A stretch of 64,000 nt of DNA from Candidatus Krumholzibacteriota bacterium (lineage in GTDB: Bacteria; Krumholzibacteriota; Krumholzibacteriia; Krumholzibacteriales; WJIX01): positions 920,560 through 984,559 of the forward strand of contig JAXHNR010000001.1 in the NCBI GenBank assembly GCA_034520215.1, written 5' to 3'. Positions 1-64,000 of the stretch are shown here, piece by piece. Under the pieces are notes generated by a model, which was not told where the DNA came from, did not search any database, and saw only the letters and a list, made by a program, of their open reading frames with translations. Position 1 is the stretch's first letter, and the number at the start of each line of letters is the position of its first letter. A program made the translations under genes and the position numbers.

Positions 1-230
1 ATATCGGCATATCCTTAGAACACTTAATGCTTGCCGCTGAAGTTGAGGGTCTCGGAACATGCTGGATAGGGGCTTTTATAGAGGAAGATGTAAGAGACTT
101 GCTTGATATACCTGAAGAAGTAAAAATTGTCGCGCTTACACCTCTTGGATATCCTGATTGCGAAAAAAGCTTTAACTCCAGAAAAAGCCTGGATGAAATT
201 GTGATGTATGATAAGTGGCAGGATGAATAA
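1..230 (+). CDS. Nitroreductase family protein, C-terminal part (5' end outside window)
   Basis: An open frame enters from the left edge (codons start at base 3) and stops at 228-230. The visible residues include an LEHLMLAAE helix, then GLGTCWIGAF and VKIVALTPLGYP, which match the C-terminal half of FMN-dependent nitroreductases: the helix before GxGxCWxG and the strand leading to a G-Y-P motif. Family members are homodimeric flavoproteins that reduce nitro compounds, quinones or other electron acceptors with NAD(P)H; the substrate cannot be told from this piece. The apparent ATG at 27 is internal, because the reading frame is open and conserved before it. The gene is separated from the next by about 150 bp with no clear terminator. 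Confidence 0.8.
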   Translation, partial: IGISLEHLMLAAEVEGLGTCWIGAFIEEDVRDLLDIPEEVKIVALTPLGYPDCEKSFNSRKSLDEIVMYDKWQDE

Positions 231-377
231 CTTAAATCCAGCTATTCACCATATATGAATATCTGATCAAAATGAGATTGTCAAATGACCGTTTGTTCTG
301 TTATGTAATCTAATTGGTATTTTTTTTGCACCTATTCTGAATAACTACTGTAAAATCAAGTAAAACGAAAGATTCAA

Positions 378-1826
378 ATGATTGATAAATCTGTTAAATC
401 GGTTCCCGAAGGTTTACGCAAGCTCGAACAGTTTGTGTTTGGAATATCAGATCTTCTTTTTCAGGTCAGATTATATCCGCCCGGTCATGATTTCACCCAG
501 AAACTATACAGAAAGATGCATCTGAATTTACAAGCCATTATTGGAAGAAGTCCCAATATAGTATTCAGAGTTATAGGTGGTTCAATATACTATATGAATT
601 TCAGAATTGATGTTGAGAAAAGATATTGTAAAGGGATCAATTTATTCAGAGAAGCGATTGAAAAGATGTCGATCCGTGAGATTGAGATCAAAGCTGATAT
701 AGAGAAAGGAGAGATAAAGGCGTTCTTGGAAATCTGTCTAGCGGCTGTGGAAAGAGATAAATACGCGGATTTAGGCAGTAAATGGAGGGCCATACGCAAT
801 ATTAAAATAAGAAACATAAATAAGAAGAGAGTCATTGTGCCTGATAAAACTGTATCATACGCCTATTTTGGAAAGATGGATGCGGATGACTGTAATACGG
901 GAGTTGAGGTAAAGGGTAAGATAGGAGAAGTTCTAACTAAATTGAATAAATTGGAATCATCCCAGAGAAGGGTAGCAGGAAAGAAAGTATTGGAACTTAT
1001 AAGCGAGTTCGACAAAGATTATTATGCTATTCTTCTACTTAAATCTCTTAAATCCTTCGATACTTACACATTTAATCATTCTGTGAATGTAGCTGTTATT
1101 TCAGCAGCGATTGCTTCGCGGGCAGGGTATTCTGAAGATGTGATCAGCACTATAGGACTCGCCGGTTTGCTGCACGATGTAGGGAAGCTGTGTATCCCAA
1201 GAGATATTCTTCACAAACCCGGAGGATTGACGCCTACAGAGTGGCTGTATGTGAAGAGGCATCCGGCTGAAGGAGCCAAAATATTAAGAGAAGAAGGCGG
1301 TTGTTCGTATGTTCAGAGGGTGGCTTATGAACATCACATCGGCTACAATATGAGCGGTTATCCAAATGTAGGGAAAAATCGGAAACTACTGGATGCTTCT
1401 TTCATAGTGCAAATAGCTGATACATATGACGCGCTAACCACTAAAAGGCCCTATAGAAAACAATTGAATCCCTTCGAGGCAGTTAGATCCATGCAGAATA
1501 TGCGGGGAGAACAGTTCCATCCTCATTTTATGGATCTATTTATGACTGTACTTGGAAATTTGCCGATTGGAAAACTAGTCCAACTTGATAATGATGAGAC
1601 GGCGGTTATTGTAGATACAGATGACGGTACCGGTAATTTCCCGAGCGTTCGAGTTATTAGGGATTCAAACGGATTTGAAGTAAGTAAAAATACTTTAATC
1701 GATTTAAACGAAAAAAACCCGAACACGGGAAAATACTCCCGATCGATAAAGAATGTCTTAGATACCCCTTTCAGGGATATAGATATAGGTAAATACACAC
1801 ATGGGAAAAAATCATATCAGCCTTAA
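378..1826 (+). CDS. HD-GYP domain protein (c-di-GMP phosphodiesterase-like)
   Basis: 482 aa, no signal peptide. Residues 1 to about 200 form an N-terminal region I do not recognise. The HD-GYP domain lies at about 230-400, with the metal-binding HD pair at H266-D267 inside LLHDVGKL, a later EHH and a GYP. A DxYDALTxxRPYR segment follows, as in this family. HD-GYP proteins hydrolyse c-di-GMP or act as its sensors. The canonical HHExxDGxGYP stretch reads HHIGYNMSGYP here, so the Glu, Asp and first Gly are replaced while the histidines and GYP are kept; activity is therefore uncertain. The C-terminal 80 residues resemble the small beta domain common after HD-GYP. Cytoplasmic. Confidence 0.88.
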   Translation: MIDKSVKSVPEGLRKLEQFVFGISDLLFQVRLYPPGHDFTQKLYRKMHLNLQAIIGRSPNIVFRVIGGSIYYMNFRIDVEKRYCKGINLFREAIEKMSIREIEIKADIEKGEIKAFLEICLAAVERDKYADLGSKWRAIRNIKIRNINKKRVIVPDKTVSYAYFGKMDADDCNTGVEVKGKIGEVLTKLNKLESSQRRVAGKKVLELISEFDKDYYAILLLKSLKSFDTYTFNHSVNVAVISAAIASRAGYSEDVISTIGLAGLLHDVGKLCIPRDILHKPGGLTPTEWLYVKRHPAEGAKILREEGGCSYVQRVAYEHHIGYNMSGYPNVGKNRKLLDASFIVQIADTYDALTTKRPYRKQLNPFEAVRSMQNMRGEQFHPHFMDLFMTVLGNLPIGKLVQLDNDETAVIVDTDDGTGNFPSVRVIRDSNGFEVSKNTLIDLNEKNPNTGKYSRSIKNVLDTPFRDIDIGKYTHGKKSYQP

Positions 1827-1850
1827 TATAAAAGGCTAAAAGATTTTTCG
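1819..1850 (+). terminator. Weak terminator-like hairpin after the HD-GYP gene
   Basis: AGCCTT (1819-1824) pairs with AAGGCT (1832-1837) around the stop codon, followed by a short T run near 1845. The reverse complement is also followed by Ts, so it could serve both convergent genes. The stem is only 6 bp. Confidence 0.35.
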
Positions 1851-1879
1851 ATGTGCGGAGTTGTCGAACAAATTATTTT

Positions 1880-2281
1880 CTATATCTTATTCGGTAATCC
1901 TATCTGTTCTATCCGGCCGAAGATAGAGCAGGTGAACGCAATATCTTCAAGGGTTGTATGGATGATCAATTCAATCGATTTTGATTTATGAACCGGGCTG
2001 CCTGATGTTCTGGCAATATAACTAGCGCCGTCGGTGGCAACGCACCAGCCCATAGGCGCGTATACGTCTTGTATAGATTCATCGGCATCGATTATTTTAA
2101 CTCCGTAAATATCATCACCGTAAGAAGTTATGTTAATTTTTACTAAAAAATTACCATTTTCCATCGGAGTAACCGATTTATTTACCATATAGGGGCTGGA
2201 AAAGGCGGGGGGGCTGAGCAGAGTCCCCATACTCACAATTAGAAATACCGAAACCAAGAATTTAACATAGCGCAGATTCAT
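1880..2281 (-). CDS. Hypothetical secreted protein
   Basis: 133 aa with a typical N-terminal signal peptide: basic n-region (MNLRYVK), a hydrophobic core to about residue 24 and a likely cleavage after AFS near residue 28. The remainder alternates short beta-strand-like segments and contains one C in WCVATDG and one in FTCSIFG, which could form a disulphide in the periplasm. An AGGAG ribosome site lies 7 bases upstream of the ATG on the minus strand. I do not recognise the family. It converges with the HD-GYP gene and diverges from the response regulator at 2568. Confidence 0.6.
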   Translation of the reverse strand: MNLRYVKFLVSVFLIVSMGTLLSPPAFSSPYMVNKSVTPMENGNFLVKINITSYGDDIYGVKIIDADESIQDVYAPMGWCVATDGASYIARTSGSPVHKSKSIELIIHTTLEDIAFTCSIFGRIEQIGLPNKI

Positions 2282-2392
2282 GCTGTTTCTCCTGTCATAG
2301 GTGTAGTAGCAAGTTGATTTAGGTTCAGTGCATATACGTTTAGTAGTTTATGCACTTTTATTATACCATAAAACAGGTGGTTTTGTCGAGGG

Positions 2393-2415
2393 TGTATGAA
2401 ATTGGGGAAACTACA
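2393..2415 (+). repeat. Solo relic of the right end of the 287-bp MITE-like repeat
   Basis: This 23-base stretch agrees at 20 positions with 18021-18043, the right end of repeat copy 2, including the run AATTGGGGAAACT. No left end or body is present nearby, so it looks like a decayed or truncated copy. Confidence 0.5.
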
Positions 2416-2567
2416 ATGAATTAAATATCAATTGAATAAAAATGAGGATTGATTTAATATAACTTTTTAAGGGTTTATTTAAAGTGAGATAATAAGGCGG
2501 GGTGTAGATAAATAAAACAGGCTATCTTTTAACTTAAGTTATTATAGAGTGTTTATTGGAGCAAACC

Positions 2568-2930
2568 GTGAAAAGTACTGTTTTAATCGTTGATGATGAA
2601 GTTCATCTGGTGAAAATTCTGCGTTTTACTCTCGAGCATGAAGGATACAATGTAATATCTGCTTTTGACGGCAGGGAAGCCGTTGACAAAATAGAATCGG
2701 AGAGGCCGGATATTATCATACTTGATCTTATGCTTCCCGGTATTGATGGCTACAAGGTATGCAATAAGGTAAAGGAGAACGAAGAGCTTAAGGAAATCCC
2801 AGTGATCATACTATCTGCGAGGAATTTTGAGAGTGAGAATATTGAAGAGAAGATTATGGCTGACGCGTTAATGAAAAAACCTTTTAATACTCAAGAGCTT
2901 TTAAAAGTTATAGATGACCTTATCCATTAA
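2568..2930 (+). CDS. Single-domain response regulator (CheY-like receiver)
   Basis: About 120 aa, a lone receiver domain: acidic pocket VDDE near the N-terminus, phosphoacceptor D53 in LDLMLPG, the ILSA switch Thr/Ser position, and K in MKKPFN. There is no output domain, so it would act by protein-protein contact, as CheY/Spo0F/DivK types do. Start choice: a TTG at 2556 is in frame but poorly preceded, while the GTG at 2568 follows a GGAG by 6 bases, so 2568 is preferred. No kinase is adjacent, making it an orphan regulator. Confidence 0.88.
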   Translation: MKSTVLIVDDEVHLVKILRFTLEHEGYNVISAFDGREAVDKIESERPDIIILDLMLPGIDGYKVCNKVKENEELKEIPVIILSARNFESENIEEKIMADALMKKPFNTQELLKVIDDLIH

Positions 2931-3008
2931 TATGGAATTAATTCCGCTGGAGCTATCTGTTAACTGGATATTTTATTAGGGTTGCAGTAATGTCCTGTCT
3001 GATTTATT

Positions 3009-3608
3009 CTAGCTGGCCCCGCCTTGTTTTCTTTTAACTTCCTTTTTTCCTCTGAGGTAATTTCTTTTACGGTTGATTAAATTATTTATAGAAGTTTCAA
3101 GATTAATATAATCTTTAGACTCAAGGTATCCGTTTATCTCTTCAAGCTTCTCCAGTTCTCCTGATTCCCTCTCTTCTATCTTCGACAGCATAGATCTGAA
3201 GGAAGATTCAGTTCCCCTGAAAGGGCCTTTCGTGTTCAAATCACTTTTACTTGGGAGAGGGCCGTCGGCAATTTCTGTCATCTTTCTCCGAATTAGAATC
3301 AGGGTATTGAAGAACCTTGCCATTGTAATACGATTAAAAATGTAGAGAGAAAGGAGAATAATTCCTATCACACCGAAGGTATTGAAGAGAAGAAGGTTTT
3401 TGAGTTTTGAAACGATTGGTAAAAGTTCGGGCACCTGCCTTGCCATTGCGGATCCTGTTGCTATAAAAGCGAAATAAAAGGAAACCCCGAAAGCCACGGC
3501 AACAACGACAGTACTTGATGTAATCAAGAGAAGCACTCTCTTTTTAAGTTCCCCCACAGTTTCATCCGCAAATTCTTTGTCTGATTTTGAGCTTTGATAT
3601 CCAGTCAT
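3009..3608 (-). CDS. Membrane protein with HAMP-like linker, function unknown
   Basis: 199 aa. Two transmembrane helices (about residues 26-50 and 73-93) flank a short extracytoplasmic loop, followed by a region from about 94 to 150 with the length and heptad character of a HAMP-like linker, then a charged coiled coil (EERESGELEKLEEINGYLES) and a very basic tail. It resembles the input half of a chemoreceptor or sensor kinase but ends without a signalling or kinase domain, so it may be a stand-alone membrane adaptor. It lies 77 bp downstream of the DUF116 gene on the same strand and could be co-transcribed. Confidence 0.55.
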   Translation of the reverse strand: MTGYQSSKSDKEFADETVGELKKRVLLLITSSTVVVAVAFGVSFYFAFIATGSAMARQVPELLPIVSKLKNLLLFNTFGVIGIILLSLYIFNRITMARFFNTLILIRRKMTEIADGPLPSKSDLNTKGPFRGTESSFRSMLSKIEERESGELEKLEEINGYLESKDYINLETSINNLINRKRNYLRGKKEVKRKQGGAS

Positions 3609-3685
3609 GGCAGTTTTCCCTTCATTAACATGAGATTACGATATAGGCGCATTAAACATTTATAACAATAATTGTGCCATTATTT

Positions 3686-4480
3686 CTATGATTTGTGGTT
3701 TTGGAAGAAATCAAGGGCGGATTCAAATTCTTCAGTGTCTATAACAGTGTTTTTGCATGGGCCTTCAGGACGTTTGTTTGGTATGCCTATAACCGGAATT
3801 TTCGGAGCTATTTCCCGAATTCCTGATAGCAAGTCTCTTTCACAAGCTACAGCGACAATTGCCCTGGGAGATGTATCCGCGACCTGCTTCCTGGCAATGT
3901 TTCCTCCGGGAGCAATTTGATAAACTACATCCTGGAATTTCCCGCATATTCTCTTGATCTCTTTCAGCAGATCTTTTTGCAGACACCTCGGCAGCAGAGC
4001 GAGAACCGGGCCTTCTTTTCGCGGAAGGTTAACGAGACTGTTATTTACCAGGATGAAGGAATGGCTTATTCTGTCTCTCGATATACCGAAAAGAGCCGCA
4101 AGTTTAGAAACATAAGGAAGAAGGAAGAAAAAGAGTTTACTATTATCAAGGCAAGCCTTTACGTAAAATCTTTTGAGGAAAATATTCAATAACAAGAAGA
4201 TATACCATAAGAAAAGCGCTGCCCCAGCTGCTAATATCGATATTATAAGGATAGTTACCCAGAGTTTGCCAAAGAGTTCAAATCGGGGCAGTGTGAGGTA
4301 AAGAAAAAGGAGACCCAGAATTATCAAACCGAAAAGCACTGCCAGTGATAAAAGTAGAAAGGTCTTCCTGCTCTCTTTAATTTCTGTTTCTAGAATTTCG
4401 CCCTGCCAGTTAATCCATTCATCTCCGAGCATTCGTTTTTTTTTATCAGGGGCAGCTTTTGATTTATCTTTATCAGGCAT
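3686..4480 (-). CDS. DUF116 family membrane protein
   Basis: 264 aa. Two N-terminal transmembrane helices (about 41-62 and 74-104) precede a cytoplasmic DUF116 domain recognised by LPRCLQ, a second Cys about 14 residues on, IAPGGNIAR, VAVACERDL and GPCKNTVID. Four conserved cysteines suggest metal or cluster binding, as is common in this uncharacterised family; that is inference. The last 90 residues show alpha/beta character. The gene diverges from the DMT exporter at 4617 and is followed by the HAMP-like membrane protein. No function is known to me. Confidence 0.75.
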   Translation of the reverse strand: MPDKDKSKAAPDKKKRMLGDEWINWQGEILETEIKESRKTFLLLSLAVLFGLIILGLLFLYLTLPRFELFGKLWVTILIISILAAGAALFLWYIFLLLNIFLKRFYVKACLDNSKLFFFLLPYVSKLAALFGISRDRISHSFILVNNSLVNLPRKEGPVLALLPRCLQKDLLKEIKRICGKFQDVVYQIAPGGNIARKQVADTSPRAIVAVACERDLLSGIREIAPKIPVIGIPNKRPEGPCKNTVIDTEEFESALDFFQNHKS

Positions 4481-4616
4481 TTTGGCAATTAACTAAGAGA
4501 ATGAAAGTTCATTTATACTTTTATCGAATACATCTTTGAATTTACATGAAGAGAGTTTAATATTCAATAATAATCATACTGCGGTCTTTTAAGCTTAAGA
4601 AAGAGTCGAGGTTATT

Positions 4617-5528
4617 TTGCGAAAGGAAAATATAAGGACAAAATTTGTTCTGCTGATCGGGATTATTTCAATTTCCTTCGCGGCCACATTTGTAAAGCTG
4701 GCTGACGCTCCATCTTCCGTAATTGCCTCTTTAAGGCTCTTATTTTCATCTGTTATACTTATTCCGTGCATATTTTTCTCGAGCAGTTTAAGGGCTGAAT
4801 TCAGGAAATTCTCCTCTAAGGATATTTTATTATTATTATTGTCCGGCTTTTTCCTTTCCCTGCATTTCCTTTTGTGGATAACTTCTCTATATTTTACGGG
4901 TATAACTAATAGCGTTGTTCTAGTTACAACTTCACCTATATTCATTACACTTTTTTCGTCTTTTGTTTTCAAGGATGTAATTAGCAGGAGTTTTTGGGTC
5001 GGTTTGATCTTGGCTCTGGCAGGTTGCCTTGTACTTGGCGGGAACGATATAATAGGCAGTATTGAAATGTTGAAGGGTGACATGCTGGCTATATCAGGCG
5101 CGATATCGATCGCCGGATATTTTATTGTGGGGAGCATTTTGAGAAAGAAAATGTCTCTTCTTGCCTATATAATTCCAGTTTATATAACAGCTGCTGCATT
5201 TCTTACAATTACGTTACCCCTTTCAGGAAATTCACTGAGCGGATATTCCCCTGAGACTTATTTCTATTGTTTATTGATGGCGGTAATTTGTCAGATAGTA
5301 GGACATTCTTCATTCAATTGGGCTTTAAAGAGGTTAAAAGCGTCTATGGCCACAATGGCAATTATCGGCGAGCCTGTGGGGGCAGCTCTTCTGGCATTCT
5401 TGATTCTCGGGGATATACCTTCTATAATGACGGTCCTCGGCAGCCTTGTAATACTGACCGGCATATCGATTATTCTTCTCAATAACCCTATAAGGCCGGA
5501 GGCTTCAGATATTAAATCTGAATCTTAA
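4617..5528 (+). CDS. EamA/DMT-superfamily transporter
   Basis: 303 aa, ten predicted transmembrane helices in two EamA repeats (about 8-140 and 155-290), the usual length and topology of drug/metabolite exporters (RhaT/YdcZ type). Typical features are the N-terminal ISFAATFVKLA segment, SVVLVTTSPIF at the end of the first repeat and GEPVGAALLAFLILGDI near the end of the second. Substrate cannot be predicted. The TTG start at 4617 follows GAGG by 5 bases. It stands alone, with the next gene convergent after 50 bp. Confidence 0.85.
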   Translation: MRKENIRTKFVLLIGIISISFAATFVKLADAPSSVIASLRLLFSSVILIPCIFFSSSLRAEFRKFSSKDILLLLLSGFFLSLHFLLWITSLYFTGITNSVVLVTTSPIFITLFSSFVFKDVISRSFWVGLILALAGCLVLGGNDIIGSIEMLKGDMLAISGAISIAGYFIVGSILRKKMSLLAYIIPVYITAAAFLTITLPLSGNSLSGYSPETYFYCLLMAVICQIVGHSSFNWALKRLKASMATMAIIGEPVGAALLAFLILGDIPSIMTVLGSLVILTGISIILLNNPIRPEASDIKSES

Positions 5529-5581
5529 TTCGGCAGAGAAACTAGTTGATCAATAAGATAATAGAATATCAGGCGGAAAGT

Positions 5582-6715
5582 TTATTTCAGTTCATTGATT
5601 AAATCCTTAGCCATAATAATATATTTTTCATCACCATCCCAATTCTCAATAAACTTATTGAATGTTTTCTCCGCAAGCTTATTGTTGCCGGTTTTCATGT
5701 AAGCTCGGCCAAGATAATAAAGAAATCTGCCCGGACTATCCATTCTACTCACGGCGACTTCAAATTTTTTAAGGGCTTTCTCGTTTCTGCCGCTTTTCAA
5801 AAGTAAGATTCCGAAATTGCCTAAGATCTCATTGTTGTCTGGAGCTAAATTTTGGGCTTTAGAATATGCCTTTATCGCTTCAGCCCACCTAGACATTGCT
5901 CCGTAAACTTCTCCCATCCCCGCCCAGGCAGAGCTTTCCTTCTTATCTTTAAAGATAGACAGGTTGAAATAGTTTTTCGCGTCATTATAACGTTTCAGTT
6001 TTAGGGCTGATTTTCCAAGGTAAAGAAACATTTCAGAGTTTGTTTCTCCAATGTATCTTGCTTCAGAAAGTGTTTCTATGGCTTCCCTATACATCTGTCT
6101 TTTATACATGATTTTTCCAAGTAAAGTGAGTAAATCGATATTGTCGCTGTTGCGAAATTGTATTATTTGCATGTATGCCTGTTCATATTGGCCTTCGCGA
6201 AATAGAACGTCGGCAAAAAGGATATTTGCTTTTATATTACCGGGGGAAAGTCCCAAGGCAAGAGAAGCGTATTTTTCCGCTGTATTTATATTGTTATTGG
6301 AGAGAGCACATTCTGCAATGCCGAGATACGGCGGCAAATAATTGGTTTTTAATCTAATGCTGAATTTGTAGCTGGCTTTTGCCTCTATGCACTTATTCTG
6401 GCTTTGGAGTGAAAGTCCGAGTTTATAATGTGATATATGATCATTCCTGTCCAAATCGAGTGTCTTTCGAAAGTTCTTTTCGGCTTCTATAAAATTATGA
6501 GTCGCGAGGTACGCGTTTCCGAGGTTGAAATATATATCCGGGTCGTTCTTTCGATACTTCAGGGATTTATTCCATAGAAAAATCGCTTTTTCCATTTTAT
6601 TATCAGCCGCCGCGTTTACGCCTTGATTGTAATAATTAACAGCTTTGTCCGAACATGAAAAAAAGATCGCGATGATTAATAAATGGATTGAAAATCGTAA
6701 CGCGGATTTCATCAT
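5582..6715 (-). CDS. TPR-repeat lipoprotein
   Basis: 377 aa. The N-terminus is a short lipoprotein signal peptide ending in FFSCS, with the candidate lipidated Cys near residue 21; the lipobox is a little degenerate. From about residue 26 onward the protein is tandem TPR repeats, roughly nine to ten, each with the A/G at position 8 and A at position 20 pattern (for example NLGNAYLATHNFIEAEKNF). Such proteins scaffold envelope complexes; no partner is evident from neighbours. It is divergent from hflK. Confidence 0.82.
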   Translation of the reverse strand: MMKSALRFSIHLLIIAIFFSCSDKAVNYYNQGVNAAADNKMEKAIFLWNKSLKYRKNDPDIYFNLGNAYLATHNFIEAEKNFRKTLDLDRNDHISHYKLGLSLQSQNKCIEAKASYKFSIRLKTNYLPPYLGIAECALSNNNINTAEKYASLALGLSPGNIKANILFADVLFREGQYEQAYMQIIQFRNSDNIDLLTLLGKIMYKRQMYREAIETLSEARYIGETNSEMFLYLGKSALKLKRYNDAKNYFNLSIFKDKKESSAWAGMGEVYGAMSRWAEAIKAYSKAQNLAPDNNEILGNFGILLLKSGRNEKALKKFEVAVSRMDSPGRFLYYLGRAYMKTGNNKLAEKTFNKFIENWDGDEKYIIMAKDLINELK

Positions 6716-7025
6716 AACCCCCTTTTAAATATTCACCTCTTTTCTGATTATAAACAAAAACAATTGGGAATGCACTCAATTATTCTTATATCCATTCTTT
6801 AAATAATTTCTGATTATTGGAGGGAATCCCTTATCGGCTTTGATATTTAGAGTAGGTCAAGTTTTCTGTTGACTTCAATCAAGATTGTGGCTTAACCTGA
6901 ATATTCATGATTGAATATCCAGTTAGAATATGCTTTGTTGACGGCAGCAAACATATTGTCATGAAAAGTTAGTTTTCTCAATTCAATTTGTTTTTGATTA
7001 AGTTAATGGAAAGAAGGTGATTGGA
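6716..7025. other. Intergenic region between the TPR lipoprotein and hflK
   Basis: About 310 bp of AT-rich DNA between divergent genes. It holds one short palindrome, ATATTCA-TGAT-TGAATAT at 6901-6918, which could be an operator. TTGAC boxes at 6864 and 6938 lack a convincing -10 at proper spacing. No small gene is seen. Confidence 0.4.
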
Positions 7026-8003
7026 ATGAAGGTTCAGGTAGGCGACAAAGAATACTCCTGGTCTGGCGGAAAGATAAGAAATATTATCGCAGCTGTTATA
7101 GTGATTATTCTTGTTGCGTCCGGGTTTTATTCTATAGACGCTGATGAAACCGGGGTTGTAATGAGATTCGGAAAATTTGTTCGCCAAACACAACCGGGGC
7201 TTCATATTAAAATTCCTCTCGGTGTTGAGTCAGTAACGAAAATTAAGGTAAAAAAAGTTTTCAAACAGGAGTTTGGGTTCAGAACTCTTCAGGCATCCGT
7301 TCGTACGAGATACAGTTCAAGGACTTATACGGACGAATCTATTATGCTTACAGGAGATCTAAATGTCGCTGAAGTTGAATGGATCGTTCAATACAGGATT
7401 GAGGATGCTTACAATTACATTTTTAAGATCAAGGATACAGAAGAGACATTGAGAACGATGTCAGAAGCTGTTACCAGAAAAGTGGTGGGCGACAGAACTG
7501 TAACCGGGGTGCTTACAAAGGAAAGAGTTGAGATAGCCCAGGAAGTACAGGATGAACTTCAGGGTCTGCTGGATTATTTTGAAGCGGGAATTCATATCGT
7601 CACTGTCAAGTTTCAGGATGTCAACCCCCCTGAACCTGTAAGACCGGCTTTCAACGATGTGAACAGCGCCAAACAGGATAAATCGAAAATGATCAATCAA
7701 GGCTGGGAGTCATATAACAACAGGATACCTCGAGCGAAGGGAGAAGCAGAGCAGCTCATCTCAGAAGCCAAGGGGTATGCTCTTAAAAGAGTAAACAGGG
7801 CCAAAGGGGATGTCGCTCTTTTCAACAATGTTTATCGTGAATACAGGAAAGCGCCCAGTGTTACAAGACGCCGTCTTTATCTTGAGGCGATGAACGAAGT
7901 TCTTCCCAAAGTTGAACAGATATTTATTATCGATGAAGAACAGGAAGGAATCTTGCCCCATCTAGATCTGGGAGGAAATATCAAAGGAGGTGAAGGGCGA
8001 TGA
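7026..8003 (+). CDS. hflK: HflK: SPFH-domain membrane protease regulator subunit
   Basis: 325 aa. One N-terminal transmembrane helix (about residues 15-35), then the SPFH/Band 7 domain (about 40-210) beginning DETGVVMRFGKFV and including QPGLHIKIPLG, and a C-terminal coiled region rich in E/A/K (PRAKGEAEQLISEAKGYA). HflK and HflC form a large periplasm-facing cage around FtsH and modulate its proteolysis. A GTG at 7017 extends the frame by three codons, but it is part of the ribosome-binding sequence AGAAGGTGAT, so the ATG at 7026 is the better start. It overlaps hflC by an ATGA, so the two are translationally coupled. Confidence 0.92.
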   Translation: MKVQVGDKEYSWSGGKIRNIIAAVIVIILVASGFYSIDADETGVVMRFGKFVRQTQPGLHIKIPLGVESVTKIKVKKVFKQEFGFRTLQASVRTRYSSRTYTDESIMLTGDLNVAEVEWIVQYRIEDAYNYIFKIKDTEETLRTMSEAVTRKVVGDRTVTGVLTKERVEIAQEVQDELQGLLDYFEAGIHIVTVKFQDVNPPEPVRPAFNDVNSAKQDKSKMINQGWESYNNRIPRAKGEAEQLISEAKGYALKRVNRAKGDVALFNNVYREYRKAPSVTRRRLYLEAMNEVLPKVEQIFIIDEEQEGILPHLDLGGNIKGGEGR

Positions 8004-8941
8004 AAAAGAATACAATTATTTTAACAGTCATAGCAGCCATAGTTGTTCTCATCATCCTCAACAGCACGCTTTACACGGTAAATGAATTTGAACAAGGTAT
8101 TATTACACAGTTCGGTGACCCGGTAGGAGGAGCGATCACTGAATCCGGATTGCACATGAAGACACCGTTTATTCAGAAGTTCCACAGGTTTGAGAAGAGG
8201 ATTTTGATTTGGGATGGTGACGAAAACCAGATTCCAACATCAGACAAAAAGTATATTCGGCTTAATACAACAGCCAGATGGAAGATTGTCGATCCGTTAA
8301 AGTTCTATCAGTCTGTGGGGAATGAAAGGGGTGTGCAATCCAGGCTTGACGATATAATCGATTCAGCTGCGAGGGATGTAGTTTCAGCCCATAATTTATT
8401 TGAAATTGTAAGGAATTCTAACAAAGTGTTAGATAGACAGGAAGAAAACTTGATAGCTCAGACCAGTAAGTTGGAGAGGGTATCTCTCGGAAGAGACAGC
8501 CTCAAAGTGATGATGATGGAGAAGGCATCCGAACTTGTTCCTCAATATGGTATTGAATTGATCGATGTTCAGATCAAGAGGCTTAATTATGTTCAGGAAG
8601 TGCGTCAGAAAGTATATGAAAGGATGATTTCCGAAAGGCAGAAGATAGCCGCCATGTACCGTTCAGAGGGTAAGGGTGAAAAAGCCTCTATTGACGGACA
8701 ACGAGAAAGGGAATTACAACGTATTCAGTCGGAAGCCTATAAGGAAGCTCAAGATATCAAGGGTAAAGCGGACGCCGAGGCTACAAAGATTTATGCCGAA
8801 TCTTACGGTAAGAACCCTGAATTCTATTCTTTTCTCAAAACACTTGAAATTTACAGAAACACCATAGGTGAGAATTCCAGGGCTATTCTTACAACTAATA
8901 GTGACATCTACAAATACCTGAAGAAGAGCAGAGTGAGATAA
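8000..8941 (+). CDS. hflC: HflC: SPFH-domain membrane protease regulator subunit
   Basis: 313 aa. Transmembrane helix at about residues 5-22, SPFH domain starting YTVNEFEQGIITQFG and containing ESGLHMKTPF and LNTTARWKIVDPLKFY, then the typical helical segment MISERQKIAAMYRSEGKGE and GKADAEATKIYAESYGKNPEFY, diagnostic of HflC. It ends SDIYKYLKKSR, as HflC proteins do. It partners HflK at FtsH in the inner membrane. The ATG overlaps the hflK stop. No ftsH lies in the window. Confidence 0.93.
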   Translation: MKKNTIILTVIAAIVVLIILNSTLYTVNEFEQGIITQFGDPVGGAITESGLHMKTPFIQKFHRFEKRILIWDGDENQIPTSDKKYIRLNTTARWKIVDPLKFYQSVGNERGVQSRLDDIIDSAARDVVSAHNLFEIVRNSNKVLDRQEENLIAQTSKLERVSLGRDSLKVMMMEKASELVPQYGIELIDVQIKRLNYVQEVRQKVYERMISERQKIAAMYRSEGKGEKASIDGQRERELQRIQSEAYKEAQDIKGKADAEATKIYAESYGKNPEFYSFLKTLEIYRNTIGENSRAILTTNSDIYKYLKKSRVR

Positions 8942-8982
8942 AATTTGTTTTAAATAAAGAACTTTTTCAGTCTATCCGTTTG

Positions 8983-9028
8983 ATATTGATATACACCGTC
9001 GCGTAAGGCAGTCGGTGTATATCAATAT
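8983..9028. other. Long perfect hairpin downstream of hflC
   Basis: A 16-bp perfect inverted repeat (arms 8983-8998 and 9013-9028) around a 14-base loop. Only the loop-proximal CACCG/CGGTG end is GC-rich, and no T tract follows, so it is not a standard intrinsic terminator. It may stabilise the hflC 3' end or be a protein-binding or cruciform site. Confidence 0.7.
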
Positions 9029-9170
9029 TGTAGAGGGTCTCTGATTTATGGGATATAATTTTTTACCCGCCGCGCAAAGAATTTAAACAAATATTTATCG
9101 CAATATAGGTCTGTTTTTTATAGATTATAATAGCCGTTAATATGAAAGAGACCTGAAAATGGGAGAATGG

Positions 9171-12100
9171 ATGCGAAAAACGAATAAGAGGTTCTGTATG
9201 AAGATACAATATTTAATATCTGTTTTCCTGATCGTTTCTTTCTTGCCAAGCGCTTTTCTCTATGCCTCGGACAGTTCTGATCTTGACTGGTATACGATCG
9301 AAACAGAGCATTTCGAAATACATTACCATAAGGGAGAAGAACAAAGCGCCGCCAGAGTGGCATTGATAGCGGAAGAGATTTACGACCCAATTACTGATTA
9401 TTATGATTATAAAATCGACAAAGTTCATATTAATCTGAAAGACATATCTGACAGACCCGGAGGGGCGGCCTATTATTATCAGAATAGGATAAGTATAGAT
9501 GTTTCAGAGTTTGAGTTTACTTTGAGGGGAACGGCAAACTGGCTCAGAAATGTTACTACGCATGAATTTACACACATGGTATCGATTCAGAAGAGTATGA
9601 AAATGCCCAGAAGCGTCCCTTCCGTATATTTCCAGGTCGTTAATTTTGAGAATGAAAAGAGGCCGGATGTTATTACCGGATATCCGAATTTATTCATTAA
9701 TCTTCCATTTGCCGGTGAAGTTTTGCCAAATTGGTTCGCCGAGGGGGTCGCTCAGTCTCAAGTTACTCTTGCCCGTAATGATATCTGGGATTCTCACAGG
9801 GATATGATTTTAAGGGTAGCAGCTCTTAATGACCAGCTTCTAACTATCGATGAAATGGGAGTCTTCGGAAAGAATTCTCTTAATTCCGAATTACTTTACA
9901 ATCAGGGATTCTCGCTCGTCAATTTTATCGCCGGGAAATACGGAAGAGGGAAAATTCACGAATTAACAGAAGAGCAGTCCCGAATTTACAGAATGACATT
10001 TGACGGAGCGTGTAGAAGTGTGCTTGGAATATCGGAGGATAAGCTATACGAAATGTGGGAGAGAGATATTATAAAGAAGTACACAAACGTAAAAAATGAA
10101 ATTGATAGAACCGGAAGCGAAGGAGAGCAAATAGCCGGCGAAGGATTTCTTAATATGTATCCAGTCTCGGATAATAACGGCGGTGTATATTTTCTTTCCA
10201 ACATGGGGCGTGATTATTCAAGCTTGGATCTTGTACATATGGATCAGTCAGGTGATATTTCTGTGATAACAGAGGGAGTTACATCCAGATTTTCCATGTC
10301 AGGTAGCGGTAAACGACTATCTTATTCAAAGATGACATCAGATAATGATAAGGGTTATGAGTATAATGATCTTTTTATTTACAATATAGAAACATCCAGC
10401 GAAACAAGAGTTACAAAATCATTAAGAACAACAGATCCGGAATGGTCTCCGGATGATAAATATATAGCTGCCGTCCTGACCTCGGATTGCTCAGAGAATA
10501 TAGGGGTTTTCGATGTTGAAAAAGGAGAAGCCAGAGAATTATTTCCCGCAGCTGCAGGTGTGCAGTACTACGATCTGTCATGGGGCAAGAATGGGATATT
10601 GGCTTCAAGATTCGACTGTGCCAGCAGGGATATAGTATTGTTCGATCCCGAAAATGGAAGGATGGAAGAAATTGTCGAAAGCTTAGCTGATGAGAGGGAT
10701 CCTGTGTGGGACAGGAAGGATGAAGGGTTTTTCTATTCGAGTGACAGAACAGGGATATTTAATATTTACTATCATAGCGGCGGGGAATGCCCGGATAAAC
10801 TTGTAACCAGTGTTCTTGGTGGAGCGTTCGCGCCCGCTGTGGCGGGAGATGCTATTATATACCACAGTTATGAGAAGGAAGGCTATAAGATAAGTAAGAT
10901 TACGGATTGGAAATCTTCTGATATAAACCGAGGAGAATGCCTCGTGGATTCAACACTTATAAACAATAGAAAAAGGTTTATATCTGACAGAGAGAAGAAA
11001 GATCGTGATAAATTTGCTGAACGAAGAAAAGATATATTAGATATCATTGAGACAAACAAAAATACCGGATCTACTTTTGGAACTGAGTACACTCAGCTTT
11101 ATTTATTCCCGCGTATTATGATTTATGAGAAGAAACCCAGAATTGGGCTCACGTTACAGTATAACGATATTCTTGACAGGCAGTCTCTGCTGGCTTCTGG
11201 CTCTATTAATGGAGATGGTGAATACGATCTGGCGCTGGGATTTGAACTCCGGACAAGACGCCTTTTCCCTACCTTTCGCTTTGAATTATACAGAAGCAGG
11301 AAATATTACAATTATTTTAATCCCAATGAAGGCGGTAATGTGGATGTCAGGTACGATCTCTGGGATGCCTTTTTTACATTGAGTTATGAGTTGTCAGAGA
11401 CAACCCTTTTTAACAGGAATGAACTTATGCTCCGTTATAATTACGGTGAGTACGGACTGAATATAAATGCCTGGGGAAAGTATTCATATGAAATGGGCTG
11501 GGCTTATTATAAGGGAAGCGAGATTTCTCTGCTCTTCTCTTTTTCAGATATAAAACCGGCTGTGAACGCCGAAATTAATCCAAGAAAGGGAAGGAAATTA
11601 CTGGTTGAAGCTACAATGGCTTATGATAAACTCTTCGCGGGTGAATTCGACTATATGTTCATGCCTGATTATGCTGATAATAATTTCGGAAGGTATATTC
11701 TGACTTATGAAGAATTTTTGCCTGTCCCGCTTTTTGAAAGCGCGATTTCTTTCTATGCGAAAACAGGCGCGGTAGACAACAATGTTGATGATTTTTTTGA
11801 CCTTTACCTTGGAAGCAGAGACGGACTCAGAGGATATTCATATTACAGTATTGGCGGAAAAAAGATGGCGATGGGAAGGATTACATACCGTTTTCCGTTG
11901 ATCAGAAATATTAACAGACAATTCTTCTTTACATACCTCGGATCTATTTACGGGGGAGTTTTCGCGGAAGCGGGTAAAGCTTGGAACGATGATAAGGTGA
12001 ATTTAGATGATTACAAAACTGACGCGGGCGTTGAATTGAGAGTAAAGGGCTTTAATTTCTATAATTATCCTCTCGCCGCTTCATTCGAGGCCGCTTATGG

Positions 12101-12200
12101 GTTTGATGATATTAAATACCAGGATCCATTCACAGAAACTGTCACATTTTACGAGGGTAATTCCTGGAAGTTTTACGGTTCTATCTCTTACGGTTTCTAG
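9171..12200 (+). CDS. Peptidase-MA-like / beta-propeller / BamA-type barrel fusion protein
   Basis: About 1009 aa with a signal peptide. Region 1 (about 30-270) is a peptidase-MA-like gluzincin: HEFTH at about 131-135 and a later WFAEGVAQ whose Glu at about 191 would be the third zinc ligand. Region 2 (about 300-570) has PD40/TolB-like propeller blades (DPEWSPDDKYIAAV, SWGKNGILASRF, DPVWDRKDEGFFYSSD). Region 3 (about 600-1009) is a beta-barrel related to Omp85/BamA surface antigens, with LGSRDGLRGY and a C-terminal Phe. It is therefore likely an outer-membrane protein with a periplasmic or surface protease-like part. Starts at 9159, 9171 and 9198 are all possible; 9171 has GGGAG 5 bases upstream. 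thyX follows by 18 bp. Confidence 0.82.
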   Translation: MRKTNKRFCMKIQYLISVFLIVSFLPSAFLYASDSSDLDWYTIETEHFEIHYHKGEEQSAARVALIAEEIYDPITDYYDYKIDKVHINLKDISDRPGGAAYYYQNRISIDVSEFEFTLRGTANWLRNVTTHEFTHMVSIQKSMKMPRSVPSVYFQVVNFENEKRPDVITGYPNLFINLPFAGEVLPNWFAEGVAQSQVTLARNDIWDSHRDMILRVAALNDQLLTIDEMGVFGKNSLNSELLYNQGFSLVNFIAGKYGRGKIHELTEEQSRIYRMTFDGACRSVLGISEDKLYEMWERDIIKKYTNVKNEIDRTGSEGEQIAGEGFLNMYPVSDNNGGVYFLSNMGRDYSSLDLVHMDQSGDISVITEGVTSRFSMSGSGKRLSYSKMTSDNDKGYEYNDLFIYNIETSSETRVTKSLRTTDPEWSPDDKYIAAVLTSDCSENIGVFDVEKGEARELFPAAAGVQYYDLSWGKNGILASRFDCASRDIVLFDPENGRMEEIVESLADERDPVWDRKDEGFFYSSDRTGIFNIYYHSGGECPDKLVTSVLGGAFAPAVAGDAIIYHSYEKEGYKISKITDWKSSDINRGECLVDSTLINNRKRFISDREKKDRDKFAERRKDILDIIETNKNTGSTFGTEYTQLYLFPRIMIYEKKPRIGLTLQYNDILDRQSLLASGSINGDGEYDLALGFELRTRRLFPTFRFELYRSRKYYNYFNPNEGGNVDVRYDLWDAFFTLSYELSETTLFNRNELMLRYNYGEYGLNINAWGKYSYEMGWAYYKGSEISLLFSFSDIKPAVNAEINPRKGRKLLVEATMAYDKLFAGEFDYMFMPDYADNNFGRYILTYEEFLPVPLFESAISFYAKTGAVDNNVDDFFDLYLGSRDGLRGYSYYSIGGKKMAMGRITYRFPLIRNINRQFFFTYLGSIYGGVFAEAGKAWNDDKVNLDDYKTDAGVELRVKGFNFYNYPLAASFEAAYGFDDIKYQDPFTETVTFYEGNSWKFYGSISYGF

Positions 12201-12218
12201 GAGGAGTTATTAAAGATT

Positions 12219-13610
12219 ATGGAAGTTAAAATCGCGGGGTACAATATTGATTCTACTCTTATAGATGATGCCAGCGGCAGAAGCGATTCTTTTACTCCGG
12301 AGATTATTTCAGCGTCTTACGCGAGGATAAGCCGGGACCCGAGAAATATAAACCTGCTAAGAAGAGAAGCCAGAGAAGCTGTCAAGAAAGCAAGGGCTTC
12401 AAATGAAAAGATCGTTTTTGGACTCGGACACTCTTCTGTCGCGGAACACGCGGTTTTTAATTTCGATATTATGGATATATCCCGTCTTGCCGTTGAACAA
12501 CTCGAGAGCTTCAGGCTTGCCTCTTTCACGGAAAAATCTCAACGCTATATTAAGATTAGAAAGGATATTTTTATTCCTGAAGAGATTAAAGCCTGCGGAC
12601 TGGAGGAACAATTCAAAGAAGTTATGGTATACCTTTCTGATAAATATGATCAGTTATATTCTAAGATGCTAGGGAACGGAGTAAATAAATATGTTGCCAG
12701 AGAAGATGCGAGATACTTGCTGCCGCTTGCCGTAAAAACCCAACTTGGAATGACGGTAAACGCCAGAGAACTTGAATATATGATAAGCAGGCTTGCTTCT
12801 CACAAGCTTTCGGAATTAAATGAACTTGCTGAAAAGCTATGTGATATAGCCAAAAAAATCGCTCCATCTCTGGTACGCTATCCCGAAGCAGTCGATTATT
12901 TTTCAAACAAATTCAGAACCAGAAGTAATATTGAGGAAAATTCAAGGGGTTTCTCCCGCAGCGGCCTGGAGGAAGTCAAGCTGATTTCTGACACTAAGGA
13001 CTGCGACAATATTCTTGTCGCGGCGCTGCTTTTTTCTTCGACTGATATTGGAGCCTCAGAAGCCAGAAAAAAGGCTGCGGGCATGAGTGAAGAAGAGCAA
13101 GCCTTCATTATCAAGAGTACGATGGAAAATATGCAGCCTCATGATTCTGTCTGGCGAGAATTCGAGCATGTACATCTGTTGTTTGAGGTTATTGTTTCAG
13201 CATCGTGTTTCGCTCAGCTCAAGAGGCATAGGATGGCCACTGTTACCCCGCAACCTTATTGCAGATCACTTGGTGTAAAGATCCCTGAATCGGTTAAGAG
13301 ATCCGGTGCTTCAGAAGAATTCATGAAAGCTGCAGAAATGTCCGGTGAGCTCTACGATAGAATAAAAGATAAGATGACTTTTGCGGCGGATTACGCTTCT
13401 CTCAACTCCAGCAGACGAAGGGTTCTTTTTGATGTAAACCTGCGAGAGCTCTATAATTTCTCGAGATTGAGGAGTGACAAGCACGCGCAGTGGGAGATCA
13501 GAGCACTGTCTGAGAAAATGTGCGAAATATCTAAAAGAGGGCTAAAAGCCGGCGGCATGCTTCTAGGCGGCAAAGACGATTTCTCTGATATGATGAAAAA
13601 GCTGTACTGA
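12219..13610 (+). CDS. thyX: Two-domain flavin-dependent thymidylate synthase ThyX
   Basis: 463 aa, about twice the usual 220-250 of ThyX. ThyX methylates dUMP to dTMP using methylenetetrahydrofolate and FAD. Two ThyX-like domains are visible. In the N-terminal one (about 1-240) the RHRxxSxNExSxRY signature appears as SFRLASFTEKSQRY (97-110): the first two residues are lost, but S102, E105, S107, R109 and Y110 are kept. In the C-terminal one (about 250-463) RHR is intact (336-338) but the rest reads MATVTPQPYCR, losing S, E and S. The C-terminal domain keeps NLREL and RLRSDKHAQWEIR, whereas the N-terminal equivalent is eroded. Long ThyX proteins also occur in other phyla such as Chlamydiae, as I recall. 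No thyA is seen. Confidence 0.9.
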   Translation: MEVKIAGYNIDSTLIDDASGRSDSFTPEIISASYARISRDPRNINLLRREAREAVKKARASNEKIVFGLGHSSVAEHAVFNFDIMDISRLAVEQLESFRLASFTEKSQRYIKIRKDIFIPEEIKACGLEEQFKEVMVYLSDKYDQLYSKMLGNGVNKYVAREDARYLLPLAVKTQLGMTVNARELEYMISRLASHKLSELNELAEKLCDIAKKIAPSLVRYPEAVDYFSNKFRTRSNIEENSRGFSRSGLEEVKLISDTKDCDNILVAALLFSSTDIGASEARKKAAGMSEEEQAFIIKSTMENMQPHDSVWREFEHVHLLFEVIVSASCFAQLKRHRMATVTPQPYCRSLGVKIPESVKRSGASEEFMKAAEMSGELYDRIKDKMTFAADYASLNSSRRRVLFDVNLRELYNFSRLRSDKHAQWEIRALSEKMCEISKRGLKAGGMLLGGKDDFSDMMKKLY

Positions 13611-13717
13611 TAAGTTCTGGTGACTGTGGATTACTGAGAGGGGCAGGGCATATATATAATGAGAGATTCACGGTCTCTTGCAGAAATAATAAAGGGATGT
13701 CCGCCCAACACAGAAAT

Positions 13718-14003
13718 CAGGACATTCCCCGAGAATCAGGGCAATATTTTAGTAACGGCATAACTATCGAGTAATTACCCATATTGATAAGTGGAATTGA
13801 TGTTTAGTTTCTATCCGGCTATTGGTATTGTCAAAAACGCCGTCTATTTCCCCTGCGAGGAAATAGCGCCTCCCGCTCTCAGGCTCGCTCTTCCCCATTT
13901 CCTTGTGGAAATCAAGAATCCATGCCCGCTCGTCTTCCGAGAGGGTTTTGAAATACCAATAGCCGGATATACAAAGGAATGTTAAAAATTGGGGAACCTC
14001 CAC
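13718..14003 (+). mobile_element. MITE-like repeat, copy 1
   Basis: About 286 bp, one of three near-identical copies in the same orientation. Its ends (CAGGACATTCCCC and GGGGAACCTCCAC) are imperfect inverted repeats of the consensus TTGGAGTTTCCCC. Inside is an 18-bp perfect inverted repeat (13812-13829 with 13952-13969) enclosing smaller hairpins such as CTATTTCC/GGAAATAG, so the transcript or single strand would fold strongly. A 79-codon minus-strand frame (13764-14003) spans most of it, but copy 2 breaks that frame. No target duplication is clear for this copy. It sits between thyX and the LPP20 operon. Confidence 0.8.
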
Positions 14004-14134
14004 ATACGGAAATAGCTTGACAGGTAATTTATTTAATGTCTATTGTGCAAGGAACCAGTGTAACGCGCGTTTTTAGAAAGTGTTATAACAGAGTAGCATG
14101 GGGGTCTGGCACATCTCTTTAAAAGGAGGCTGAT

Positions 14135-14695
14135 ATGAAGAACGTTATATCTGTTCTGATGTGCTTTGCGATATTGTTTGTAGGGTGTGGTTCAGAGGCG
14201 CCTGATAAAAGCACTATGGGCAAAGACAGCGGTGATCTTCCGGACTGGGTCTTAAATCCGAAGCAGGTTGATTCAGAGAAAACTATTTACGGCGTTGGGA
14301 TTGTTTCAGGGGTTAAGAACAAAGCGCTTGCTATAAAGACAGCAGAGAACAGAGCTATATCAAGTATTGCGCGTGTATTCAGAGTGGAAGTTGAAGCTAT
14401 GATGGAAGATTACGCTTCGTCGACCCTTTCGGGTGATTTGAATTCCAGTGAAGAGCAGGATATCACTAATGTTCAAAGAACGTTAATCGACCAGTCCCTC
14501 AGCGGTGTTGTCGTCGAAAACAGGTTCGTGGATGAAGACGGAAGTGTTTATGTCAGGGCAAAACTCGATTTTGAAACATTCGAGAAAAATCTTGAAAAAC
14601 TCAACACAATCGATTTGAAGATGAAGGAATATGTAAAGAGTAATGCGGAGGAAGCTTTCGGACGACTCGACGTCCAAATAGAGAAGGGGGATTGA
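14135..14695 (+). CDS. LPP20-family lipoprotein
   Basis: 186 aa. Lipoprotein signal peptide with lipobox LFVGC (Cys near residue 19). After a linker comes a single LPP20-like domain: LPDWVLNP, IYGVGIVSG, then A-rich KTAENRAISSIARVF and a C-terminal VYVRAKLDFETFEKNLEKL. LPP20-type proteins are outer-membrane-anchored envelope lipoproteins of unclear function. It heads a tight operon with an LpoB-like gene (18 bp on), a COG3014-like gene and a second LPP20-type gene. An AAGGAGG-like ribosome site precedes the ATG. Confidence 0.82.
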   Translation: MKNVISVLMCFAILFVGCGSEAPDKSTMGKDSGDLPDWVLNPKQVDSEKTIYGVGIVSGVKNKALAIKTAENRAISSIARVFRVEVEAMMEDYASSTLSGDLNSSEEQDITNVQRTLIDQSLSGVVVENRFVDEDGSVYVRAKLDFETFEKNLEKLNTIDLKMKEYVKSNAEEAFGRLDVQIEKGD

Positions 14696-14713
14696 TCAAA
14701 AAAAGGAGAAAGA

Positions 14714-15322
14714 ATGAAGTATAAATTATTCTATCTGATGCTGTGTATGGTCATGCTTTTTTCTCTCGGCTGTGGCGGTCCATCGGTTAATGTTACAAGA
14801 ACCGAAGCGGATACTGTTACAGACCTGAGTGGTGACTGGAACGACACCGATTCAAGAATGGTTTCTGAAGAGATGATACCTGATTGTCTTTCGAGGCCCT
14901 GGCTTGGTGATTTCACTTCAGAAAATATGAAAAAGCCTGTTGTGATAGTTGGTTACATAAGGAATAAAACAGATGAGCATATCGCCACGGAAACTTTCGT
15001 TAATGACCTTGAGCGAGAATTAGTTAACAGCGGTAAGGTTTCTTTTGTGGCTGAAAAGGAGATCAGAGAAGCACTCAGGGATGAAAAATACGATCAGTCG
15101 ATGAACGCTTCTGCCGAAACTATGAAAGAAATGGGAAGAGAATTAGGAGCTGACTTTATGTTATTCGGTTCAATTAATTCCATTACTGATCAAATAGAAG
15201 GCAAGAAGGCTAAATTTTACCAGATTGATCTTGAACTTATTGATATTGAAACGAATGAAAAGGTTTGGTTGGGACAGAAGAAAATCAAGAAGATTGTAGA
15301 AAGGGATAAATACAGGTTTTAG
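14714..15322 (+). CDS. LpoB-like penicillin-binding protein activator lipoprotein
   Basis: 202 aa. Lipobox SLGC (Cys at about 20). The remainder is the LpoB/FlgO-type alpha/beta domain: PVVIVGYIRNKTDEHI, ETFVNDLERELVNSG, VSFVAEKEIREALRDE, then GRELGADFMLFGSINSI and VWLGQKKIKK. In enterobacteria LpoB spans from the outer membrane to stimulate PBP1b; the role here is inferred from family and from neighbouring lipoproteins. An AAAAGGAGA site precedes the ATG. It is the second gene of the operon. Confidence 0.85.
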   Translation: MKYKLFYLMLCMVMLFSLGCGGPSVNVTRTEADTVTDLSGDWNDTDSRMVSEEMIPDCLSRPWLGDFTSENMKKPVVIVGYIRNKTDEHIATETFVNDLERELVNSGKVSFVAEKEIREALRDEKYDQSMNASAETMKEMGRELGADFMLFGSINSITDQIEGKKAKFYQIDLELIDIETNEKVWLGQKKIKKIVERDKYRF

Positions 15323-15354
15323 ACAACTTAATTTTGTTCAGCCAGCAGTATAAA

Positions 15355-16689
15355 ATGAAGCTGTTTTACAAGTATCTGATAGCTTTCTCATTTGTAACAT
15401 TCGTGTTCCTTGGATGCGCCTCTACACTCGAGAAAGAGATGGAAGTAGACTCATTTCTTCCCCGCGGCGATTACTCAAGTGCTATAAAGGAACTTTCATC
15501 TAATATCGAAGTTTTCGGTACCAAAAACAGACTCCTTTATTTGTTGAACGCGGGAGTCATTCACTTCTACTCGGATAATTTCGCTGAAAGTAACAATTAC
15601 TTCTCTGAGGCGAATAAACTATCCGAAATATTATATACTAAAAGTGTTTCAAACGAAGCTGCCGGTTTGATGAATCCGAACTTAATTCCGTATAATGGTG
15701 AGGATTATGAGAATGTTATGATAAATGTTTTTACGGCTTTTAATTATATTAAACTTGGAATGATAGAAGAGGCGGGTGTGGAAGCAAGAATAATAAATTC
15801 GAAGCTGAAATTACTTACACAGAAATACGAATCGGAGAATAAATATAAGAATGATGCTCTGGGCAGATATCTCAGCGGAATCATTTATGAAACCCGCGGT
15901 GATATAAACAACGCTTATATTTCATATAAGAAGGCGTATGAGGCCTATGTCGATTATAAGAAGATGTTTGAATTCAAAATACCCGGGCAGATCGAAATTG
16001 ATATACTCCGTTTGGCCGAGCGTCTTGGATTTAGCGAGCAGTTCAAAACTTACAGCAAAAGGTTTAATGCCGATTCAATAAAGATAGAAAATGGAAATAG
16101 TGAAATCATTGTGTTTGCTATGACAGGGCTATGCCCATATAAGAAAGAATTCGAGACTAAGTTCTCGCGTGCTGATAAAGAAGGTAAAACTCATACATTT
16201 CAGCTTCTCATTCCGAAACTTATTGAAAGGGGGAGCGCGGTCGGGAATGTGACTGTCAAGTGTGAAAATGATTCGGCGAGCATTGTAAGAAATGCGCAGA
16301 TCATTGAGAATATTTCAAAAATAGCTATAAAAAATATGTCTGATAAGATGCCTCAAATTCTGATTAAGGCCTGGCTTAGGGCTTTTACCAAAAAGAAAGC
16401 TTCTGATAAAATGAAAGAAAAAGTTGATACAGGAAATGTACTTGGTAATTTGCTCGTCGGAGCAGTTACTGACGGTGTCGCTGAAGAGTTGACTCACGCT
16501 GATATAAGATGTTGGAGAACACTTCCGTCCAGGATCTATTTTAGAAGAATTCAGGTTAACCCCGGGAGTTATGATCTAGAAGTTGAACTCAGGGATAAAT
16601 ACGGGGACTGTCTTGAAAAGATAACAAGGAAAGGGATAGTGGTTGAAAATGAAAGAAAGTATTTTGTCTTCGTTGAAAGGTTTATTTAG
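15355..16689 (+). CDS. COG3014-like TPR-containing lipoprotein
   Basis: 444 aa. A TTG at 15334 would add seven residues, but the ATG at 15355 gives a proper lipoprotein signal peptide with FLGC as lipobox. The N-terminal half is TPR-like (LLNAGVIHFYSDNFAESNNYFSEA, YLSGIIYETRGDINNAYISYKKA). The C-terminal half resembles the uncharacterised COG3014 family found next to LPP20 and LpoB genes. It ends in a beta-rich portion (YDLEVELRDKYGD, KYFVFVERF). The next gene starts inside its last 14 codons, implying coupling. Confidence 0.72.
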   Translation: MKLFYKYLIAFSFVTFVFLGCASTLEKEMEVDSFLPRGDYSSAIKELSSNIEVFGTKNRLLYLLNAGVIHFYSDNFAESNNYFSEANKLSEILYTKSVSNEAAGLMNPNLIPYNGEDYENVMINVFTAFNYIKLGMIEEAGVEARIINSKLKLLTQKYESENKYKNDALGRYLSGIIYETRGDINNAYISYKKAYEAYVDYKKMFEFKIPGQIEIDILRLAERLGFSEQFKTYSKRFNADSIKIENGNSEIIVFAMTGLCPYKKEFETKFSRADKEGKTHTFQLLIPKLIERGSAVGNVTVKCENDSASIVRNAQIIENISKIAIKNMSDKMPQILIKAWLRAFTKKKASDKMKEKVDTGNVLGNLLVGAVTDGVAEELTHADIRCWRTLPSRIYFRRIQVNPGSYDLEVELRDKYGDCLEKITRKGIVVENERKYFVFVERFI

Positions 16690-17716
16690 TATACCGATTT
16701 TATCGTTTATTCTGCTGACAATATATTTCAGTTCTTGTTCAGGTGTTAACGCTGATAATATTAAATGGGTAGATAAAATAGATGTCTACTATCCGGAGAA
16801 AGTGTATTTGACGGGGTTGGGGATTGGTGATACCAAAGAAAAAGCAGATAACAGAGCATTTCAGAATATTTCCAAATCTATCAAATTACATGTACGAAGC
16901 GATGAACTATCAAAACGGGAATATCAGCAATCAGGAAACCGAAAGAGTAAGTCGACTTTCAGCTATGAAGAGAAGATCAGGGTAGAGACAGAAACTGTAC
17001 TGGAGAACGCTTCTATCGTAAAGCACGGATATGATGAATCCAAAGAAATGTACTATTCCCTGGCGGCTTTGAGAAAAGATAAATATTCAGACATTCTTTC
17101 AAGCAAAATCGAAGAATCTCAGAAGAGAGGGGCCAAGCTTTTGGCCGCTATTGAGAAAGAAGAGTCTAAGGTCATCAAACTTGGAAATATGTTCGATTTA
17201 GAAAGAGAAATAGAATTCCAACGAAACGCATTTGCCGTCTTGCGGGTGGTTTCAGATAATTATTCCAAGTATAAACCCCGGCCGGATCCTCTTCAGGTTG
17301 ATAAAATGATCAACGATTTTCTGTTAAACAAATTTGTTTTTTCTCTGAGGGTAAAAGGTGATATGACAGAAGAAATAAACAGCATCTTAAGTGATGTCTT
17401 GACGAGAGAGGGTTATTATATTTCCGGTCAAAGAGGGAAAAGTTCTGATGTTGTGATAGACGGGAACATGAAAATAAGAAGGATGCCGGGGAGTGGAAAA
17501 AGATGGGTGCTTTTGAGCTGGAAATTTGATCTGAGTTTCACCGACAGCAGAAGCGGAGAAATTATCTTAAGCTACAGCATGCAGGACAGGCAGCAACAGC
17601 CGTCTGTCGAGATGGCAAGAGAAAGGATACTTTATCATTTCAGGGAAGATTACGCGGAGGATGTAATCTCCAGGTTCGAGCAGAAACTTCACGGGTATGT
17701 AAACAGAGGAAAATAG
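16649..17716 (+). CDS. Second LPP20-type lipoprotein with extra C-terminal domain
   Basis: About 355 aa. N-terminal hydrophobic segment ending SSCSG (candidate lipidated Cys near residue 31 from this start), an LPP20-like domain (YLTGLGIGDTKEKADNRAFQNISKSI, then a V/I-rich second half), a charged helical stretch and a C-terminal alpha/beta domain (about 230-355, SDVVIDGNMKIRRM, WKFDLSFTDSRSGEI). The frame overlaps the upstream gene by 41 bases. A TTG at 16643 is an alternative start. It closes the four-gene lipoprotein operon; repeat copy 2 starts 41 bp after its stop. Confidence 0.7.
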   Translation: MKESILSSLKGLFSIPILSFILLTIYFSSCSGVNADNIKWVDKIDVYYPEKVYLTGLGIGDTKEKADNRAFQNISKSIKLHVRSDELSKREYQQSGNRKSKSTFSYEEKIRVETETVLENASIVKHGYDESKEMYYSLAALRKDKYSDILSSKIEESQKRGAKLLAAIEKEESKVIKLGNMFDLEREIEFQRNAFAVLRVVSDNYSKYKPRPDPLQVDKMINDFLLNKFVFSLRVKGDMTEEINSILSDVLTREGYYISGQRGKSSDVVIDGNMKIRRMPGSGKRWVLLSWKFDLSFTDSRSGEIILSYSMQDRQQQPSVEMARERILYHFREDYAEDVISRFEQKLHGYVNRGK

Positions 17717-17748
17717 AATAACTTCCGTTCACTTTTAAACGGCAATAT

Positions 17749-17757
17749 GACAGTTAA
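17749..17757 (+). repeat. Left target-site duplication of repeat copy 2
   Basis: GACAGTTAA here recurs at 18045-18053, immediately flanking copy 2 on both sides. A 9-bp direct repeat at both borders is the mark of transposition. Confidence 0.65.
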
Positions 17758-18044
17758 CAGGACATTCCCCAAAAATCATGGCAATATTTTAGTAACGGCA
17801 TAACTATCAAGTGATTACCCATATTGATAAGTGGAATTGATATTTAGTTTCTATCCGGCTATTGGTATTATCAAAAACGCCGTCTATTTCCCCTGCGAGG
17901 AAATAGCGTCTCCCGCTCTCAGACTCGCTCTTTCCCATTTCCTTGGGGGAAATGGGAAAACCATGCCCGCTCGTCTTCCGAGAGGGTTTTGAAATACCAA
18001 TAGCCGGATATACAAAGGAATGTAATAAATTGGGGAAACTCCAA
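17758..18044 (+). mobile_element. MITE-like repeat, copy 2 (with 9-bp target duplication)
   Basis: 287 bp, same orientation as copies 1 and 3. Left end CAGGACATTCCCC, right end GGGGAAACTCCAA, whose reverse complement TTGGAGTTTCCCC equals the left end of copy 3. Flanked by GACAGTTAA on both sides. It differs from copies 1 and 3 around 17940-17960, which shifts the minus-strand frame seen in copy 1. No transposase is encoded, so it would be moved in trans. It lies between the lipoprotein operon and tRNA-Leu. Confidence 0.85.
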
Positions 18045-18053
18045 GACAGTTAA
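18045..18053 (+). repeat. Right target-site duplication of repeat copy 2
   Basis: Second copy of GACAGTTAA, directly after the element end at 18044; see 17749-17757. Confidence 0.65.
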
Positions 18054-18109
18054 TAATTGCTGTATTTCCGTCAGCAGAGTATCATAATTGAGTGAATAGA
18101 TTGGAATAT

Positions 18110-18197
18110 TGGTGCCGGAGGCGGGAGTTGAACCCGCATGAAGCCAGGCTTCGGGGGATTTTGAGTCCCCTGCGTCTACCAATTTCACCACTCCGGC
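18110..18197 (-). tRNA. tRNA-Leu (anticodon CAA)
   Basis: Minus-strand 88-nt tRNA including an encoded CCA. Acceptor arms GCCGGAG and CTCCGGC pair fully, the D arm is followed by a 5-bp anticodon stem GGGGA/TCCCC with loop CTCAAAA giving anticodon CAA, there is a long class II variable arm, and the T arm reads GCGGG-TTCAACT-CCCGC. It decodes UUG. It is bracketed by two direct copies of the MITE-like repeat. Confidence 0.95.
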
Positions 18198-18205
18198 ATA
18201 TAAAA

Positions 18206-18234
18206 AAAATATTCTAAAATTTGTGCGGTGTCAA
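18206..18234 (-). promoter_or_regulatory. Sigma70-type promoter of tRNA-Leu
   Basis: On the minus strand TTGACA (18229-18234) and TATTTT (18206-18211) are separated by 17 bp, placing the transcription start just upstream of the tRNA. Repeat copy 3 begins only 12 bp upstream of the -35 box. Confidence 0.6.
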
Positions 18235-18245
18235 GCTAAGTATAT

Positions 18246-18532
18246 TTGGAGTTTCCCCGAAAATCAGGGCGATATTTTAGTAATGGCATAACTATCGAGT
18301 AATTACCAATATTGATAAGTGGAATTGATGTTTAGTTTCTATCCGGCTATTGGTATTGTCAAAAACGCCGTCTATTTCCCCTGCGAGGAAATAGCGTCTC
18401 CCGCTCTTAGGGCCCGCTCTTCCCCATTTCCTTGTGGAAATCAAGAATCCATGCCCGCTCGTCTTCCGAGAGGGTTTTGAAATACCAATAGCCGGATATA
18501 CAAAGGAATGTTAAAATTGGGGAAAGTCCAAA
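18246..18532 (+). mobile_element. MITE-like repeat, copy 3
   Basis: About 287 bp, left end TTGGAGTTTCCCC, right end GGGGAAAGTCCAA. The interior closely follows copy 1, including the long inverted repeat TATCCGGCTATTGGTATT and its complement near the right side. No clear target duplication. Same orientation as copy 2, so the two form a direct repeat pair around tRNA-Leu. Confidence 0.82.
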
Positions 18533-18630
18533 TTAATGTGACAGGTTGACGGCAAGTTTTGTTATAATATTAAATGCGGTAATGTTAATATAATATATTG
18601 GTTTCATCTTGAGAATTAAGGCGATTTAGA

Positions 18631-19026
18631 ATGTATGATGAAGAAATAACGACCGGAAAGGTTCTTGTTGTAGATGACGACCTGCAGATACTCAGGCTAA
18701 TTAGAAGAGGACTTGAATCATCAGATATGAATCTGGAAATTTTTACGACGAACAAGGGATCAGAAGCTCCTGTTTTATGCGAAAATGTCATGCCTGATAT
18801 AGTTATACTTGATATTCTAATACCCGGTGAGAATACATGTCAGATAATATCTCAAATATGCGATGATTCTAATAAAGCGAAACCCCTTATAATGTTAATT
18901 TCGGGGCATTATGGAGAAATCAAAAGAATGATAGAGTACGGAGCTGATGATTTTCTTACAAAACCATTTGAAATCTCAATACTCATAAAAAAAGTAAGAG
19001 AGATGCTGAGGGGCAGGAATTCTTGA
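18631..19026 (+). CDS. Single-domain response regulator
   Basis: 131 aa, receiver domain only. Acidic pocket VVDDDLQ near residue 12, phosphoacceptor D61 in LDILIPGE, ISGH at the Ser/Thr switch, and KPFE with the conserved Lys near the end. It has a short N-terminal extension (MYDEEITTGK). No output domain, so it would act through protein contacts or be a phosphorelay intermediate. No kinase is adjacent. A TATAAT-like box lies at 18563-18568, about 60 bp upstream, but its -35 partner is unclear. Confidence 0.86.
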   Translation: MYDEEITTGKVLVVDDDLQILRLIRRGLESSDMNLEIFTTNKGSEAPVLCENVMPDIVILDILIPGENTCQIISQICDDSNKAKPLIMLISGHYGEIKRMIEYGADDFLTKPFEISILIKKVREMLRGRNS

Positions 19027-19230
19027 ATATAAAGAAACTGATGTGTCAAGAGGAATTATATAAAGTGGGGGTTAACTAATAGCTTAATATTATATTAAAC
19101 AGGGTTATTTGGATTTTCGGGATTAATATAACGTGTTGTAATAATCAAGGTAAGAGAATAAAATATGGTGTTTCTTATTTTCATTATTATAAATACCAGC
19201 TTGTTTCTTACATTGTCGGCGATTTTATTC

Positions 19231-19258
19231 TTGACCTGTTCAACTTAATTGCTAATAT
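19231..19258 (+). promoter_or_regulatory. Sigma70-type promoter of tRNA-Ala
   Basis: TTGACC (19231-19236) and TAATAT (19253-19258) with a 16-bp spacer, ending 11 bp before the tRNA. Confidence 0.5.
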
Positions 19259-19269
19259 CACCTAAGTGG

Positions 19270-19345
19270 GGGGTTGTAGCTCAGCTGGGAGAGCGCTTGT
19301 CTGGCAGACAAGAGGTCACGGGTTCGAGCCCCGTCAACTCCACCA
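19270..19345 (+). tRNA. tRNA-Ala (anticodon GGC)
   Basis: 76 nt with encoded CCA. Acceptor GGGGTTG pairs with CAACTCC including a G3-T70 wobble, the alanine identity element. Anticodon stem CTTGT/ACAAG carries loop CTGGCAG, giving GGC; T arm ACGGG-TTCGAGC-CCCGT. It decodes GCC. The reading frame of the next gene is open back into the tRNA by chance. Confidence 0.96.
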
Positions 19346-19407
19346 TTTTTTATTCCGCCTTGATTGAACTTAGAGAAGGCGAATTTGATTCTACAGTATG
19401 GTTTATT

Positions 19408-20805
19408 ATGGTAAAGGAACAAAAACCTATTTCGCTTTGCATATTCGAGGATGTCAAGTATCCCGATCTTTTTCCCCTTTCACTAAATAAAGCCGTCTTT
19501 GAGTTGTTTCTGGGTACCGATACACTCAGAGCAAGAATAGTTAAGGAGTTGAATCCGGAAAGAGTATATCTGCACTGCAGGCAATATCTTTCTAATGTAC
19601 TCAAAGAACATTTATCCTTTGAAGAAACGGAATATGATGTGGGTATAAATGAATTATCCGGGGGTGATGTATTTTTCGTTAATGGGAGGATACTGGCTTT
19701 TGGCACTGAAATGATAGATCTCTTTAATAATGTTAAGAAAGACCATCTTCTTGTAAAAAACGGTATTCCGGTCGTAGCCAGATTTGCTGACAAGAAAGCT
19801 GAATCTTTTATGGATTTACTAAATGAGATGGTATCGGACAGTAAAACAGAAGCAAAATATAGTTACATAAAGGAAATTTCCGAGAATTCAAGCAAACTCG
19901 ATACTATTGATTGGGCAAAGTATGGCAAGACAGATGAATTAATACGGGAATGGACCGTGAAAAACAAAATAAAGGTCCAAGAGACAAATCAGAAACTGAT
20001 TTCCAGACATTGGCAGCTGATAGGATTAAATTCTGATTGTATTAATGATGATTTTTCTAAAATTCCTCTTCGAGGCAGTGATCCTGAATCTGCATTATTC
20101 AAGGGTGTGAAATTGATCAATGATGATGATATTGTGATTGGTTCTGAGGTTGAAGTTAGATCCGGAACTGTTCTGGATGCTACTGACGGCCCTATATTGA
20201 TCGATGATAATGTTAGTATAGAACCTAACGCTGTAATAAAGGGACCTTGCTTTATTGGCAAAAAGTCTATTATCCGGGCAGGCGCGAGAATAAGCGCCGG
20301 AAGTTCTCTTGGAACTAAGTGTAAGGCCGGGGGCAAAATAGAAAAAACCATAATTGCCTCATATTCAAATAAACAGCATGAAGGTTTTATCGGGCATTCT
20401 TACATTGGTTCATGGGTTAATATTGGTGCCGGAACATGCAACAGCGATCTCAGAAACAATTATACAAAGATAGATGCTTGGAACTCCGGTATAATACTCG
20501 GAACCGGCCGCAGATTTCTAGGTACTGTCATTGGAGACCATTCAAAAATTGCTATAAATACAAAAATAAACCCAGGTACAGTCATCGGTTTTAATTCAAA
20601 TATAGTTACTAATAATTTTCCTCCTAAATTTACTCCCAGTTTCACATGGGCATTTGAACCGGAATTCATTGAATATGATCTGGACAAAGCAATTGATACA
20701 GCTGAATTAATGATGGATAGAAGAGATGTGCCCATGACTACTGCTGTGAAAGAACTATTCCTAACTGTTTTCAGACACTGCAAACAGAGCGGTCACACGG
20801 TTTAA
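19408..20805 (+). CDS. GlmU-like sugar-1-phosphate nucleotidyltransferase/acetyltransferase (alternative bacterial type)
   Basis: 465 aa. The N-terminus (SLCIFEDVKYPDLFPLSLNKAVFEL...TLRARI) and the later left-handed beta-helix hexapeptide repeats (about 250-430) match the alternative GlmU family of Bacteroidetes and relatives, thought to make UDP-GlcNAc from glucosamine-1-phosphate. Characteristic pieces are GPCFIGKKSIIRAGARI, HSYIGSWVNIGAGTCNSDLRNNY and GTVIGDHSKIAINTKINPG. The open frame extends back to 19249 through tRNA-Ala, giving the familiar tRNA-derived peptide; the ATG at 19408 fits the start of homologues. It would feed peptidoglycan and LPS synthesis in the cytoplasm. Confidence 0.82.
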   Translation: MVKEQKPISLCIFEDVKYPDLFPLSLNKAVFELFLGTDTLRARIVKELNPERVYLHCRQYLSNVLKEHLSFEETEYDVGINELSGGDVFFVNGRILAFGTEMIDLFNNVKKDHLLVKNGIPVVARFADKKAESFMDLLNEMVSDSKTEAKYSYIKEISENSSKLDTIDWAKYGKTDELIREWTVKNKIKVQETNQKLISRHWQLIGLNSDCINDDFSKIPLRGSDPESALFKGVKLINDDDIVIGSEVEVRSGTVLDATDGPILIDDNVSIEPNAVIKGPCFIGKKSIIRAGARISAGSSLGTKCKAGGKIEKTIIASYSNKQHEGFIGHSYIGSWVNIGAGTCNSDLRNNYTKIDAWNSGIILGTGRRFLGTVIGDHSKIAINTKINPGTVIGFNSNIVTNNFPPKFTPSFTWAFEPEFIEYDLDKAIDTAELMMDRRDVPMTTAVKELFLTVFRHCKQSGHTV

Positions 20806-20872
20806 TCTGTTTTTAAGGAAACTTTTTCACCATTTTAATTGATCTGAATTTTGTTCGTGCGGGGGATTTTCG

Positions 20873-21673
20873 ATGAATAAGATAACCTTGTTCGGTGAGA
20901 AAATAATAAGCAGCAATAGTAATGTGAAAAAAATGCTGATTCAAAAGGACAGTAAAACCCTTTTTGAGATGGCTGAAGAACAGATATCAGCGGGCGCTTC
21001 AGTTATTGATATTAATACAGCTCTTTTGATGGAAGATGAATTGAATTCGATGCTGTGGGCTGTTCATTTATTGATAGAGAAGTTTAATGTTAAAATATCA
21101 ATTGACAGTCCCGATTCAGGTGTTCTCGAAAGATGTATTAAAGAGTTTGGGAATAGGGTTATAGCAAATTCCCTCCCGGCCGACACGGAAGTTCTTAAGC
21201 GAATGCTGTCAATTATATCAGAATATCAATCCGGGGTTGTTATTATTTTAAAAAATAGAAGTGGAATTCCCAAGGACTCAAAGGGGCGTTTAAAACTTGC
21301 CGGCAGAGCTGTCAATTTGATAGAAGAAGCCGGTATTCCCCCCGAAGATGTTTATCTGGATCCTATTATTACAACAATTGGAACAGACATGAACGGAGGG
21401 AAATTAGTTCTGGATTCTTTCGCGGAGCTTAAAGAATCCTACCCGGCGTACCAACGTTTGGGGGGGTTGTCTAATATATCTTTTGGGTTACCTCTCAGGA
21501 AGCTGCTCAATAGAACTTTTCTCTCTATGGCAATTGCAAGGGGAATGAACGCCGTAATATGTGATCCAACTGACAGAAAATTATTAGAAACAATCAGGGC
21601 GGCGGAAGCTATCGCGGGTGCTGACCCCGGATGCAGAGATTTCTTGGCATATTACAGAAGTATCAATAAATAA
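20873..21673 (+). CDS. Pterin-binding (DHPS-fold) methyltetrahydrofolate methyltransferase-like protein
   Basis: 266 aa, the size of the CFeSP/corrinoid methyltransferases AcsE and MtvB. Pterin-binding TIM barrel features: GASVIDINTA near residue 45, VKISIDSPDSGVLE, the GIPPEDVYLDPI strand and GGLSNISFGLPLRKLLNRTFLSMAIARGMNAVICDPTD, which closely follows the MeTr family rather than FolP. Such enzymes move the methyl group of methyl-THF to a corrinoid protein. No corrinoid protein or acetyl-CoA synthase gene is adjacent, so the pathway is open. Confidence 0.78.
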   Translation: MNKITLFGEKIISSNSNVKKMLIQKDSKTLFEMAEEQISAGASVIDINTALLMEDELNSMLWAVHLLIEKFNVKISIDSPDSGVLERCIKEFGNRVIANSLPADTEVLKRMLSIISEYQSGVVIILKNRSGIPKDSKGRLKLAGRAVNLIEEAGIPPEDVYLDPIITTIGTDMNGGKLVLDSFAELKESYPAYQRLGGLSNISFGLPLRKLLNRTFLSMAIARGMNAVICDPTDRKLLETIRAAEAIAGADPGCRDFLAYYRSINK

Positions 21674-22191
21674 TTCCAACCCTGAGTTTACGTTTTTTTG
21701 ATTCAACCGTAAGAGATTCAATAATTCCCGCCATTATCTTTAAATCAAGAGATAAGAGTTTAATTGCAAATCCATTAGTATATTGCGAATATTTTCACTG
21801 TTAGGAATGTGTTTATTTATTTACGCTGACCGTAACATATTGTTAAATAGGGGATTATAGGGTGACTTGGTTTAGATTTGAATGTGGCACGAGTCTTGAT
21901 TAAATAACTGTCAGCACGCGGAAAGTTCCCTGTAGTTTCGTGGGTTATCATTGATGTGTTTCTCAATCCACAAGTTACTACATCCAATGGTACACGTTTC
22001 ATGCGGGGAACTCATTTTCCTCAACCCACATCTAATTCTAACATAAATCTTAGTACACTAACAAGTAATATTATTCAGACCCTGATACGGGGGTTGGGAA
22101 CCATACAAAAATAGCTATAAAATATAAATTTCTTAGAGAATGAAAAGGGCATTATACCTCTTGCTATTCACGAAATTATTTAATTTATCTT
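21674..22191. other. Long intergenic region without a supported gene
   Basis: About 520 bp. It contains a sigma54-like site TGGCAC-N5-TTGAT (21885-21900) and two interleaved inverted repeats (AGTTCCC with GGGAACT; GTGGGTT with AACCCAC) between about 21920 and 22030. A 61-codon minus-strand frame (21817-22002) has no recognisable features. A small RNA is possible but unproven. Confidence 0.35.
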
Positions 22192-22221
22192 TTGACAACA
22201 AATGCCTTACTGTGATTTAAT
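22192..22221 (+). promoter_or_regulatory. Sigma70-type promoter of the HU gene
   Basis: TTGACA (22192-22197) and TTTAAT (22216-22221) with an 18-bp spacer, about 60 bp upstream of the start codon. Confidence 0.55.
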
Positions 22222-22284
22222 CTATTGAATGAATAGTTGAAATATATGATCAATGTTTACAGTTAATAATGGGGGTGAATGAGA

Positions 22285-22566
22285 ATGACCAAAGCGGATA
22301 TAGTTGAAGAAATAACAGAGAGTACAGATCTCAATAAGAAAGAGGCTTTTGTAGTTGTTGATCTTATAATCGAAAATATCAAAAAAGCACTTTCTGAAGG
22401 TGACAAGATTGAATTAAGAGGGTTTGGAAGCTTTAAAGTGAAAATGAGAAAGCAGAGAAAAGCAAGAAATCCGAGAACCGGCGAAACGGTTGACGTTCCG
22501 GCAAAACTTGTACCGTATTTCAAAGTATCAAAAGCTTTAAAGAAAAAGGTCAACTCTATTAGTTGA
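22285..22566 (+). CDS. HU/IHF-family DNA-binding protein
   Basis: 93 aa, the full length of HU. N-terminal helices (TKADIVEEITESTDLNKKEA), the GDKIELRGFGSFKVKMR strand and the arm ARNPRTGETVDVPAK with the conserved R-N-P intercalating tip are all present. It bends and compacts DNA as a dimer. ATG codons at 22279 and 22285 are both possible; the GGGGGTG ribosome site is too close to the first, so the second is preferred. Whether it is HU or one IHF subunit cannot be decided here. Confidence 0.92.
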   Translation: MTKADIVEEITESTDLNKKEAFVVVDLIIENIKKALSEGDKIELRGFGSFKVKMRKQRKARNPRTGETVDVPAKLVPYFKVSKALKKKVNSIS

Positions 22567-22671
22567 CATAATCTCATATTCCGTTTTTAGTAAAATGCGG
22601 TTGCATATATTAACTGGGAGTGTATATTTCGATACAAAGTCAAATTTGTATTAAATGAGAGGGTGAGAAAT

Positions 22672-22764
22672 ATGCCGAGTGGAAAGAAGAAGAAGAGAAA
22701 AAAGATCGCAAAACATAAAAGAAAAAAGAGATTACATAAAAATAGACACAAGAAGAAAAAATGA
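22672..22764 (+). CDS. bS22/AURKAIP1-COX24-like tiny basic ribosomal protein
   Basis: 30 aa, beginning MPSGKKKKRKK and ending NRHKKKK, with HKRKKR in the middle. Nearly two thirds of the residues are Lys or Arg. This is the pattern of the small AURKAIP1/COX24-domain proteins of Bacteroidetes and relatives, homologous to mitochondrial mS38 and regarded as small-subunit ribosomal proteins. A strong GAGAGGGTGA ribosome site lies 5 bases before the ATG. It sits 105 bp after the HU gene and is followed by a terminator-like hairpin. Confidence 0.8.
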   Translation: MPSGKKKKRKKIAKHKRKKRLHKNRHKKKK

Positions 22765-22822
22765 TCTGAAATGACAATCTGTGGGAGGCTGGTATTTTTT
22801 AATGCACAGCCGGTTCTCTCCG

Positions 22823-22852
22823 TCCCGTCTGATTCTAACGGGAACTGTTTTT
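22823..22852 (+). terminator. Probable intrinsic terminator
   Basis: TCCCGT (22823-22828) pairs with ACGGGA (22838-22843), and five Ts follow at 22848-22852. It would end the HU/bS22-like transcript before the PilZ gene. Confidence 0.45.
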
Positions 22853-22889
22853 AAGGAGTTTTATAATATTCTCCTATAAGTGGTATTAA

Positions 22890-23252
22890 ATGAATATTAA
22901 AGAAAGAAGAAAGTCAGTAAGAGTAGAATCCCAAATCCCCATTGTTTTATCGGGCCGTGAAACAGAACACTATGGGAAGACGATCAACCTTAGCATGAAA
23001 GGTGTATATTTTTCTTCGGAAGTTTTTATTGAACCTCTTAAAAAAGTCAAGATGGGATTTATACTGCCTGAAGACGGCAGAGGGGATAATAGCCCTGATA
23101 CCAGCCAAATTGAATTCGATGGGGTTGTTGTAAGAACTGAACCGCCGAAAGAAGATTCAGATTGTAATGAATACAGGGTTGCCGTGTTTATAACTTTTCT
23201 CTCTAAGAGATCAAAAAAGGCTTTATCAGAATACATAAACAATTTACTCTGA
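22890..23252 (+). CDS. PilZ domain protein (c-di-GMP receptor)
   Basis: 120 aa, a stand-alone PilZ domain. The c-di-GMP binding signature is intact: RRKSVR at residues 6-11 (RxxxR) and NLSMKG at 33-38 (D/N-x-S-x-x-G). A beta-barrel with IEFDGVVVRTE and YRVAVFITFL follows. It should bind c-di-GMP and act as a cytoplasmic adaptor. It is encoded alone, upstream of the hybrid kinase but 260 bp away, and links with the HD-GYP (378) and GGDEF (34494) proteins in the window. Confidence 0.9.
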   Translation: MNIKERRKSVRVESQIPIVLSGRETEHYGKTINLSMKGVYFSSEVFIEPLKKVKMGFILPEDGRGDNSPDTSQIEFDGVVVRTEPPKEDSDCNEYRVAVFITFLSKRSKKALSEYINNLL

Positions 23253-23515
23253 GATATTATTTTCCACACATAAGATCTTAAATAAATTCAGATTCCACAT
23301 ATCTGATTTTATAAACTTATTTGATAATCATACCGGCAGACATTTGTAATCTTCTTTTTATAGAAATTTATGAAAGAACGACTGATAGAAGCTGTTTTTT
23401 AATAGAATCAGAGAATTCTTTCTTGTTGCAGTCCTCAGGGGTATATGTTTATAATTCGCTGTATTAAAAGGTAAGGGCCTGCAAGGTCATGCTTATTTTC
23501 ACAGAGGAATAAATC

Positions 23516-25570
23516 TTGAATTCCAAGGCTTCTATAATTGTTATTGACGATGAAGAATCTATCTTGAGCATACTCGAAGATTATTTGTCGGAGAAGAAAT
23601 ATGATGTTTTCAAAGTGTCTAACGGGCGTAAAGCGCATGCAATTCTTAAAGATATAAAATGTGATGTGGCCCTGATTGATCTTAAACTGCCGGATTGCTC
23701 CGGCTTGGACCTTGTGGAAGAATTCAATAAAATATATCCCAATATGAAATGTATAATTATGACCGCGTTTGCTTCTGTAGAATCGACGATTTCAGCTCTA
23801 AGGTTAAATGTCTTTGATTACATTCAGAAACCATTTGATATTTTAAGGATAGGAGAAGCTGTTGAAGCGGCCTGCAACAATAATCTTTTAATCAGAGAAA
23901 ACGCTATGATAATTAACAAGCTTCAAAAAGCCAACAGGGAACTTGAAGACAGCAGAAGCCGGCTTAATCGTAAAGTGCTGACTACTAATGAACAATTGGC
24001 TCAGGCGAACGAATCATTGAAGAGACATGTTACAAGGTTGAAGATGCTCTACCATCTGGGCAGAGATATCAGTTCTAATGAGAATTGGGATGACGCCCTT
24101 GATAGATTCCTTATGGCATTGTGCAACTATCTGCAGGCGGACGGGGCTGGACTATTGCTTTTCAGCAATGAAGGGACTTCGCTTAAACCAAGAGCATACT
24201 ATCAAGTAACTGATAAATTTCTCGATACAGCGTTACGCAAATTGTTAAAAGCTCAGGAAATGGATCTGCTGCAGCAGGAAATTTTCTGCTTGGAGTCTTG
24301 CGATAAAAGAATAGATACATGTCTTGGGGCGGAAAAGGCGTGGGAAAACACTGTAATTCCGCTTCTTTTCAAGGGCAGATGGCTGGGGTTTCTTATTTTG
24401 AGGAAGAAGTATGTTACAAGAATAGATTATCTCAATGACTATCACTTTATAAATACAATGCAGACTATATTTACAGAAGAAGTAGCTAACGCTGTTAATA
24501 TCAGCAGACTGAGAAAATTAAAAGATTTCAATAAAACAATCCTGGAAAATATTAACAGCGGAGTATTAAAAACGGATAAGCAGGGAAAGGTAATCTTTCT
24601 TAATAGAAGTGCCAGAAAGATAATCGGCGAAGATGCTTCGAGTAAAATATATTTCAATGATTTATTTAAGTATGATGGTAAGAATAAAGACCTCTTTATG
24701 GAATTAGTCGCAAGTGGTAAAGAGAACTTTTCTTTTGAAGATACTTTGAAAATCGACAGCGGTAAAGAAATCCCCGTGAAAGTAGAAACGACACTGGTTG
24801 AAACAGACGATTTTAGTGGCAAAAGCCTTGTTACTGTTTTTGAAGACCTCTCCGAGCGAAAAGCGATAGAGAGAGAATTAAGAAAAGCCGACCGCCTAAG
24901 ATCTCTTGGAGAACTATCAGCCGGTGTCGCGCACGAGATAAGAAATCCACTTACGGGGATAGCTACTACCGCTCAGCTTCTCAATGATAAGCTAAAGGGG
25001 GACAAGGAGAAGAAGAAATATCTGGATGTTATCCTGGGAGAAATTAACAGGCTCGATAATATTATCAAGAATTTACTTGATTATTCACGTCCGTCTGAGC
25101 TCAAACTCGTTAAAATATCCCTCGAGAAGATTGTGCGAAGCAGTATAGTTCTTTTAAAGAAAAAGGCGGATAAATATGGTGTTAATTTAAAAATTGAAAA
25201 GAGCATAAAAGATGACATATGTATAGTAGATAAAGATCAGATAAAACAGGTAGTATTGAATTTATCAAGCAATGCAATTCAGGCTTGTGAAGCCGGGGGG
25301 GAACTGAATGTAGAGATAAGAAGTTCCAGTAAATCCGGTTTTCTGAGGATTGACTTTAAAGATAACGGAGAAGGGATCGATAAGAAAACAGCTGATAAAA
25401 TTTACAATCCCTTTTTTACAACTCATTCAGATGGTTCCGGACTTGGGTTACCTATTTCGAAGAAAATCATCGAAAATCACAAGGGAACTATTTATTATAG
25501 AAATAATAATGACAGAGGCACGACATTTACTCTTGAATTACCTAGAAAAAGTAAAATTACAGATAAATAA
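23516..25570 (+). CDS. Hybrid sensor histidine kinase (REC-GAF-PAS-HisKA-HATPase)
   Basis: 684 aa, no transmembrane helix. Order: receiver (1-125, D55 in IDLKLPD), coiled coil (130-185), GAF-like domain (about 185-340, with four Cys around 255-265 of which CLESC and CLGAE are visible), PAS (about 345-460), HisKA with H473 in GVAHEIRNPL, and HATPase with NLSSNAIQA, DNGEGI and GSGLGLPIS. The N-terminal receiver suggests that it takes input from another phosphorelay. TTG start with AGAGGA 8 bases upstream. It is followed within 36 bp by an NtrC-type regulator, its likely partner. Confidence 0.9.
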   Translation: MNSKASIIVIDDEESILSILEDYLSEKKYDVFKVSNGRKAHAILKDIKCDVALIDLKLPDCSGLDLVEEFNKIYPNMKCIIMTAFASVESTISALRLNVFDYIQKPFDILRIGEAVEAACNNNLLIRENAMIINKLQKANRELEDSRSRLNRKVLTTNEQLAQANESLKRHVTRLKMLYHLGRDISSNENWDDALDRFLMALCNYLQADGAGLLLFSNEGTSLKPRAYYQVTDKFLDTALRKLLKAQEMDLLQQEIFCLESCDKRIDTCLGAEKAWENTVIPLLFKGRWLGFLILRKKYVTRIDYLNDYHFINTMQTIFTEEVANAVNISRLRKLKDFNKTILENINSGVLKTDKQGKVIFLNRSARKIIGEDASSKIYFNDLFKYDGKNKDLFMELVASGKENFSFEDTLKIDSGKEIPVKVETTLVETDDFSGKSLVTVFEDLSERKAIERELRKADRLRSLGELSAGVAHEIRNPLTGIATTAQLLNDKLKGDKEKKKYLDVILGEINRLDNIIKNLLDYSRPSELKLVKISLEKIVRSSIVLLKKKADKYGVNLKIEKSIKDDICIVDKDQIKQVVLNLSSNAIQACEAGGELNVEIRSSSKSGFLRIDFKDNGEGIDKKTADKIYNPFFTTHSDGSGLGLPISKKIIENHKGTIYYRNNNDRGTTFTLELPRKSKITDK

Positions 25571-25605
25571 ATTGGCAACCAAGATGAATTAAGAGGTGAA
25601 TTATA

Positions 25606-26967
25606 TTGAAGAAAGTAATAATTGTCGATGACGAACAAGCTATAAGATGGTCTTTGGGAGAGGCGCTCAAGAATGAAGGATACGAGACTGAAGAAGCTGA
25701 AAACGGGAAAAAGGCCTTGGAGGGGTTCAGCGCGGATCCCGCCGATATTGTGATTTTGGATCTCAAGCTGCCTGACATAAATGGCATAGAAGTACTAAAG
25801 AAAATAAAGAAAATAGACGAGCGGATCCCCGTTATTATGATGACAGCTTATGGTGAGATAGAAACTGCCGTTGAAGCTATAAGATGCGGCGCGTATGATT
25901 TTCTCTTAAAACCTTTTCAGCTCGAAAAAATGAAGATTACTATTAAGAATGCCTTAGACAAGTACAATCTTAAGAATGAGCTCAATGGGATCAGGGAAAA
26001 GAACAGAGAATCCTACAATTTCGAGAACTTCGTGGGTGAGAGTGACCTTATGATCCAGGTTTTTGAAAGGGTAAAAAAAATCGGTGAGAGCAAAGCGAGT
26101 ACTATACTGATTCAGGGGGAAAGCGGCACTGGAAAAGAGCTTGTAGCTAGAGCAATTCATGAGAGCGGCGCTGGAAAAGATAAGGCTTTTATGGAAATAA
26201 ACTGCGCGGCTTTGCCGGAAACACTTCTTGAGAGTGAATTGTTCGGGCATGAAAAAGGCGCTTTTACAGATGCTAAACGCAGGAAAAAGGGGTTGTTCGA
26301 ACTCGCGGAAGGAGGAACGATTTTCCTCGATGAAATAGGGGAAATGGGTGTGACCCTCCAGACTAGATTACTAAGGGTAATTGAAAATAAGACCTTCCGG
26401 AGAGTGGGCGGAGTTAAAGACCTTAAGGTAAACACTAGGATAATTTCTGCCACAAATCGAGATTTAAAAGAGGAGATAAGCAAAGGTAATTTTAGGAATG
26501 ACCTCTATTACCGTCTTCAGGTTATACCCATCCAATTGCCTCCGTTGCGTGATAGAACTGAGGATATACCACTTCTCGCGAACCATTTTATAACTATGTT
26601 CAATAAGGAATTCAAAAAGAAGATAAAGCCGGTCGGTAAGGAAGTCACGAAACTGCTACGGAAATACTCATGGCCGGGTAATGTGAGAGAATTGAAAAAT
26701 ATAATTGAACGCGCCGTTTTGCTTGACGCTGAATCTGAAATAATGATAGAGCATCTTCCTTTTGAAATACAAAACCCCAACGCGGAAAAAATTGACAAAA
26801 GCAGTATGAACATAGATCAGCTTTATCCCATGAGTATGAAGGAAATGGAAAAACTGCTGATTGCTGAAACATTGAAGAAGACAAATGGGAATAAATCAGA
26901 ATCTTCGAGAATATTGGGAATCAGCCGTCAGACCCTCAGGGATAAGGTAAAGTTATATAAAGTGTAA
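25606..26967 (+). CDS. NtrC-family sigma54-dependent response regulator
   Basis: 453 aa. Receiver (1-120, D52 in LDLKLPD), AAA+ sigma54-activator domain (about 140-380) with GESGTGKE, ESELFGHEKGAFTDA and FLDEIGEM, and a C-terminal Fis-type helix-turn-helix (GNKSESSRILGISRQTL). The sigma54-contact loop is GAFTDA instead of GAFTGA, a variant that occurs in functional members. TTG start preceded by AAGAGGTGA. Paired with the hybrid kinase upstream; together they would control sigma54 promoters. Confidence 0.93.
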   Translation: MKKVIIVDDEQAIRWSLGEALKNEGYETEEAENGKKALEGFSADPADIVILDLKLPDINGIEVLKKIKKIDERIPVIMMTAYGEIETAVEAIRCGAYDFLLKPFQLEKMKITIKNALDKYNLKNELNGIREKNRESYNFENFVGESDLMIQVFERVKKIGESKASTILIQGESGTGKELVARAIHESGAGKDKAFMEINCAALPETLLESELFGHEKGAFTDAKRRKKGLFELAEGGTIFLDEIGEMGVTLQTRLLRVIENKTFRRVGGVKDLKVNTRIISATNRDLKEEISKGNFRNDLYYRLQVIPIQLPPLRDRTEDIPLLANHFITMFNKEFKKKIKPVGKEVTKLLRKYSWPGNVRELKNIIERAVLLDAESEIMIEHLPFEIQNPNAEKIDKSSMNIDQLYPMSMKEMEKLLIAETLKKTNGNKSESSRILGISRQTLRDKVKLYKV

Positions 26968-27081
26968 TATTTCACTACTCGTTGTTCAATTTTGAAAAGA
27001 TCCTTTATGGCCGATTTTGCAGTTCTTTCAAGGGTGTAATTTGTTGACAGACAGGCAAATTACTGGCTAAGTTAAGGAGTT

Positions 27082-28566
27082 ATGAATTTGAAGAAACCGG
27101 AAATATGGGTTCTCACAGAAAGAACTGAATTTAAAAAATATCTGGAAGAGCGATCGAGTTACCAGAGTATGCCCTGCTGTGAATTTAGAAATATATCTGA
27201 GATTTTGGCAAAAGAAGAACCAGACGGCGGTATTGTTCTTGTAATTGATCAGTTTGGTAAATTCTCAAGCTATTTGCCAATAGTAAAGCGTTTCCAAAAG
27301 AGATTTATTTCATATGATGTGGTGGTCTTCGGCAAGGATGAACCTGAGGATGTAATTCATGATGAGTATCTTGAAGGAATAGATCTTCATATCACTCCGG
27401 AAATGAATAAAGAAGATATCATATCCAGGATGAACAGGATTATTAATCTTAGGAGTATTAAGAGCAGCCAGAATATTATTGGCAGATCTGAAAGCGTCAA
27501 TAAAATATTAGATAAAATTATAAATGTTGCGCCCACTGAGGTCTCGGTCCTGGTAGAAGGTGAGAGTGGTACAGGCAAAGAAGTGATGGCGAGAACGATA
27601 CACAATCTAAGCCGTAGAGCGGAAAAAAGTTTCGAAGAAGTAAATTGTGGCGCTTTCGCGGAAGGGGTGCTCGAAAGTGAATTGTTCGGACATGAAAAGG
27701 GGGCTTTTACGGGAGCTGTTGCACACAGGCAGGGGCTCTTTGAGAGAGCCAATGAAGGTACAATATTTCTGGATGAAGTAGGAGAAATGCCCCTCGGGAT
27801 GCAGGTAAAACTCTTAAGAGTTCTGGAAACAGGAACTTTTATGCGAGTTGGAGGCATGGAAAAGGTCCATTCGGATGTAAGAATAATTGCCGCTACTAAT
27901 AAAGATCTTGCCAGAGAAGTTGAGAGCGGCAATTTCAGAAGAGATCTATATTACAGGTTACAGGTAATCCACATTGAGGTTCCTCCTCTGAGAATGAGGA
28001 AAGAAGATATCCCGCTTTTTGTTAATGCCTTTCTGACTGAATCATCAAAAAAACACAATAAGAAAATAAGAGGTATTGAGAAAGAGGGTCTCAGGTTGCT
28101 TTCTCAATATCCGTGGCCCGGAAATGTCAGAGAACTCATGAATGTAATTGATAACCTTGTTGTTATGAGTTCTTCGAGTTTTATAAAAGCCTTTGATATT
28201 CAGAATAGACTGGACGAGGAGCGTCAACAGCAAGCCTTTCCCGATTTGCCGGTTCATGTCAAGAAATCAAGAGAAGAAATGGAAAAAGATCTTATCATTA
28301 ATTCTCTTCTTTCAATTCACAGGGATGTAAGAGAAATCTTAAGACTGCTCAACGAAAAAGAGGAAAAAACAAATCTCGGTACCGGTAGATGGATTGAAGT
28401 TACTGACAATATGGAGGAAAAGTTCAAAGATCTAAGCAGTATAGAGAAAGAGGCTATCAGAGAAGCCCTTTTAGTTAATAACGGAAATAGAAGAAAAACG
28501 GCGCAACAGCTCGGGATGTCTGAAAGAACTCTTTACCGCAGGCTCAAAGAGTATGATATTGATTGA
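27082..28566 (+). CDS. Sigma54-dependent activator with degenerate receiver
   Basis: 494 aa. Residues 1-120 look like a receiver fold but lack the acidic pair after strand 1 (IWVLTER) and the conserved Lys; a D56 in VLVIDQF sits near the phospho-site position. The AAA+ domain (about 130-370) is complete: GESGTGKE, canonical GAFTGA, FLDEVGEM, GNVREL. A linker of about 70 residues separates it from a Fis-type HTH (NRRKTAQQLGMSERTLYRRL). It is probably controlled by something other than phosphorylation. AAGGAG precedes the ATG. It lies 115 bp after the NtrC-like gene. Confidence 0.88.
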   Translation: MNLKKPEIWVLTERTEFKKYLEERSSYQSMPCCEFRNISEILAKEEPDGGIVLVIDQFGKFSSYLPIVKRFQKRFISYDVVVFGKDEPEDVIHDEYLEGIDLHITPEMNKEDIISRMNRIINLRSIKSSQNIIGRSESVNKILDKIINVAPTEVSVLVEGESGTGKEVMARTIHNLSRRAEKSFEEVNCGAFAEGVLESELFGHEKGAFTGAVAHRQGLFERANEGTIFLDEVGEMPLGMQVKLLRVLETGTFMRVGGMEKVHSDVRIIAATNKDLAREVESGNFRRDLYYRLQVIHIEVPPLRMRKEDIPLFVNAFLTESSKKHNKKIRGIEKEGLRLLSQYPWPGNVRELMNVIDNLVVMSSSSFIKAFDIQNRLDEERQQQAFPDLPVHVKKSREEMEKDLIINSLLSIHRDVREILRLLNEKEEKTNLGTGRWIEVTDNMEEKFKDLSSIEKEAIREALLVNNGNRRKTAQQLGMSERTLYRRLKEYDID

Positions 28567-28799
28567 CTTGATATTCCGCGAGCATATTCATGATTATTAA
28601 TATATCAACCTCATCATATACATAGATTATGCTCAGTTTGTAAGATCTATATTCAATCAACTGGAAGCTGTCCAAATTGGGAAAAGTCCTGATAATTGTG
28701 ATATTGATAGAAGTCATTATATATTGACAATATCTATTTACCGCAAACTAATCTTTAGATCTTAATTGGCAAATATTATTTATGCCGGCAACAGAATAT
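28567..28799. other. AT-rich intergenic region with a solo repeat relic
   Basis: No gene is seen. Bases 28670-28690 agree at 18 of 21 positions with the right end of repeat copy 3 (TGTTAAAATTGGGG and the following GAAAGTCC), so this is probably a decayed end of the MITE-like family. A promoter follows at 28800. Confidence 0.45.
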
Positions 28800-28828
28800 T
28801 TGTAATGCTGATAATCATCTGTTATAAT
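28800..28828 (+). promoter_or_regulatory. Sigma70-type promoter of the PorV-like gene
   Basis: TTGTAA (28800-28805), a 17-bp spacer and a perfect TATAAT (28823-28828), about 60 bp before the ATG at 28896. Confidence 0.55.
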
Positions 28829-28895
28829 TGTAATTGGATGGAGTATTCCAAAAACTAGTTAGTTATATCATTACCCCTGGAAAATGGAGAAATGA

Positions 28896-29954
28896 ATGAA
28901 GATCAGAATATCGGCAATCTGTATATTCATGTTTTTTATTTCCGGTAATTTGTACGCTGAAAATTACGCGGGGGAATTTATGGCGCTCGGGGGAGGCGCT
29001 AGAGCCATGGCTATGGGCGGCGCGTTTACTTCTATAGCGGATGACGCAACTGCTCCTTACTGGAATGCTGCCGGCATACCGTATTTTTCAACTTTTACAT
29101 CAAAATCTGAACGAAGTACGGAAAATACAGGGATAACACTTATGCATTCAGAAAGATTCGGGAATCTGCTGGATTATAATTATCTTTCCGCGGTGAGTTC
29201 AGTTGAGGATGGAAGATCGGGGTGGGGCATAACCTTTATTCATCTAGGAGTTCCGGATATAAGGGTGATACCGATGAATTCAGATATGATAGAAAATTCT
29301 GACGGGGATGATATATATGAACCCTGGGATGGTGAAGTTCTTAATTTTGATTACAGAGATTACCCTTTTGAGAGTGCGAATGATTACGCTCTGTTCTTTT
29401 CTTACGGTCAGAAAACAGACTTTGCTTCAGTTGGGGCCACGGTGAAGTTTATAAGGAATGATCAGGTAGCGGGTTATTCAAGCCTTGGTATTGGCGTGGA
29501 TCTGGCATTGCTTAAGAAAGATATTTGGAGAGAATTAATTCTGGGAATGAAACTTCAGGACGCCACAGGTACTTTCATCAGCTGGAGTACGGGTAAAAAA
29601 GAATATATATATCCCGCGCTCAAAATCGGACTTGGTTACCCAATTCGCATTGAAAATATGAACAGCGTACTAATTCTCGCGGCTGATGGAGATTTCAGGT
29701 TTTCAAACAGAAGACAGGGGGCTCAATTCTGGCTGGGTAGAGCAAGCCTTGATTTTCACATCGGAGCCGAATTGTTCATCAGAGAACTTGTCGCTCTCAG
29801 GGGAGGATTAGACATGGGGAGGCCAACTGCCGGCGCGGGTTTTCTTCTTGAAGATTTCGGCAACTGGGGAGTATCATTAGGATTTGATTACGCTTTGCTG
29901 GTTCACGATGTTTTTGATACTACTCACAGAATGTCGATGTCAGTATCTTTCTGA
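28896..29954 (+). CDS. PorV/PorQ-like outer-membrane beta-barrel protein
   Basis: 352 aa. Signal peptide (1-21) followed by GEFMALGGGARAMAMGGAF, ADDATAPYWNAAGI, the hallmark start of PorV/PorQ/UPF0164 proteins related to the FadL barrel. The rest alternates amphipathic strands and turns and ends MSMSVSF with a C-terminal Phe. PorV proteins are outer-membrane components of type IX secretion in Bacteroidetes; related proteins occur widely in FCB lineages without proof of that role, and no other T9SS gene is in the window. Monocistronic with its own promoter. Confidence 0.82.
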   Translation: MKIRISAICIFMFFISGNLYAENYAGEFMALGGGARAMAMGGAFTSIADDATAPYWNAAGIPYFSTFTSKSERSTENTGITLMHSERFGNLLDYNYLSAVSSVEDGRSGWGITFIHLGVPDIRVIPMNSDMIENSDGDDIYEPWDGEVLNFDYRDYPFESANDYALFFSYGQKTDFASVGATVKFIRNDQVAGYSSLGIGVDLALLKKDIWRELILGMKLQDATGTFISWSTGKKEYIYPALKIGLGYPIRIENMNSVLILAADGDFRFSNRRQGAQFWLGRASLDFHIGAELFIRELVALRGGLDMGRPTAGAGFLLEDFGNWGVSLGFDYALLVHDVFDTTHRMSMSVSF

Positions 29955-30000
29955 CAATCTTTTTTTACAGGCTTTTTTGCTTTATATACAGGGAGGCTGA

Positions 30001-31176
30001 GTGAAAGTAATTTCTTTTATTCTAGCCGGTGGTTCAGGAAAAGAACTCGGTGTTCTTACGAGACATAGGGCGAAAACGGCGATACCGTTTGGGGGAAGAT
30101 ACCGTTTAATAGATTTTTGTCTGAGTAATTGCGCGAATTCCGGGGTCAAGGATATCTTTGTTCTTGCTCAATACAACCCAAAATCATTAATCAATCATAT
30201 CGGAATGGGAAAACCTTGGGATTTGGACCGTAAAACCGGTGGAGTATATATTCTGCAACCCTCCTATAACGGGGAAATAGCTCAATGGTACAAGGGGACA
30301 GCAGACGCGCTTCTGCAGAACTTGGACCTAATAAGCGATTCAGACGCGGATTATGTACTGATATTATCCGGGGATCAAGTATATACTATGAATTATCAGA
30401 ATATTATAAATCAGCATATAGAATCTTCCAAGCCGGTCACAATTGCTTTTAAAGAGATAGATCCGTCAATGAATCAATCCCTTGGAATGTTAAGTGTTAA
30501 CGATTCCAGAGTGATCACCGGTTTTGTGGAGAAACCCCGTTCGTCAAACTACAAGTATGCCTTTATGGGGATATATCTTTTCAACAGAGAGTATCTGATC
30601 AAATCGTTGTATAATAAGCCGAGAGATTTGGTTTTTGATTTGTTGATGCCCCAAATAGAGGATAGAATGGTGGGGGGATATGAATTTAAATCATTCTGGC
30701 AGGATGTAGGTTCACTGTCAGTTTATTATAGAACATCAATGGGTTTGTTGGAGGACCGTTCCTTTCTGCTGGATAAGGATTTGCCGATGTTTACAAGGAA
30801 CAAGGAGCTGGCTCCTTCAAGATTTCTTTCAGAAAGCAATGTTACCAATTCGATTTTAGGAAGTGGTTGCACTATTAGCGGTAATGTTGAAAATTCCATC
30901 ATTTTTCCGGGAGTATATATATCTGAAGGAGTATCCATTGAAGATAGCATCATACTGCCTTTCTCAAAGATAAATAGAAATGCTGTAATAAAAAGTGCGG
31001 TAATTGATAAAATGGTTAAGGTAGAAGAAGATGTGATTATCGGAGTTGATACTGACGATTCTTCCGGTGGATTTATAACAACTATAGGTAAGGGAAGTAA
31101 GATAAAGAAGAATACAAAAATCGGAAAAGGAACTATGGTTGAACCTGAGAGTATAGTTTCGGAGGATTTGGTTTGA
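30001..31176 (+). CDS. GlgD-like, probably non-catalytic, ADP-glucose pyrophosphorylase subunit
   Basis: 391 aa, GTG start after GGGAGG. Overall it is a clear GlgC homologue: nucleotidyltransferase domain (1-260, RYRLIDFCLSNCANSG, GKPWDLDRK, GTADAL, SGDQVYTMNY, GFVEKP) and a C-terminal left-handed beta-helix. The phosphate-binding loop reads GGSGKEL, with E15 where GlgC has an essential Arg (GxRL), and RAKT replaces RAKP. That is how the regulatory GlgD subunits of Firmicutes differ from GlgC. It overlaps the intact GlgC gene by four bases, so the two probably form a hetero-oligomer. Confidence 0.82.
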   Translation: MKVISFILAGGSGKELGVLTRHRAKTAIPFGGRYRLIDFCLSNCANSGVKDIFVLAQYNPKSLINHIGMGKPWDLDRKTGGVYILQPSYNGEIAQWYKGTADALLQNLDLISDSDADYVLILSGDQVYTMNYQNIINQHIESSKPVTIAFKEIDPSMNQSLGMLSVNDSRVITGFVEKPRSSNYKYAFMGIYLFNREYLIKSLYNKPRDLVFDLLMPQIEDRMVGGYEFKSFWQDVGSLSVYYRTSMGLLEDRSFLLDKDLPMFTRNKELAPSRFLSESNVTNSILGSGCTISGNVENSIIFPGVYISEGVSIEDSIILPFSKINRNAVIKSAVIDKMVKVEEDVIIGVDTDDSSGGFITTIGKGSKIKKNTKIGKGTMVEPESIVSEDLV

Positions 31177-32441
31177 TTGATTTAGTTGCTTTTATACTGG
31201 CTGGCGGAAAGGGTCAGAGATTAAGTGCTCTAACAAGATACAGAGCAAAACCGGCTGTTCCGTTCGCTGGAGCTTACAGAATAATTGATTTTACATTGAC
31301 AAATTGCGTAAGATCCGGGATATCACGTGTTTTTGTCCTTACTCAGTATATTTCACGTTCACTTGTGCGGCATCTTGGAATAGGGAAACCCTGGGACCTT
31401 GACAGAAGAGAGGGGGGGCTCGCGCTCCTTCATCCCCGGTTGGGTTATAAGGGAGCTGACTGGTATAAAGGGACAGCTGACGCGATTTATCAGAATATCC
31501 ACGTCTTGGAAGAACTCGAGCGTGAAAATGTCCTTATTCTCTCGGGTGATCATGTCTACAGGGAAGATTACGGCAAGTTTCTGGAATTTCACTTAGAATC
31601 CGGGGCAAATGCCACAATGGGAGTTGTTGACGTTCCAGATGAACTAATAAACCAATGTGGTATAGCGACTGTCGATTCAGATGGAAATATTGAGATGTTT
31701 GAGGAAAAACCGGAGAGAAGCGACAGTAATCTTGCTTCAATGGGAATATATATTTTTAAGAGAAAATTCCTGATATCTATCCTCAAAAGGTTGAAAAAGA
31801 AATATGAGAACCTGGATTTCGGCAAACACATTATTCCATACCTAACTTCGAATAAACAGTTGTCCGCGTATAGATTCAAGGGATATTGGCTGGATATAGG
31901 AACAATAAAGAGCTACTTCAGAGCCAGCCAGGGTTTGCTTGATCCCCGCTTCGGGTTTGATTTCTACAGTAATTCAAGTATCCTGACAGTTCCCGACGAC
32001 AACCCGCCAATGGCCATCGGGAAAGGTGTTTCTGTAAGGAATTCCATGATATGCGGGGGATGCTTTATAAGAGGTGATGTTTCTTCCTCTATTTTATCAC
32101 CGGGAGTTGAGATCGAGGAAGGCGCGGTTGTAGAGAACTCGATTATTTTCCACAGGTGCCGGATTGGAGCGGGAGCTAGAATAAAGAATACTATTATAGA
32201 CAAAGGTTCTGAAGTTGGGGAAGAAACATCAATAGGTTATGGGGATAAAAATATTGTTAACATTCTTCAACCATCATACCTTGATTCCGGGATTACACTG
32301 ATAGGTAGAAGAACCATAATACCCGCGGGTATCAGTGTAGGCACCAATTGTCTTTTAACCGGGTCACCAAGAGAAGCAATGATTGATAAGAGGGATTACC
32401 CCGATGGTAATTTTTTTGTTTCGGAGAGAGAAGAACCCTGA
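31173..32441 (+). CDS. glgC: Glucose-1-phosphate adenylyltransferase, catalytic subunit
   Basis: 422 aa. ATP plus glucose-1-phosphate gives ADP-glucose for glycogen synthesis. Intact catalytic motifs: GGKGQRLSALT with R16, RAKPAVPFAG, YRIIDFTLTNC, LSGDHVYREDY and FEEKP, then the beta-helix domain from about 280. The TTG start overlaps the previous stop (TTGA) and has GGAGG 7 bases upstream, so translation is coupled. Its 3' end overlaps the convergent transglycosylase gene by 46 bp. No glycogen synthase or branching enzyme lies in the window. Confidence 0.92.
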   Translation: MIDLVAFILAGGKGQRLSALTRYRAKPAVPFAGAYRIIDFTLTNCVRSGISRVFVLTQYISRSLVRHLGIGKPWDLDRREGGLALLHPRLGYKGADWYKGTADAIYQNIHVLEELERENVLILSGDHVYREDYGKFLEFHLESGANATMGVVDVPDELINQCGIATVDSDGNIEMFEEKPERSDSNLASMGIYIFKRKFLISILKRLKKKYENLDFGKHIIPYLTSNKQLSAYRFKGYWLDIGTIKSYFRASQGLLDPRFGFDFYSNSSILTVPDDNPPMAIGKGVSVRNSMICGGCFIRGDVSSSILSPGVEIEEGAVVENSIIFHRCRIGAGARIKNTIIDKGSEVGEETSIGYGDKNIVNILQPSYLDSGITLIGRRTIIPAGISVGTNCLLTGSPREAMIDKRDYPDGNFFVSEREEP

Positions 32442-34213
32442 ACAGGATCGACAAAAATAGTCAGCCGGTTTCCGGGATAGAGTTTGTTCTTTTTTATATT
32501 TGTATTCCATTTCAGAATATCAGCGATAGAAGTACCGTATTTGCTTGAAATAGAGCTTAATGTATCTCCTTCTTTTACTATATAAATCATTTTTGTTTTC
32601 TTGGCATTACCTTCCACGGGGATAAAGCCGGGAGGGACGAAAATCGACAATTCCCTGCCCGGTTTGATAAGAGAAGAGTATTCGAGGTTATTCCATAACC
32701 TAAGGTCTTTAAGATCAGTTTCGAAGATTTCGGCAATTTCACTCAAGTTATCACCTTGTTTAACTTTATATATTATTTTCTTGTGATTCGAGGGAACTCT
32801 TTTCTTTTTAATTCTGATTTTGTCCGGCAAATTAGGCGCTTCAAGATAAGGAGAATGTGTTCCAGCAATCAAATTGTTTTCTACTTCTTTTACGGGAACC
32901 ATAAGTGTCTGTCCGGCGCGGATTAACCGTGGAGTTCGAATCTTATTTATACGAATTAATTCCGACTGCGAAATATCATATAGTGAAGCTATTGTTGATA
33001 TAGTTTCTCCACTCTTTATCACATGCCTGTGCCAGGAAACTCGCTGGGAAGGGTCAATGCCGGACAGTATTTTTAATACCTTTAATCCCTTTCCTTCGGG
33101 AACCTTTAATCTGATTGACATGTTTGGAGGAGTAGCCCATCTTTTGAGTGCCGGATTAAGTTTCTTCATGTGAGTGAATGTGCAGTTAGCAGCTTTCGCG
33201 ATAAGTCTCAAGTCTGTGGATTTCTTTACTTCAATAAGATCGAATTTCAGGGGTGATTCTGTCGGCTTCTTGAATCCGTACTTTTCGGGTGATCTTCCGA
33301 TAGTAAGAGCCGCCATGAACTTTGGGACAAACCATCGAGTTTGGTCGGGCAGCCTTAAACGCCAGTAGTTTCTGGTTTGCTGTCGTGAAATAGCGTATGC
33401 CACGCGATATTGACCGCTATTATAAGCCGCCAGAGCTAATTGCCAATCACCAAAAAGATTATGCAAATGTTTTAGATAGTGAGCCGCCGCGTAGGTAGAA
33501 GCGATTATATCTCTCCGTTCATCGATCCACCAGTTGATGCGAAGGTTAAACGTTCTTCCAGTACCGGCCAGAAATTGCCAGGGACCAACCGCTTTAGCAT
33601 ATGAACGAGCCCTGGGGTTCAGTCCGCTTTCTATTACAGCCAAATAGAGAAAATCACGGCTTATGTTATTTTCCACCAGAATAGGTTCGATAATATCTCT
33701 GTATTTTGCTACTCGTTCAAGCCATCTCTGAAAAGTTCTTCGCCCTTTACTCTGGAAATGATCAAGCCAGTGTTTTGTTCTCCAGTTGTAAACTATTTCT
33801 ATTTTTTCTTCTACGACATGATTTCTGGCAATAGAATCAAGAAGGGCATTAACGTGAGTTTCCCATCCTCTTTCATTAATTTCATCAATAGCCCTATGTC
33901 TTAACGCGAGAGTTTCTTCCTTAAGTGAATCAAGATAAAGACAGATCGATTTTGAAGGGTTTGTGTTTATTAATTCAGAAATATTTTTCAGCAATGAGTC
34001 GCAGGATGAAACGGTAGTCTTCAGATCTCCGAGGTAATAGAAGTATGTTGCCCTGTCGTGAGCATTCCTGTACTGGATAAGATGTGGAAATATTAAATAA
34101 ACACTTTCAGAACGATATTTCCTGTCAATACCCTTTTTGGCAAAGGGGAAGAAACAACCCTGGGCGGCAAATACCGTCGTTATAATTAGTAAAATTAAAT
34201 ATCTGTGTTTCAT
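32396..34213 (-). CDS. mltD: MltD-type membrane-bound lytic transglycosylase with three LysM repeats
   Basis: 605 aa. Signal peptide with candidate lipidated C20 (AAQGC). An N-terminal helical region is followed by a family-1 SLT domain (about 180-320): catalytic E195 in VIESGLNP, AKAVGPWQFLAGTG, AAAHYLKHLHNLFGDWQLALAAYNSG. Three LysM peptidoglycan-binding repeats (about 395-440, 480-525, 545-590) follow, each with the GD/GE-T/N-L-S-x-I pattern. It cleaves glycan strands in the periplasm to form anhydro-MurNAc ends. The long spacing between lipobox and SLT is slightly unusual. Confidence 0.9.
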   Translation of the reverse strand: MKHRYLILLIITTVFAAQGCFFPFAKKGIDRKYRSESVYLIFPHLIQYRNAHDRATYFYYLGDLKTTVSSCDSLLKNISELINTNPSKSICLYLDSLKEETLALRHRAIDEINERGWETHVNALLDSIARNHVVEEKIEIVYNWRTKHWLDHFQSKGRRTFQRWLERVAKYRDIIEPILVENNISRDFLYLAVIESGLNPRARSYAKAVGPWQFLAGTGRTFNLRINWWIDERRDIIASTYAAAHYLKHLHNLFGDWQLALAAYNSGQYRVAYAISRQQTRNYWRLRLPDQTRWFVPKFMAALTIGRSPEKYGFKKPTESPLKFDLIEVKKSTDLRLIAKAANCTFTHMKKLNPALKRWATPPNMSIRLKVPEGKGLKVLKILSGIDPSQRVSWHRHVIKSGETISTIASLYDISQSELIRINKIRTPRLIRAGQTLMVPVKEVENNLIAGTHSPYLEAPNLPDKIRIKKKRVPSNHKKIIYKVKQGDNLSEIAEIFETDLKDLRLWNNLEYSSLIKPGRELSIFVPPGFIPVEGNAKKTKMIYIVKEGDTLSSISSKYGTSIADILKWNTNIKKNKLYPGNRLTIFVDPVQGSSLSETKKLPSG

Positions 34214-34343
34214 AAAGTTAACTCACTTTTAGGGATAAATATAGTTTATTTGACTCTATATATCAAGATTTTCGAATAATACCTAACTCATTCTTTTATA
34301 TGTAGTAAAATTCTGTTTTATAAATAATTACTTACTATCGGGT

Positions 34344-34371
34344 AGAAAATATTTTCTGTTTAGTGTATACT
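34344..34371 (+). promoter_or_regulatory. Palindrome overlapping a putative promoter of the GGDEF gene
   Basis: A 14-bp perfect palindrome AGAAAATATTTTCT (34344-34357) lies where the -35 of a TATACT box (34366-34371) would be. It could be a repressor operator; the gene starts at 34494. Confidence 0.35.
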
Positions 34372-34493
34372 TGTATGTAAGGAACTATTTGCGTGTGCGC
34401 AAGACGCTTGGATATCGATGATTTGAGCGGGATCGCTACAATTTTGTTTAATAGATAATATAAGAATTCCTCACTGGCAGACAAGTAGGCATT

Positions 34494-35783
34494 ATGCACC
34501 GGGAATTAAAAAAAGATTATCACGATTTTCTTTTAAATCTTATTCCAAGACATTTACTTTCAGATGAGCGTATCGAGAGTATTATTGACGCTCTCTCCCT
34601 TAATGACCGCAAAAATCTGGTAAGAGAGGCATACCTTTCCATGGAGGAACTGCGCGAAAAAGGTGTTTTTATTAAGAAAGGGGTTAGAGAATCCGGAAAT
34701 AGAATTAATATCGAATACGAAGAGGTCGGAAATCAAAAACGATTTACACTCGAGATGAATAAAAGTGAATTAAAGGCAGTATCACCATTAAAAAGTGAGG
34801 AAGAGCAAAAGGAACTTATCCCCGGAGTTTTCGCGAAGATAATTTCCGCTTTATCTTTAAATAGTTCCATGACTATTGTGGGTAAGATTAATAAAATATT
34901 GTCGTTGGCCCCGCGGGTTAAAGCAAATTCAAGAGCTTTTCTGTTACTGAACAACAAATTGAATATAGTCGGCACTCATAGCAGTAAAAATATTTTTGAA
35001 AAAGATATCGATGATATTTTAAAAAACCAGCTTTACGGAAAAGTATTAAAAAGAAAGAGACTTCTTATTATATTAGATTCTTTGGGAATGAAGAATAGCT
35101 TCTTCGAATTAAACAATAATGTAAAAAAACTCGTTTTGTTCCCTTTGATTTCTGCGGGAAAAAAGATCGGAGTCTTGGAGATACACTGTTTTAACGGTGA
35201 TGATATTGGAAAAGCAACTTTACTAAATTTATTCATTGTGGGACAGGGAATAATAAGGCTGCTTAAAAATAGCATTCAATTAGAACAGATGGTGTCCGTA
35301 GATAAACTGACAGGTGTAAATAATCGAAATTATTATGAAACTCAAGTACCCCTTGAGCTCGAGAGAGCCTCGAGGGACAAGAAGTTTCTCGCGTTTTTGA
35401 TTATGGATATTGATCACTTCAAGGTGTTCAATGATAAGTACGGCCACGATACAGGGGATGAAGTGCTGAGACTTATTGCCAGGACGATTAAGAGCCATTT
35501 GAGAAAAATTGATCTTTTCATCCGTTTTGGAGGCGAAGAGTTTGTTGCTGTGCTTCCCGGCGCCAATAGAGAGGCGGCGATGAGAACCGCCGAGCGTCTG
35601 AGAAATGTTATTGAAAAGACTAAATTCACGATGGAAGATGGGAAAGAGCTCAATATTACGATAAGCATAGGAGGGTCAATTTTTCCCGTTGACGCTAAAA
35701 ATCAGACTGAACTTTTCAAAAACGCGGACAAGTCGTTGTTGAAGGCGAAAAGGAATGGAAGGAACAGAGTTATTTTCTTTTAG
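34494..35783 (+). CDS. GGDEF diguanylate cyclase with GAF-like sensor
   Basis: 429 aa, soluble. Residues 1-105 are an unrecognised, largely helical region; about 110-265 look GAF-like; the GGDEF domain follows (about 270-429) with LTGVNNRNYY, MDIDHFKVFNDKYGHDTGD and the active site GGEEF. An inhibitory I-site RxxD is present as RKID, five residues before GGEEF, so product inhibition is expected. It makes c-di-GMP from two GTP. The gene is preceded by a 280-bp region with a palindrome over a possible promoter. Confidence 0.9.
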   Translation: MHRELKKDYHDFLLNLIPRHLLSDERIESIIDALSLNDRKNLVREAYLSMEELREKGVFIKKGVRESGNRINIEYEEVGNQKRFTLEMNKSELKAVSPLKSEEEQKELIPGVFAKIISALSLNSSMTIVGKINKILSLAPRVKANSRAFLLLNNKLNIVGTHSSKNIFEKDIDDILKNQLYGKVLKRKRLLIILDSLGMKNSFFELNNNVKKLVLFPLISAGKKIGVLEIHCFNGDDIGKATLLNLFIVGQGIIRLLKNSIQLEQMVSVDKLTGVNNRNYYETQVPLELERASRDKKFLAFLIMDIDHFKVFNDKYGHDTGDEVLRLIARTIKSHLRKIDLFIRFGGEEFVAVLPGANREAAMRTAERLRNVIEKTKFTMEDGKELNITISIGGSIFPVDAKNQTELFKNADKSLLKAKRNGRNRVIFF

Positions 35784-35888
35784 AGTTTTTTGAATTGGCA
35801 GTATCTATATCTTTGAATACGCACGGGGGTTTTCCGTTAGTAACGGTGTATAGCATTAAAATAGACCGAAGGCCGTTGGAGGTATGTG

Positions 35889-37667
35889 ATGTTAGTGTGG
35901 TGGGGCCTTTTTTATATGCTCGGGGCTCTTGCAGTCCCTTCAATTACTACATTAGTAATTATTCAGCCGATAATATTAGTTCTGTACTTCTTATCCCGCC
36001 GGCGCTCTGGAAGAAGAGACGCGGGATACTTTTATTCAAACCCATTTAGAATCAGTCCGGAGAACAGGTTCTTTCTTATATGCATTACATCTATTGTGTT
36101 CTTAGTAAGTGGTATGGAATCAAATAGAGAAAGGGTTGTTAAACAGAATAATAAAACTTTTGATTCCACCCAGGATAAATCCGGCAATAGTTATAAATTA
36201 GAAAAAGATATTACCAAACCGATTAACTCTCTTAGAGAATTACTGCTTGAGCAGCTTTCAGGAAAACCGCTGTCGCTGAAAAGCAGGAAGATGCTCAGAG
36301 CGCTGATACTATCGGATAGAAAAGGACTTTCCTATAACTTAAAAAGTAACTACAGATATCTCGGCATCTCTCATTTTCTTGCTTTGAGCGGGTTGCATTT
36401 GGGTTTGATAGTAATTCCGCTATCGGCTCTTTTAATGCTCTCTGGTATTCCGAGAAGATGGAAAGAATTAATAGTTTTGTTTTTTGTGCTTTCTTACACT
36501 GCTTTAGCGGATTTTCCACCGTCACTTATGAGAGCTTCAGCGCTGTATTTTTCAATAAGTTTATATAGATTTATAAATATTCGCGCGAATTTTACGAATT
36601 CTCTTATTTTTGGATCACTTCTGATTTTACTTTTCGATAAATATATAATTTTCAACGTTGGTTTTCAGCTTTCGTTTCTTGCCGTAGCCGCGATAGGGTC
36701 TCTTGGAATTCCAATTATCGACAGGATAAGAGTAATTATTCCCGGGAACAATTCCAGCAAGATTGTTAAATTCATAGTTTATTCAGTAGTTATAACAATT
36801 TCAGTGAACCTCTTTACACTTCCTCTTATTTTATACTTCTTTAAAAGGGCCCCATTTATATCCCCTCTGACGAATCTACTCATGGTGTTGCCGATAACTC
36901 TTGTTTTATACGCGGGATTTATCTATTTGGTTATCCCGGTTGATATTATCCGGAATATTCTGTCTGTGCCGATAAATTTACTTTGCGAGGTTCTATGTCA
37001 GGCGCCTCGAGCTTTAGCAGGTCATTACTATCCGGCAATTTTCCAAAATGATATTGAGCTGAAAAGCTACTCGGCGGCCGTTGTCCTTATCTTCCTTTGC
37101 GCGGCAGCCGGGGTTAAGAAAAAAGGGTATTTTATAAAAATTTGCGCGGCAGTTCTTTTAATCTTTTCAATAATTTCCGGGCAGGTATCAAAAGCGCGGC
37201 GGGTTCAAATAAAGAGAAACAAAGAGAACAGCTCCACATACAAATGGTGGTGGAACAATAATAAATATTATTCAAATGGAGATGGGATGATTACTGTAAA
37301 AAACGGTATGGGAAGGTATGAAGCTCAACGTATAATAAACGATTTATACGAACGAGGAAAAGGAAAGATCAACACTGTGGTTATTCTGTCATCGGATCTC
37401 TGGAAAATCTCAGGGATTGTTCATTTAATCAACCGTCTTGGAGTAGATAGGATAATATGCAGCAAATATTTACTTATGTCGGAGCGGAAGAGGTTTAGTA
37501 AATATAGTGTTGATCTACGGAAGTTTGAGACAGTAGCACGGGGAGATATAATAAAACTTAAGGAGTCTAGAATGGAAGTAATATCACCGAGACTTATTTC
37601 GAGGGGTGAAAATGTTAGATTTAAAGATACAATATTGCGGTTTAAACTCTATCCTCAGATAGAATAA
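35889..37667 (+). CDS. comEC: ComEC/Rec2 DNA-uptake channel homologue with degenerate C-terminal domain
   Basis: About 592 aa. N-terminal helices and a short linker, then the competence domain (about 110-400) with GISHFLALSGLHLGLI, PPSLMRASALY and NVGFQLSFLAVAAIG, the ComEC channel signature. In most ComEC proteins a metallo-beta-lactamase-like nuclease domain follows. Here residues 430-592 keep a related strand pattern (INTVVILSSDLWKISGIVHLINRLGV) but lack the HxHxDH ligands: LSSDLWKI stands where LTHxDxDH is expected. GGAGG 6 bases before the ATG at 35889 favours it over the GTG at 35886. DNA transport may therefore proceed without ComEC strand degradation. Confidence 0.85.
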   Translation: MLVWWGLFYMLGALAVPSITTLVIIQPIILVLYFLSRRRSGRRDAGYFYSNPFRISPENRFFLICITSIVFLVSGMESNRERVVKQNNKTFDSTQDKSGNSYKLEKDITKPINSLRELLLEQLSGKPLSLKSRKMLRALILSDRKGLSYNLKSNYRYLGISHFLALSGLHLGLIVIPLSALLMLSGIPRRWKELIVLFFVLSYTALADFPPSLMRASALYFSISLYRFINIRANFTNSLIFGSLLILLFDKYIIFNVGFQLSFLAVAAIGSLGIPIIDRIRVIIPGNNSSKIVKFIVYSVVITISVNLFTLPLILYFFKRAPFISPLTNLLMVLPITLVLYAGFIYLVIPVDIIRNILSVPINLLCEVLCQAPRALAGHYYPAIFQNDIELKSYSAAVVLIFLCAAAGVKKKGYFIKICAAVLLIFSIISGQVSKARRVQIKRNKENSSTYKWWWNNNKYYSNGDGMITVKNGMGRYEAQRIINDLYERGKGKINTVVILSSDLWKISGIVHLINRLGVDRIICSKYLLMSERKRFSKYSVDLRKFETVARGDIIKLKESRMEVISPRLISRGENVRFKDTILRFKLYPQIE

Positions 37668-37740
37668 ATGCTTTTTGCTGTAAAAATATTTGTATAATCA
37701 AAAAGATGATTAAAATTTTAGAACTCGGGAATAATCTCAA

Positions 37741-37769
37741 TTGACTTTAAATGGTGCCTGCACTATTCT
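37741..37769 (+). promoter_or_regulatory. Sigma70-type promoter upstream of hsp20-lon
   Basis: TTGACT (37741-37746), 17-bp spacer, TATTCT (37764-37769), 64 bp before the ATG. No CIRCE or clear sigma32 element is seen. Confidence 0.5.
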
Positions 37770-37833
37770 GTGAAGAAAATGGGTTTTGCCCTTTAAGAGA
37801 ATCTTATGTAAACTTTGAATAATCGAGTATGGT

Positions 37834-38256
37834 ATGGGATCACGTAATGAAGATCTGATTAAACGATTGGCAAATGCCTTTATATCAGGTGAAACAGAAG
37901 GTAAAAAAATGAAGTTTCACGCCGACCTTTCATGGGAACCCTCGGTTGATGTAATCGAGACAAAGAAGGATATAATCGTTATTGTTGATATCGCGGGAAT
38001 GAAGGGTGAAGATATTAATGTCGTAACTGATGGTAAAATTCTGAAAATCAGCGGCAGGAGAGAGGGTGTATTTAATCCCGAGCAAAAGCAATTTCATAAA
38101 TTAGAGATAGAAGTTGGTTGTTTTGCGAGGAAGATTGAGCTTCCGGTTTCAGTTGACCGCGAGAATCGTTCAGCCTGTTATGAAAACGGATTATTAAAGA
38201 TAATTTTAAAGAAGACACCTGATAAAGATGATGTCAGGAAAATAGAGATAGACTGA
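37834..38256 (+). CDS. Small heat-shock protein (Hsp20/alpha-crystallin)
   Basis: 140 aa. Alpha-crystallin domain from about residue 35 to 130: PSVDVIETKKDIIVIVDIAGMKGEDINV, LKISGRRE, then RKIELPVSVDRE and NGLLKIILKK, matching the conserved A-x-x-x-N-G-L/V-L signature. The N-terminal arm is short. It acts as an ATP-independent holdase. It is 26 bp upstream of lon, so a stress-response pair sharing one promoter is likely. Confidence 0.92.
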   Translation: MGSRNEDLIKRLANAFISGETEGKKMKFHADLSWEPSVDVIETKKDIIVIVDIAGMKGEDINVVTDGKILKISGRREGVFNPEQKQFHKLEIEVGCFARKIELPVSVDRENRSACYENGLLKIILKKTPDKDDVRKIEID

Positions 38257-38282
38257 ATAGATATCTTAGAAGGATTGTAAAG

Positions 38283-40616
38283 TTGAGAGAATTAAAGGAA
38301 GAAAGAGAATTACTTCATAATATTCCTGAAGAGTTGCCCGTTATACCTATCAATGATGGAGTAATCTTCCCGTATATGCTTGTCCCTCTGATTCTATCTG
38401 ACAGGGATTTGATTAAGCTCGTGGATAAAGCTCTTGATTCGAATAAAATAGTTGGAGTTTTTACTCAGAAAGACAGAGATGCAGAACGCCCCGACCCGTT
38501 GAACCTCTATAGTATAGGTTGCGCGATGCTTATACAAAAGATGGCCCGCTTTCCGGACGGACACATCAGAATAATCGGCCAGGGTCTCACTAGAGTGAAA
38601 ATAAAGGAATATTCCAGGAAAACCAATCCAATGAGAGCTAAGATAGAAGTTTTAAAAGAAACTGCCAGCAAGAGTGGAAAAGCAAAAGCTCTCGTCCGCA
38701 ATGTTCAGAAGGCATTTATGAGCATTATTGATAAATCAGAGAACTATCCGGATGAACTCAAAAATATTGTCATGGGTATTAAAGATCCCGGCCGCCTTTC
38801 AGATTTGCTGGCATCAAATTTATCGGTAGAGATAGATGAGAAACAGAAAATATTAGAAACTTTGAACAATTATAAAAGGCTCGAAAAAATATACTTTCAT
38901 ATCGATAATGAGCTGGAGATTGCCAAAATAGGAGATAAAATAAGAAAAGATATGCATAAAGATATGGATCGCGAACAGCGTGAATATTTTTTGAGAAAGC
39001 AATTACGTGTTATAAAGAAGGAGCTCGGTGAAGATATATCTATTGAACGGGAACAGTTACGTAAAAGGATCGAAAATGAATCTCTGCCTGAACAGGTAGC
39101 TGAAGCTGCAAAGAACCAGATGTCCAGACTCTCTATGATGTCTTCTAATTCATCGGAATATGTTGTAACGAGGACTTATCTCGATTGGATTCTGGATTTA
39201 CCCTGGAATAAGGCTACAACCGATCTTCTCGACATAAATAAAGCTAAGAGAGTTCTAGACAAGGGACATTATGATTTGCAAAGCGTAAAAGAAAGAATTC
39301 TGGAGTTTCTTTCAGTAAGGAAGTTGAAGGAAGGTGTTATCGGATCGATACTTTGTTTTGTGGGGCCGCCGGGTGTGGGTAAAACATCGCTCGGTATGAG
39401 TGTGGCAAAGACTCTGGGGCGTAAGTTCGTAAGGATATCTCTAGGCGGCGTGAAGGATGAAGCTGAGATTAGAGGTCACAGAAGAACCTATATAGGGGCT
39501 CTGCCAGGCAGGATAATTCAGGGGATAAAAAACGCCGGCAGCAATAACCCTGTCTTTATGATGGATGAGGTCGATAAACTGGGGCAGGATTACAAAGGTG
39601 ATCCCACTTCAGCTCTTCTGGAAGTTCTGGACCCTGATGAAAACAATATGTTTGAAGACCATTATCTCAGCTTGCCGTTTGATCTTTCAAAAGTACTTTT
39701 TATTACCACTTCTAATGTGCGGGAAACAATACCTCACGCTCTTCTTGACAGAATGGAGGTTATGGAAATTTCCGGTTATATTACCAGCGAAAAGTTACAG
39801 ATCGCCAAGAAGTTTCTTATACCTAAGGAGATGAAGAAGAATGGCATTCTTCCAAATAAACTTCAAATATCTGATAAAGCTCTGATATCTGTAATAGAAC
39901 ATTATACAAGAGAGGCGGGTGTTAGAAATCTCGAGAGAGCTATCGGCGCTATTATGAGAAAGGTGGCCAGAAAACTTGCTGAGGGCAAAAGCGGACCCTA
40001 CAGAGTAATCCCGAGAAATATCAAGAGCTATCTTGGTCCCAAGGAATATCCTTCTCTTGCCAAACTTCCGAAACCTCAATACGGTGTAGCTACTGGAATG
40101 GCAAAGTCGATGGCGGGAGGTGTTATACTTTTCGTTGAAGCTTTGCGTATGAAGGGAAGAGGCGGACTTAAACTGACTGGTTATCTGGGTGATGTGATGA
40201 AGGAATCTGCCGAGGCGGCAATGAGTTATGTGAAAGCGAATTATTCCGATGAACTCGCGGACAAGAATTTCTTCGAAAAGAATGATATCCATATGCATAT
40301 ACCGGCGGGAGCTGTTCCAAAAGACGGTCCGAGCGCGGGGGTGGCTATGGCGGTAGCCCTTTCGTCTGTAGCGCTTCACAGAAAAGTAAAGAATAATATC
40401 GCGATGACGGGGGAAATAACATTGACTGGCAAGGTTCTGCCGGTAGGCGCTCTAAAAGATAAGGTGATCGCCGCGCACAGATCGGGTATCGATACGGTTA
40501 TTTTGCCCGCTATGAACAGAAAAGATGTTGAATCTATTCCGAAGAGAATAAGGAAAGGCTTGAAATTCAAGTTTGTAAATAGGCTTGTTGACGCGATTTC
40601 CTTCTCACTGGAGTAA
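38283..40616 (+). CDS. lon: Lon protease (ATP-dependent serine protease)
   Basis: 777 aa, full length. N-terminal substrate domain (1-200, LPVIPINDGVIFPYMLVPL), coiled linker, AAA+ domain with Walker A GPPGVGKT at 361-368, and protease domain with catalytic S684 in KDGPSAGV and K727 in LKDKVIAAH; the spacing of 43 is the same as in E. coli Lon. TTG start, preceded by AAGGA. It degrades damaged and regulatory proteins in the cytoplasm. Downstream genes are glycosyltransferases and need not share the transcript. Confidence 0.96.
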   Translation: MRELKEERELLHNIPEELPVIPINDGVIFPYMLVPLILSDRDLIKLVDKALDSNKIVGVFTQKDRDAERPDPLNLYSIGCAMLIQKMARFPDGHIRIIGQGLTRVKIKEYSRKTNPMRAKIEVLKETASKSGKAKALVRNVQKAFMSIIDKSENYPDELKNIVMGIKDPGRLSDLLASNLSVEIDEKQKILETLNNYKRLEKIYFHIDNELEIAKIGDKIRKDMHKDMDREQREYFLRKQLRVIKKELGEDISIEREQLRKRIENESLPEQVAEAAKNQMSRLSMMSSNSSEYVVTRTYLDWILDLPWNKATTDLLDINKAKRVLDKGHYDLQSVKERILEFLSVRKLKEGVIGSILCFVGPPGVGKTSLGMSVAKTLGRKFVRISLGGVKDEAEIRGHRRTYIGALPGRIIQGIKNAGSNNPVFMMDEVDKLGQDYKGDPTSALLEVLDPDENNMFEDHYLSLPFDLSKVLFITTSNVRETIPHALLDRMEVMEISGYITSEKLQIAKKFLIPKEMKKNGILPNKLQISDKALISVIEHYTREAGVRNLERAIGAIMRKVARKLAEGKSGPYRVIPRNIKSYLGPKEYPSLAKLPKPQYGVATGMAKSMAGGVILFVEALRMKGRGGLKLTGYLGDVMKESAEAAMSYVKANYSDELADKNFFEKNDIHMHIPAGAVPKDGPSAGVAMAVALSSVALHRKVKNNIAMTGEITLTGKVLPVGALKDKVIAAHRSGIDTVILPAMNRKDVESIPKRIRKGLKFKFVNRLVDAISFSLE

Positions 40617-40655
40617 ATAGATTGAGATATATGTTATGTTGAAGGAATTTAGATT

Positions 40656-41726
40656 ATGGTTGTTAAACAGGGTAAAATCAGTTTTATACATCGGCTTTGT
40701 TCTCATCTTGTCGGAAGATTTAAAGAAGACCGGCAATTTATACTCCCAGGTGACGTAACGAGTTCGACGAAGCTGCTTTTTATCGATTCCGGGGATATTT
40801 CAGACCTTTTATTTGTCTATCCGGTAATTAATTATTTTCACAGAAACTTTCCTCATATAAAGAAAACTATCGTTGTTGACAGCTCCCATGCTGAAATTGC
40901 TAAAAATGTTTTAAGGTTCAGTTCAGTAATTACATATGAAAGAGATAAATTAAAGTTCTATAGTCGCTATTTTTTTAATTTAGCAAAAAAAATAAAATCA
41001 CAGAATTTTCAATCAGTCATAGTTTTAAGCGTTAATATTTCATTTGAAAGGTATTTGCTGGCATATTCATCTGGAGCTAGAGCTCGAATAGGGTTCGCTA
41101 GTCAGCTCTCATTTCCCTTCATAAACTGTGAGATATTTCCCCCGAATAATGTTTATCAGGGTAAGAAAATTGAAGGGATAATAAATTCTATTGGATTAAA
41201 AGCTGACGTGAAACCCACGGAAATAAGGCTTGATGAGAGCGATGTCAGCAGGGCTAAACAAATTATACACTTTAGGAAACCCCAGAAGAATATTGTAACG
41301 ATCGGAGTTGACCCGGGCAAAGGAAAAGAAAAACATTATGTAATACCGGAAATAATAGCTTATCTGGCTAATAACGTGGCCGTCAGAATGAAAGCGAAAT
41401 TTCTTGTCTTGACAGAACCGTGGCATAGTGAAACAGTAAATGAATTCTCACGGGGGCTAAAGAGTGAAGTTCTTGATATAGTTCCTTCTAACGCGAATGA
41501 GACAATTGCTCTTCTATCTACATGTGATCTCTTTATTTCCGGTAATACAAATCTATTGCACTATTCCGCGGCTCTGGGAGTGTCGACGATAGGACTTTTC
41601 ACAGAACATGAAAATGAAAAATGGATACCCCCTTACGAGAACATAAGAATATTTAGAGGAAAAAGAGGCGAAAAACTTTCACTGAAGAATTTTTTCTCAA
41701 TTGTGAAAGAGGTCTTGCCGGAATAG
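40656..41726 (+). CDS. GT9-family glycosyltransferase (heptosyltransferase-like)
   Basis: 356 aa. GT-B fold of family 9: N-terminal part with KLLFIDSGDISDLLFVYPVINYF and C-terminal part with VTIGVDPGKGKEKHY, LLSTCDLFISGNTNLLHYSAALGVSTIGLF. The last motif normally reads ND(S/T)GPMH; here it is GNTNLLHYS, so substrate or donor may differ from WaaC/WaaF. It probably transfers a sugar to lipid A core on the cytoplasmic face. A second GT9 gene follows after 200 bp. Confidence 0.75.
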   Translation: MVVKQGKISFIHRLCSHLVGRFKEDRQFILPGDVTSSTKLLFIDSGDISDLLFVYPVINYFHRNFPHIKKTIVVDSSHAEIAKNVLRFSSVITYERDKLKFYSRYFFNLAKKIKSQNFQSVIVLSVNISFERYLLAYSSGARARIGFASQLSFPFINCEIFPPNNVYQGKKIEGIINSIGLKADVKPTEIRLDESDVSRAKQIIHFRKPQKNIVTIGVDPGKGKEKHYVIPEIIAYLANNVAVRMKAKFLVLTEPWHSETVNEFSRGLKSEVLDIVPSNANETIALLSTCDLFISGNTNLLHYSAALGVSTIGLFTEHENEKWIPPYENIRIFRGKRGEKLSLKNFFSIVKEVLPE

Positions 41727-41925
41727 ATATATTTTTTATAAGAATTAATTATTCAATGAATAAATGGGAAATGAGATATTAAAATTAACAGTAGTCTAAT
41801 AGAGCCTTCTCTATTTTTTTGTCCCTTTATAAGATCCTGATTCTCTATTTGGTTTGATCTTTGAAGAATTATCAGCTCTGCTGTCTATAGAACAGCGTAG
41901 AGTAGAATCAGCCGGGAAATAATAG

Positions 41926-42981
41926 ATGAATAGAATATTTACAGAGAACCCCTCAGGGAAGGAATACGGAATCTTCAGAATACTTGTATTAACGCCCAGC
42001 TGGCTGGGAGATGCTGTCATGTCACTTTCCTTTTTTCAAAAACTGAGGGGAGTCTTCCCTGATGGCTATATTGTCGCCGCGTGCAGTGATTATGTGTCCG
42101 AGATATACGAAAATAAGACTGAAATAAATCAAATCGTTACATACAGTAAAGGCGGGTTGAAAAACAAAATATCCCTTATAAAAGAATTACGTTCACACGC
42201 CCGGTGGGAAATATGTTTTCTGCTTTCTCCATCTTTCTCATCAGCTCTTACAGCATTTTTATCGGGAGCAAAAAGAAGAATTGGTTATGGAACTGATTCG
42301 CGTTCACTTCTTTTAACAGACGCCATAGATAAGACTTCTTACAAAAAGGGTCACATTTACGATGTTCACAGCAGGCTGATTGGACTCGCTCGTGAAAACG
42401 TAAATGAAAAGGAATATATTCCCTCTATTGAACCGCCCGGCAATTGGAAAGAGATAATAGAAAGTAAAGGGATTAAGGGTAAATATGCCGTGTTTTCAGC
42501 AGGAGCTTCCTACGGCCCCGCCAAACTATGGCCGGCCGAAAACTATTTGAAATTATCAGAACTGCTGCGCGAAAACGAGGGGCTTAATGTTGTGGCGGTG
42601 GGAGTGTCAAGGGAAAGGGAGTACTTGAATTCAATTATTGGTAAGAATAACGGATCGGGGGTTAATCTAGCCGGTGAATGTAATCTAAAAGAACTAATAG
42701 CAATCCTTAAAGGGGCTGAAGTGGTTGTTGGTAATGATAGCGGCCCCGTTCATCTTTCTTCGGCACTCGGAGTTCCTACAGTTGCGATTTTTGGTTCAAC
42801 CAGCCCGTTGTGGACAGGCCCTCGCGGAAAACGTTCAAGAATAGTAAATAGTAACATCAAATGTTCGCCTTGCTTTAAAAGAGAATGTCCACTGTATGAT
42901 TACGCAAAGTGTTTTGATGATATATTAACAGGAGATGTCTACGAAGTTGTCCGCGAAGTGATGTCTGCAGAGCAGGATTGA
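41926..42981 (+). CDS. waaF: ADP-heptose--LPS heptosyltransferase II (WaaF-like)
   Basis: 351 aa, GT9. N-terminal VLTPSWLGDAVMSLSFFQKLR, with WLGDxVM typical of WaaF; RRIGYGTDSRSLLLTDAI; C-terminal VFSAGASYGPAKLWPAENY and EVVVGNDSGPVHLSSALGVPTVAIFGSTSP, all canonical. A CSPCFKRECPLYDYAKCF Cys cluster near the C-terminus also occurs in WaaF. It adds the second heptose to the LPS inner core, indicating heptose-containing LPS. Confidence 0.9.
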   Translation: MNRIFTENPSGKEYGIFRILVLTPSWLGDAVMSLSFFQKLRGVFPDGYIVAACSDYVSEIYENKTEINQIVTYSKGGLKNKISLIKELRSHARWEICFLLSPSFSSALTAFLSGAKRRIGYGTDSRSLLLTDAIDKTSYKKGHIYDVHSRLIGLARENVNEKEYIPSIEPPGNWKEIIESKGIKGKYAVFSAGASYGPAKLWPAENYLKLSELLRENEGLNVVAVGVSREREYLNSIIGKNNGSGVNLAGECNLKELIAILKGAEVVVGNDSGPVHLSSALGVPTVAIFGSTSPLWTGPRGKRSRIVNSNIKCSPCFKRECPLYDYAKCFDDILTGDVYEVVREVMSAEQD

Positions 42982-43013
42982 AACGATTTAGAAGACTGAA
43001 GGATTAAAGTAAA

Positions 43014-43286
43014 ATGGCGGTAAAATGGAGTTTGTCCGATGTCTCACTTATAGTGATCACATTGAACGAAGAGGATAATATAGGCGCCTGTCCCGGAAGC
43101 GTCGCAAGTGTTTTTTCAAATATGTTTATCTTATGGAATTGCATATGTCAAATAAGAAATAATCAGCCCAATGTTTTTTTATTATCGAGGGAAAGCACTT
43201 TCACAGATAGGAATAACAGGAAAAAAGCCGTTATAAAAGGCAAATTTATCCCTCGGAATTCCTCTGAAAGAGCTGAAAACGGATGA
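43014..43286 (+). pseudogene. Truncated family-2 glycosyltransferase (WaaE-like remnant)
   Basis: The 90-codon frame starts like a GT2 LPS glycosyltransferase: DVSLIVITLNEEDNIGACPGSVASV. Where ADEIIVVDSGSTD should follow, from about residue 33, the sequence loses all similarity and ends after 90 residues instead of about 250. It lies directly beside the higher-GC pho/pst block. I read it as a gene broken by deletion or by insertion of that block; no 3' remainder was found at the far side near 51000. Confidence 0.65.
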
Positions 43287-43541
43287 ATTTTACTTCTTCT
43301 GTTAGAATACTGTTAAAAATCTTACCGGAGCTTGATTAAATCCGCTTTTTGCATTGATTATTATTTATAATGGTATAAAATCGAACCTTGGCAGGAGCTA
43401 ATATTAAGACTTTCTATTCAACACTGAAGTTAGATCGGGCTGCTTGTGAGCCAACGGTTTCGACTGAGACTGAGCAGAGCTCCTTCGTTGGGTCGGCAGC
43501 CTTCAAAAAATGAGCAGAAACCGGCCGGTAAAGGAAGAACA

Positions 43542-44228
43542 ATGAACGATAAGAACATTCTCGTCGTGGATGATGAAGAAGACATTAACGAACTGGTTAA
43601 GTATAACCTCGAGAGGGAAGGGTTTAAGGTAACCTGTGTGAGTACCGGGGAGAAGGCGCTTCTGGAGGTAAGCAGGGGCAAGTACGATCTGATAATACTG
43701 GATCTGATGCTTCCCGGCGTGGACGGGCTGACTGTCTGTAGAAATCTCAAGAGCGATTCAGACACCGCTTCCATACCTGTAATAATGCTCACCGCAAAGG
43801 GAGAAGAGTCGGATATTGTGGTGGGGCTGGAGCTGGGAGCGATTGACTACATTACCAAACCATTCAGCCCCCGGGTCGTAGTGGCAAGGGTTAAAGCGGT
43901 GCTCAGGGCCGTGACAAAACGGAGCAGTGAAGAAGAGAGAATAATGATAGGAGCGCTGGATATAGACCCTAATCGTTATCTGGTAAAGCTTGACGGGGTA
44001 AAGCTGGATCTTACATCCACCGAATTCAAACTGCTGCGCTATATGGCAAACAGGCCCGGCTGGGTGTTTACCAGGAACCAGTTGATAGATGCTTCCCGGG
44101 GAGACGAATACATAGTTACCGACCGCAGCGTGGATGTGCATATTGTGGGTATCCGGAAGAAGCTGGGGAAATTCGGGAATTACATTCAGACGGTACGCGG
44201 TGTCGGATACCGTTTTAAGGAGTTTTAG
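43542..44228 (+). CDS. phoB: Phosphate regulon response regulator PhoB
   Basis: 228 aa, OmpR/PhoB class. Receiver with VVDDEED, phosphoacceptor D54 in LDLMLPG and KPFSP; winged-helix DNA-binding domain (about 130-228) with LTSTEFKLLRYMANRPGWVFTRNQL and RSVDVHIVGIRKKLG, YIQTVRGVGYRF. An in-frame extension to 43446 has no ribosome site, while AAAGGAAG precedes the ATG at 43542. It activates pho genes under phosphate starvation. It abuts phoR with no spacer. Confidence 0.93.
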   Translation: MNDKNILVVDDEEDINELVKYNLEREGFKVTCVSTGEKALLEVSRGKYDLIILDLMLPGVDGLTVCRNLKSDSDTASIPVIMLTAKGEESDIVVGLELGAIDYITKPFSPRVVVARVKAVLRAVTKRSSEEERIMIGALDIDPNRYLVKLDGVKLDLTSTEFKLLRYMANRPGWVFTRNQLIDASRGDEYIVTDRSVDVHIVGIRKKLGKFGNYIQTVRGVGYRFKEF

Positions 44229-45998
44229 ATGCGCCGGAAAAGAATAATCTGGCATATACTTCCCTATCATTTTCTCATAGTTATAATAGCCCTGGTGGCA
44301 GTTTCGTGGTACGCATCCGCAACTGTTAAGAATTTCTTTATCGAAGAGACCGGAAGAGGGCTGGAAGAACGGGCAAAACTTATCAAACTGCATATCTTAG
44401 GTGATCAATCAACCAATCTTCGTGATATTGAAACAATCGACGCTCTCTGCGATACTATCGGAGTGGTAGCCGGAATGAGGGTTACTCTTATACTGCCCTC
44501 GGGCAGGGTAGTGGGGGATTCCGATAAGGATCCCGCGATCATGGAAAATCACGCCAACCGCCCGGAGGTAATTTCGGCCTTTAAAGGGGGGACCGGTTCG
44601 TCCATTCGTTACAGCGAAACCCTTAAAAGGAACCAGCTATACGTGGCTGTTCCGGTAATCGAAGCGGGAAAGCTTGTTGCCGTTATAAGAACATCGGTTC
44701 ATCTGGGATCTCTCGAAGAGAGCCTCGGCTGGATGACCGGCAGGATATTCTGGGCGGGACTGGTAGCGGCTATCCTGGCTTTGATAGTGGGGGGGATTGT
44801 TTCCAGGAAGATTACCGGACCGCTAAAAGTTATAAGGAAAGGCGCAGAGCGCTTTGCCGGTGATGACCTCAGCTACCGGCTTCCCCAGCAGGGTCTTCTG
44901 GAAACTGACGTGCTGTCGGAAGTCATGAATGATATGGCCGAGCGCCTTGCTATAAGGATTGAGAATACCAGAAGGCAAAAGATGGAGCAGGAGGCGGTTT
45001 TCTTTAGTATGAATGAGGGGCTCCTGGTAGTAGATAAAGATGAAAAGATTATGAAGATGAATCCCCAGGCCAGGAAGATATTAGATACAGGGAACAGGGA
45101 TGTTGTAGGCAGTCCGATTCAGGAGGTGGTCAGGAATTACGAGGTGGAACAGCTGGCGAAAAAGTTAATAGCCGGAGAAAAGACAGAGGAGATAGAGATA
45201 AAGCTTGCCGAAGAGAGCTATTTCTCGGTCAGTGGGGCTACGCTTTACGGAAGAGAGGGTGAGAATCAGGGTGCTGTTATCATGCTCAGGGATATTGCCA
45301 GACTGAGGAAACTTGAGAATATCAGGCGCGATTTCGTTGCCAATGTTTCTCACGAACTCAGGACACCCATAACTACCGTTAAGGGTTTCGCCGAAACGCT
45401 GCTGGATGAGAAGGGAAGGGATCCGGAGAAACAGGAGCGTTTTCTCAGGATTATCAGCCGTCATGCAGACCGGATGAACTACATTATTGAAGACCTGCTA
45501 ACCCTGTCCCGTCTGCAGCAGACCCAGGGTGGGGAGGAGAGATTTCAGCTGCTCAATATACAGGATGTCCTGGATGAGACTCTCGATTTCTGTATGGCCA
45601 ACAGCGAAGATAAGAATATTGAAATTATTACGGAGTATCCAGAGGATCTATTTATCAGAGCGGTACCGGTTCTTATCAGCCAGGCGATATCCAATCTTGT
45701 GGATAATGCCATAAAGAACAGTGAACCGGGCGGTAAAGTCAAAATAGTGATCACTGAGGATGAGGAAAGTGTGTATATCGACGTAATAGACAATGGGAGG
45801 GGGATAGGTGAGAAGCACCTTTCCAGGATCTTCGAAAGGTTCTACCGGGTGGACCGGGCCAGAAGCAGAAGAGAAGGAGGAACCGGTCTCGGGCTTGCCA
45901 TAGTAAAGCATATAGCACAGGTTCACGGGGGGTGCGTGGAGGTGGAGAGTGAACTGGGGAAGGGCAGTAAATTCAGGATCGTAATACCCCGAAATTGA
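44229..45998 (+). CDS. phoR: Phosphate regulon sensor kinase PhoR
   Basis: 589 aa. Two transmembrane helices (about 9-30 and 172-195) around a periplasmic domain, HAMP (about 195-250), PAS (about 255-365), HisKA with H375 in NVSHELRTPITTVKGFAETLL, and HATPase with NLVDNAIKNS, DNGRGI, GGTGLGLAIVKHI. It phosphorylates PhoB and is inhibited by PstSCAB-PhoU when phosphate is plentiful. The larger periplasmic domain resembles Gram-positive and FCB PhoR more than the E. coli form. The ATG follows the phoB stop directly. Confidence 0.92.
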   Translation: MRRKRIIWHILPYHFLIVIIALVAVSWYASATVKNFFIEETGRGLEERAKLIKLHILGDQSTNLRDIETIDALCDTIGVVAGMRVTLILPSGRVVGDSDKDPAIMENHANRPEVISAFKGGTGSSIRYSETLKRNQLYVAVPVIEAGKLVAVIRTSVHLGSLEESLGWMTGRIFWAGLVAAILALIVGGIVSRKITGPLKVIRKGAERFAGDDLSYRLPQQGLLETDVLSEVMNDMAERLAIRIENTRRQKMEQEAVFFSMNEGLLVVDKDEKIMKMNPQARKILDTGNRDVVGSPIQEVVRNYEVEQLAKKLIAGEKTEEIEIKLAEESYFSVSGATLYGREGENQGAVIMLRDIARLRKLENIRRDFVANVSHELRTPITTVKGFAETLLDEKGRDPEKQERFLRIISRHADRMNYIIEDLLTLSRLQQTQGGEERFQLLNIQDVLDETLDFCMANSEDKNIEIITEYPEDLFIRAVPVLISQAISNLVDNAIKNSEPGGKVKIVITEDEESVYIDVIDNGRGIGEKHLSRIFERFYRVDRARSRREGGTGLGLAIVKHIAQVHGGCVEVESELGKGSKFRIVIPRN

Positions 45999-46012
45999 CC
46001 TGATATTAAATA

Positions 46013-46040
46013 TTAACGTATTCTTAACAATTTGCTAATA
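46013..46040 (+). promoter_or_regulatory. Putative Pho box (11-bp direct repeats)
   Basis: TTAACG (46013-46018), TTAACA (46024-46029) and CTAATA (46035-46040) recur at exact 11-bp steps, like PhoB/PhoP binding sites, 60 bp before pstS. Confidence 0.5.
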
Positions 46041-46099
46041 ATACAATAATGGATCGGGGCTATATTTGTTCGTAACTTAAACCAAGAGGAGGTACGAAC

Positions 46100-46960
46100 A
46101 TGATAAGATGGATCAGAATCTTTTCTTCGATTCTCTTATTAACATCGGCTCTGTCATTAGGAACTTCTGACAGTGCTTATGCTGGAAAAGCGGATAAGAT
46201 TGTTATCGACGGATCAACCACGGTTGGGCCGATAGCGAAAGCTTTTGCCGAGTATTATATGTCCAACAACAAAGATGTGAATATTACAGTAAGTGAATCA
46301 GGGAGTGGAAACGGAGCGAAAAGCCTTCTTAACAAAATGTGTAATATCGCTACCATGTCCCGTTTCATGAAGGACGGAGAATTCAGCGCCGCAGTCAAAA
46401 ACGGCATCATGCCGGTGGCCCATGTGGTGGCTGTTGACGGGATTGCTATGATAGTGCATCCGTCGAATCCGATCAAGGAACTCAGTGTAGAGAAAGTAAG
46501 AGAAATCTACAAGGGTAAGTATACTAACTGGAAGCAGTTGGGAGGCCCTGATGTGAAGATAGTTATGATCAGCCGAGACACCAACAGCGGTACCTACGAA
46601 ACCTTCGAGAAGCTGGTCATGAATAAGGAGAGGATAGAAGAGAATGCCGAATATGTCGGAAGTAACGGAGCCGTGCGTCAGAGGGTTCAGAGCACGCCGG
46701 CCGCGATAGGGTATGTGGGGCTCGGTTTTGTTGACCGCACCGTCAAAGCTCTCACTATAGAGGGTGTTTACCCTGACAGCAGATCGATAGCTTCGGGTGT
46801 ATATCCGATCGCCCGTCCGCTCTATATGTTCACCGACAGATACCCGAGATTGGGCACCCACCTGCACGCATTCATTACACTTTATCTGACACCGCGGGGG
46901 CAGGAGATCATAGAAGAGATCGGATTTATCCCGGTAACTCAGTATAAATATAATAAATGA
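46100..46960 (+). CDS. pstS: Phosphate ABC transporter substrate-binding protein PstS
   Basis: 286 aa. Signal peptide 1-28 (AYA cleavage site). Mature protein begins KIVIDGSTTVGPIAKAFAEYY with SESGSGNGAKSLL, SRDTNSGTYETFEKLV and GAVRQRVQSTPAAIGYVGLGF, the phosphate-binding residues of PstS. A strong AGGAGGT site precedes the ATG, and a putative Pho box lies upstream. It captures phosphate in the periplasm. It overlaps pstC by ATGA. Confidence 0.93.
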   Translation: MIRWIRIFSSILLLTSALSLGTSDSAYAGKADKIVIDGSTTVGPIAKAFAEYYMSNNKDVNITVSESGSGNGAKSLLNKMCNIATMSRFMKDGEFSAAVKNGIMPVAHVVAVDGIAMIVHPSNPIKELSVEKVREIYKGKYTNWKQLGGPDVKIVMISRDTNSGTYETFEKLVMNKERIEENAEYVGSNGAVRQRVQSTPAAIGYVGLGFVDRTVKALTIEGVYPDSRSIASGVYPIARPLYMFTDRYPRLGTHLHAFITLYLTPRGQEIIEEIGFIPVTQYKYNK

Positions 46961-48150
46961 ATAAGGACATGAACGGTTATAAAGTCGGAAAAAATTACCG
47001 CGAGAAGATTTCTTCCCCGAATATTTCGGGGAAGAATCTTCTTATGAGTGATGAAAAGAGGTGGTTCAGGCGTATAGGTTCTTTGACCGGCAAATCGATT
47101 CTGGCCGTGATTGCATCTGTATCGCTTCTTGCACTTTTCTTTATATTTTTCTTTATCATCAGGGATGCTCTTCCGTTCTTTCGCCTGGAAGGTGTAAAGA
47201 ATTTCTTTACAAGTACAGCATGGTATCCCTCAAGGGAAAACCCGGAATTCGGCGCCCTGGCGATCTTTGTGGGGAGCGCCCTGGTGACGCTGGGGGCGGT
47301 AGTAGTTTCGGTTCCGCTCGGCATTCTTGCGGCACTCTGCCTCAGTGATATTCTGCCCTTTACTTCCAGACAGTACGTCAAGCCGGTAATAGAGATGTTG
47401 GCTGCTATCCCTTCTGTTGTATACGGATTCTTCGCTCTGATTGTATTCGCGCCCTATTTGCAGGAGAAGGGCGGCGCGGCGCTATCAATGGGAACCTGGA
47501 TTGTTCTTACTCCGCTGGCACTCGTATTGTCGGTTATCCTTGGCGATATTCTGAGCTCCAGGGCGGGTAAAGCAGAGAAGAAGTTGAGGAGAGTAATCTT
47601 CGCTATGATTATTGCCGTAATTTCAATATGGGGCATATACTCTCTCAGTGATTTTTTCTCCGGTATCAAGGTAGTGAGCGGTACCAACGTTTTTAACGTC
47701 TCGATCATTCTGGGTATTATGGCTTTACCCTTAATAGTGAGTGTTTCCGAGGATGCCTTGAGTGCCGTGGGTAGAGATATGCGGGAGGGCAGCTACGCTC
47801 TGGGGGCAACCAGAGCGGAAACACTGCTTAAAGTAATAGTACCGGCGGCAAGGAGCGGGATATTCGCTGCTATCATCCTAGGGGTTATGAGAGCTCTGGG
47901 TGAGACTATGGTGGTATGGATGGCATCCGGGAACGCAGCCAGTATACCGGAGCCATGGTTCAATTTAATGGAACCGGTAAGGACACTTACGGCAACCATA
48001 GCCGGGGACATGGGAGAGGCAGATCAGGTAACCGGTTCGTCCCGCTACTATGTGCTTTTTGCCATGGCGATGTGTCTTTTGATCTTCGCGTTTATTTCAA
48101 ATATGGTAAGCGAACATTTCGCGAAGAAGGCGAGGGGAATGTCGAAATAG
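46957..48150 (+). CDS. pstC: Phosphate ABC transporter permease PstC
   Basis: 397 aa. A cytoplasmic N-terminal extension of about 45 residues, then six to eight transmembrane helices. Permease motif: EDALSAVGRDMREGSYALGATRAETLLKVIVPAARSGIFAA (the EAA loop contacting PstB). Also MLAAIPSVVYGFFALIVFAP, typical of PstC, and GETMVVWMASG. It is longer than the usual 300-330 residues because of the N-terminal extension and a loop near 205-245. The ATG overlaps the pstS stop. Confidence 0.92.
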   Translation: MNKDMNGYKVGKNYREKISSPNISGKNLLMSDEKRWFRRIGSLTGKSILAVIASVSLLALFFIFFFIIRDALPFFRLEGVKNFFTSTAWYPSRENPEFGALAIFVGSALVTLGAVVVSVPLGILAALCLSDILPFTSRQYVKPVIEMLAAIPSVVYGFFALIVFAPYLQEKGGAALSMGTWIVLTPLALVLSVILGDILSSRAGKAEKKLRRVIFAMIIAVISIWGIYSLSDFFSGIKVVSGTNVFNVSIILGIMALPLIVSVSEDALSAVGRDMREGSYALGATRAETLLKVIVPAARSGIFAAIILGVMRALGETMVVWMASGNAASIPEPWFNLMEPVRTLTATIAGDMGEADQVTGSSRYYVLFAMAMCLLIFAFISNMVSEHFAKKARGMSK

Positions 48151-48183
48151 ATATAGATTAATTCTGAACAGAAAGATTTGAAG

Positions 48184-49530
48184 ATGGAGATTCAAAGCAG
48201 AAAATTATTAAATATATCGTTCACCTCGGTGGGCGTTATGGCGATATTGCTGATGGCGATATCGCTGGTTGTGCTGCTCTTCCCGATCTTCATGAAAGGT
48301 ATGGGGGCCTTTGTGTTCAGAGAAACAGTGGAGAACCGGGAACTGATGCTGCAGAGATTCGGACGGGGTAACAGGGAAGAGGTGATGGCGGATGTACGTG
48401 AAACGGAAGCGGCCAGAAAACCGGTCTATGAACTGATGGAGCGGTTCGAAGAAGAAATGTCGAAAGCGGATTCAGAATTCCGGAGAAAATACCGGAGTGA
48501 ATACGGAGATATCAAGGAGATGATAGGTGAACTTCTGGGGCCCGGGCCGGGCGACAGGGAAGGGGCGCTTATAAGAAAAAGATATGGCAAAGTGCGTATG
48601 GACAGAGCCCTTGCCAAACTGGATCAAATACTCAAAGTTGAAACTTACGACTATTCCGATACGTCCAGTATGGGGAAGAAGGTACTCAAGCCCAGAAGAG
48701 AAATCTTCAGCGGAACTACTCTTGAACCTGTCTTTACGATCCTTGAAAAAGATATAAATAAGATGATGAAGCCGGGGCTTAAATTTTACTGGCGTTTCCT
48801 GTTTGATAAATCGCAGGATGCCCACTTCTTTGGCGGGATCTGGCCGGAGGTGCTGGGAACGCTCTACCTTTCGATTGGGGCGATGATATTCGCCATACCT
48901 TTCGGCATTGTCGCCGCCATTTATCTTGCTGAATATGCCGGGGAAGGCAGGCTTACAAGATTGATAAGAGTATCAATAAGCTCCCTTGCCGGAGTCCCCA
49001 GCATAGTATTCGGACTATTCGGGCTGGCATTCTTTATAAATACCATGAATATTTCGAACTCGAAGAGCGTTATGGCGGGATCACTGACCCTCGCTCTTCT
49101 GGTTCTTCCGATAATAATACGTGCTTCGGAGGAAGCGATTAAATCGGTGCCCAGGGGGTACAGAGAAGCTGCAATGAGCTTGGGTGGGGGGAAATGGCAC
49201 ACTATAATATCAGTGGTCCTTCCCGCGGCACTTCCCGGCATCCTGACCAGTATCATAGTCAGCCTGGGAAGGGCTGCCGGCGAGACAGCGCCGATCATCT
49301 TTACAGCGGCTGTGAGCGTGGGTAAACCGCTGGCAATCTGGCAGACTTTATCTCAGCCCACTCCAGCACTACCCTGGAGCGTGTACAATCTCGCTACAGA
49401 GCACGAGGCGGTCAATGAGATACGCCACGTTCAGTACGGGATGGTTCTGACACTAGTAGTTCTTGTTTTGCTTTTAAATCTTACAGCTATTATTATACGC
49501 AAGAGGGTTTCAAAGAAACTCAGAAGATAA
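48184..49530 (+). CDS. pstA: Phosphate ABC transporter permease PstA with large periplasmic insert
   Basis: About 448 aa against about 290 usually. TM1 (about 14-38) is followed by some 170 charged, mostly helical residues (about 40-215) before the permease core starts at GTLYLSIGAMIFAIPFG. The core is normal: SSLAGVPSIVFGLFGLAFF, the EAA loop ASEEAIKSVPRGYREAAMSLGG and GRAAGETAPIIFTAA. The insert would face the periplasm and may contact PstS or PhoR. TTG 48178 is an alternative start. Confidence 0.88.
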   Translation: MEIQSRKLLNISFTSVGVMAILLMAISLVVLLFPIFMKGMGAFVFRETVENRELMLQRFGRGNREEVMADVRETEAARKPVYELMERFEEEMSKADSEFRRKYRSEYGDIKEMIGELLGPGPGDREGALIRKRYGKVRMDRALAKLDQILKVETYDYSDTSSMGKKVLKPRREIFSGTTLEPVFTILEKDINKMMKPGLKFYWRFLFDKSQDAHFFGGIWPEVLGTLYLSIGAMIFAIPFGIVAAIYLAEYAGEGRLTRLIRVSISSLAGVPSIVFGLFGLAFFINTMNISNSKSVMAGSLTLALLVLPIIIRASEEAIKSVPRGYREAAMSLGGGKWHTIISVVLPAALPGILTSIIVSLGRAAGETAPIIFTAAVSVGKPLAIWQTLSQPTPALPWSVYNLATEHEAVNEIRHVQYGMVLTLVVLVLLLNLTAIIIRKRVSKKLRR

Positions 49531-49545
49531 AGAGGATTTGGCCGC

Positions 49546-50322
49546 ATGAATGAAGAGGGAATTAACGGAAACAAGCTGATAACCACGGACGATTTCAGCG
49601 TCTTCTACGGCAGCAATGAGGCTGTGTGTGGTGTTACGATGGGGGTCAGAGCCGGAATGGTTACCGCCATTATCGGGCCGAGCGGGTGTGGGAAGAGTAC
49701 CTTACTGAGATCGATAAACAGGATGAACGACCTGATACCCGGCTGCCGGGTGAAGGGTAAGCTGATGATTGACGACCAGGATATTAATATTCCGAAGGTA
49801 GACGTGGTGACCCTGAGGAAGAATGTGGGGATGGTTTTCCAGAAACCGAACCCCTTTCCCAAAAGTGTGTTCGATAACGTTGCTTACGGCCCCAAAATAC
49901 ACGGTATCAAATCCAGGGGTAAGCTTTCGGATATAGTGAGAAACAGTCTTCAGCAGGCGGCTTTATGGGATGAGGTGAAGGATAGGCTGGATCATAACGC
50001 CCTGGATCTTTCCGGGGGGCAGCAGCAGAGGCTCTGCATTGCCAGGGCTATTGCTATCAAGCCCAGCATACTGCTTATGGATGAACCGGCGTCCGCCCTG
50101 GACCCCACATCCACAGGTAAGATCGAAGATTTAATAGATGATCTCAGGGGCGATTATACTATAGTTATAGTTACTCATAATATGCAGCAGGCCGCGCGGG
50201 TTTCAGATTATACCGCGTTCCTGTACGAGGGAGAATTAATTGAATACGGGGAAACCGGAAAAATGTTTACCAATCCGGAGAAAAAAACAACAGAAGATTA
50301 TATTACCGGAAGGTTCGGATAG
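49546..50322 (+). CDS. pstB: Phosphate ABC transporter ATP-binding protein PstB
   Basis: 258 aa, full length. Walker [11 protein letters not shown]-loop [21 protein letters not shown] (the PstB-specific form), signature [16 protein letters not shown], Walker [14 protein letters not shown]-loop [13 protein letters not shown]. It powers phosphate import through PstCA. It starts 15 bp after pstA and ends 9 bp before phoU. Confidence 0.96.
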
Positions 50323-50331
50323 GGGGATATA

Positions 50332-50994
50332 TTGAAGATACACTTAAGAAAAGAGATAGATCAATTGAAGAAAGAACTGCTGAGTCTCAGTTCGATTGTA
50401 GAAAACAATCTCGAAGAAGCAGTCAGCGCGCTTATCGAAAGAGAACCTGAGAAAGCCCGGGATGTAATGAGCAGGGATTCAAAGGTCGATCTCAAGGAAG
50501 TTGAAATAGAAGAGGAATGCTTAAAGGTACTGGCTCTTCACCAGCCCGTTGCCATTGACCTCCGGCTGATAGTATCGATAATGAAGATCAATGATAACCT
50601 GGAGAGAATAGGAGACCTGGCCACCAATATAGCAGAGAGGGCCGCTTTCCTGTCCACCAGGAGCGAGTGCGAGATAAGTATGGACTTTGCTAAGATGTCA
50701 GGGAAGGTTATATCCATGCTTTCCAGAGCTCTCGATTCGTTGGTTAAGGAGGATCCCAAACTGGCGTGGGAGGTCTGCGGCGATGATGATGAAGTTGATA
50801 ATATGAACAGGAATATGTACATAGCGGTTCAGGAAGGAATAAAGAAGCATCCCCATATGATGGAGGAAATTATACACATGCTTTCTGTTTCAAGGCACCT
50901 CGAGAGAATAGGAGACCTGGCAACCAATATCGCCGAGGATGTTATATACATGATCGAGGGAAGGATAGTTCGCCACAATCCGGAGAATTACTAA
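50332..50994 (+). CDS. phoU: Phosphate transport regulator PhoU
   Basis: 220 aa, two PhoU three-helix repeats. Each carries the metal-binding pattern: IMKINDNLERIGDLATNIAE (about 82-101) and MLSVSRHLERIGDLATNIAED (about 183-203). TTG start with an AGGGGG site upstream. PhoU links PstB to PhoR and keeps the regulon off when phosphate is high. It is the last gene of the higher-GC block. Confidence 0.94.
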   Translation: MKIHLRKEIDQLKKELLSLSSIVENNLEEAVSALIEREPEKARDVMSRDSKVDLKEVEIEEECLKVLALHQPVAIDLRLIVSIMKINDNLERIGDLATNIAERAAFLSTRSECEISMDFAKMSGKVISMLSRALDSLVKEDPKLAWEVCGDDDEVDNMNRNMYIAVQEGIKKHPHMMEEIIHMLSVSRHLERIGDLATNIAEDVIYMIEGRIVRHNPENY

Positions 50995-51046
50995 GGTACT
51001 TAGATTCATAAATAGATTAACCTATAAACGGAGGAATATTATACAA

Positions 51047-51949
51047 ATGAAATATAGATTACTGGTAATTGGAATTCTGATCGTTGAATTATTATCAATA
51101 TTTACACTGACCGGTAGTGTAAATGCCGTATCATCGGATCAACAGAGCAGTGAAGACAGCTTATGGGCAGATAGTGAGGAAGGCAAGGAATATGATAATA
51201 ATGTTGAAGGGTATGAAATCGTAAAACCCGTTCCGGAGGTAGTTCCTTTCGGCGTAGGGGAAAAGTTTGAATTTTCCCTTCAATACGGGTTAATATATGC
51301 CGGAGATGCTACTCTGGAAATTAGAAATATAGCTGTTCTGGATTCTGTAAAGAGTTATCATATCTTTTCGACGGCAAGATCGAATAGAGCTTTTGACCTT
51401 GTTTTTAAGGTTCGCGATCATCATGAATCATTTATGGATTACGACAATCTGTATTCTCTCAGATTCGAAAAACACATCCGCGAAGGAAAATTCCGTAAAG
51501 ACGAAATAGTTGATTTCGAACAGGAAAATCATTTGGCTGTTTACAAGGATAAAAATGTAATGATACCGCCGAATACACACGATTTTCTAACTGCTTTTTA
51601 TTTTATTAGGACCGTTCCGTTGATTCCAGGGCAGGCAGTGTTTCTGGCTAATCATAGCGGTAAAAAGAATTATCCTATCTATGTCAAGGTGATAAGGAAA
51701 GAAGAAGTAAGTGTGCCTGCAGGAGATTTCAAGTGCGTAGTAATAGAACCGGTACTAAAGACAAGCGGCATTTTTAAGCAAAGTGGAAAATTGACAATCT
51801 GGCTGACTGATGATACTGTCAAAATGCCCGTTTTACTGCGTTCAAAGGTGTTGGTTGGATCCTTTGAAGCCAGGTTAAAGAGATACGAACTAACTGATAA
51901 GGAGCACCGGGTTCCGGATATTTCAAGGAGAGCTGTTAATGTCAGGTAA
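51047..51949 (+). CDS. DUF3108-family secreted protein
   Basis: 300 aa. Signal peptide about 1-27, an acidic linker, then a DUF3108 beta domain: FGVGEKFEFSLQYGLIYAGDATLEI, DLVFKVRDHHESFMDYDNLYSLRFEKHIREGKF, HDFLTAFYFIRTVPLIPGQ and VPAGDFKCVVIEPVLK. Family members are periplasmic or outer-membrane-associated and uncharacterised, often near lipid or polysaccharide genes. GGAGG lies upstream of the ATG. The next gene starts inside its last four codons, so the two are coupled. Confidence 0.82.
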   Translation: MKYRLLVIGILIVELLSIFTLTGSVNAVSSDQQSSEDSLWADSEEGKEYDNNVEGYEIVKPVPEVVPFGVGEKFEFSLQYGLIYAGDATLEIRNIAVLDSVKSYHIFSTARSNRAFDLVFKVRDHHESFMDYDNLYSLRFEKHIREGKFRKDEIVDFEQENHLAVYKDKNVMIPPNTHDFLTAFYFIRTVPLIPGQAVFLANHSGKKNYPIYVKVIRKEEVSVPAGDFKCVVIEPVLKTSGIFKQSGKLTIWLTDDTVKMPVLLRSKVLVGSFEARLKRYELTDKEHRVPDISRRAVNVR

Positions 51950-52886
51950 GTATGAAGAAATTGACCTTGAAAATGTGAAAGCTTTTTCAATAGATGAAAG
52001 AGTAAGCAAGGTTCGTCAAGCGGACTTTGGAAAACCGGTTAAGGGAGGTAAACCTTTCAAGAGATGGGTAGATTCACTTCCTGATCAGTTAGCCGTGAAA
52101 GAGTTAGGGAAACTCGTCTTTGCCATGAGAAAGGCATTATCTAGAAAAAAGTATGAAATAATATGGATGATGGGCGCGCACGTAATAAAATGCGGTCTTT
52201 CGCCATATCTTATTGAGCTTATTAAAAAGAAATATATAACTGCTATCGGAACTAATGGGGCGTCGGTTATACACGACCTCGAAATTGCTTTCTTTGGTGT
52301 AACATCTGAAAATGTTTCTTTAGGACTTGACGAAGGAAAATTTGGATTTACCGAAGAAACAGCCGACCTCGCGTTTGAAGCTATAGAGAGGGGTTATCGG
52401 GAGGAGCTTGGATTGGGAGAAGCTATTGGAAAATTTATTATTGATGAAAAAGCGAAATGGGCTGGAAGCAGTATCTTAGCTCAAGCTTATAGATTTGATA
52501 TCCCTTTTACCGTTCATTTGGCTATTGGAACTGATATTCTCCACCAACACCCGGGTTTTAACGGATCGATGTGGGGAGACATGTCGCACAGAGATTTTCG
52601 GATATTTGCCGCTAAAATAAGGAATCTGGGTGAAAATGGAGGGGTCGTTCTCAACACGGGTTCTGCTGTCATTATGCCCGAGGTCTTTTTGAAATCCTTT
52701 AGTATAGCAAGAAATATCGGTGTAGATTTTAAAGATATCACGATGTGCAACATGGACATGATTAATCACTACAGGCCAACACAGAATGTTTTATGCAGAC
52801 CTTCCGCTTTCGGAGGAGAGTCAATATCCTTGACGGGACATCATGAAATTATGATACCCTTGCTGTATTCATCGCTGTTATCATAA
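51939..52886 (+). CDS. Deoxyhypusine-synthase-like protein
   Basis: 315 aa. The fold pattern follows deoxyhypusine synthase: IIWMMGAHVIKCGLSPYLIELI, ITAIGTNGASVIHDLEIAFFG (NAD-binding-like), SSILAQAYRFDIPFTVHLAIGTDILHQHPGF, and GGVVLNTGSAVIMPEVFLKS. Bacterial homologues cannot act on eIF5A, and some make homospermidine or an unknown product. I do not see the FDGSD and catalytic-Lys segment of true DHS; NMDMINHYRPTQNVLCRPS stands in that region. AGGAG precedes the ATG, which overlaps the DUF3108 gene by 11 bp. Function is open. Confidence 0.55.
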   Translation: MSGKYEEIDLENVKAFSIDERVSKVRQADFGKPVKGGKPFKRWVDSLPDQLAVKELGKLVFAMRKALSRKKYEIIWMMGAHVIKCGLSPYLIELIKKKYITAIGTNGASVIHDLEIAFFGVTSENVSLGLDEGKFGFTEETADLAFEAIERGYREELGLGEAIGKFIIDEKAKWAGSSILAQAYRFDIPFTVHLAIGTDILHQHPGFNGSMWGDMSHRDFRIFAAKIRNLGENGGVVLNTGSAVIMPEVFLKSFSIARNIGVDFKDITMCNMDMINHYRPTQNVLCRPSAFGGESISLTGHHEIMIPLLYSSLLS

Positions 52887-52968
52887 CAGCTCAGCTGCAA
52901 AAATAGAGTTTTATTATTTTTAATCTGTCTTGTAATAATAAATATTTTATAGGAATAGATACTTTGGG

Positions 52969-52998
52969 TTGACAGAAAAGCAATTAATATGGTATAGT
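52969..52998 (+). promoter_or_regulatory. Sigma70-type promoter of the polysaccharide operon
   Basis: TTGACA (52969-52974), 18-bp spacer, TATAGT (52993-52998). Transcription would start near 53005, giving a leader of about 150 nt before the sugar transferase gene. Confidence 0.6.
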
Positions 52999-53108
52999 GT
53001 AGAAAATAGGAGGTATTCATAATATAAACGTTTGCTAATGTTGATAACATCGTAGTTTAGGTTTGGCGCTTATCGGGTGTTATGTAATTGAGGCAGACGT
53101 ATTTTTGT

Positions 53109-53137
53109 ATGCCCGGGCCTGATAAGAGCCTGGGCAT
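53109..53137 (+). other. Stem-loop in the polysaccharide operon leader
   Basis: ATGCCCGGGC (53109-53118) pairs with GCCTGGGCAT (53128-53137): a 10-bp GC-rich stem with one G-T pair and a 9-base loop, 20 bases before the start codon at 53158. A TTTGATTT tail follows, so it may act as a weak attenuator. Confidence 0.5.
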
Positions 53138-53157
53138 TTGATTTACTGGAGGATAAA

Positions 53158-53856
53158 ATGGCTGGTTGCCCGAAGCTACAACAAGCTGAAGCAGGACGCA
53201 GAGAAGGGGATCAGAGTCTGAAAGAATTTTCTTTATCGAAAGCAGAAGAAAAACGATTGTATCGTGTTACTAAGAGAATTTCTGATGTAATTATAGCCGT
53301 TGCAATCCTTTTGCTTGTTCTTCCATTGATACCGGTTATTATTATTTTGATAAAGATCGACACTAAGGGCCCCCTTCTTTTCAAACAAAAGAGAATCGGA
53401 AAAGACGGCAGAGAATTTAATCTATACAAGTTCCGTTCGATGGTTGAAGGAGCTGACAATACCGTAGAGTCACTCAGGCAACTAAGCGATAGTGAAGGGC
53501 CTATATTTAAATTGAAAAATGACCCGAGAATTACGAGTGTTGGTTGTTTCTTGAGACGTTCTAGTCTTGATGAACTTCCTCAGTTAATTAACGTATTAAA
53601 AGGCGAGATGAGTATTGTGGGTCCAAGGCCGAATTTACCGTCTGAAGTGGCGCAATATTTATCGTGGCAGAAAAAAAGGCTTGATGTCAAACCTGGGATT
53701 ACTTGTTTCTGGCAGATTGCGGGTAGAAGCCATATTGGCTTTCATGAATGGATGAGGCTTGACCTCCAATATATCGAGAAAAGAGGTTTTCGAACGGATT
53801 TAATGATCATATTAAAGACTTTTCCGGCAGTAATTGAAAGGAAAGGCGCTTATTAA
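53158..53856 (+). CDS. Polyprenyl-phosphate sugar-1-phosphate transferase (initiating EPS enzyme)
   Basis: 232 aa, bacterial sugar transferase family (WbaP/WcaJ catalytic part). One N-terminal membrane helix (about 41-65), then GPLLFKQKRIGKDGREFNLYKFRSM, FLRRSSLDELPQLINVLKGEMSIVGPRP and the C-terminal VKPGITCFWQIAGRS. It loads the first sugar phosphate onto undecaprenyl phosphate at the inner membrane and so starts the polysaccharide repeat unit. GGAGG precedes the ATG. First gene of the operon, with its own promoter and leader hairpin. Confidence 0.92.
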   Translation: MAGCPKLQQAEAGRREGDQSLKEFSLSKAEEKRLYRVTKRISDVIIAVAILLLVLPLIPVIIILIKIDTKGPLLFKQKRIGKDGREFNLYKFRSMVEGADNTVESLRQLSDSEGPIFKLKNDPRITSVGCFLRRSSLDELPQLINVLKGEMSIVGPRPNLPSEVAQYLSWQKKRLDVKPGITCFWQIAGRSHIGFHEWMRLDLQYIEKRGFRTDLMIILKTFPAVIERKGAY

Positions 53857-53979
53857 ACTCTGGCATATATCTTGCCTTTACTTTATTTTGTAAAATAGTA
53901 AGATTATTTATAACTTCTAGTTTGTATGTCTCAAACTTAAAGATGCTATTATTATTTTAGGAAGTTATTGAGGTTCGTG

Positions 53980-54774
53980 GTGAATATAAGAGGCGATAAG
54001 TTTAAATATATACGCTGTTTGATATTCGTATCTATTTTTGCCGCTGGATGTTCAAGCGGGAACAGATTAATAGACACTAAAAATGGTGAAATTGAAACAA
54101 AGGTATTATCTCCTGACAGCATACCGCATTCATACTCAACTGGAAAATACAGATTTGGTTATGGGGATGCCTTTGATGTAAATTTTCTTTACAACGATGA
54201 ATATTCGAAGCCGGGCATAATCGTAAGTCCGGACGGCAATATTAATTTTCCATACGTAGGAGAAATTAATGTAAATGGCATGACAGTTTCTCAATTGGAT
54301 AGTGTGCTGACTACTACTTATTCACGAATACTTAAAAACCCGGATATTTCAATAATTCCACAACAATTCAGACCGCAATATGTCTATCTACTTGGAGAAG
54401 TAAGAGCACCAGGAGGGTATCAGGCATACAAGGCCAGGACTCTTCTTGAGGCCCTTTCTCTAGGTGGCGGTATAACAAAGAAAGCCAAGAGAAATGGGGT
54501 TATTGTAATACGGAGAGTCGGCCTCGAACACGTTGTGGCTATAGAGATTGATTTAAAGAAAATTGTTAACGATAATCGCTATGAATACAACATTCCTATA
54601 GAACCGTCAGATATTGTTATGATTCCGGAATCCAAAATTTATCAGGTGAGTGGATTCGTTGCTTCATTTATTGATATCATCAAAGATCCTCTGGATCTGT
54701 ATTTAAGAGGATGGCAATTTGTCCAGATGAAGGCGGTATACGATTATTATAAATTAAGAGCAGCCGAGGAGTAA
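53980..54774 (+). CDS. Wza-like polysaccharide export lipoprotein (SLBB domain)
   Basis: About 264 aa. Lipobox FAAGCSSG, then Poly_export domain (YRFGYGDAFDVNFLYNDEYSK, GIIVSPDGNINFPYVGEINVNGMTVSQLD) and an SLBB domain (YVYLLGEVRAPGGYQAYKARTLLEALSLGGG). It forms the outer-membrane export channel. Three in-frame starts exist (TTG 53968, GTG 53977, GTG 53980); GAGG is 6 bases before 53980. Followed after 11 bp by the chain-length protein. Confidence 0.88.
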   Translation: MNIRGDKFKYIRCLIFVSIFAAGCSSGNRLIDTKNGEIETKVLSPDSIPHSYSTGKYRFGYGDAFDVNFLYNDEYSKPGIIVSPDGNINFPYVGEINVNGMTVSQLDSVLTTTYSRILKNPDISIIPQQFRPQYVYLLGEVRAPGGYQAYKARTLLEALSLGGGITKKAKRNGVIVIRRVGLEHVVAIEIDLKKIVNDNRYEYNIPIEPSDIVMIPESKIYQVSGFVASFIDIIKDPLDLYLRGWQFVQMKAVYDYYKLRAAEE

Positions 54775-54785
54775 ATAATAGATTT

Positions 54786-56153
54786 ATGGAAACAGTAGAA
54801 AACAGGAAGAATGAATCAACAGTAAAAGATTTTCTTGAAGTCATATTCAGGAGAAAATGGGTTATAATTGGAATCGTCTTATTTTCTCTGGTGATGGTAA
54901 TTTTTCTTAATATGAGAGAACCGGCGCTTTATGAATCATTAAGCACGATGCTTGTAAAGAGAGGGCAACCTGAAGGTGTTTTCAATCAATACGTCAGAAC
55001 AATGCCGTGGGAAGAGGAAATAGCTTCACAGATCGAAATGGTTAAATCACAGATTGTGATTGAAAGCGCTCAGGAAAAATTACCCGAGCTTCTGCCAGAT
55101 CATTATTCTTCCAGCACAAGGCTTAGTCCCGCGAACGCTGAAGCGGGGGTTGTATCTACTTCCAACGTAATCTGGGTAAAATATGTATCATCGGATCCTG
55201 CCCTTTGCGAAGCAGCGGTAAACGCTATTACTAAAGCGTACAGGGAACACTACGCGATGGTAAAGACCCCTCCTGAAATGGAAGATTTCTTTTCTGAAGA
55301 GCTGAATATGATAAAAAGAGAGATCGAATACTGGCGTAATATGAAGGTGGCGATTGGTGAGAAGTGGGGTGTTATTGATATTGGAAAGCAGGAAGATTTT
55401 ATCCTGCAGAGGCTGCAACAATATATCAGTGACTTTGATGAAATTGTAGCTGATAAGGAGCAACTTGAGCAAATAATAGAGAAACTTCTTGTTGCCAGGA
55501 AAGGCGGGATTAAAGAGATGTATACCGCCTACGAGAATTTCCTGGGAAATAATAGCAAAACAACAAATATTGATAATATGTACAAGAGTTTCGTTGATTT
55601 AAAAATGCAAGAAGTAGACCTTGTGAGCAGATATACAGATAATAATAAAGAAGTAATAAATATTAGAAATAAAGTCAAAGATGTTGAGCAAATGCTTAAT
55701 GAAGAAATGGGAATATTAATCAAAGTTAAAAAGACAAAGCTGGAAGTGCTTGAGAACAGAGAACAACTTTTATCTAAACTTATCAGCAATCTTGAATCAA
55801 AGAAAAATTCATTTTCTAAAAAGGAAGTAGAAATCAGTAGAATTAATTCAACACTCCTGCGGGTTGAGAAGACTTATAATGAATTGTTGGATAAACAGAT
55901 GAATGCTAGAATTTCTATGGCAAGTAATCCGGAGTGGAAGATTACAATTTTAACTCCGGCGACTGACGCAAAAAAACAGAAAACAAGAGATTATGTAAGA
56001 ATAGCCCTTGGGCCGTTCTTCAGTCTTCTATTTTCAATAGGATTCGCTTTCTTTATTGATAACCTGGATCACTCTATAAAGAATGTCGCTGAAGCTGAAG
56101 AAATTCTTGGAATTAGTGTTTTAGCAAGTTTCCCGGATGCCGAGACGAAATAA
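54786..56153 (+). CDS. Wzc/GumC-type chain-length determinant
   Basis: 455 aa. Wzz domain with TM1 (about 28-46), a long periplasmic coiled coil (about 165-390, dense K/E/L with EVEISRINSTLLRVEKTYNELLDKQ) and TM2 (about 410-430, IALGPFFSLLFSIGFAFFID). No kinase domain is fused; the separate kinase at 57044 supplies that. It sets polysaccharide length and bridges inner membrane to the export channel. In this locus type the family resembles the exosortase-associated GumC proteins. Confidence 0.88.
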   Translation: METVENRKNESTVKDFLEVIFRRKWVIIGIVLFSLVMVIFLNMREPALYESLSTMLVKRGQPEGVFNQYVRTMPWEEEIASQIEMVKSQIVIESAQEKLPELLPDHYSSSTRLSPANAEAGVVSTSNVIWVKYVSSDPALCEAAVNAITKAYREHYAMVKTPPEMEDFFSEELNMIKREIEYWRNMKVAIGEKWGVIDIGKQEDFILQRLQQYISDFDEIVADKEQLEQIIEKLLVARKGGIKEMYTAYENFLGNNSKTTNIDNMYKSFVDLKMQEVDLVSRYTDNNKEVINIRNKVKDVEQMLNEEMGILIKVKKTKLEVLENREQLLSKLISNLESKKNSFSKKEVEISRINSTLLRVEKTYNELLDKQMNARISMASNPEWKITILTPATDAKKQKTRDYVRIALGPFFSLLFSIGFAFFIDNLDHSIKNVAEAEEILGISVLASFPDAETK

Positions 56154-56164
56154 TAGAAGGTACT

Positions 56165-57010
56165 ATGTACGAAGAATTTTACGGTTTTAAGGAACTTCCA
56201 TTCAATGTAACTCCTGACCCGAAATTTTTATACAGGAGCAGCAGTCATAGAGACGCTCTTGCTTATATAACTTACGGAGTTTTCCAGAAAAAAGGCTTTA
56301 TCGCTTTAACAGGTGAGGTCGGTGTTGGTAAGACAACTGTTGTCAATGCTTTTGTGGACTTATTTAATCCTTCGGTCGAAGTCTCTTTTGTTTTTTCTAC
56401 TAAATTTCCGTTTGAACAGCTTCTTTATTTAATTTGCAATGATTTCGGATTGGATGTTGAAGGAATGAACAAAGCGCAAATGCTTTTGAAGCTGAACAGG
56501 TTTTTAATTGAACAGTACGAAAAGAATAGAAATACAGTGCTTATAATAGATGAAGCCCAGAATCTTTCACCAGAGGCTCTTGAGGAGCTTCGAATGTTGT
56601 CTAACCTCGAGACAAGAAATAAAAAACTTCTGCAGATTATGCTAGTCGGGCAGCCCGAGCTTGAGACGATTTTAAACCTCAAGAAACTTCGCCAGCTTAG
56701 ACAGAGAATTCCGCTTCTATTTAGAATACCTGTGCTGTCTCATGATGACCTTTCAAAATATGTTGACTACAGGCTTAAAGTTGCCGGAAGAGGGAGTAAA
56801 AGTCCACATTTTACTAAGGACTCAATCGAAGAAATCTATCATTACAGCAAAGGGATTCCAAGACTCATTAATGTGCTTTGTGACAGGGTGTTATTGGCTG
56901 GTTATGTCTCGAATGTTAGAACAATCAACGCCGCGATAGTAAGGGAGGGGATAAGGGATCTTGAAAATGAAACAGTACATACTACAGGAAGAATTAGTAA
57001 AACTATGTAA
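56165..57010 (+). CDS. ExeA-like AAA ATPase of the polysaccharide locus
   Basis: 281 aa. Starts MYEEFYGFKELPFNVTPDP, the hallmark of ExeA/XrtA-associated ATPases. Walker A GEVGVGKTT (about 51-59), Walker B VLIIDEAQNL, sensor QIMLVGQPELE, and a C-terminal winged part with YSKGIPRLINVLCDRVLLAGY. In exosortase-type EPS loci this ATPase lies next to the chain-length protein and tyrosine kinase, as here. Its exact job is unknown. It is cytoplasmic. Confidence 0.87.
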   Translation: MYEEFYGFKELPFNVTPDPKFLYRSSSHRDALAYITYGVFQKKGFIALTGEVGVGKTTVVNAFVDLFNPSVEVSFVFSTKFPFEQLLYLICNDFGLDVEGMNKAQMLLKLNRFLIEQYEKNRNTVLIIDEAQNLSPEALEELRMLSNLETRNKKLLQIMLVGQPELETILNLKKLRQLRQRIPLLFRIPVLSHDDLSKYVDYRLKVAGRGSKSPHFTKDSIEEIYHYSKGIPRLINVLCDRVLLAGYVSNVRTINAAIVREGIRDLENETVHTTGRISKTM

Positions 57011-57043
57011 CATTCTGTAGAGATTTGATTGAAGGGAGTTAAT

Positions 57044-57811
57044 GTGAGTAAGATTTTTGACGCGCTCAGAAAGGCGGAAAAGAGGGGCGGAAGGCAGAGC
57101 GGGAATATCCGAAAAAGAAAAAAGCCTTTGAGAAAAGCGTCAAATGTTAATAAAAGTAATTTTCTTCAGGGAATGGATGAAGACTTCCGTCGATCTTTAT
57201 TGACACTTAGAAATTCAGTCGATTCTGAAATGAAGGATAAAGGAACAAAAGTAATAATGTTCACGAGCGCCATCGAGGGTGAAGGAAAAAGTACTATTGC
57301 TGTTTTTCTGGCAAGGATGATTGCTGTTAATCAGCTGGAAAAAATACTTATATTGGATTGTGCCGTCAGAAACCCTCAGATACATAATTTCTTTGGGATC
57401 AGTGGTAAAAAGGGTATTATCGATTATTTATCGGATGAAGCTAAATTTTCTGATATAATACAAACTGTAGATGAAATGGTGCTGGATATAATTCCAATCG
57501 GCAGAACCGCCGACAGAAGTGTAATTCAGCCGCTTTTCCGTTCCGACAGGATGAGGGCTCTAATAAGCGAAGTGGCTGAAAATTATGATTATATTTTTGT
57601 GGATACTTCATCAATTCTCAGTGCGCCGGAAACACCGATATTGAGTTCCCTTATGGATGGAGTAATAATGGTTGTACAGGCCGGCCGTACAAAGCGAGAG
57701 GTTATAAGAAGAGCGGTGATGAACGTAAATAAACAAGGGGGAGAATTTGTCGGGTCTGTTCTTAACAGAAAGAAGTATTATATACCCGAGTTTATTTATA
57801 AACGTGTGTAA
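57044..57811 (+). CDS. CpsD/Wzc-type tyrosine autokinase
   Basis: 255 aa. N-terminus SKIFDALRKAEKR, typical of these kinases; BY-kinase domain with Walker A SAIEGEGKST, Walker A' LILDCAVRNP and Walker B YIFVDTSSIL. The C-terminal KKYYIPEFIYKRV provides three tyrosines as a short autophosphorylation tail. It regulates polymer length through the chain-length protein. The GTG at 57044 follows GGGAG by 5 bases; the TTG at 57029 does not. An intrinsic terminator begins 31 bp after its stop. Confidence 0.88.
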   Translation: MSKIFDALRKAEKRGGRQSGNIRKRKKPLRKASNVNKSNFLQGMDEDFRRSLLTLRNSVDSEMKDKGTKVIMFTSAIEGEGKSTIAVFLARMIAVNQLEKILILDCAVRNPQIHNFFGISGKKGIIDYLSDEAKFSDIIQTVDEMVLDIIPIGRTADRSVIQPLFRSDRMRALISEVAENYDYIFVDTSSILSAPETPILSSLMDGVIMVVQAGRTKREVIRRAVMNVNKQGGEFVGSVLNRKKYYIPEFIYKRV

Positions 57812-57825
57812 AAAGATTGAGGCTT

Positions 57826-59052
57826 ATGTCCAATAAAAGACACCCGTGTTCAAAACACGGGCTTTTTTATCCAGATAACGCTAATAGCAGTCAATTTACC
57901 AGGTGGTACAGTAATCGGTTTTGTCCATTTATAGATTCCTCAACTCGTCTGATTACAGATAAAATCGGTAAGGATAACATAGAGGGTATTCTTCTGTGCG
58001 GAAGTTTTGCTACAGGGGAAGGCAGTGTTGTTCTAGAGAGCGGCAGGACTCTTTTTCTGTCAGATGTGGATATATTAGTTGGGATTAATTCTTTAAGCGT
58101 CCATCAAACTGTTTTGTCCGCAAAAAGGGAGCTGGGTAATAAATGCGAAGAACTATGGGATGAAGCGGAATTTAGAGGCCGTGTAAACATAGGAATTTAT
58201 CACTTCAAAGAGCTGTCTTCACTGCCCCCAAGTCCCGGAGTTTACGACATGAAAGAAAGCGGGGTTGTTTTTTTAGAAAAGAAAGGATTTAAAGAGCGGT
58301 TTCCTTCATACAAGAATTCCGATATTACACGCAAAGAAGCTTTAAAACTGATAGAAAACAGGATTGTCGCGCATATTGGCGCTCACAGGCTTACTGAAAA
58401 AAAGGGCAAAGACTATAAATATGAATTAATATATTCTGTATCGAGAGTTTACACAGATATTTTAATGTGTTGTCTGATATTTGCAGGCGAGTATCAGACG
58501 GGGTATTTGAACCGTTTGAAATACCTTAGAGAAAATAAGGAAAATCCCCTCTTACAAGAACTAATCCCACAGAATATATTTGAAAAGATAGAAAGATGGA
58601 CCAGATTAAAACTGGATCAATCGAATCTTGTCATCAATGTAAGTTCAAAGGATATGTGGGAAGAAAGTGCTTCAGATTTATTTAAATACTGGGAGTTGTT
58701 TCAATCAGAGATGTTTGGCGATAAAAGGGCGGGGAATGTTATAACCTTTCTGGAATCAAGAAAGAGTAACTATCCACTCCTTACGCGATTGAAATTATGG
58801 AGAAGTTACTTTAAACGTTTTTATCCATATTCAGCTTTTATTGGTTTTCTTAAAATAGGCGCAAATATTTATAGATGCAGTCCGGATGAGTTGATATTGA
58901 AATACGGGGTCATACTCTTGAAGGTGAGGATCGAAAAGGGTGAGAGAGTATATGTGGATCGTCCTCCCGGAAGTTTTCCGTACGATAGATCTGAGTGGAG
59001 TAAGGCGGCAGAAAAATTGTACTCTTTATGGATTGAACTTGTTTCGGGATAA
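57826..59052 (+). CDS. Pol-beta-type nucleotidyltransferase domain protein
   Basis: About 408 aa. Nucleotidyltransferase motif G-S then D-x-D: ILLCGSFATGEG (about 58) and LSDVDILVG (about 80). The C-terminal two thirds is helical (EALKLIENRIVAHIGAH, DILMCCLIFAGEYQTGYLNRL) and unrecognised. Substrate unknown; it could modify a sugar, lipid or protein. The open frame begins before a perfect intrinsic terminator (57843-57868), and no other ATG, GTG or TTG lies between codon 1 and the catalytic motif, so the terminator lies inside the coding region. TTG 57817 is an alternative start. Confidence 0.7.
   Translation: MSNKRHPCSKHGLFYPDNANSSQFTRWYSNRFCPFIDSSTRLITDKIGKDNIEGILLCGSFATGEGSVVLESGRTLFLSDVDILVGINSLSVHQTVLSAKRELGNKCEELWDEAEFRGRVNIGIYHFKELSSLPPSPGVYDMKESGVVFLEKKGFKERFPSYKNSDITRKEALKLIENRIVAHIGAHRLTEKKGKDYKYELIYSVSRVYTDILMCCLIFAGEYQTGYLNRLKYLRENKENPLLQELIPQNIFEKIERWTRLKLDQSNLVINVSSKDMWEESASDLFKYWELFQSEMFGDKRAGNVITFLESRKSNYPLLTRLKLWRSYFKRFYPYSAFIGFLKIGANIYRCSPDELILKYGVILLKVRIEKGERVYVDRPPGSFPYDRSEWSKAAEKLYSLWIELVSG
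57843..57868 (+). terminator. Strong intrinsic terminator inside the 5' end of the nucleotidyltransferase frame
   Basis: CCCGTGTT (57843-57850) pairs with AACACGGG (57854-57861) around a 3-base loop, followed by six Ts (57863-57868). It has textbook form, 31 bp after the kinase stop codon. Confidence 0.8.
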
Positions 59053-59064
59053 GGAGTGATCAAA

Positions 59065-60195
59065 TTGAAATGTCCCACAGTTGTCGTACTTCTTGACGCT
59101 CTTGGATATTTAGTTACAGAGCGTTTCGGGTTCAGGCCCGATGGACTTTCCCACAGAATAAGAATGCGTACAGTCCCCGGATTCAGCCAACCCGCTCTAA
59201 CGAGTATTTTTACCGGTCTTCCTCCTGACAAGCACGAGTTGTGGATGATGTATTCATTTGCGAGGGATAAATCACCTTTCAAATGGTTGTCAATGATACC
59301 TGAGAGCGTTTCAGAGAAAAGGCTTTGGCTTAATCGGTTGATACACTGGAAACTCAGATGTTTCGATAATATTAAATCATATTACAGCTTGTATAATATC
59401 CCTCGAAATGTATTAAGATACCTGGATTTACCGGCAAAGGGGAATCTTTTTGTGCCCGGGGGAGTTGAAAAAGTAAATACTGTAATAGATGAACTGGCAC
59501 ACAGGGACTCGCGTATTTTTGTCAGGGATTATCATACACCGGAAGTTTTAGCTTTCGAGCAGCTTGAAGAAGCATTGGTAAAAAGGGAAGCTGATTTCTA
59601 TCTACTTTATACCGCCGGGCTTGACGCCGACCTACACAAATACGGAACCAAACATGAGAATATTGATGCTCACTTGAGATGGTACAGTGAAAGGTTGGAA
59701 AACCTGCTTTCAATAAATAACAATATCAGGTTGCTGGTGTTCGGTGATCATGGGATGTGTGAAGTTAGCGACACTATAGATATCAAAGAAAAAATAGAAG
59801 CAGTAGGTCTCAGAATTCCGGAAGATTATATACCCTTTTATGATTCAACACTGGCAAGGTTTAAAGTATATTCCAAGAAAGCTGAAAGAGAAATAACGGA
59901 TATTTTATCTGATTTACAATCCGGTATTATTCTAGACGATATTGAAAAGAAAAAACTTGGAATTTACTTCGCGGATAATGAATATGGAGATGTTATATTT
60001 CTTCTAAACGCGGGAAAAATAATTTTACCAAGTTATATGAGTGATTCTCCCGTGGCCGGGATGCACGGATACCATCCTGATAATGAATGTATGTATAGTT
60101 CTTTGTTTTCAAATGTTGAATTTAAAGTCAGTGATGGATCTATTATGGATATAGCTGATTTTATCCTGCCGGGATTTATACCTGGAAAGAGATGA
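59065..60195 (+). CDS. Alkaline-phosphatase-superfamily phosphodiesterase/nucleotide pyrophosphatase-like
   Basis: About 376 aa. Type I phosphodiesterase features: VVVLLDALGY near the N-terminus (first metal Asp), PGFSQPALTSIFTGLPPDKHE with the nucleophile-like Ser/Thr region, LLYTAGLDADLHKYG and LLVFGDHGMCEV (D-H metal pair), and AGMHGYHPD near the end. It may hydrolyse or transfer phospho-substituents on the polysaccharide; the substrate is unknown. AAGGAGTGAT is the ribosome site, so the TTG at 59065 is better than the GTG at 59056 inside it. It follows the nucleotidyltransferase directly. Confidence 0.8.
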   Translation: MKCPTVVVLLDALGYLVTERFGFRPDGLSHRIRMRTVPGFSQPALTSIFTGLPPDKHELWMMYSFARDKSPFKWLSMIPESVSEKRLWLNRLIHWKLRCFDNIKSYYSLYNIPRNVLRYLDLPAKGNLFVPGGVEKVNTVIDELAHRDSRIFVRDYHTPEVLAFEQLEEALVKREADFYLLYTAGLDADLHKYGTKHENIDAHLRWYSERLENLLSINNNIRLLVFGDHGMCEVSDTIDIKEKIEAVGLRIPEDYIPFYDSTLARFKVYSKKAEREITDILSDLQSGIILDDIEKKKLGIYFADNEYGDVIFLLNAGKIILPSYMSDSPVAGMHGYHPDNECMYSSLFSNVEFKVSDGSIMDIADFILPGFIPGKR

Positions 60196-60201
60196 TTCAC
60201 A

Positions 60202-61707
60202 GTGAGTTTTTCTAAAATAGGCATTGCTATGTCCTGGAATGTAGTTGCCAAGCTGGCAAGATTCGTCGCCGGCCCCGCAGCTTACATTATTATTGTAAGA
60301 AGCCTTGGAGAATACCGGTGGGGTATTTTGAGTGTCTTAAAATCTGTAACGGGATTCGCGTTTATTATCATAATGATGGGTGGAGGAAAAGGACTGCTCA
60401 AGTTTCTCCCTGAATTAAGAGTGAGAGGGGGGATGAAGCAGTTTCTAAATACAGTCAAAAAATTGTTTGTAATACAAACTCTTGTCTGGCTGATTATGAT
60501 TCTTGCCGTCTGGTTATTATCGGACACTATAGAAGGTATATATGATGTGGAAAGCGGCAGTTTTCGGTTTCTACTTGTTGTTGCTGTAGGGTTCATACTA
60601 TTTCAGGTAATGATGACCGTGATTATGAACATCCTGCAGTCATGGTATGAGACCAAATTACTGAGTTTTGTACTTATTGGAGGGAATGTCAGTTATCTGT
60701 TATTACTCCTGTTGTTTATAAACTTCTTTGATTTGGGAATCATGGGTGTTTTTCTCGCCGGTGGTATTTCAAACGCCTTAATGGTTCTTTTGCTATTCCC
60801 TAAAGCATCCGGTCTGGTCACGAGAGAAAAGGAAGAATCGCCGGATGTGCCCGGATTGGATAAGTTTATAAAGTTTTCATTACCTTTCGTCATAACCGGT
60901 ATACTCAATCAAATTGTATGGAGGCAGTCTGAAGTATTATTTCTCGGACATTTTACAGGAATGGTGGAAGCCGGATATTTTGAGCTTGCCTATAGAATCC
61001 CACAGATGGTTCTTGAATTCATTCCACTTTCTATCTGGCCGTTGGTTATGGCGGGAATATCAGAATCGTATTCCAGGGATAAAAAAAGTCTGCCAAGGGC
61101 GGTTGATTTGTATTTCAGGCTCATTTATATAATAATTATTCCTATTACAGTTATGGGTTTTGCTTTCTCTAAAGAGCTGATTCCCCTTCTGTATGGCGTA
61201 AAAATGACCCCGGCAGGCACTTACACTCAGCTCTTTTTTATTGTATTTTCATATTCATTTCTCTATACTCCAGTAAGCATGGCTCTTTATGTCATGGGTA
61301 AAAGCTGGGTTAACATGTTAGTCTTTTTATTCTTGGCTATCTTGAACATTTGTTTAGATATCGTACTTATCCCGGCTTTTGGTTTGTTGGGCGCTTTTGT
61401 GCCTGTCGCGTTTGTTCTCTTTGTTGCTGTCGTAATATTCAATATTGTAATTAAGAGGTTTGGTAGAGATATCAAGGTGCCGATAAAGTTTATATCAAAA
61501 TGTTACTTAGCCGCTGTTCCAGCGGGATTACTCGTGTTCACAGCATCAATATGGAATAGTCCGGTAATGCTTGCTTTACAAGTTATCGTTGGGTGTATCC
61601 TGGTCATTCTTGGATTCAGATGGATGAAAATTATAGGTGACAGGGAGAGAGAAATAATAATGAAATTGCCTATTCCTTTTAAAGAAATTATTATCTCGGT
61701 TTTTTAG
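60202..61707 (+). CDS. Polysaccharide flippase (Wzx/MATE-like)
   Basis: 501 aa, about 12-14 transmembrane helices, oligosaccharide flippase family: GPAAYIIIVRSLGEYRWGILSVL near the N-terminus, YFELAYRIPQMVLEFIPLSIWPLVM in the middle and paired helices to the end. GTG start. It would flip the lipid-linked repeat unit to the periplasm. A polymerase (Wzy) is not identified in the window. The gene begins 6 bp after the phosphodiesterase. Confidence 0.88.
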   Translation: MSFSKIGIAMSWNVVAKLARFVAGPAAYIIIVRSLGEYRWGILSVLKSVTGFAFIIIMMGGGKGLLKFLPELRVRGGMKQFLNTVKKLFVIQTLVWLIMILAVWLLSDTIEGIYDVESGSFRFLLVVAVGFILFQVMMTVIMNILQSWYETKLLSFVLIGGNVSYLLLLLLFINFFDLGIMGVFLAGGISNALMVLLLFPKASGLVTREKEESPDVPGLDKFIKFSLPFVITGILNQIVWRQSEVLFLGHFTGMVEAGYFELAYRIPQMVLEFIPLSIWPLVMAGISESYSRDKKSLPRAVDLYFRLIYIIIIPITVMGFAFSKELIPLLYGVKMTPAGTYTQLFFIVFSYSFLYTPVSMALYVMGKSWVNMLVFLFLAILNICLDIVLIPAFGLLGAFVPVAFVLFVAVVIFNIVIKRFGRDIKVPIKFISKCYLAAVPAGLLVFTASIWNSPVMLALQVIVGCILVILGFRWMKIIGDREREIIMKLPIPFKEIIISVF

Positions 61708-61719
61708 GGAAAGGAAGAA

Positions 61720-62397
61720 ATGTATAGAGAAAAAAAGATTTCAGTTGTTATACCATGCTATAATGAAGAAGAAGGAGTCGCTTTAGTAATAAAATCCCTT
61801 CCTGATTTTATAGATGAGATTGTGGTTGTCGATAATAATTCAACCGACAATACATCCGGTGTGGCAAAAGCACTGGGAGCGAGGGTTGTTTTTGAAAAAA
61901 GAAAGGGTTATGGGGCGGCTTATAAAGCCGGGTTGCCGTCCGTAACAGGTGATATTACTGTAACTATGGATGGAGACGGCACATACCCCGCTGAACAAAT
62001 CGATGAATGTATAGATTATCTACTGGACAATAAGCTGGATTTTGTGTCGGCTTCTCGTTTTCCCCTTAAAGACAGAACTTCTATGAACATTTCAAATGTG
62101 ATTGGTAACAGTATATTGACATTAGCAACATATATATTGTTTATGAGAGGTATAAAGGACTCACAATCGGGTATGTGGATATATAGAAGCAGTATATATA
62201 ATAAGTTAGGAGTAAAGAGTGACGGGATGCCGCTAAGTGAAGAGATTAAGATCGCGGCTATAAGAAATTCAGAATTAAAATTTGATGAATATCATGTTAA
62301 TTACCACCCGCGTGTTGGCGAAGTAAAACTCAATAAATGGAAAGACGGTTTTGAAAATCTTATCTACCTTTTGAAACTTAGAATGGGTCTGGTTTAG
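61720..62397 (+). CDS. Family-2 glycosyltransferase (DPM1/UDP-Glc dolichyl-like)
   Basis: 225 aa. GT-A fold: ISVVIPCYNEEEGVALVI, IDEIVVVDNNSTDNTSGVA, GYGAAYKAGLPSVTGDITVTMDGDGTYP with the D-x-D metal site, then SASRFPLKD and QSGMWIYR. The C-terminus lacks membrane helices. Such enzymes transfer a sugar to polyprenyl phosphate. It is followed by a small EmrE-like protein and a large multi-membrane protein, a set resembling ArnC/ArnE-type lipid-sugar delivery to a GT-C transferase. Confidence 0.88.
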   Translation: MYREKKISVVIPCYNEEEGVALVIKSLPDFIDEIVVVDNNSTDNTSGVAKALGARVVFEKRKGYGAAYKAGLPSVTGDITVTMDGDGTYPAEQIDECIDYLLDNKLDFVSASRFPLKDRTSMNISNVIGNSILTLATYILFMRGIKDSQSGMWIYRSSIYNKLGVKSDGMPLSEEIKIAAIRNSELKFDEYHVNYHPRVGEVKLNKWKDGFENLIYLLKLRMGLV

Positions 62398-62449
62398 CTA
62401 TTTTAATAGAATTAAAGGATTAATGGATTCATAAATATAAGGATATTAT

Positions 62450-62824
62450 ATGCTTAAAAATATGTTGATGATAATACTTACGGTAATATTGAATACAGCC
62501 GGACAATTTATGATAAAAGCGGGTGTTAATGAAATAGTCAGTAAAACGGGGAAGATTGATTTTAGCAATCTCCTCAGCTGGTTATTAAAAGCGGCTGTCA
62601 ATGGATTTGTACTTGGCGGATTTTTTTCTTACGCTCTAAGCGCCGTGTTGTGGATTGTCATCCTCTCAAGAGCTCAACTCAGCTGGGCGTTTCCTATGGT
62701 AAGCCTGTCATATGTGATTACAGCACTGGTAGCTCCGGTGCTTTTAAATGAGGCATTTTCTTACATGAGGTTCATTGGAATATTAATAATTTGTCTCGGC
62801 GTCTTTTTTGTTAGCAGGACTTAG
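62450..62824 (+). CDS. Small four-helix EmrE/ArnE-like membrane protein
   Basis: 124 aa, four transmembrane helices: MLMIILTVILNTAGQFMIKAG, a helix near 50-70 (WLLKAAVNGFVLGGFFSYAL), LSRAQLSWAFPMVSLSYVITAL and FIGILIICLGVFFV. ArnE/ArnF and EmrE families share this size and order. Next to a polyprenyl-sugar GT2 it may flip the lipid-linked sugar to the periplasmic face. The drug-exporter reading is less likely given the context. Confidence 0.75.
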   Translation: MLKNMLMIILTVILNTAGQFMIKAGVNEIVSKTGKIDFSNLLSWLLKAAVNGFVLGGFFSYALSAVLWIVILSRAQLSWAFPMVSLSYVITALVAPVLLNEAFSYMRFIGILIICLGVFFVSRT

Positions 62825-62874
62825 AGCCGCGCTGTGTGTTCTTTTAATAGTTTTGAGCGAAGGAGCACGCTGCT

Positions 62875-64000
62875 TTGAAAAATCAAACAGCGTTCCCTAT
62901 ATTTAATTTAATAGTAGTTATTTTATCTTTTCTGACAGGCGTCAGGATTGTACCTGGGCCTGAGCTTTTAGGAATCATTCTTTCATTCTACTCACTACTG
63001 ATATTACCTCCATTTCTTTTTTTTAATCTCTCGGGTCATAATATAGTTTTCTCTGTGAAAGGCGTATGTGAATTATTTTTCACCGGCCTGGCCTATCTTT
63101 TGTTTCTTGTTTGTCTGGGATTTATCCCCGGAGTTAATTTTGCTATAATTTCAGCAGCAGCTTCAATTATTAACATATTCTTACTGGTAATTATTTACTT
63201 AAGCAGTAGGGATAGACAACGGGCGCACTCGGCGGACGGCGAATTGATCAGAAGGATGTACAGCGGAGAGAGAAGCTACGGAAGGGGGAAAATTCTTCTT
63301 TTCCTAGTTTTTTTTGCTCTCTGCTTTGCTGTTTTCTTCGAGGGAGGTGATATTTCCGTAGATTCTGATTCTCTCGATCACCTTAGTTTTATAAGAAGAT
63401 CACTTGAAAGCGGGGAGATCCTTCCAGGCGATTCTTTCTATATTGACGGCGACGGCAAATCATTTGACCCCAGAAAGGGTATTTGGCATTCCGCATTAGC
63501 TTTACTTACTTATCAGTCAGACGCGGATCCGGTTTATCTTTGGAGAATGCTGCCCTCTTTCCTTTCATTTTTTGTTATTATTTCCTTTTTCTTTTTTGCA
63601 GTAGAACTTCTGGCCTCAACTTCACTGGCTGTTTTTGCTGTTTTGATCCTGCTGCTCTTTTTCAGGGGAGAAGGATTGTTGTGGTTCAGCAAGATTGCTT
63701 ACAGCCGGCATATTGCTCAGGCAATTCTGTGGGCGCAGGCAGGTCTCATGCTGCGCCAGTTAAAGGAATACGGTAATGACAGGAGAACTTATATTTTTCT
63801 GTTTCTATTTGCTTTTGCGGGAGCGGCTGTCCATGTTATATTCCCTGTCTTACTATTTTTATTCCTCGCGGGGCTGTATATATTTGTAAACCTGCCTGGA
63901 GGAAATAAATGGAAAGAGAAATACAGGGGATTGGCGGCAGTTCAGTTAGCCGGCGCTGCTATCCCTCTGATATTCAGACTAATATTTACTACGGGTAAAT
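62875..64000 (+). CDS. Large multi-spanning membrane protein, GT-C glycosyltransferase-like (3' end outside window)
   Basis: From a TTG at 62875 (AAGGAG 9 bases upstream) the frame stays open for 375 codons to the window edge. It encodes at least eight hydrophobic helices. Between helices lies DSDSLDHLSFIRRSLESGEILPG, with acidic residues in the first large extracytoplasmic loop as in GT-C transferases, and later FDPRKGIWHSALALLTY and WFSKIAYSRHIAQAILWAQAG. It probably uses a polyprenyl-linked sugar made by the GT2 upstream to modify polysaccharide or lipid. Polymerase (Wzy) is an alternative. The family is not certain without the C-terminus. Confidence 0.65.
   Translation, partial: MKNQTAFPIFNLIVVILSFLTGVRIVPGPELLGIILSFYSLLILPPFLFFNLSGHNIVFSVKGVCELFFTGLAYLLFLVCLGFIPGVNFAIISAAASIINIFLLVIIYLSSRDRQRAHSADGELIRRMYSGERSYGRGKILLFLVFFALCFAVFFEGGDISVDSDSLDHLSFIRRSLESGEILPGDSFYIDGDGKSFDPRKGIWHSALALLTYQSDADPVYLWRMLPSFLSFFVIISFFFFAVELLASTSLAVFAVLILLLFFRGEGLLWFSKIAYSRHIAQAILWAQAGLMLRQLKEYGNDRRTYIFLFLFAFAGAAVHVIFPVLLFLFLAGLYIFVNLPGGNKWKEKYRGLAAVQLAGAAIPLIFRLIFTTGK

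Follow-up and report, generated by a model that had tools for sequence, protein, structure and literature searches.

MITEAba12 of Acinetobacter is short, non-coding, intergenic and present in many copies (PMC6382973; reviewed in PMC10969869). It shares its terminal inverted repeats (TIRs) with an insertion sequence (IS), makes target-site duplications (TSDs) of the 9-bp class, and has no reported sequence trend of insertion (PMC6382973). The Correia elements of Neisseria bring promoters of their own. They are small TIR elements found near promoters, and their inversion has been reported (reviewed in PMC10969869). Inversion of a whole IS, through ectopic recombination between its TIRs, has also been reported (PMC3004938). 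REP sequences of RAYT systems are palindromic, intergenic and numerous (PMC2817692). Here, we describe a new family of MITEs that is unusual in both its targeting and its cargo. It is like MITEAba12 in size, coding status, siting, copy number, IS-shared TIRs and TSD class, but its insertion is position-locked upstream of -35 boxes, and its core is invertible and also occurs MITE-free in other phyla. Unlike a Correia element, it adjoins a host promoter and only its core flips. Compared with the IS inversion of PMC3004938, what turns here is an inner module, between internal repeats. Standing alone, the core resembles REP sequences, but it is ~110 bp long, has a three-helix fold and has no associated Y1 gene.

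The family was noticed in a 64,000-nucleotide stretch of a Candidatus Krumholzibacteriota genome, hereafter the window. The earlier note on this DNA described three copies in a single shared orientation, and we find them where it placed them, at 91-96% identity, except that copy 3 ends at 18531 and not at 18532 (Table 1). The left end that it gave, TTGGAGTTTCCCC, is that of copy 3 only; copies 1 and 2 begin with CAGGACATTCCCC. Its 9-bp target duplication likewise fits one copy: copy 2 is indeed bracketed by GACAGTTAA and is the only one of the three with an intact TSD, whereas copy 1 retains a decayed 10-bp duplication (ACACAGAAAT / ATACGGAAAT, 8/10 positions matching) and there is none at copy 3. 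The inverted repeat of 18 bp in the interior, which the note called perfect, TATCCGGCTATTGGTATT / AATACCAATAGCCGGATA, contains no mismatch. The element folds at -98.5 kcal/mol, far more stably than shuffles (z -5.2).

Table 1. Coordinates of MITE copies, structured cores and neighbouring features in the window (CM, covariance model)
Feature	Position	Strand	Details
MITE copy 1	13718..14003	+	family 1, with the core flipped; ends CAGGACATTCCCC / GGGGAACCTCCAC
Structured core, copy 1	13832..13950	+	CM match G000:C1:934391-934509
Host promoter TTGACA-18-TATTGT	14017..14046	+	starts 13 bp past copy 1
LPP20 lipoprotein gene	14135-14695		downstream of 14017..14046 promoter
TSD GACAGTTAA, left of copy 2	17749..17757	+	
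MITE copy 2	17758..18044	+	ends CAGGACATTCCCC / GGGGAAACTCCAA
Structured core, copy 2	17872..17991	+	CM match G000:C1:938431-938550
TSD GACAGTTAA, right of copy 2	18045..18053	+	
Weak -35/-10-like pair TTGCTG-17-TATCAT	18057-18085	+	after right TSD of copy 2; by eye
Host promoter TTGACA-17-TATTTT, tRNA-Leu(CAA)	18206..18234	-	11 bp between its -35 box and copy 3
MITE copy 3	18246..18531	+	ends TTGGAGTTTCCCC / GGGGAAAGTCCAA; no TSD
Structured core, copy 3, incl. 18-bp inverted repeats	18338..18497	+	query 101-259; CM match 18360-18479
-35-like box TTGACG	18546..18551	+	14 bp past copy 3
Response-regulator gene	at 18631		downstream of TTGACG box 18546..18551

The earlier note had proposed looking for further copies, and for duplications beside them, across the whole genome. 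A covariance-model search found 83 copies of the internal core in this genome, some 80 of them beyond the three in the window, and the MITE family, at ~80 copies, makes up ~1% of the genome. Both ends could be located in 70/83 copies, which run from TIR to TIR, measure ~246-315 bp (~280-310 bp as a family size) and fall into at least two subfamilies; the TIRs of family 1 are imperfect, matching at 8/13 positions. TSDs of at least 7 bp flank most of the two-ended copies (49/70, against 1.2% in shuffled pairings); they range from 7 to 14 bp with a mode of 9-10, and are unrecognisable in 20/70. Neither of the two outcomes by which the note would have been refuted, a lack of other copies or of duplications beside them, is therefore seen. 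No copy holds a transposase open reading frame, and changes in loop length between copies break every reading frame. A ~60-aa minus-strand frame in the core of one copy was considered as coding and rejected, as it meets frameshifts from loop lengths and stops elsewhere. We recovered no orthologous empty site for the MITE itself.

A full-length transposon with the same 13-bp end, which the note had suggested seeking, exists in relatives of the same genus and the same order, where the intact IS is ~1.43 kb long with short TIRs. In G003 an intact 421-aa transposase is bordered by TTGGACATTCCCC and CAGGACATTCCCC, the latter identical to the MITE left end at 13/13 positions; its homologues in G010 and G016 share 79% and 82% identity. 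The enzyme carries a DDE_Tnp_1 domain, and Y-2-R-3-E-6-K, the signature of IS4 family DDE transposases, is present in all three intact or near-intact proteins. It nevertheless falls below every NCBIfam IS4 cut-off (best model 39 bits, cut-off 160). We call the partner IS4-type without filing it as an IS4 member, and assign no named subgroup. The IS copies in G003 and G010 have no clear flanking duplication. Each of the two MITE ends resembles a different IS end, one of CAGGACATT type and the other of TTGGAGTTT type, so the identity of the acting enzyme is uncertain. In the window's own genome, which is 97% complete, there is no intact transposase, only dead relics, one of which (L147) has an end, TGGAGTTTCCCCAATTTTTTAA, that nearly matches the MITE right end. 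Thus, present mobility is not shown in this genome, and the family may have ceased to move there. The note's trans-acting transposase gains support from the shared-end IS of relatives, with movement itself still an inference.

The MITEs and the IS copies tend to sit directly upstream of sigma70 promoters. Of 148 element flanks, 42 have TTGAC no more than 30 bp from the end, where 3.9 were expected and the maximum in 500 shuffles was 11. The motif is mostly found 11-15 bp beyond the end, with a -10-like hexamer after it (T72/A67/T67 at the -10 positions). The spacing points outward on either side of the element, and the opposite-strand motif, GTCAA, is found in only 3 flanks. The IS ends in G003 and G010 have TTGACA 12 and 14 bp away. 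We infer from this association that insertion is targeted; within the literature searched, we found no precedent for promoter targeting.

Could these patterns arise without targeted transposition? Copies 2 and 3 lie 200 bp apart on either side of one tRNA gene, and chimeric copies at C1:581506 and C2:172861 show that elements recombine with one another, as would be expected had segmental duplication or recombination, rather than transposition, produced the family. That explanation is already refuted by the TSDs, which are specific to each copy; with ~80 dispersed copies sharing sharp ends and no flanking sequence, we give it almost no credence. Selection is an improbable explanation for the promoter association: insertion might be random, with survival only in intergenic, promoter-bearing DNA, and the MITE copies are mainly intergenic, as are many bacterial MITEs. 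Survival alone, however, would not set the distance, and the distance is locked, with a strong strand preference and the same spacing at IS copies. If the element were a repeat of the REP/BIME type, mobilised through its hairpins by a Y1 (RAYT) transposase, its wealth of hairpins would be explained, and Y1_Tnp genes occur in 17/26 checked genomes that hold stand-alone cores. Y1 elements, however, lack TIRs and TSDs, both of which the MITE has. Moreover, neither the window's genome nor G004 yielded a Y1 gene, several core-rich genomes are without one, and none of 20 Y1 genes checked has a core within 1.5 kb. Given this incomplete presence and lack of proximity, we rejected the Y1 link and consider such an origin very unlikely.

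Collectively, the dozens of non-coding copies, their TSDs, the autonomous IS sharing a 13-bp end and the promoter-upstream spacing support, as far as sequence can, a MITE mobilised in trans. Specifically, we favour a non-autonomous, IS4-type-mobilised MITE that inserts upstream of promoters and carries a captured, invertible hairpin core, with a probability of about 0.88. We observed the copies, ends, TSDs and promoter spacing, the inversions, the matching IS of relatives and homologues of the core elsewhere; the targeting, the inversion of the core and its separate existence in other phyla go beyond the earlier note. That the IS4-type transposase found in relatives moved the MITE is inferred, without transposition data. 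In this model, an IS4-type DDE transposase encoded elsewhere would recognise ends of ~13-20 bp, one CAGGACATTCCCC-like and the other TTGGAGTTTCCCCAATTTTT-like, and excise or copy the element. A staggered cut at insertion would then leave a duplication of 8-14 bp, most commonly 9-10. The preferred target would be the UP-element region directly upstream of a sigma70 -35 box, and landing between genes would leave them unbroken. The interior would be a captured hairpin module that disperses independently of the MITE, its long closing stem serving as substrate for inversion. The family-1 core is inverted between its 18-bp repeats in 7/27 copies, and the arm tree forces at least two changes of orientation; we infer that the flip takes place across the stem, by either recombination or template switching.

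The core also exists as a stand-alone module, and each of the genomes checked from Omnitrophota, Patescibacteria, WOR-3 and Actinomycetota contains 1-26 copies. Copies there whose cores are identical have outer arms that are unrelated yet internally complementary. At two empty sites in relatives, the hairpin is absent and there is no palindrome. Pre-existing palindromes are unlikely as targets, because perfect stems of at least 11 bp hardly occur in the loci searched in G092, a core-rich genome, and the empty sites are palindrome-free; they are not excluded, because the empty-site relatives are only 73-79% identical there. By its outer boxes the core does not fit an integron attC site, as its ends are CAAAAC ... 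GTTTTG and not RYYYAAC ... GTTRRRY. With regard to phage carriage, the exact core pattern had no match in viral contigs, and no description of the core was found within the literature searched.

The core may be a functional RNA, 3'-UTR or terminator-like, which the MITE spreads as useful cargo. Its covariation is very strong, with 28/28 pairs changed on both sides and 93.9% of cells paired (61.6% when shuffled), and stand-alone cores are mostly found after a stop codon, in the sense direction (+/+ 24, -/- 7). Covariation can, however, also arise when inverted repeats are repaired by template switching, and within the MITE both core orientations are found. Presence is patchy (8/145 genomes in one phylum), and close relatives have other hairpins in place of the core at the same site. 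Rfam matched neither the window element nor 8 foreign loci, returning just tRNA and one sub-threshold chance hit. We regard an RNA function as a live possibility that falls short of even odds. In a further reading, which we think rather unlikely, the core is a new kind of self-standing mobile element, scattered patchily among several bacterial phyla, that makes its own outer stem at insertion. One flank would then be native and the other its inverted copy, produced, for example, if the 3' end of the element folded back and was extended along the neighbouring strand, and the window MITE would be a hybrid, formed when IS4-type ends captured a stand-alone core. If insertion does write the inverted flank in this way, it does so by no mechanism that we know of. 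The core is a separate lead, a strongly covarying, Rfam-unmatched structure found in several phyla.

For the MITE family, always inserting the same distance ahead of a -35 box would spare genes and may reset promoter input. It also raises a testable question: does a DDE transposase recognise the DNA of the promoter, or the RNA polymerase bound to it?

The three repeats lie where the earlier note had placed them, in a single orientation (see table). Its claim of a flanking duplication holds for copy 2, which has GACAGTTAA on both borders; copy 1 is bordered by a decayed 10-bp repeat (8/10 matching), and no flanking duplication can be read from the sequence around copy 3. The ends it had described as shared need a small correction, as the left end is CAGGACATTCCCC in copies 1 and 2, and TTGGAGTTTCCCC opens only copy 3. 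Each copy folds into a single long structure, far above shuffled sequences on either strand (z about -5.2). The inner hairpin of the core, the folded module of ~110 bases within the element, exists in three interchangeable versions (cores of loci L001-L004), and the cores of copies 1 and 3 are mismatched hybrids, with a left half of one version and a right half of another.

Repeat copies and neighboring genes in the window
Feature	Position	Orientation or place	Basis
MITE copy 1	13718-14003	same as copies 2, 3	by sequence
MITE copy 2	17758-18044	same as copies 1, 3	by sequence
MITE copy 3	18246-18531	same as copies 1, 2	by sequence
Lipoprotein genes LPP20 / LpoB / unassigned / LPP20	14135-17716	between copies 1 and 2	
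ThyX-like gene	12219-13610		

The earlier note had proposed looking across the genome for further copies with flanking duplications, and both are there. In the 2.60-Mb genome (two contigs, C1 and C2; 97% complete), copy 3 as query matched 56 pieces, 20 of them near-full copies, and 83 copies were found with R1, a covariance model built on the core; they amount to about 0.9% of the genome at ~290 bp each. Among the 70 copies with both ends placeable, 49 have an exact target site duplication (TSD) of 7 bp or more directly next to the ends, mostly 8-14 bp with a mode of 9-10; pairing left flanks with the right flanks of other copies gave 1.2%. These data show that the copies were inserted by a transposase making a staggered cut, and the reading of the family as a MITE is secure. 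The family has two main subfamilies. The window copies belong to family 1; family 2 has a core 75% identical and related arms. A few copies carry a third stem sequence, and some are chimeras, such as L050 (C1:581506-581625), whose left arm is family 2 and right arm family 1. Arms or stems of different subfamilies are joined in L050 and in L123 (C2:172861-172980), pointing to recombination between copies. A core-less 124-bp derivative (C1:579300-579433; L143:905-1045) keeps the MITE ends and arms, and TTGAC lies some 12-15 bp beyond each end. The core is absent from three same-genus genomes (G001-G003), all fragmented assemblies, and present 14 times in a same-family genome, G004.

We sought a partner transposase across the family's genomes with the Pfam family DDE_Tnp_1. 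G003 encodes an intact 421-aa transposase inside an insertion sequence (IS) of ~1.43 kb with ends TTGGACATTCCCC and CAGGACATTCCCC, the latter matching the left end of the MITE at all 13 bases; the earlier note had suggested looking for a full-length transposon with the same 13-bp ends, and here one end is shared. Homologues with 79% and 82% identity occur in the same-order genomes G010 and G016. The window's genome has only relics of the partner: a set at C2:36417-38790 is interrupted by in-frame stops and an IS3-like ORF, and the more distant L147 and L148 have a terminus, GGAGTTTCCCCA(A/T)TTTTT, that resembles the MITE right end. The dead IS4-type copy at L153 (C2:35000-40000) holds an intact-looking 287-aa IS3-type integrase ORF. 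A ~680-aa transposase-like ORF in G001 (L150, contig C39) also matches DDE_Tnp_1 and is not related to the partner of the MITE. The partner proteins contain the IS4 family signature, Y-2-R-3-E-6-K; they meet the Pfam cut-off, and none reaches the NCBIfam IS4 cut-offs. We thus call the enzyme IS4-type without filing it in the IS4 family, and infer that it moved the MITE.

We scanned 148 flanks of 30 bp outward from the element ends, with 500 shuffles as background. TTGAC occurs in 42 of them (shuffle mean 3.9, maximum 11), nearly always 11-15 bp off the element end, immediately beyond the TSD; the opposite-strand motif is found in only 3 flanks, and the relaxed motif TTGA(A/C/T) counts 72 versus 18. 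When 39 flanks are aligned on TTGAC, the sixth position is A in 67%, and at the correct distance there is a peak resembling a -10 box (T 72%, A 67%, ..., T 67%). Of the promoter predictions beside the window copies, the best two lie to the right of copy 1, at 13 bp, and to the left of copy 3, at 11 bp; the second is predicted to drive tRNA-Leu(CAA). In the IS copies, too, TTGACA stands 12 bp (G003) and 14 bp (G010) from an end, a shared spacing that connects MITE and IS without relying on their end sequences. Selection acting after random insertion could also leave elements beside promoters, but it does not explain the fixed element-promoter distance; insertion targeting is the simplest reading of the association.

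The core is reversed relative to the arms in 7 of the 27 family-1 copies that could be analysed and in no fewer than 3 family-2 copies, with breakpoints inside the inner inverted repeat. An arms-only tree gives at least two orientation changes on well-supported branches; parsimony gives five, on a weak arms tree. As the orientation rare in family 1 is that of family 2 and the G004 elements, we infer that the window copies probably show the derived state. The inversions probably arose by recombination or by template switching across the stem; inversions between terminal repeats of insertion sequences have been described (PMC3004938).

Two G004 cores (L053, L054) lie outside any MITE, between long inverted repeats that differ in sequence from those of the MITE. 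In the GTDB genome collection, an exact pattern of the core's conserved parts matched at least 118 stretches; the matches listed include records labelled Omnitrophota, Patescibacteria lineages, WOR-3, Actinomycetota and Deltaproteobacteria, with others once each, and contamination of metagenome-assembled genomes may explain the single occurrences. The genomes of 41 pattern-matched loci hold 1-26 copies each, and an evenly drawn sample of one phylum has the core in 8/145 genomes. No Rfam family matches it. Covariation in a 75-sequence alignment is very strong, with both-side changes in 28/28 pairs (590 cells versus 178 shuffled), 93.9% of cells paired, and pairing falling to about 52-54% when the partner is slid one column; fitting the alignment to the structure biases it in favour of covariation. 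Stand-alone cores mostly follow a stop codon, in uneven orientation (+/+ 24 versus -/- 7, by rough gene calls), a pattern compatible with either an RNA structure at 3' ends or biased insertion.

The flanks of these cores form an inverted repeat outscoring all 20 shuffles in 71/77 loci. Among 15 copies in G092 (Patescibacteria), the two arms of a copy pair with each other (median score 14.5), and arms from different copies do not (median 5, 95% at 8). Cores that are 100% identical are joined to unrelated arms in two of the copies, and elsewhere the sampled loci of this genome contain almost no perfect stems of at least 11 bp. At two loci where a relative lacks the element, there is no palindrome, nor are both arms present, as far as 73-79% identity allows. 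Old orthologous copies (L315) show unpaired drift in their arms. Together, these comparisons suggest that arm complementarity arises at insertion and decays afterwards, by a mechanism not shown. At L317, the close relative G124 has a different hairpin element, with 19-20 bp arms of its own; at L309, G124, G113 and G122 all differ, and G121 is short, without a hairpin. One intergenic slot after a stop codon (L309, L346-L349) holds different hairpin elements among close relatives, and such slots look repeatedly refilled. A second, diverged hairpin type of the same overall architecture, CTCTCGGCTCGC...TTGCTCGCCTCCGAGAG (L309:653-780, L346:1992-2099), has many copies in G092 and relatives.

What is new about the MITE family is its inferred promoter-upstream targeting and its invertible, captured structured core. 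The more surprising part, though its mode of spread is not established, is the wider family of cores that extends beyond the MITE.
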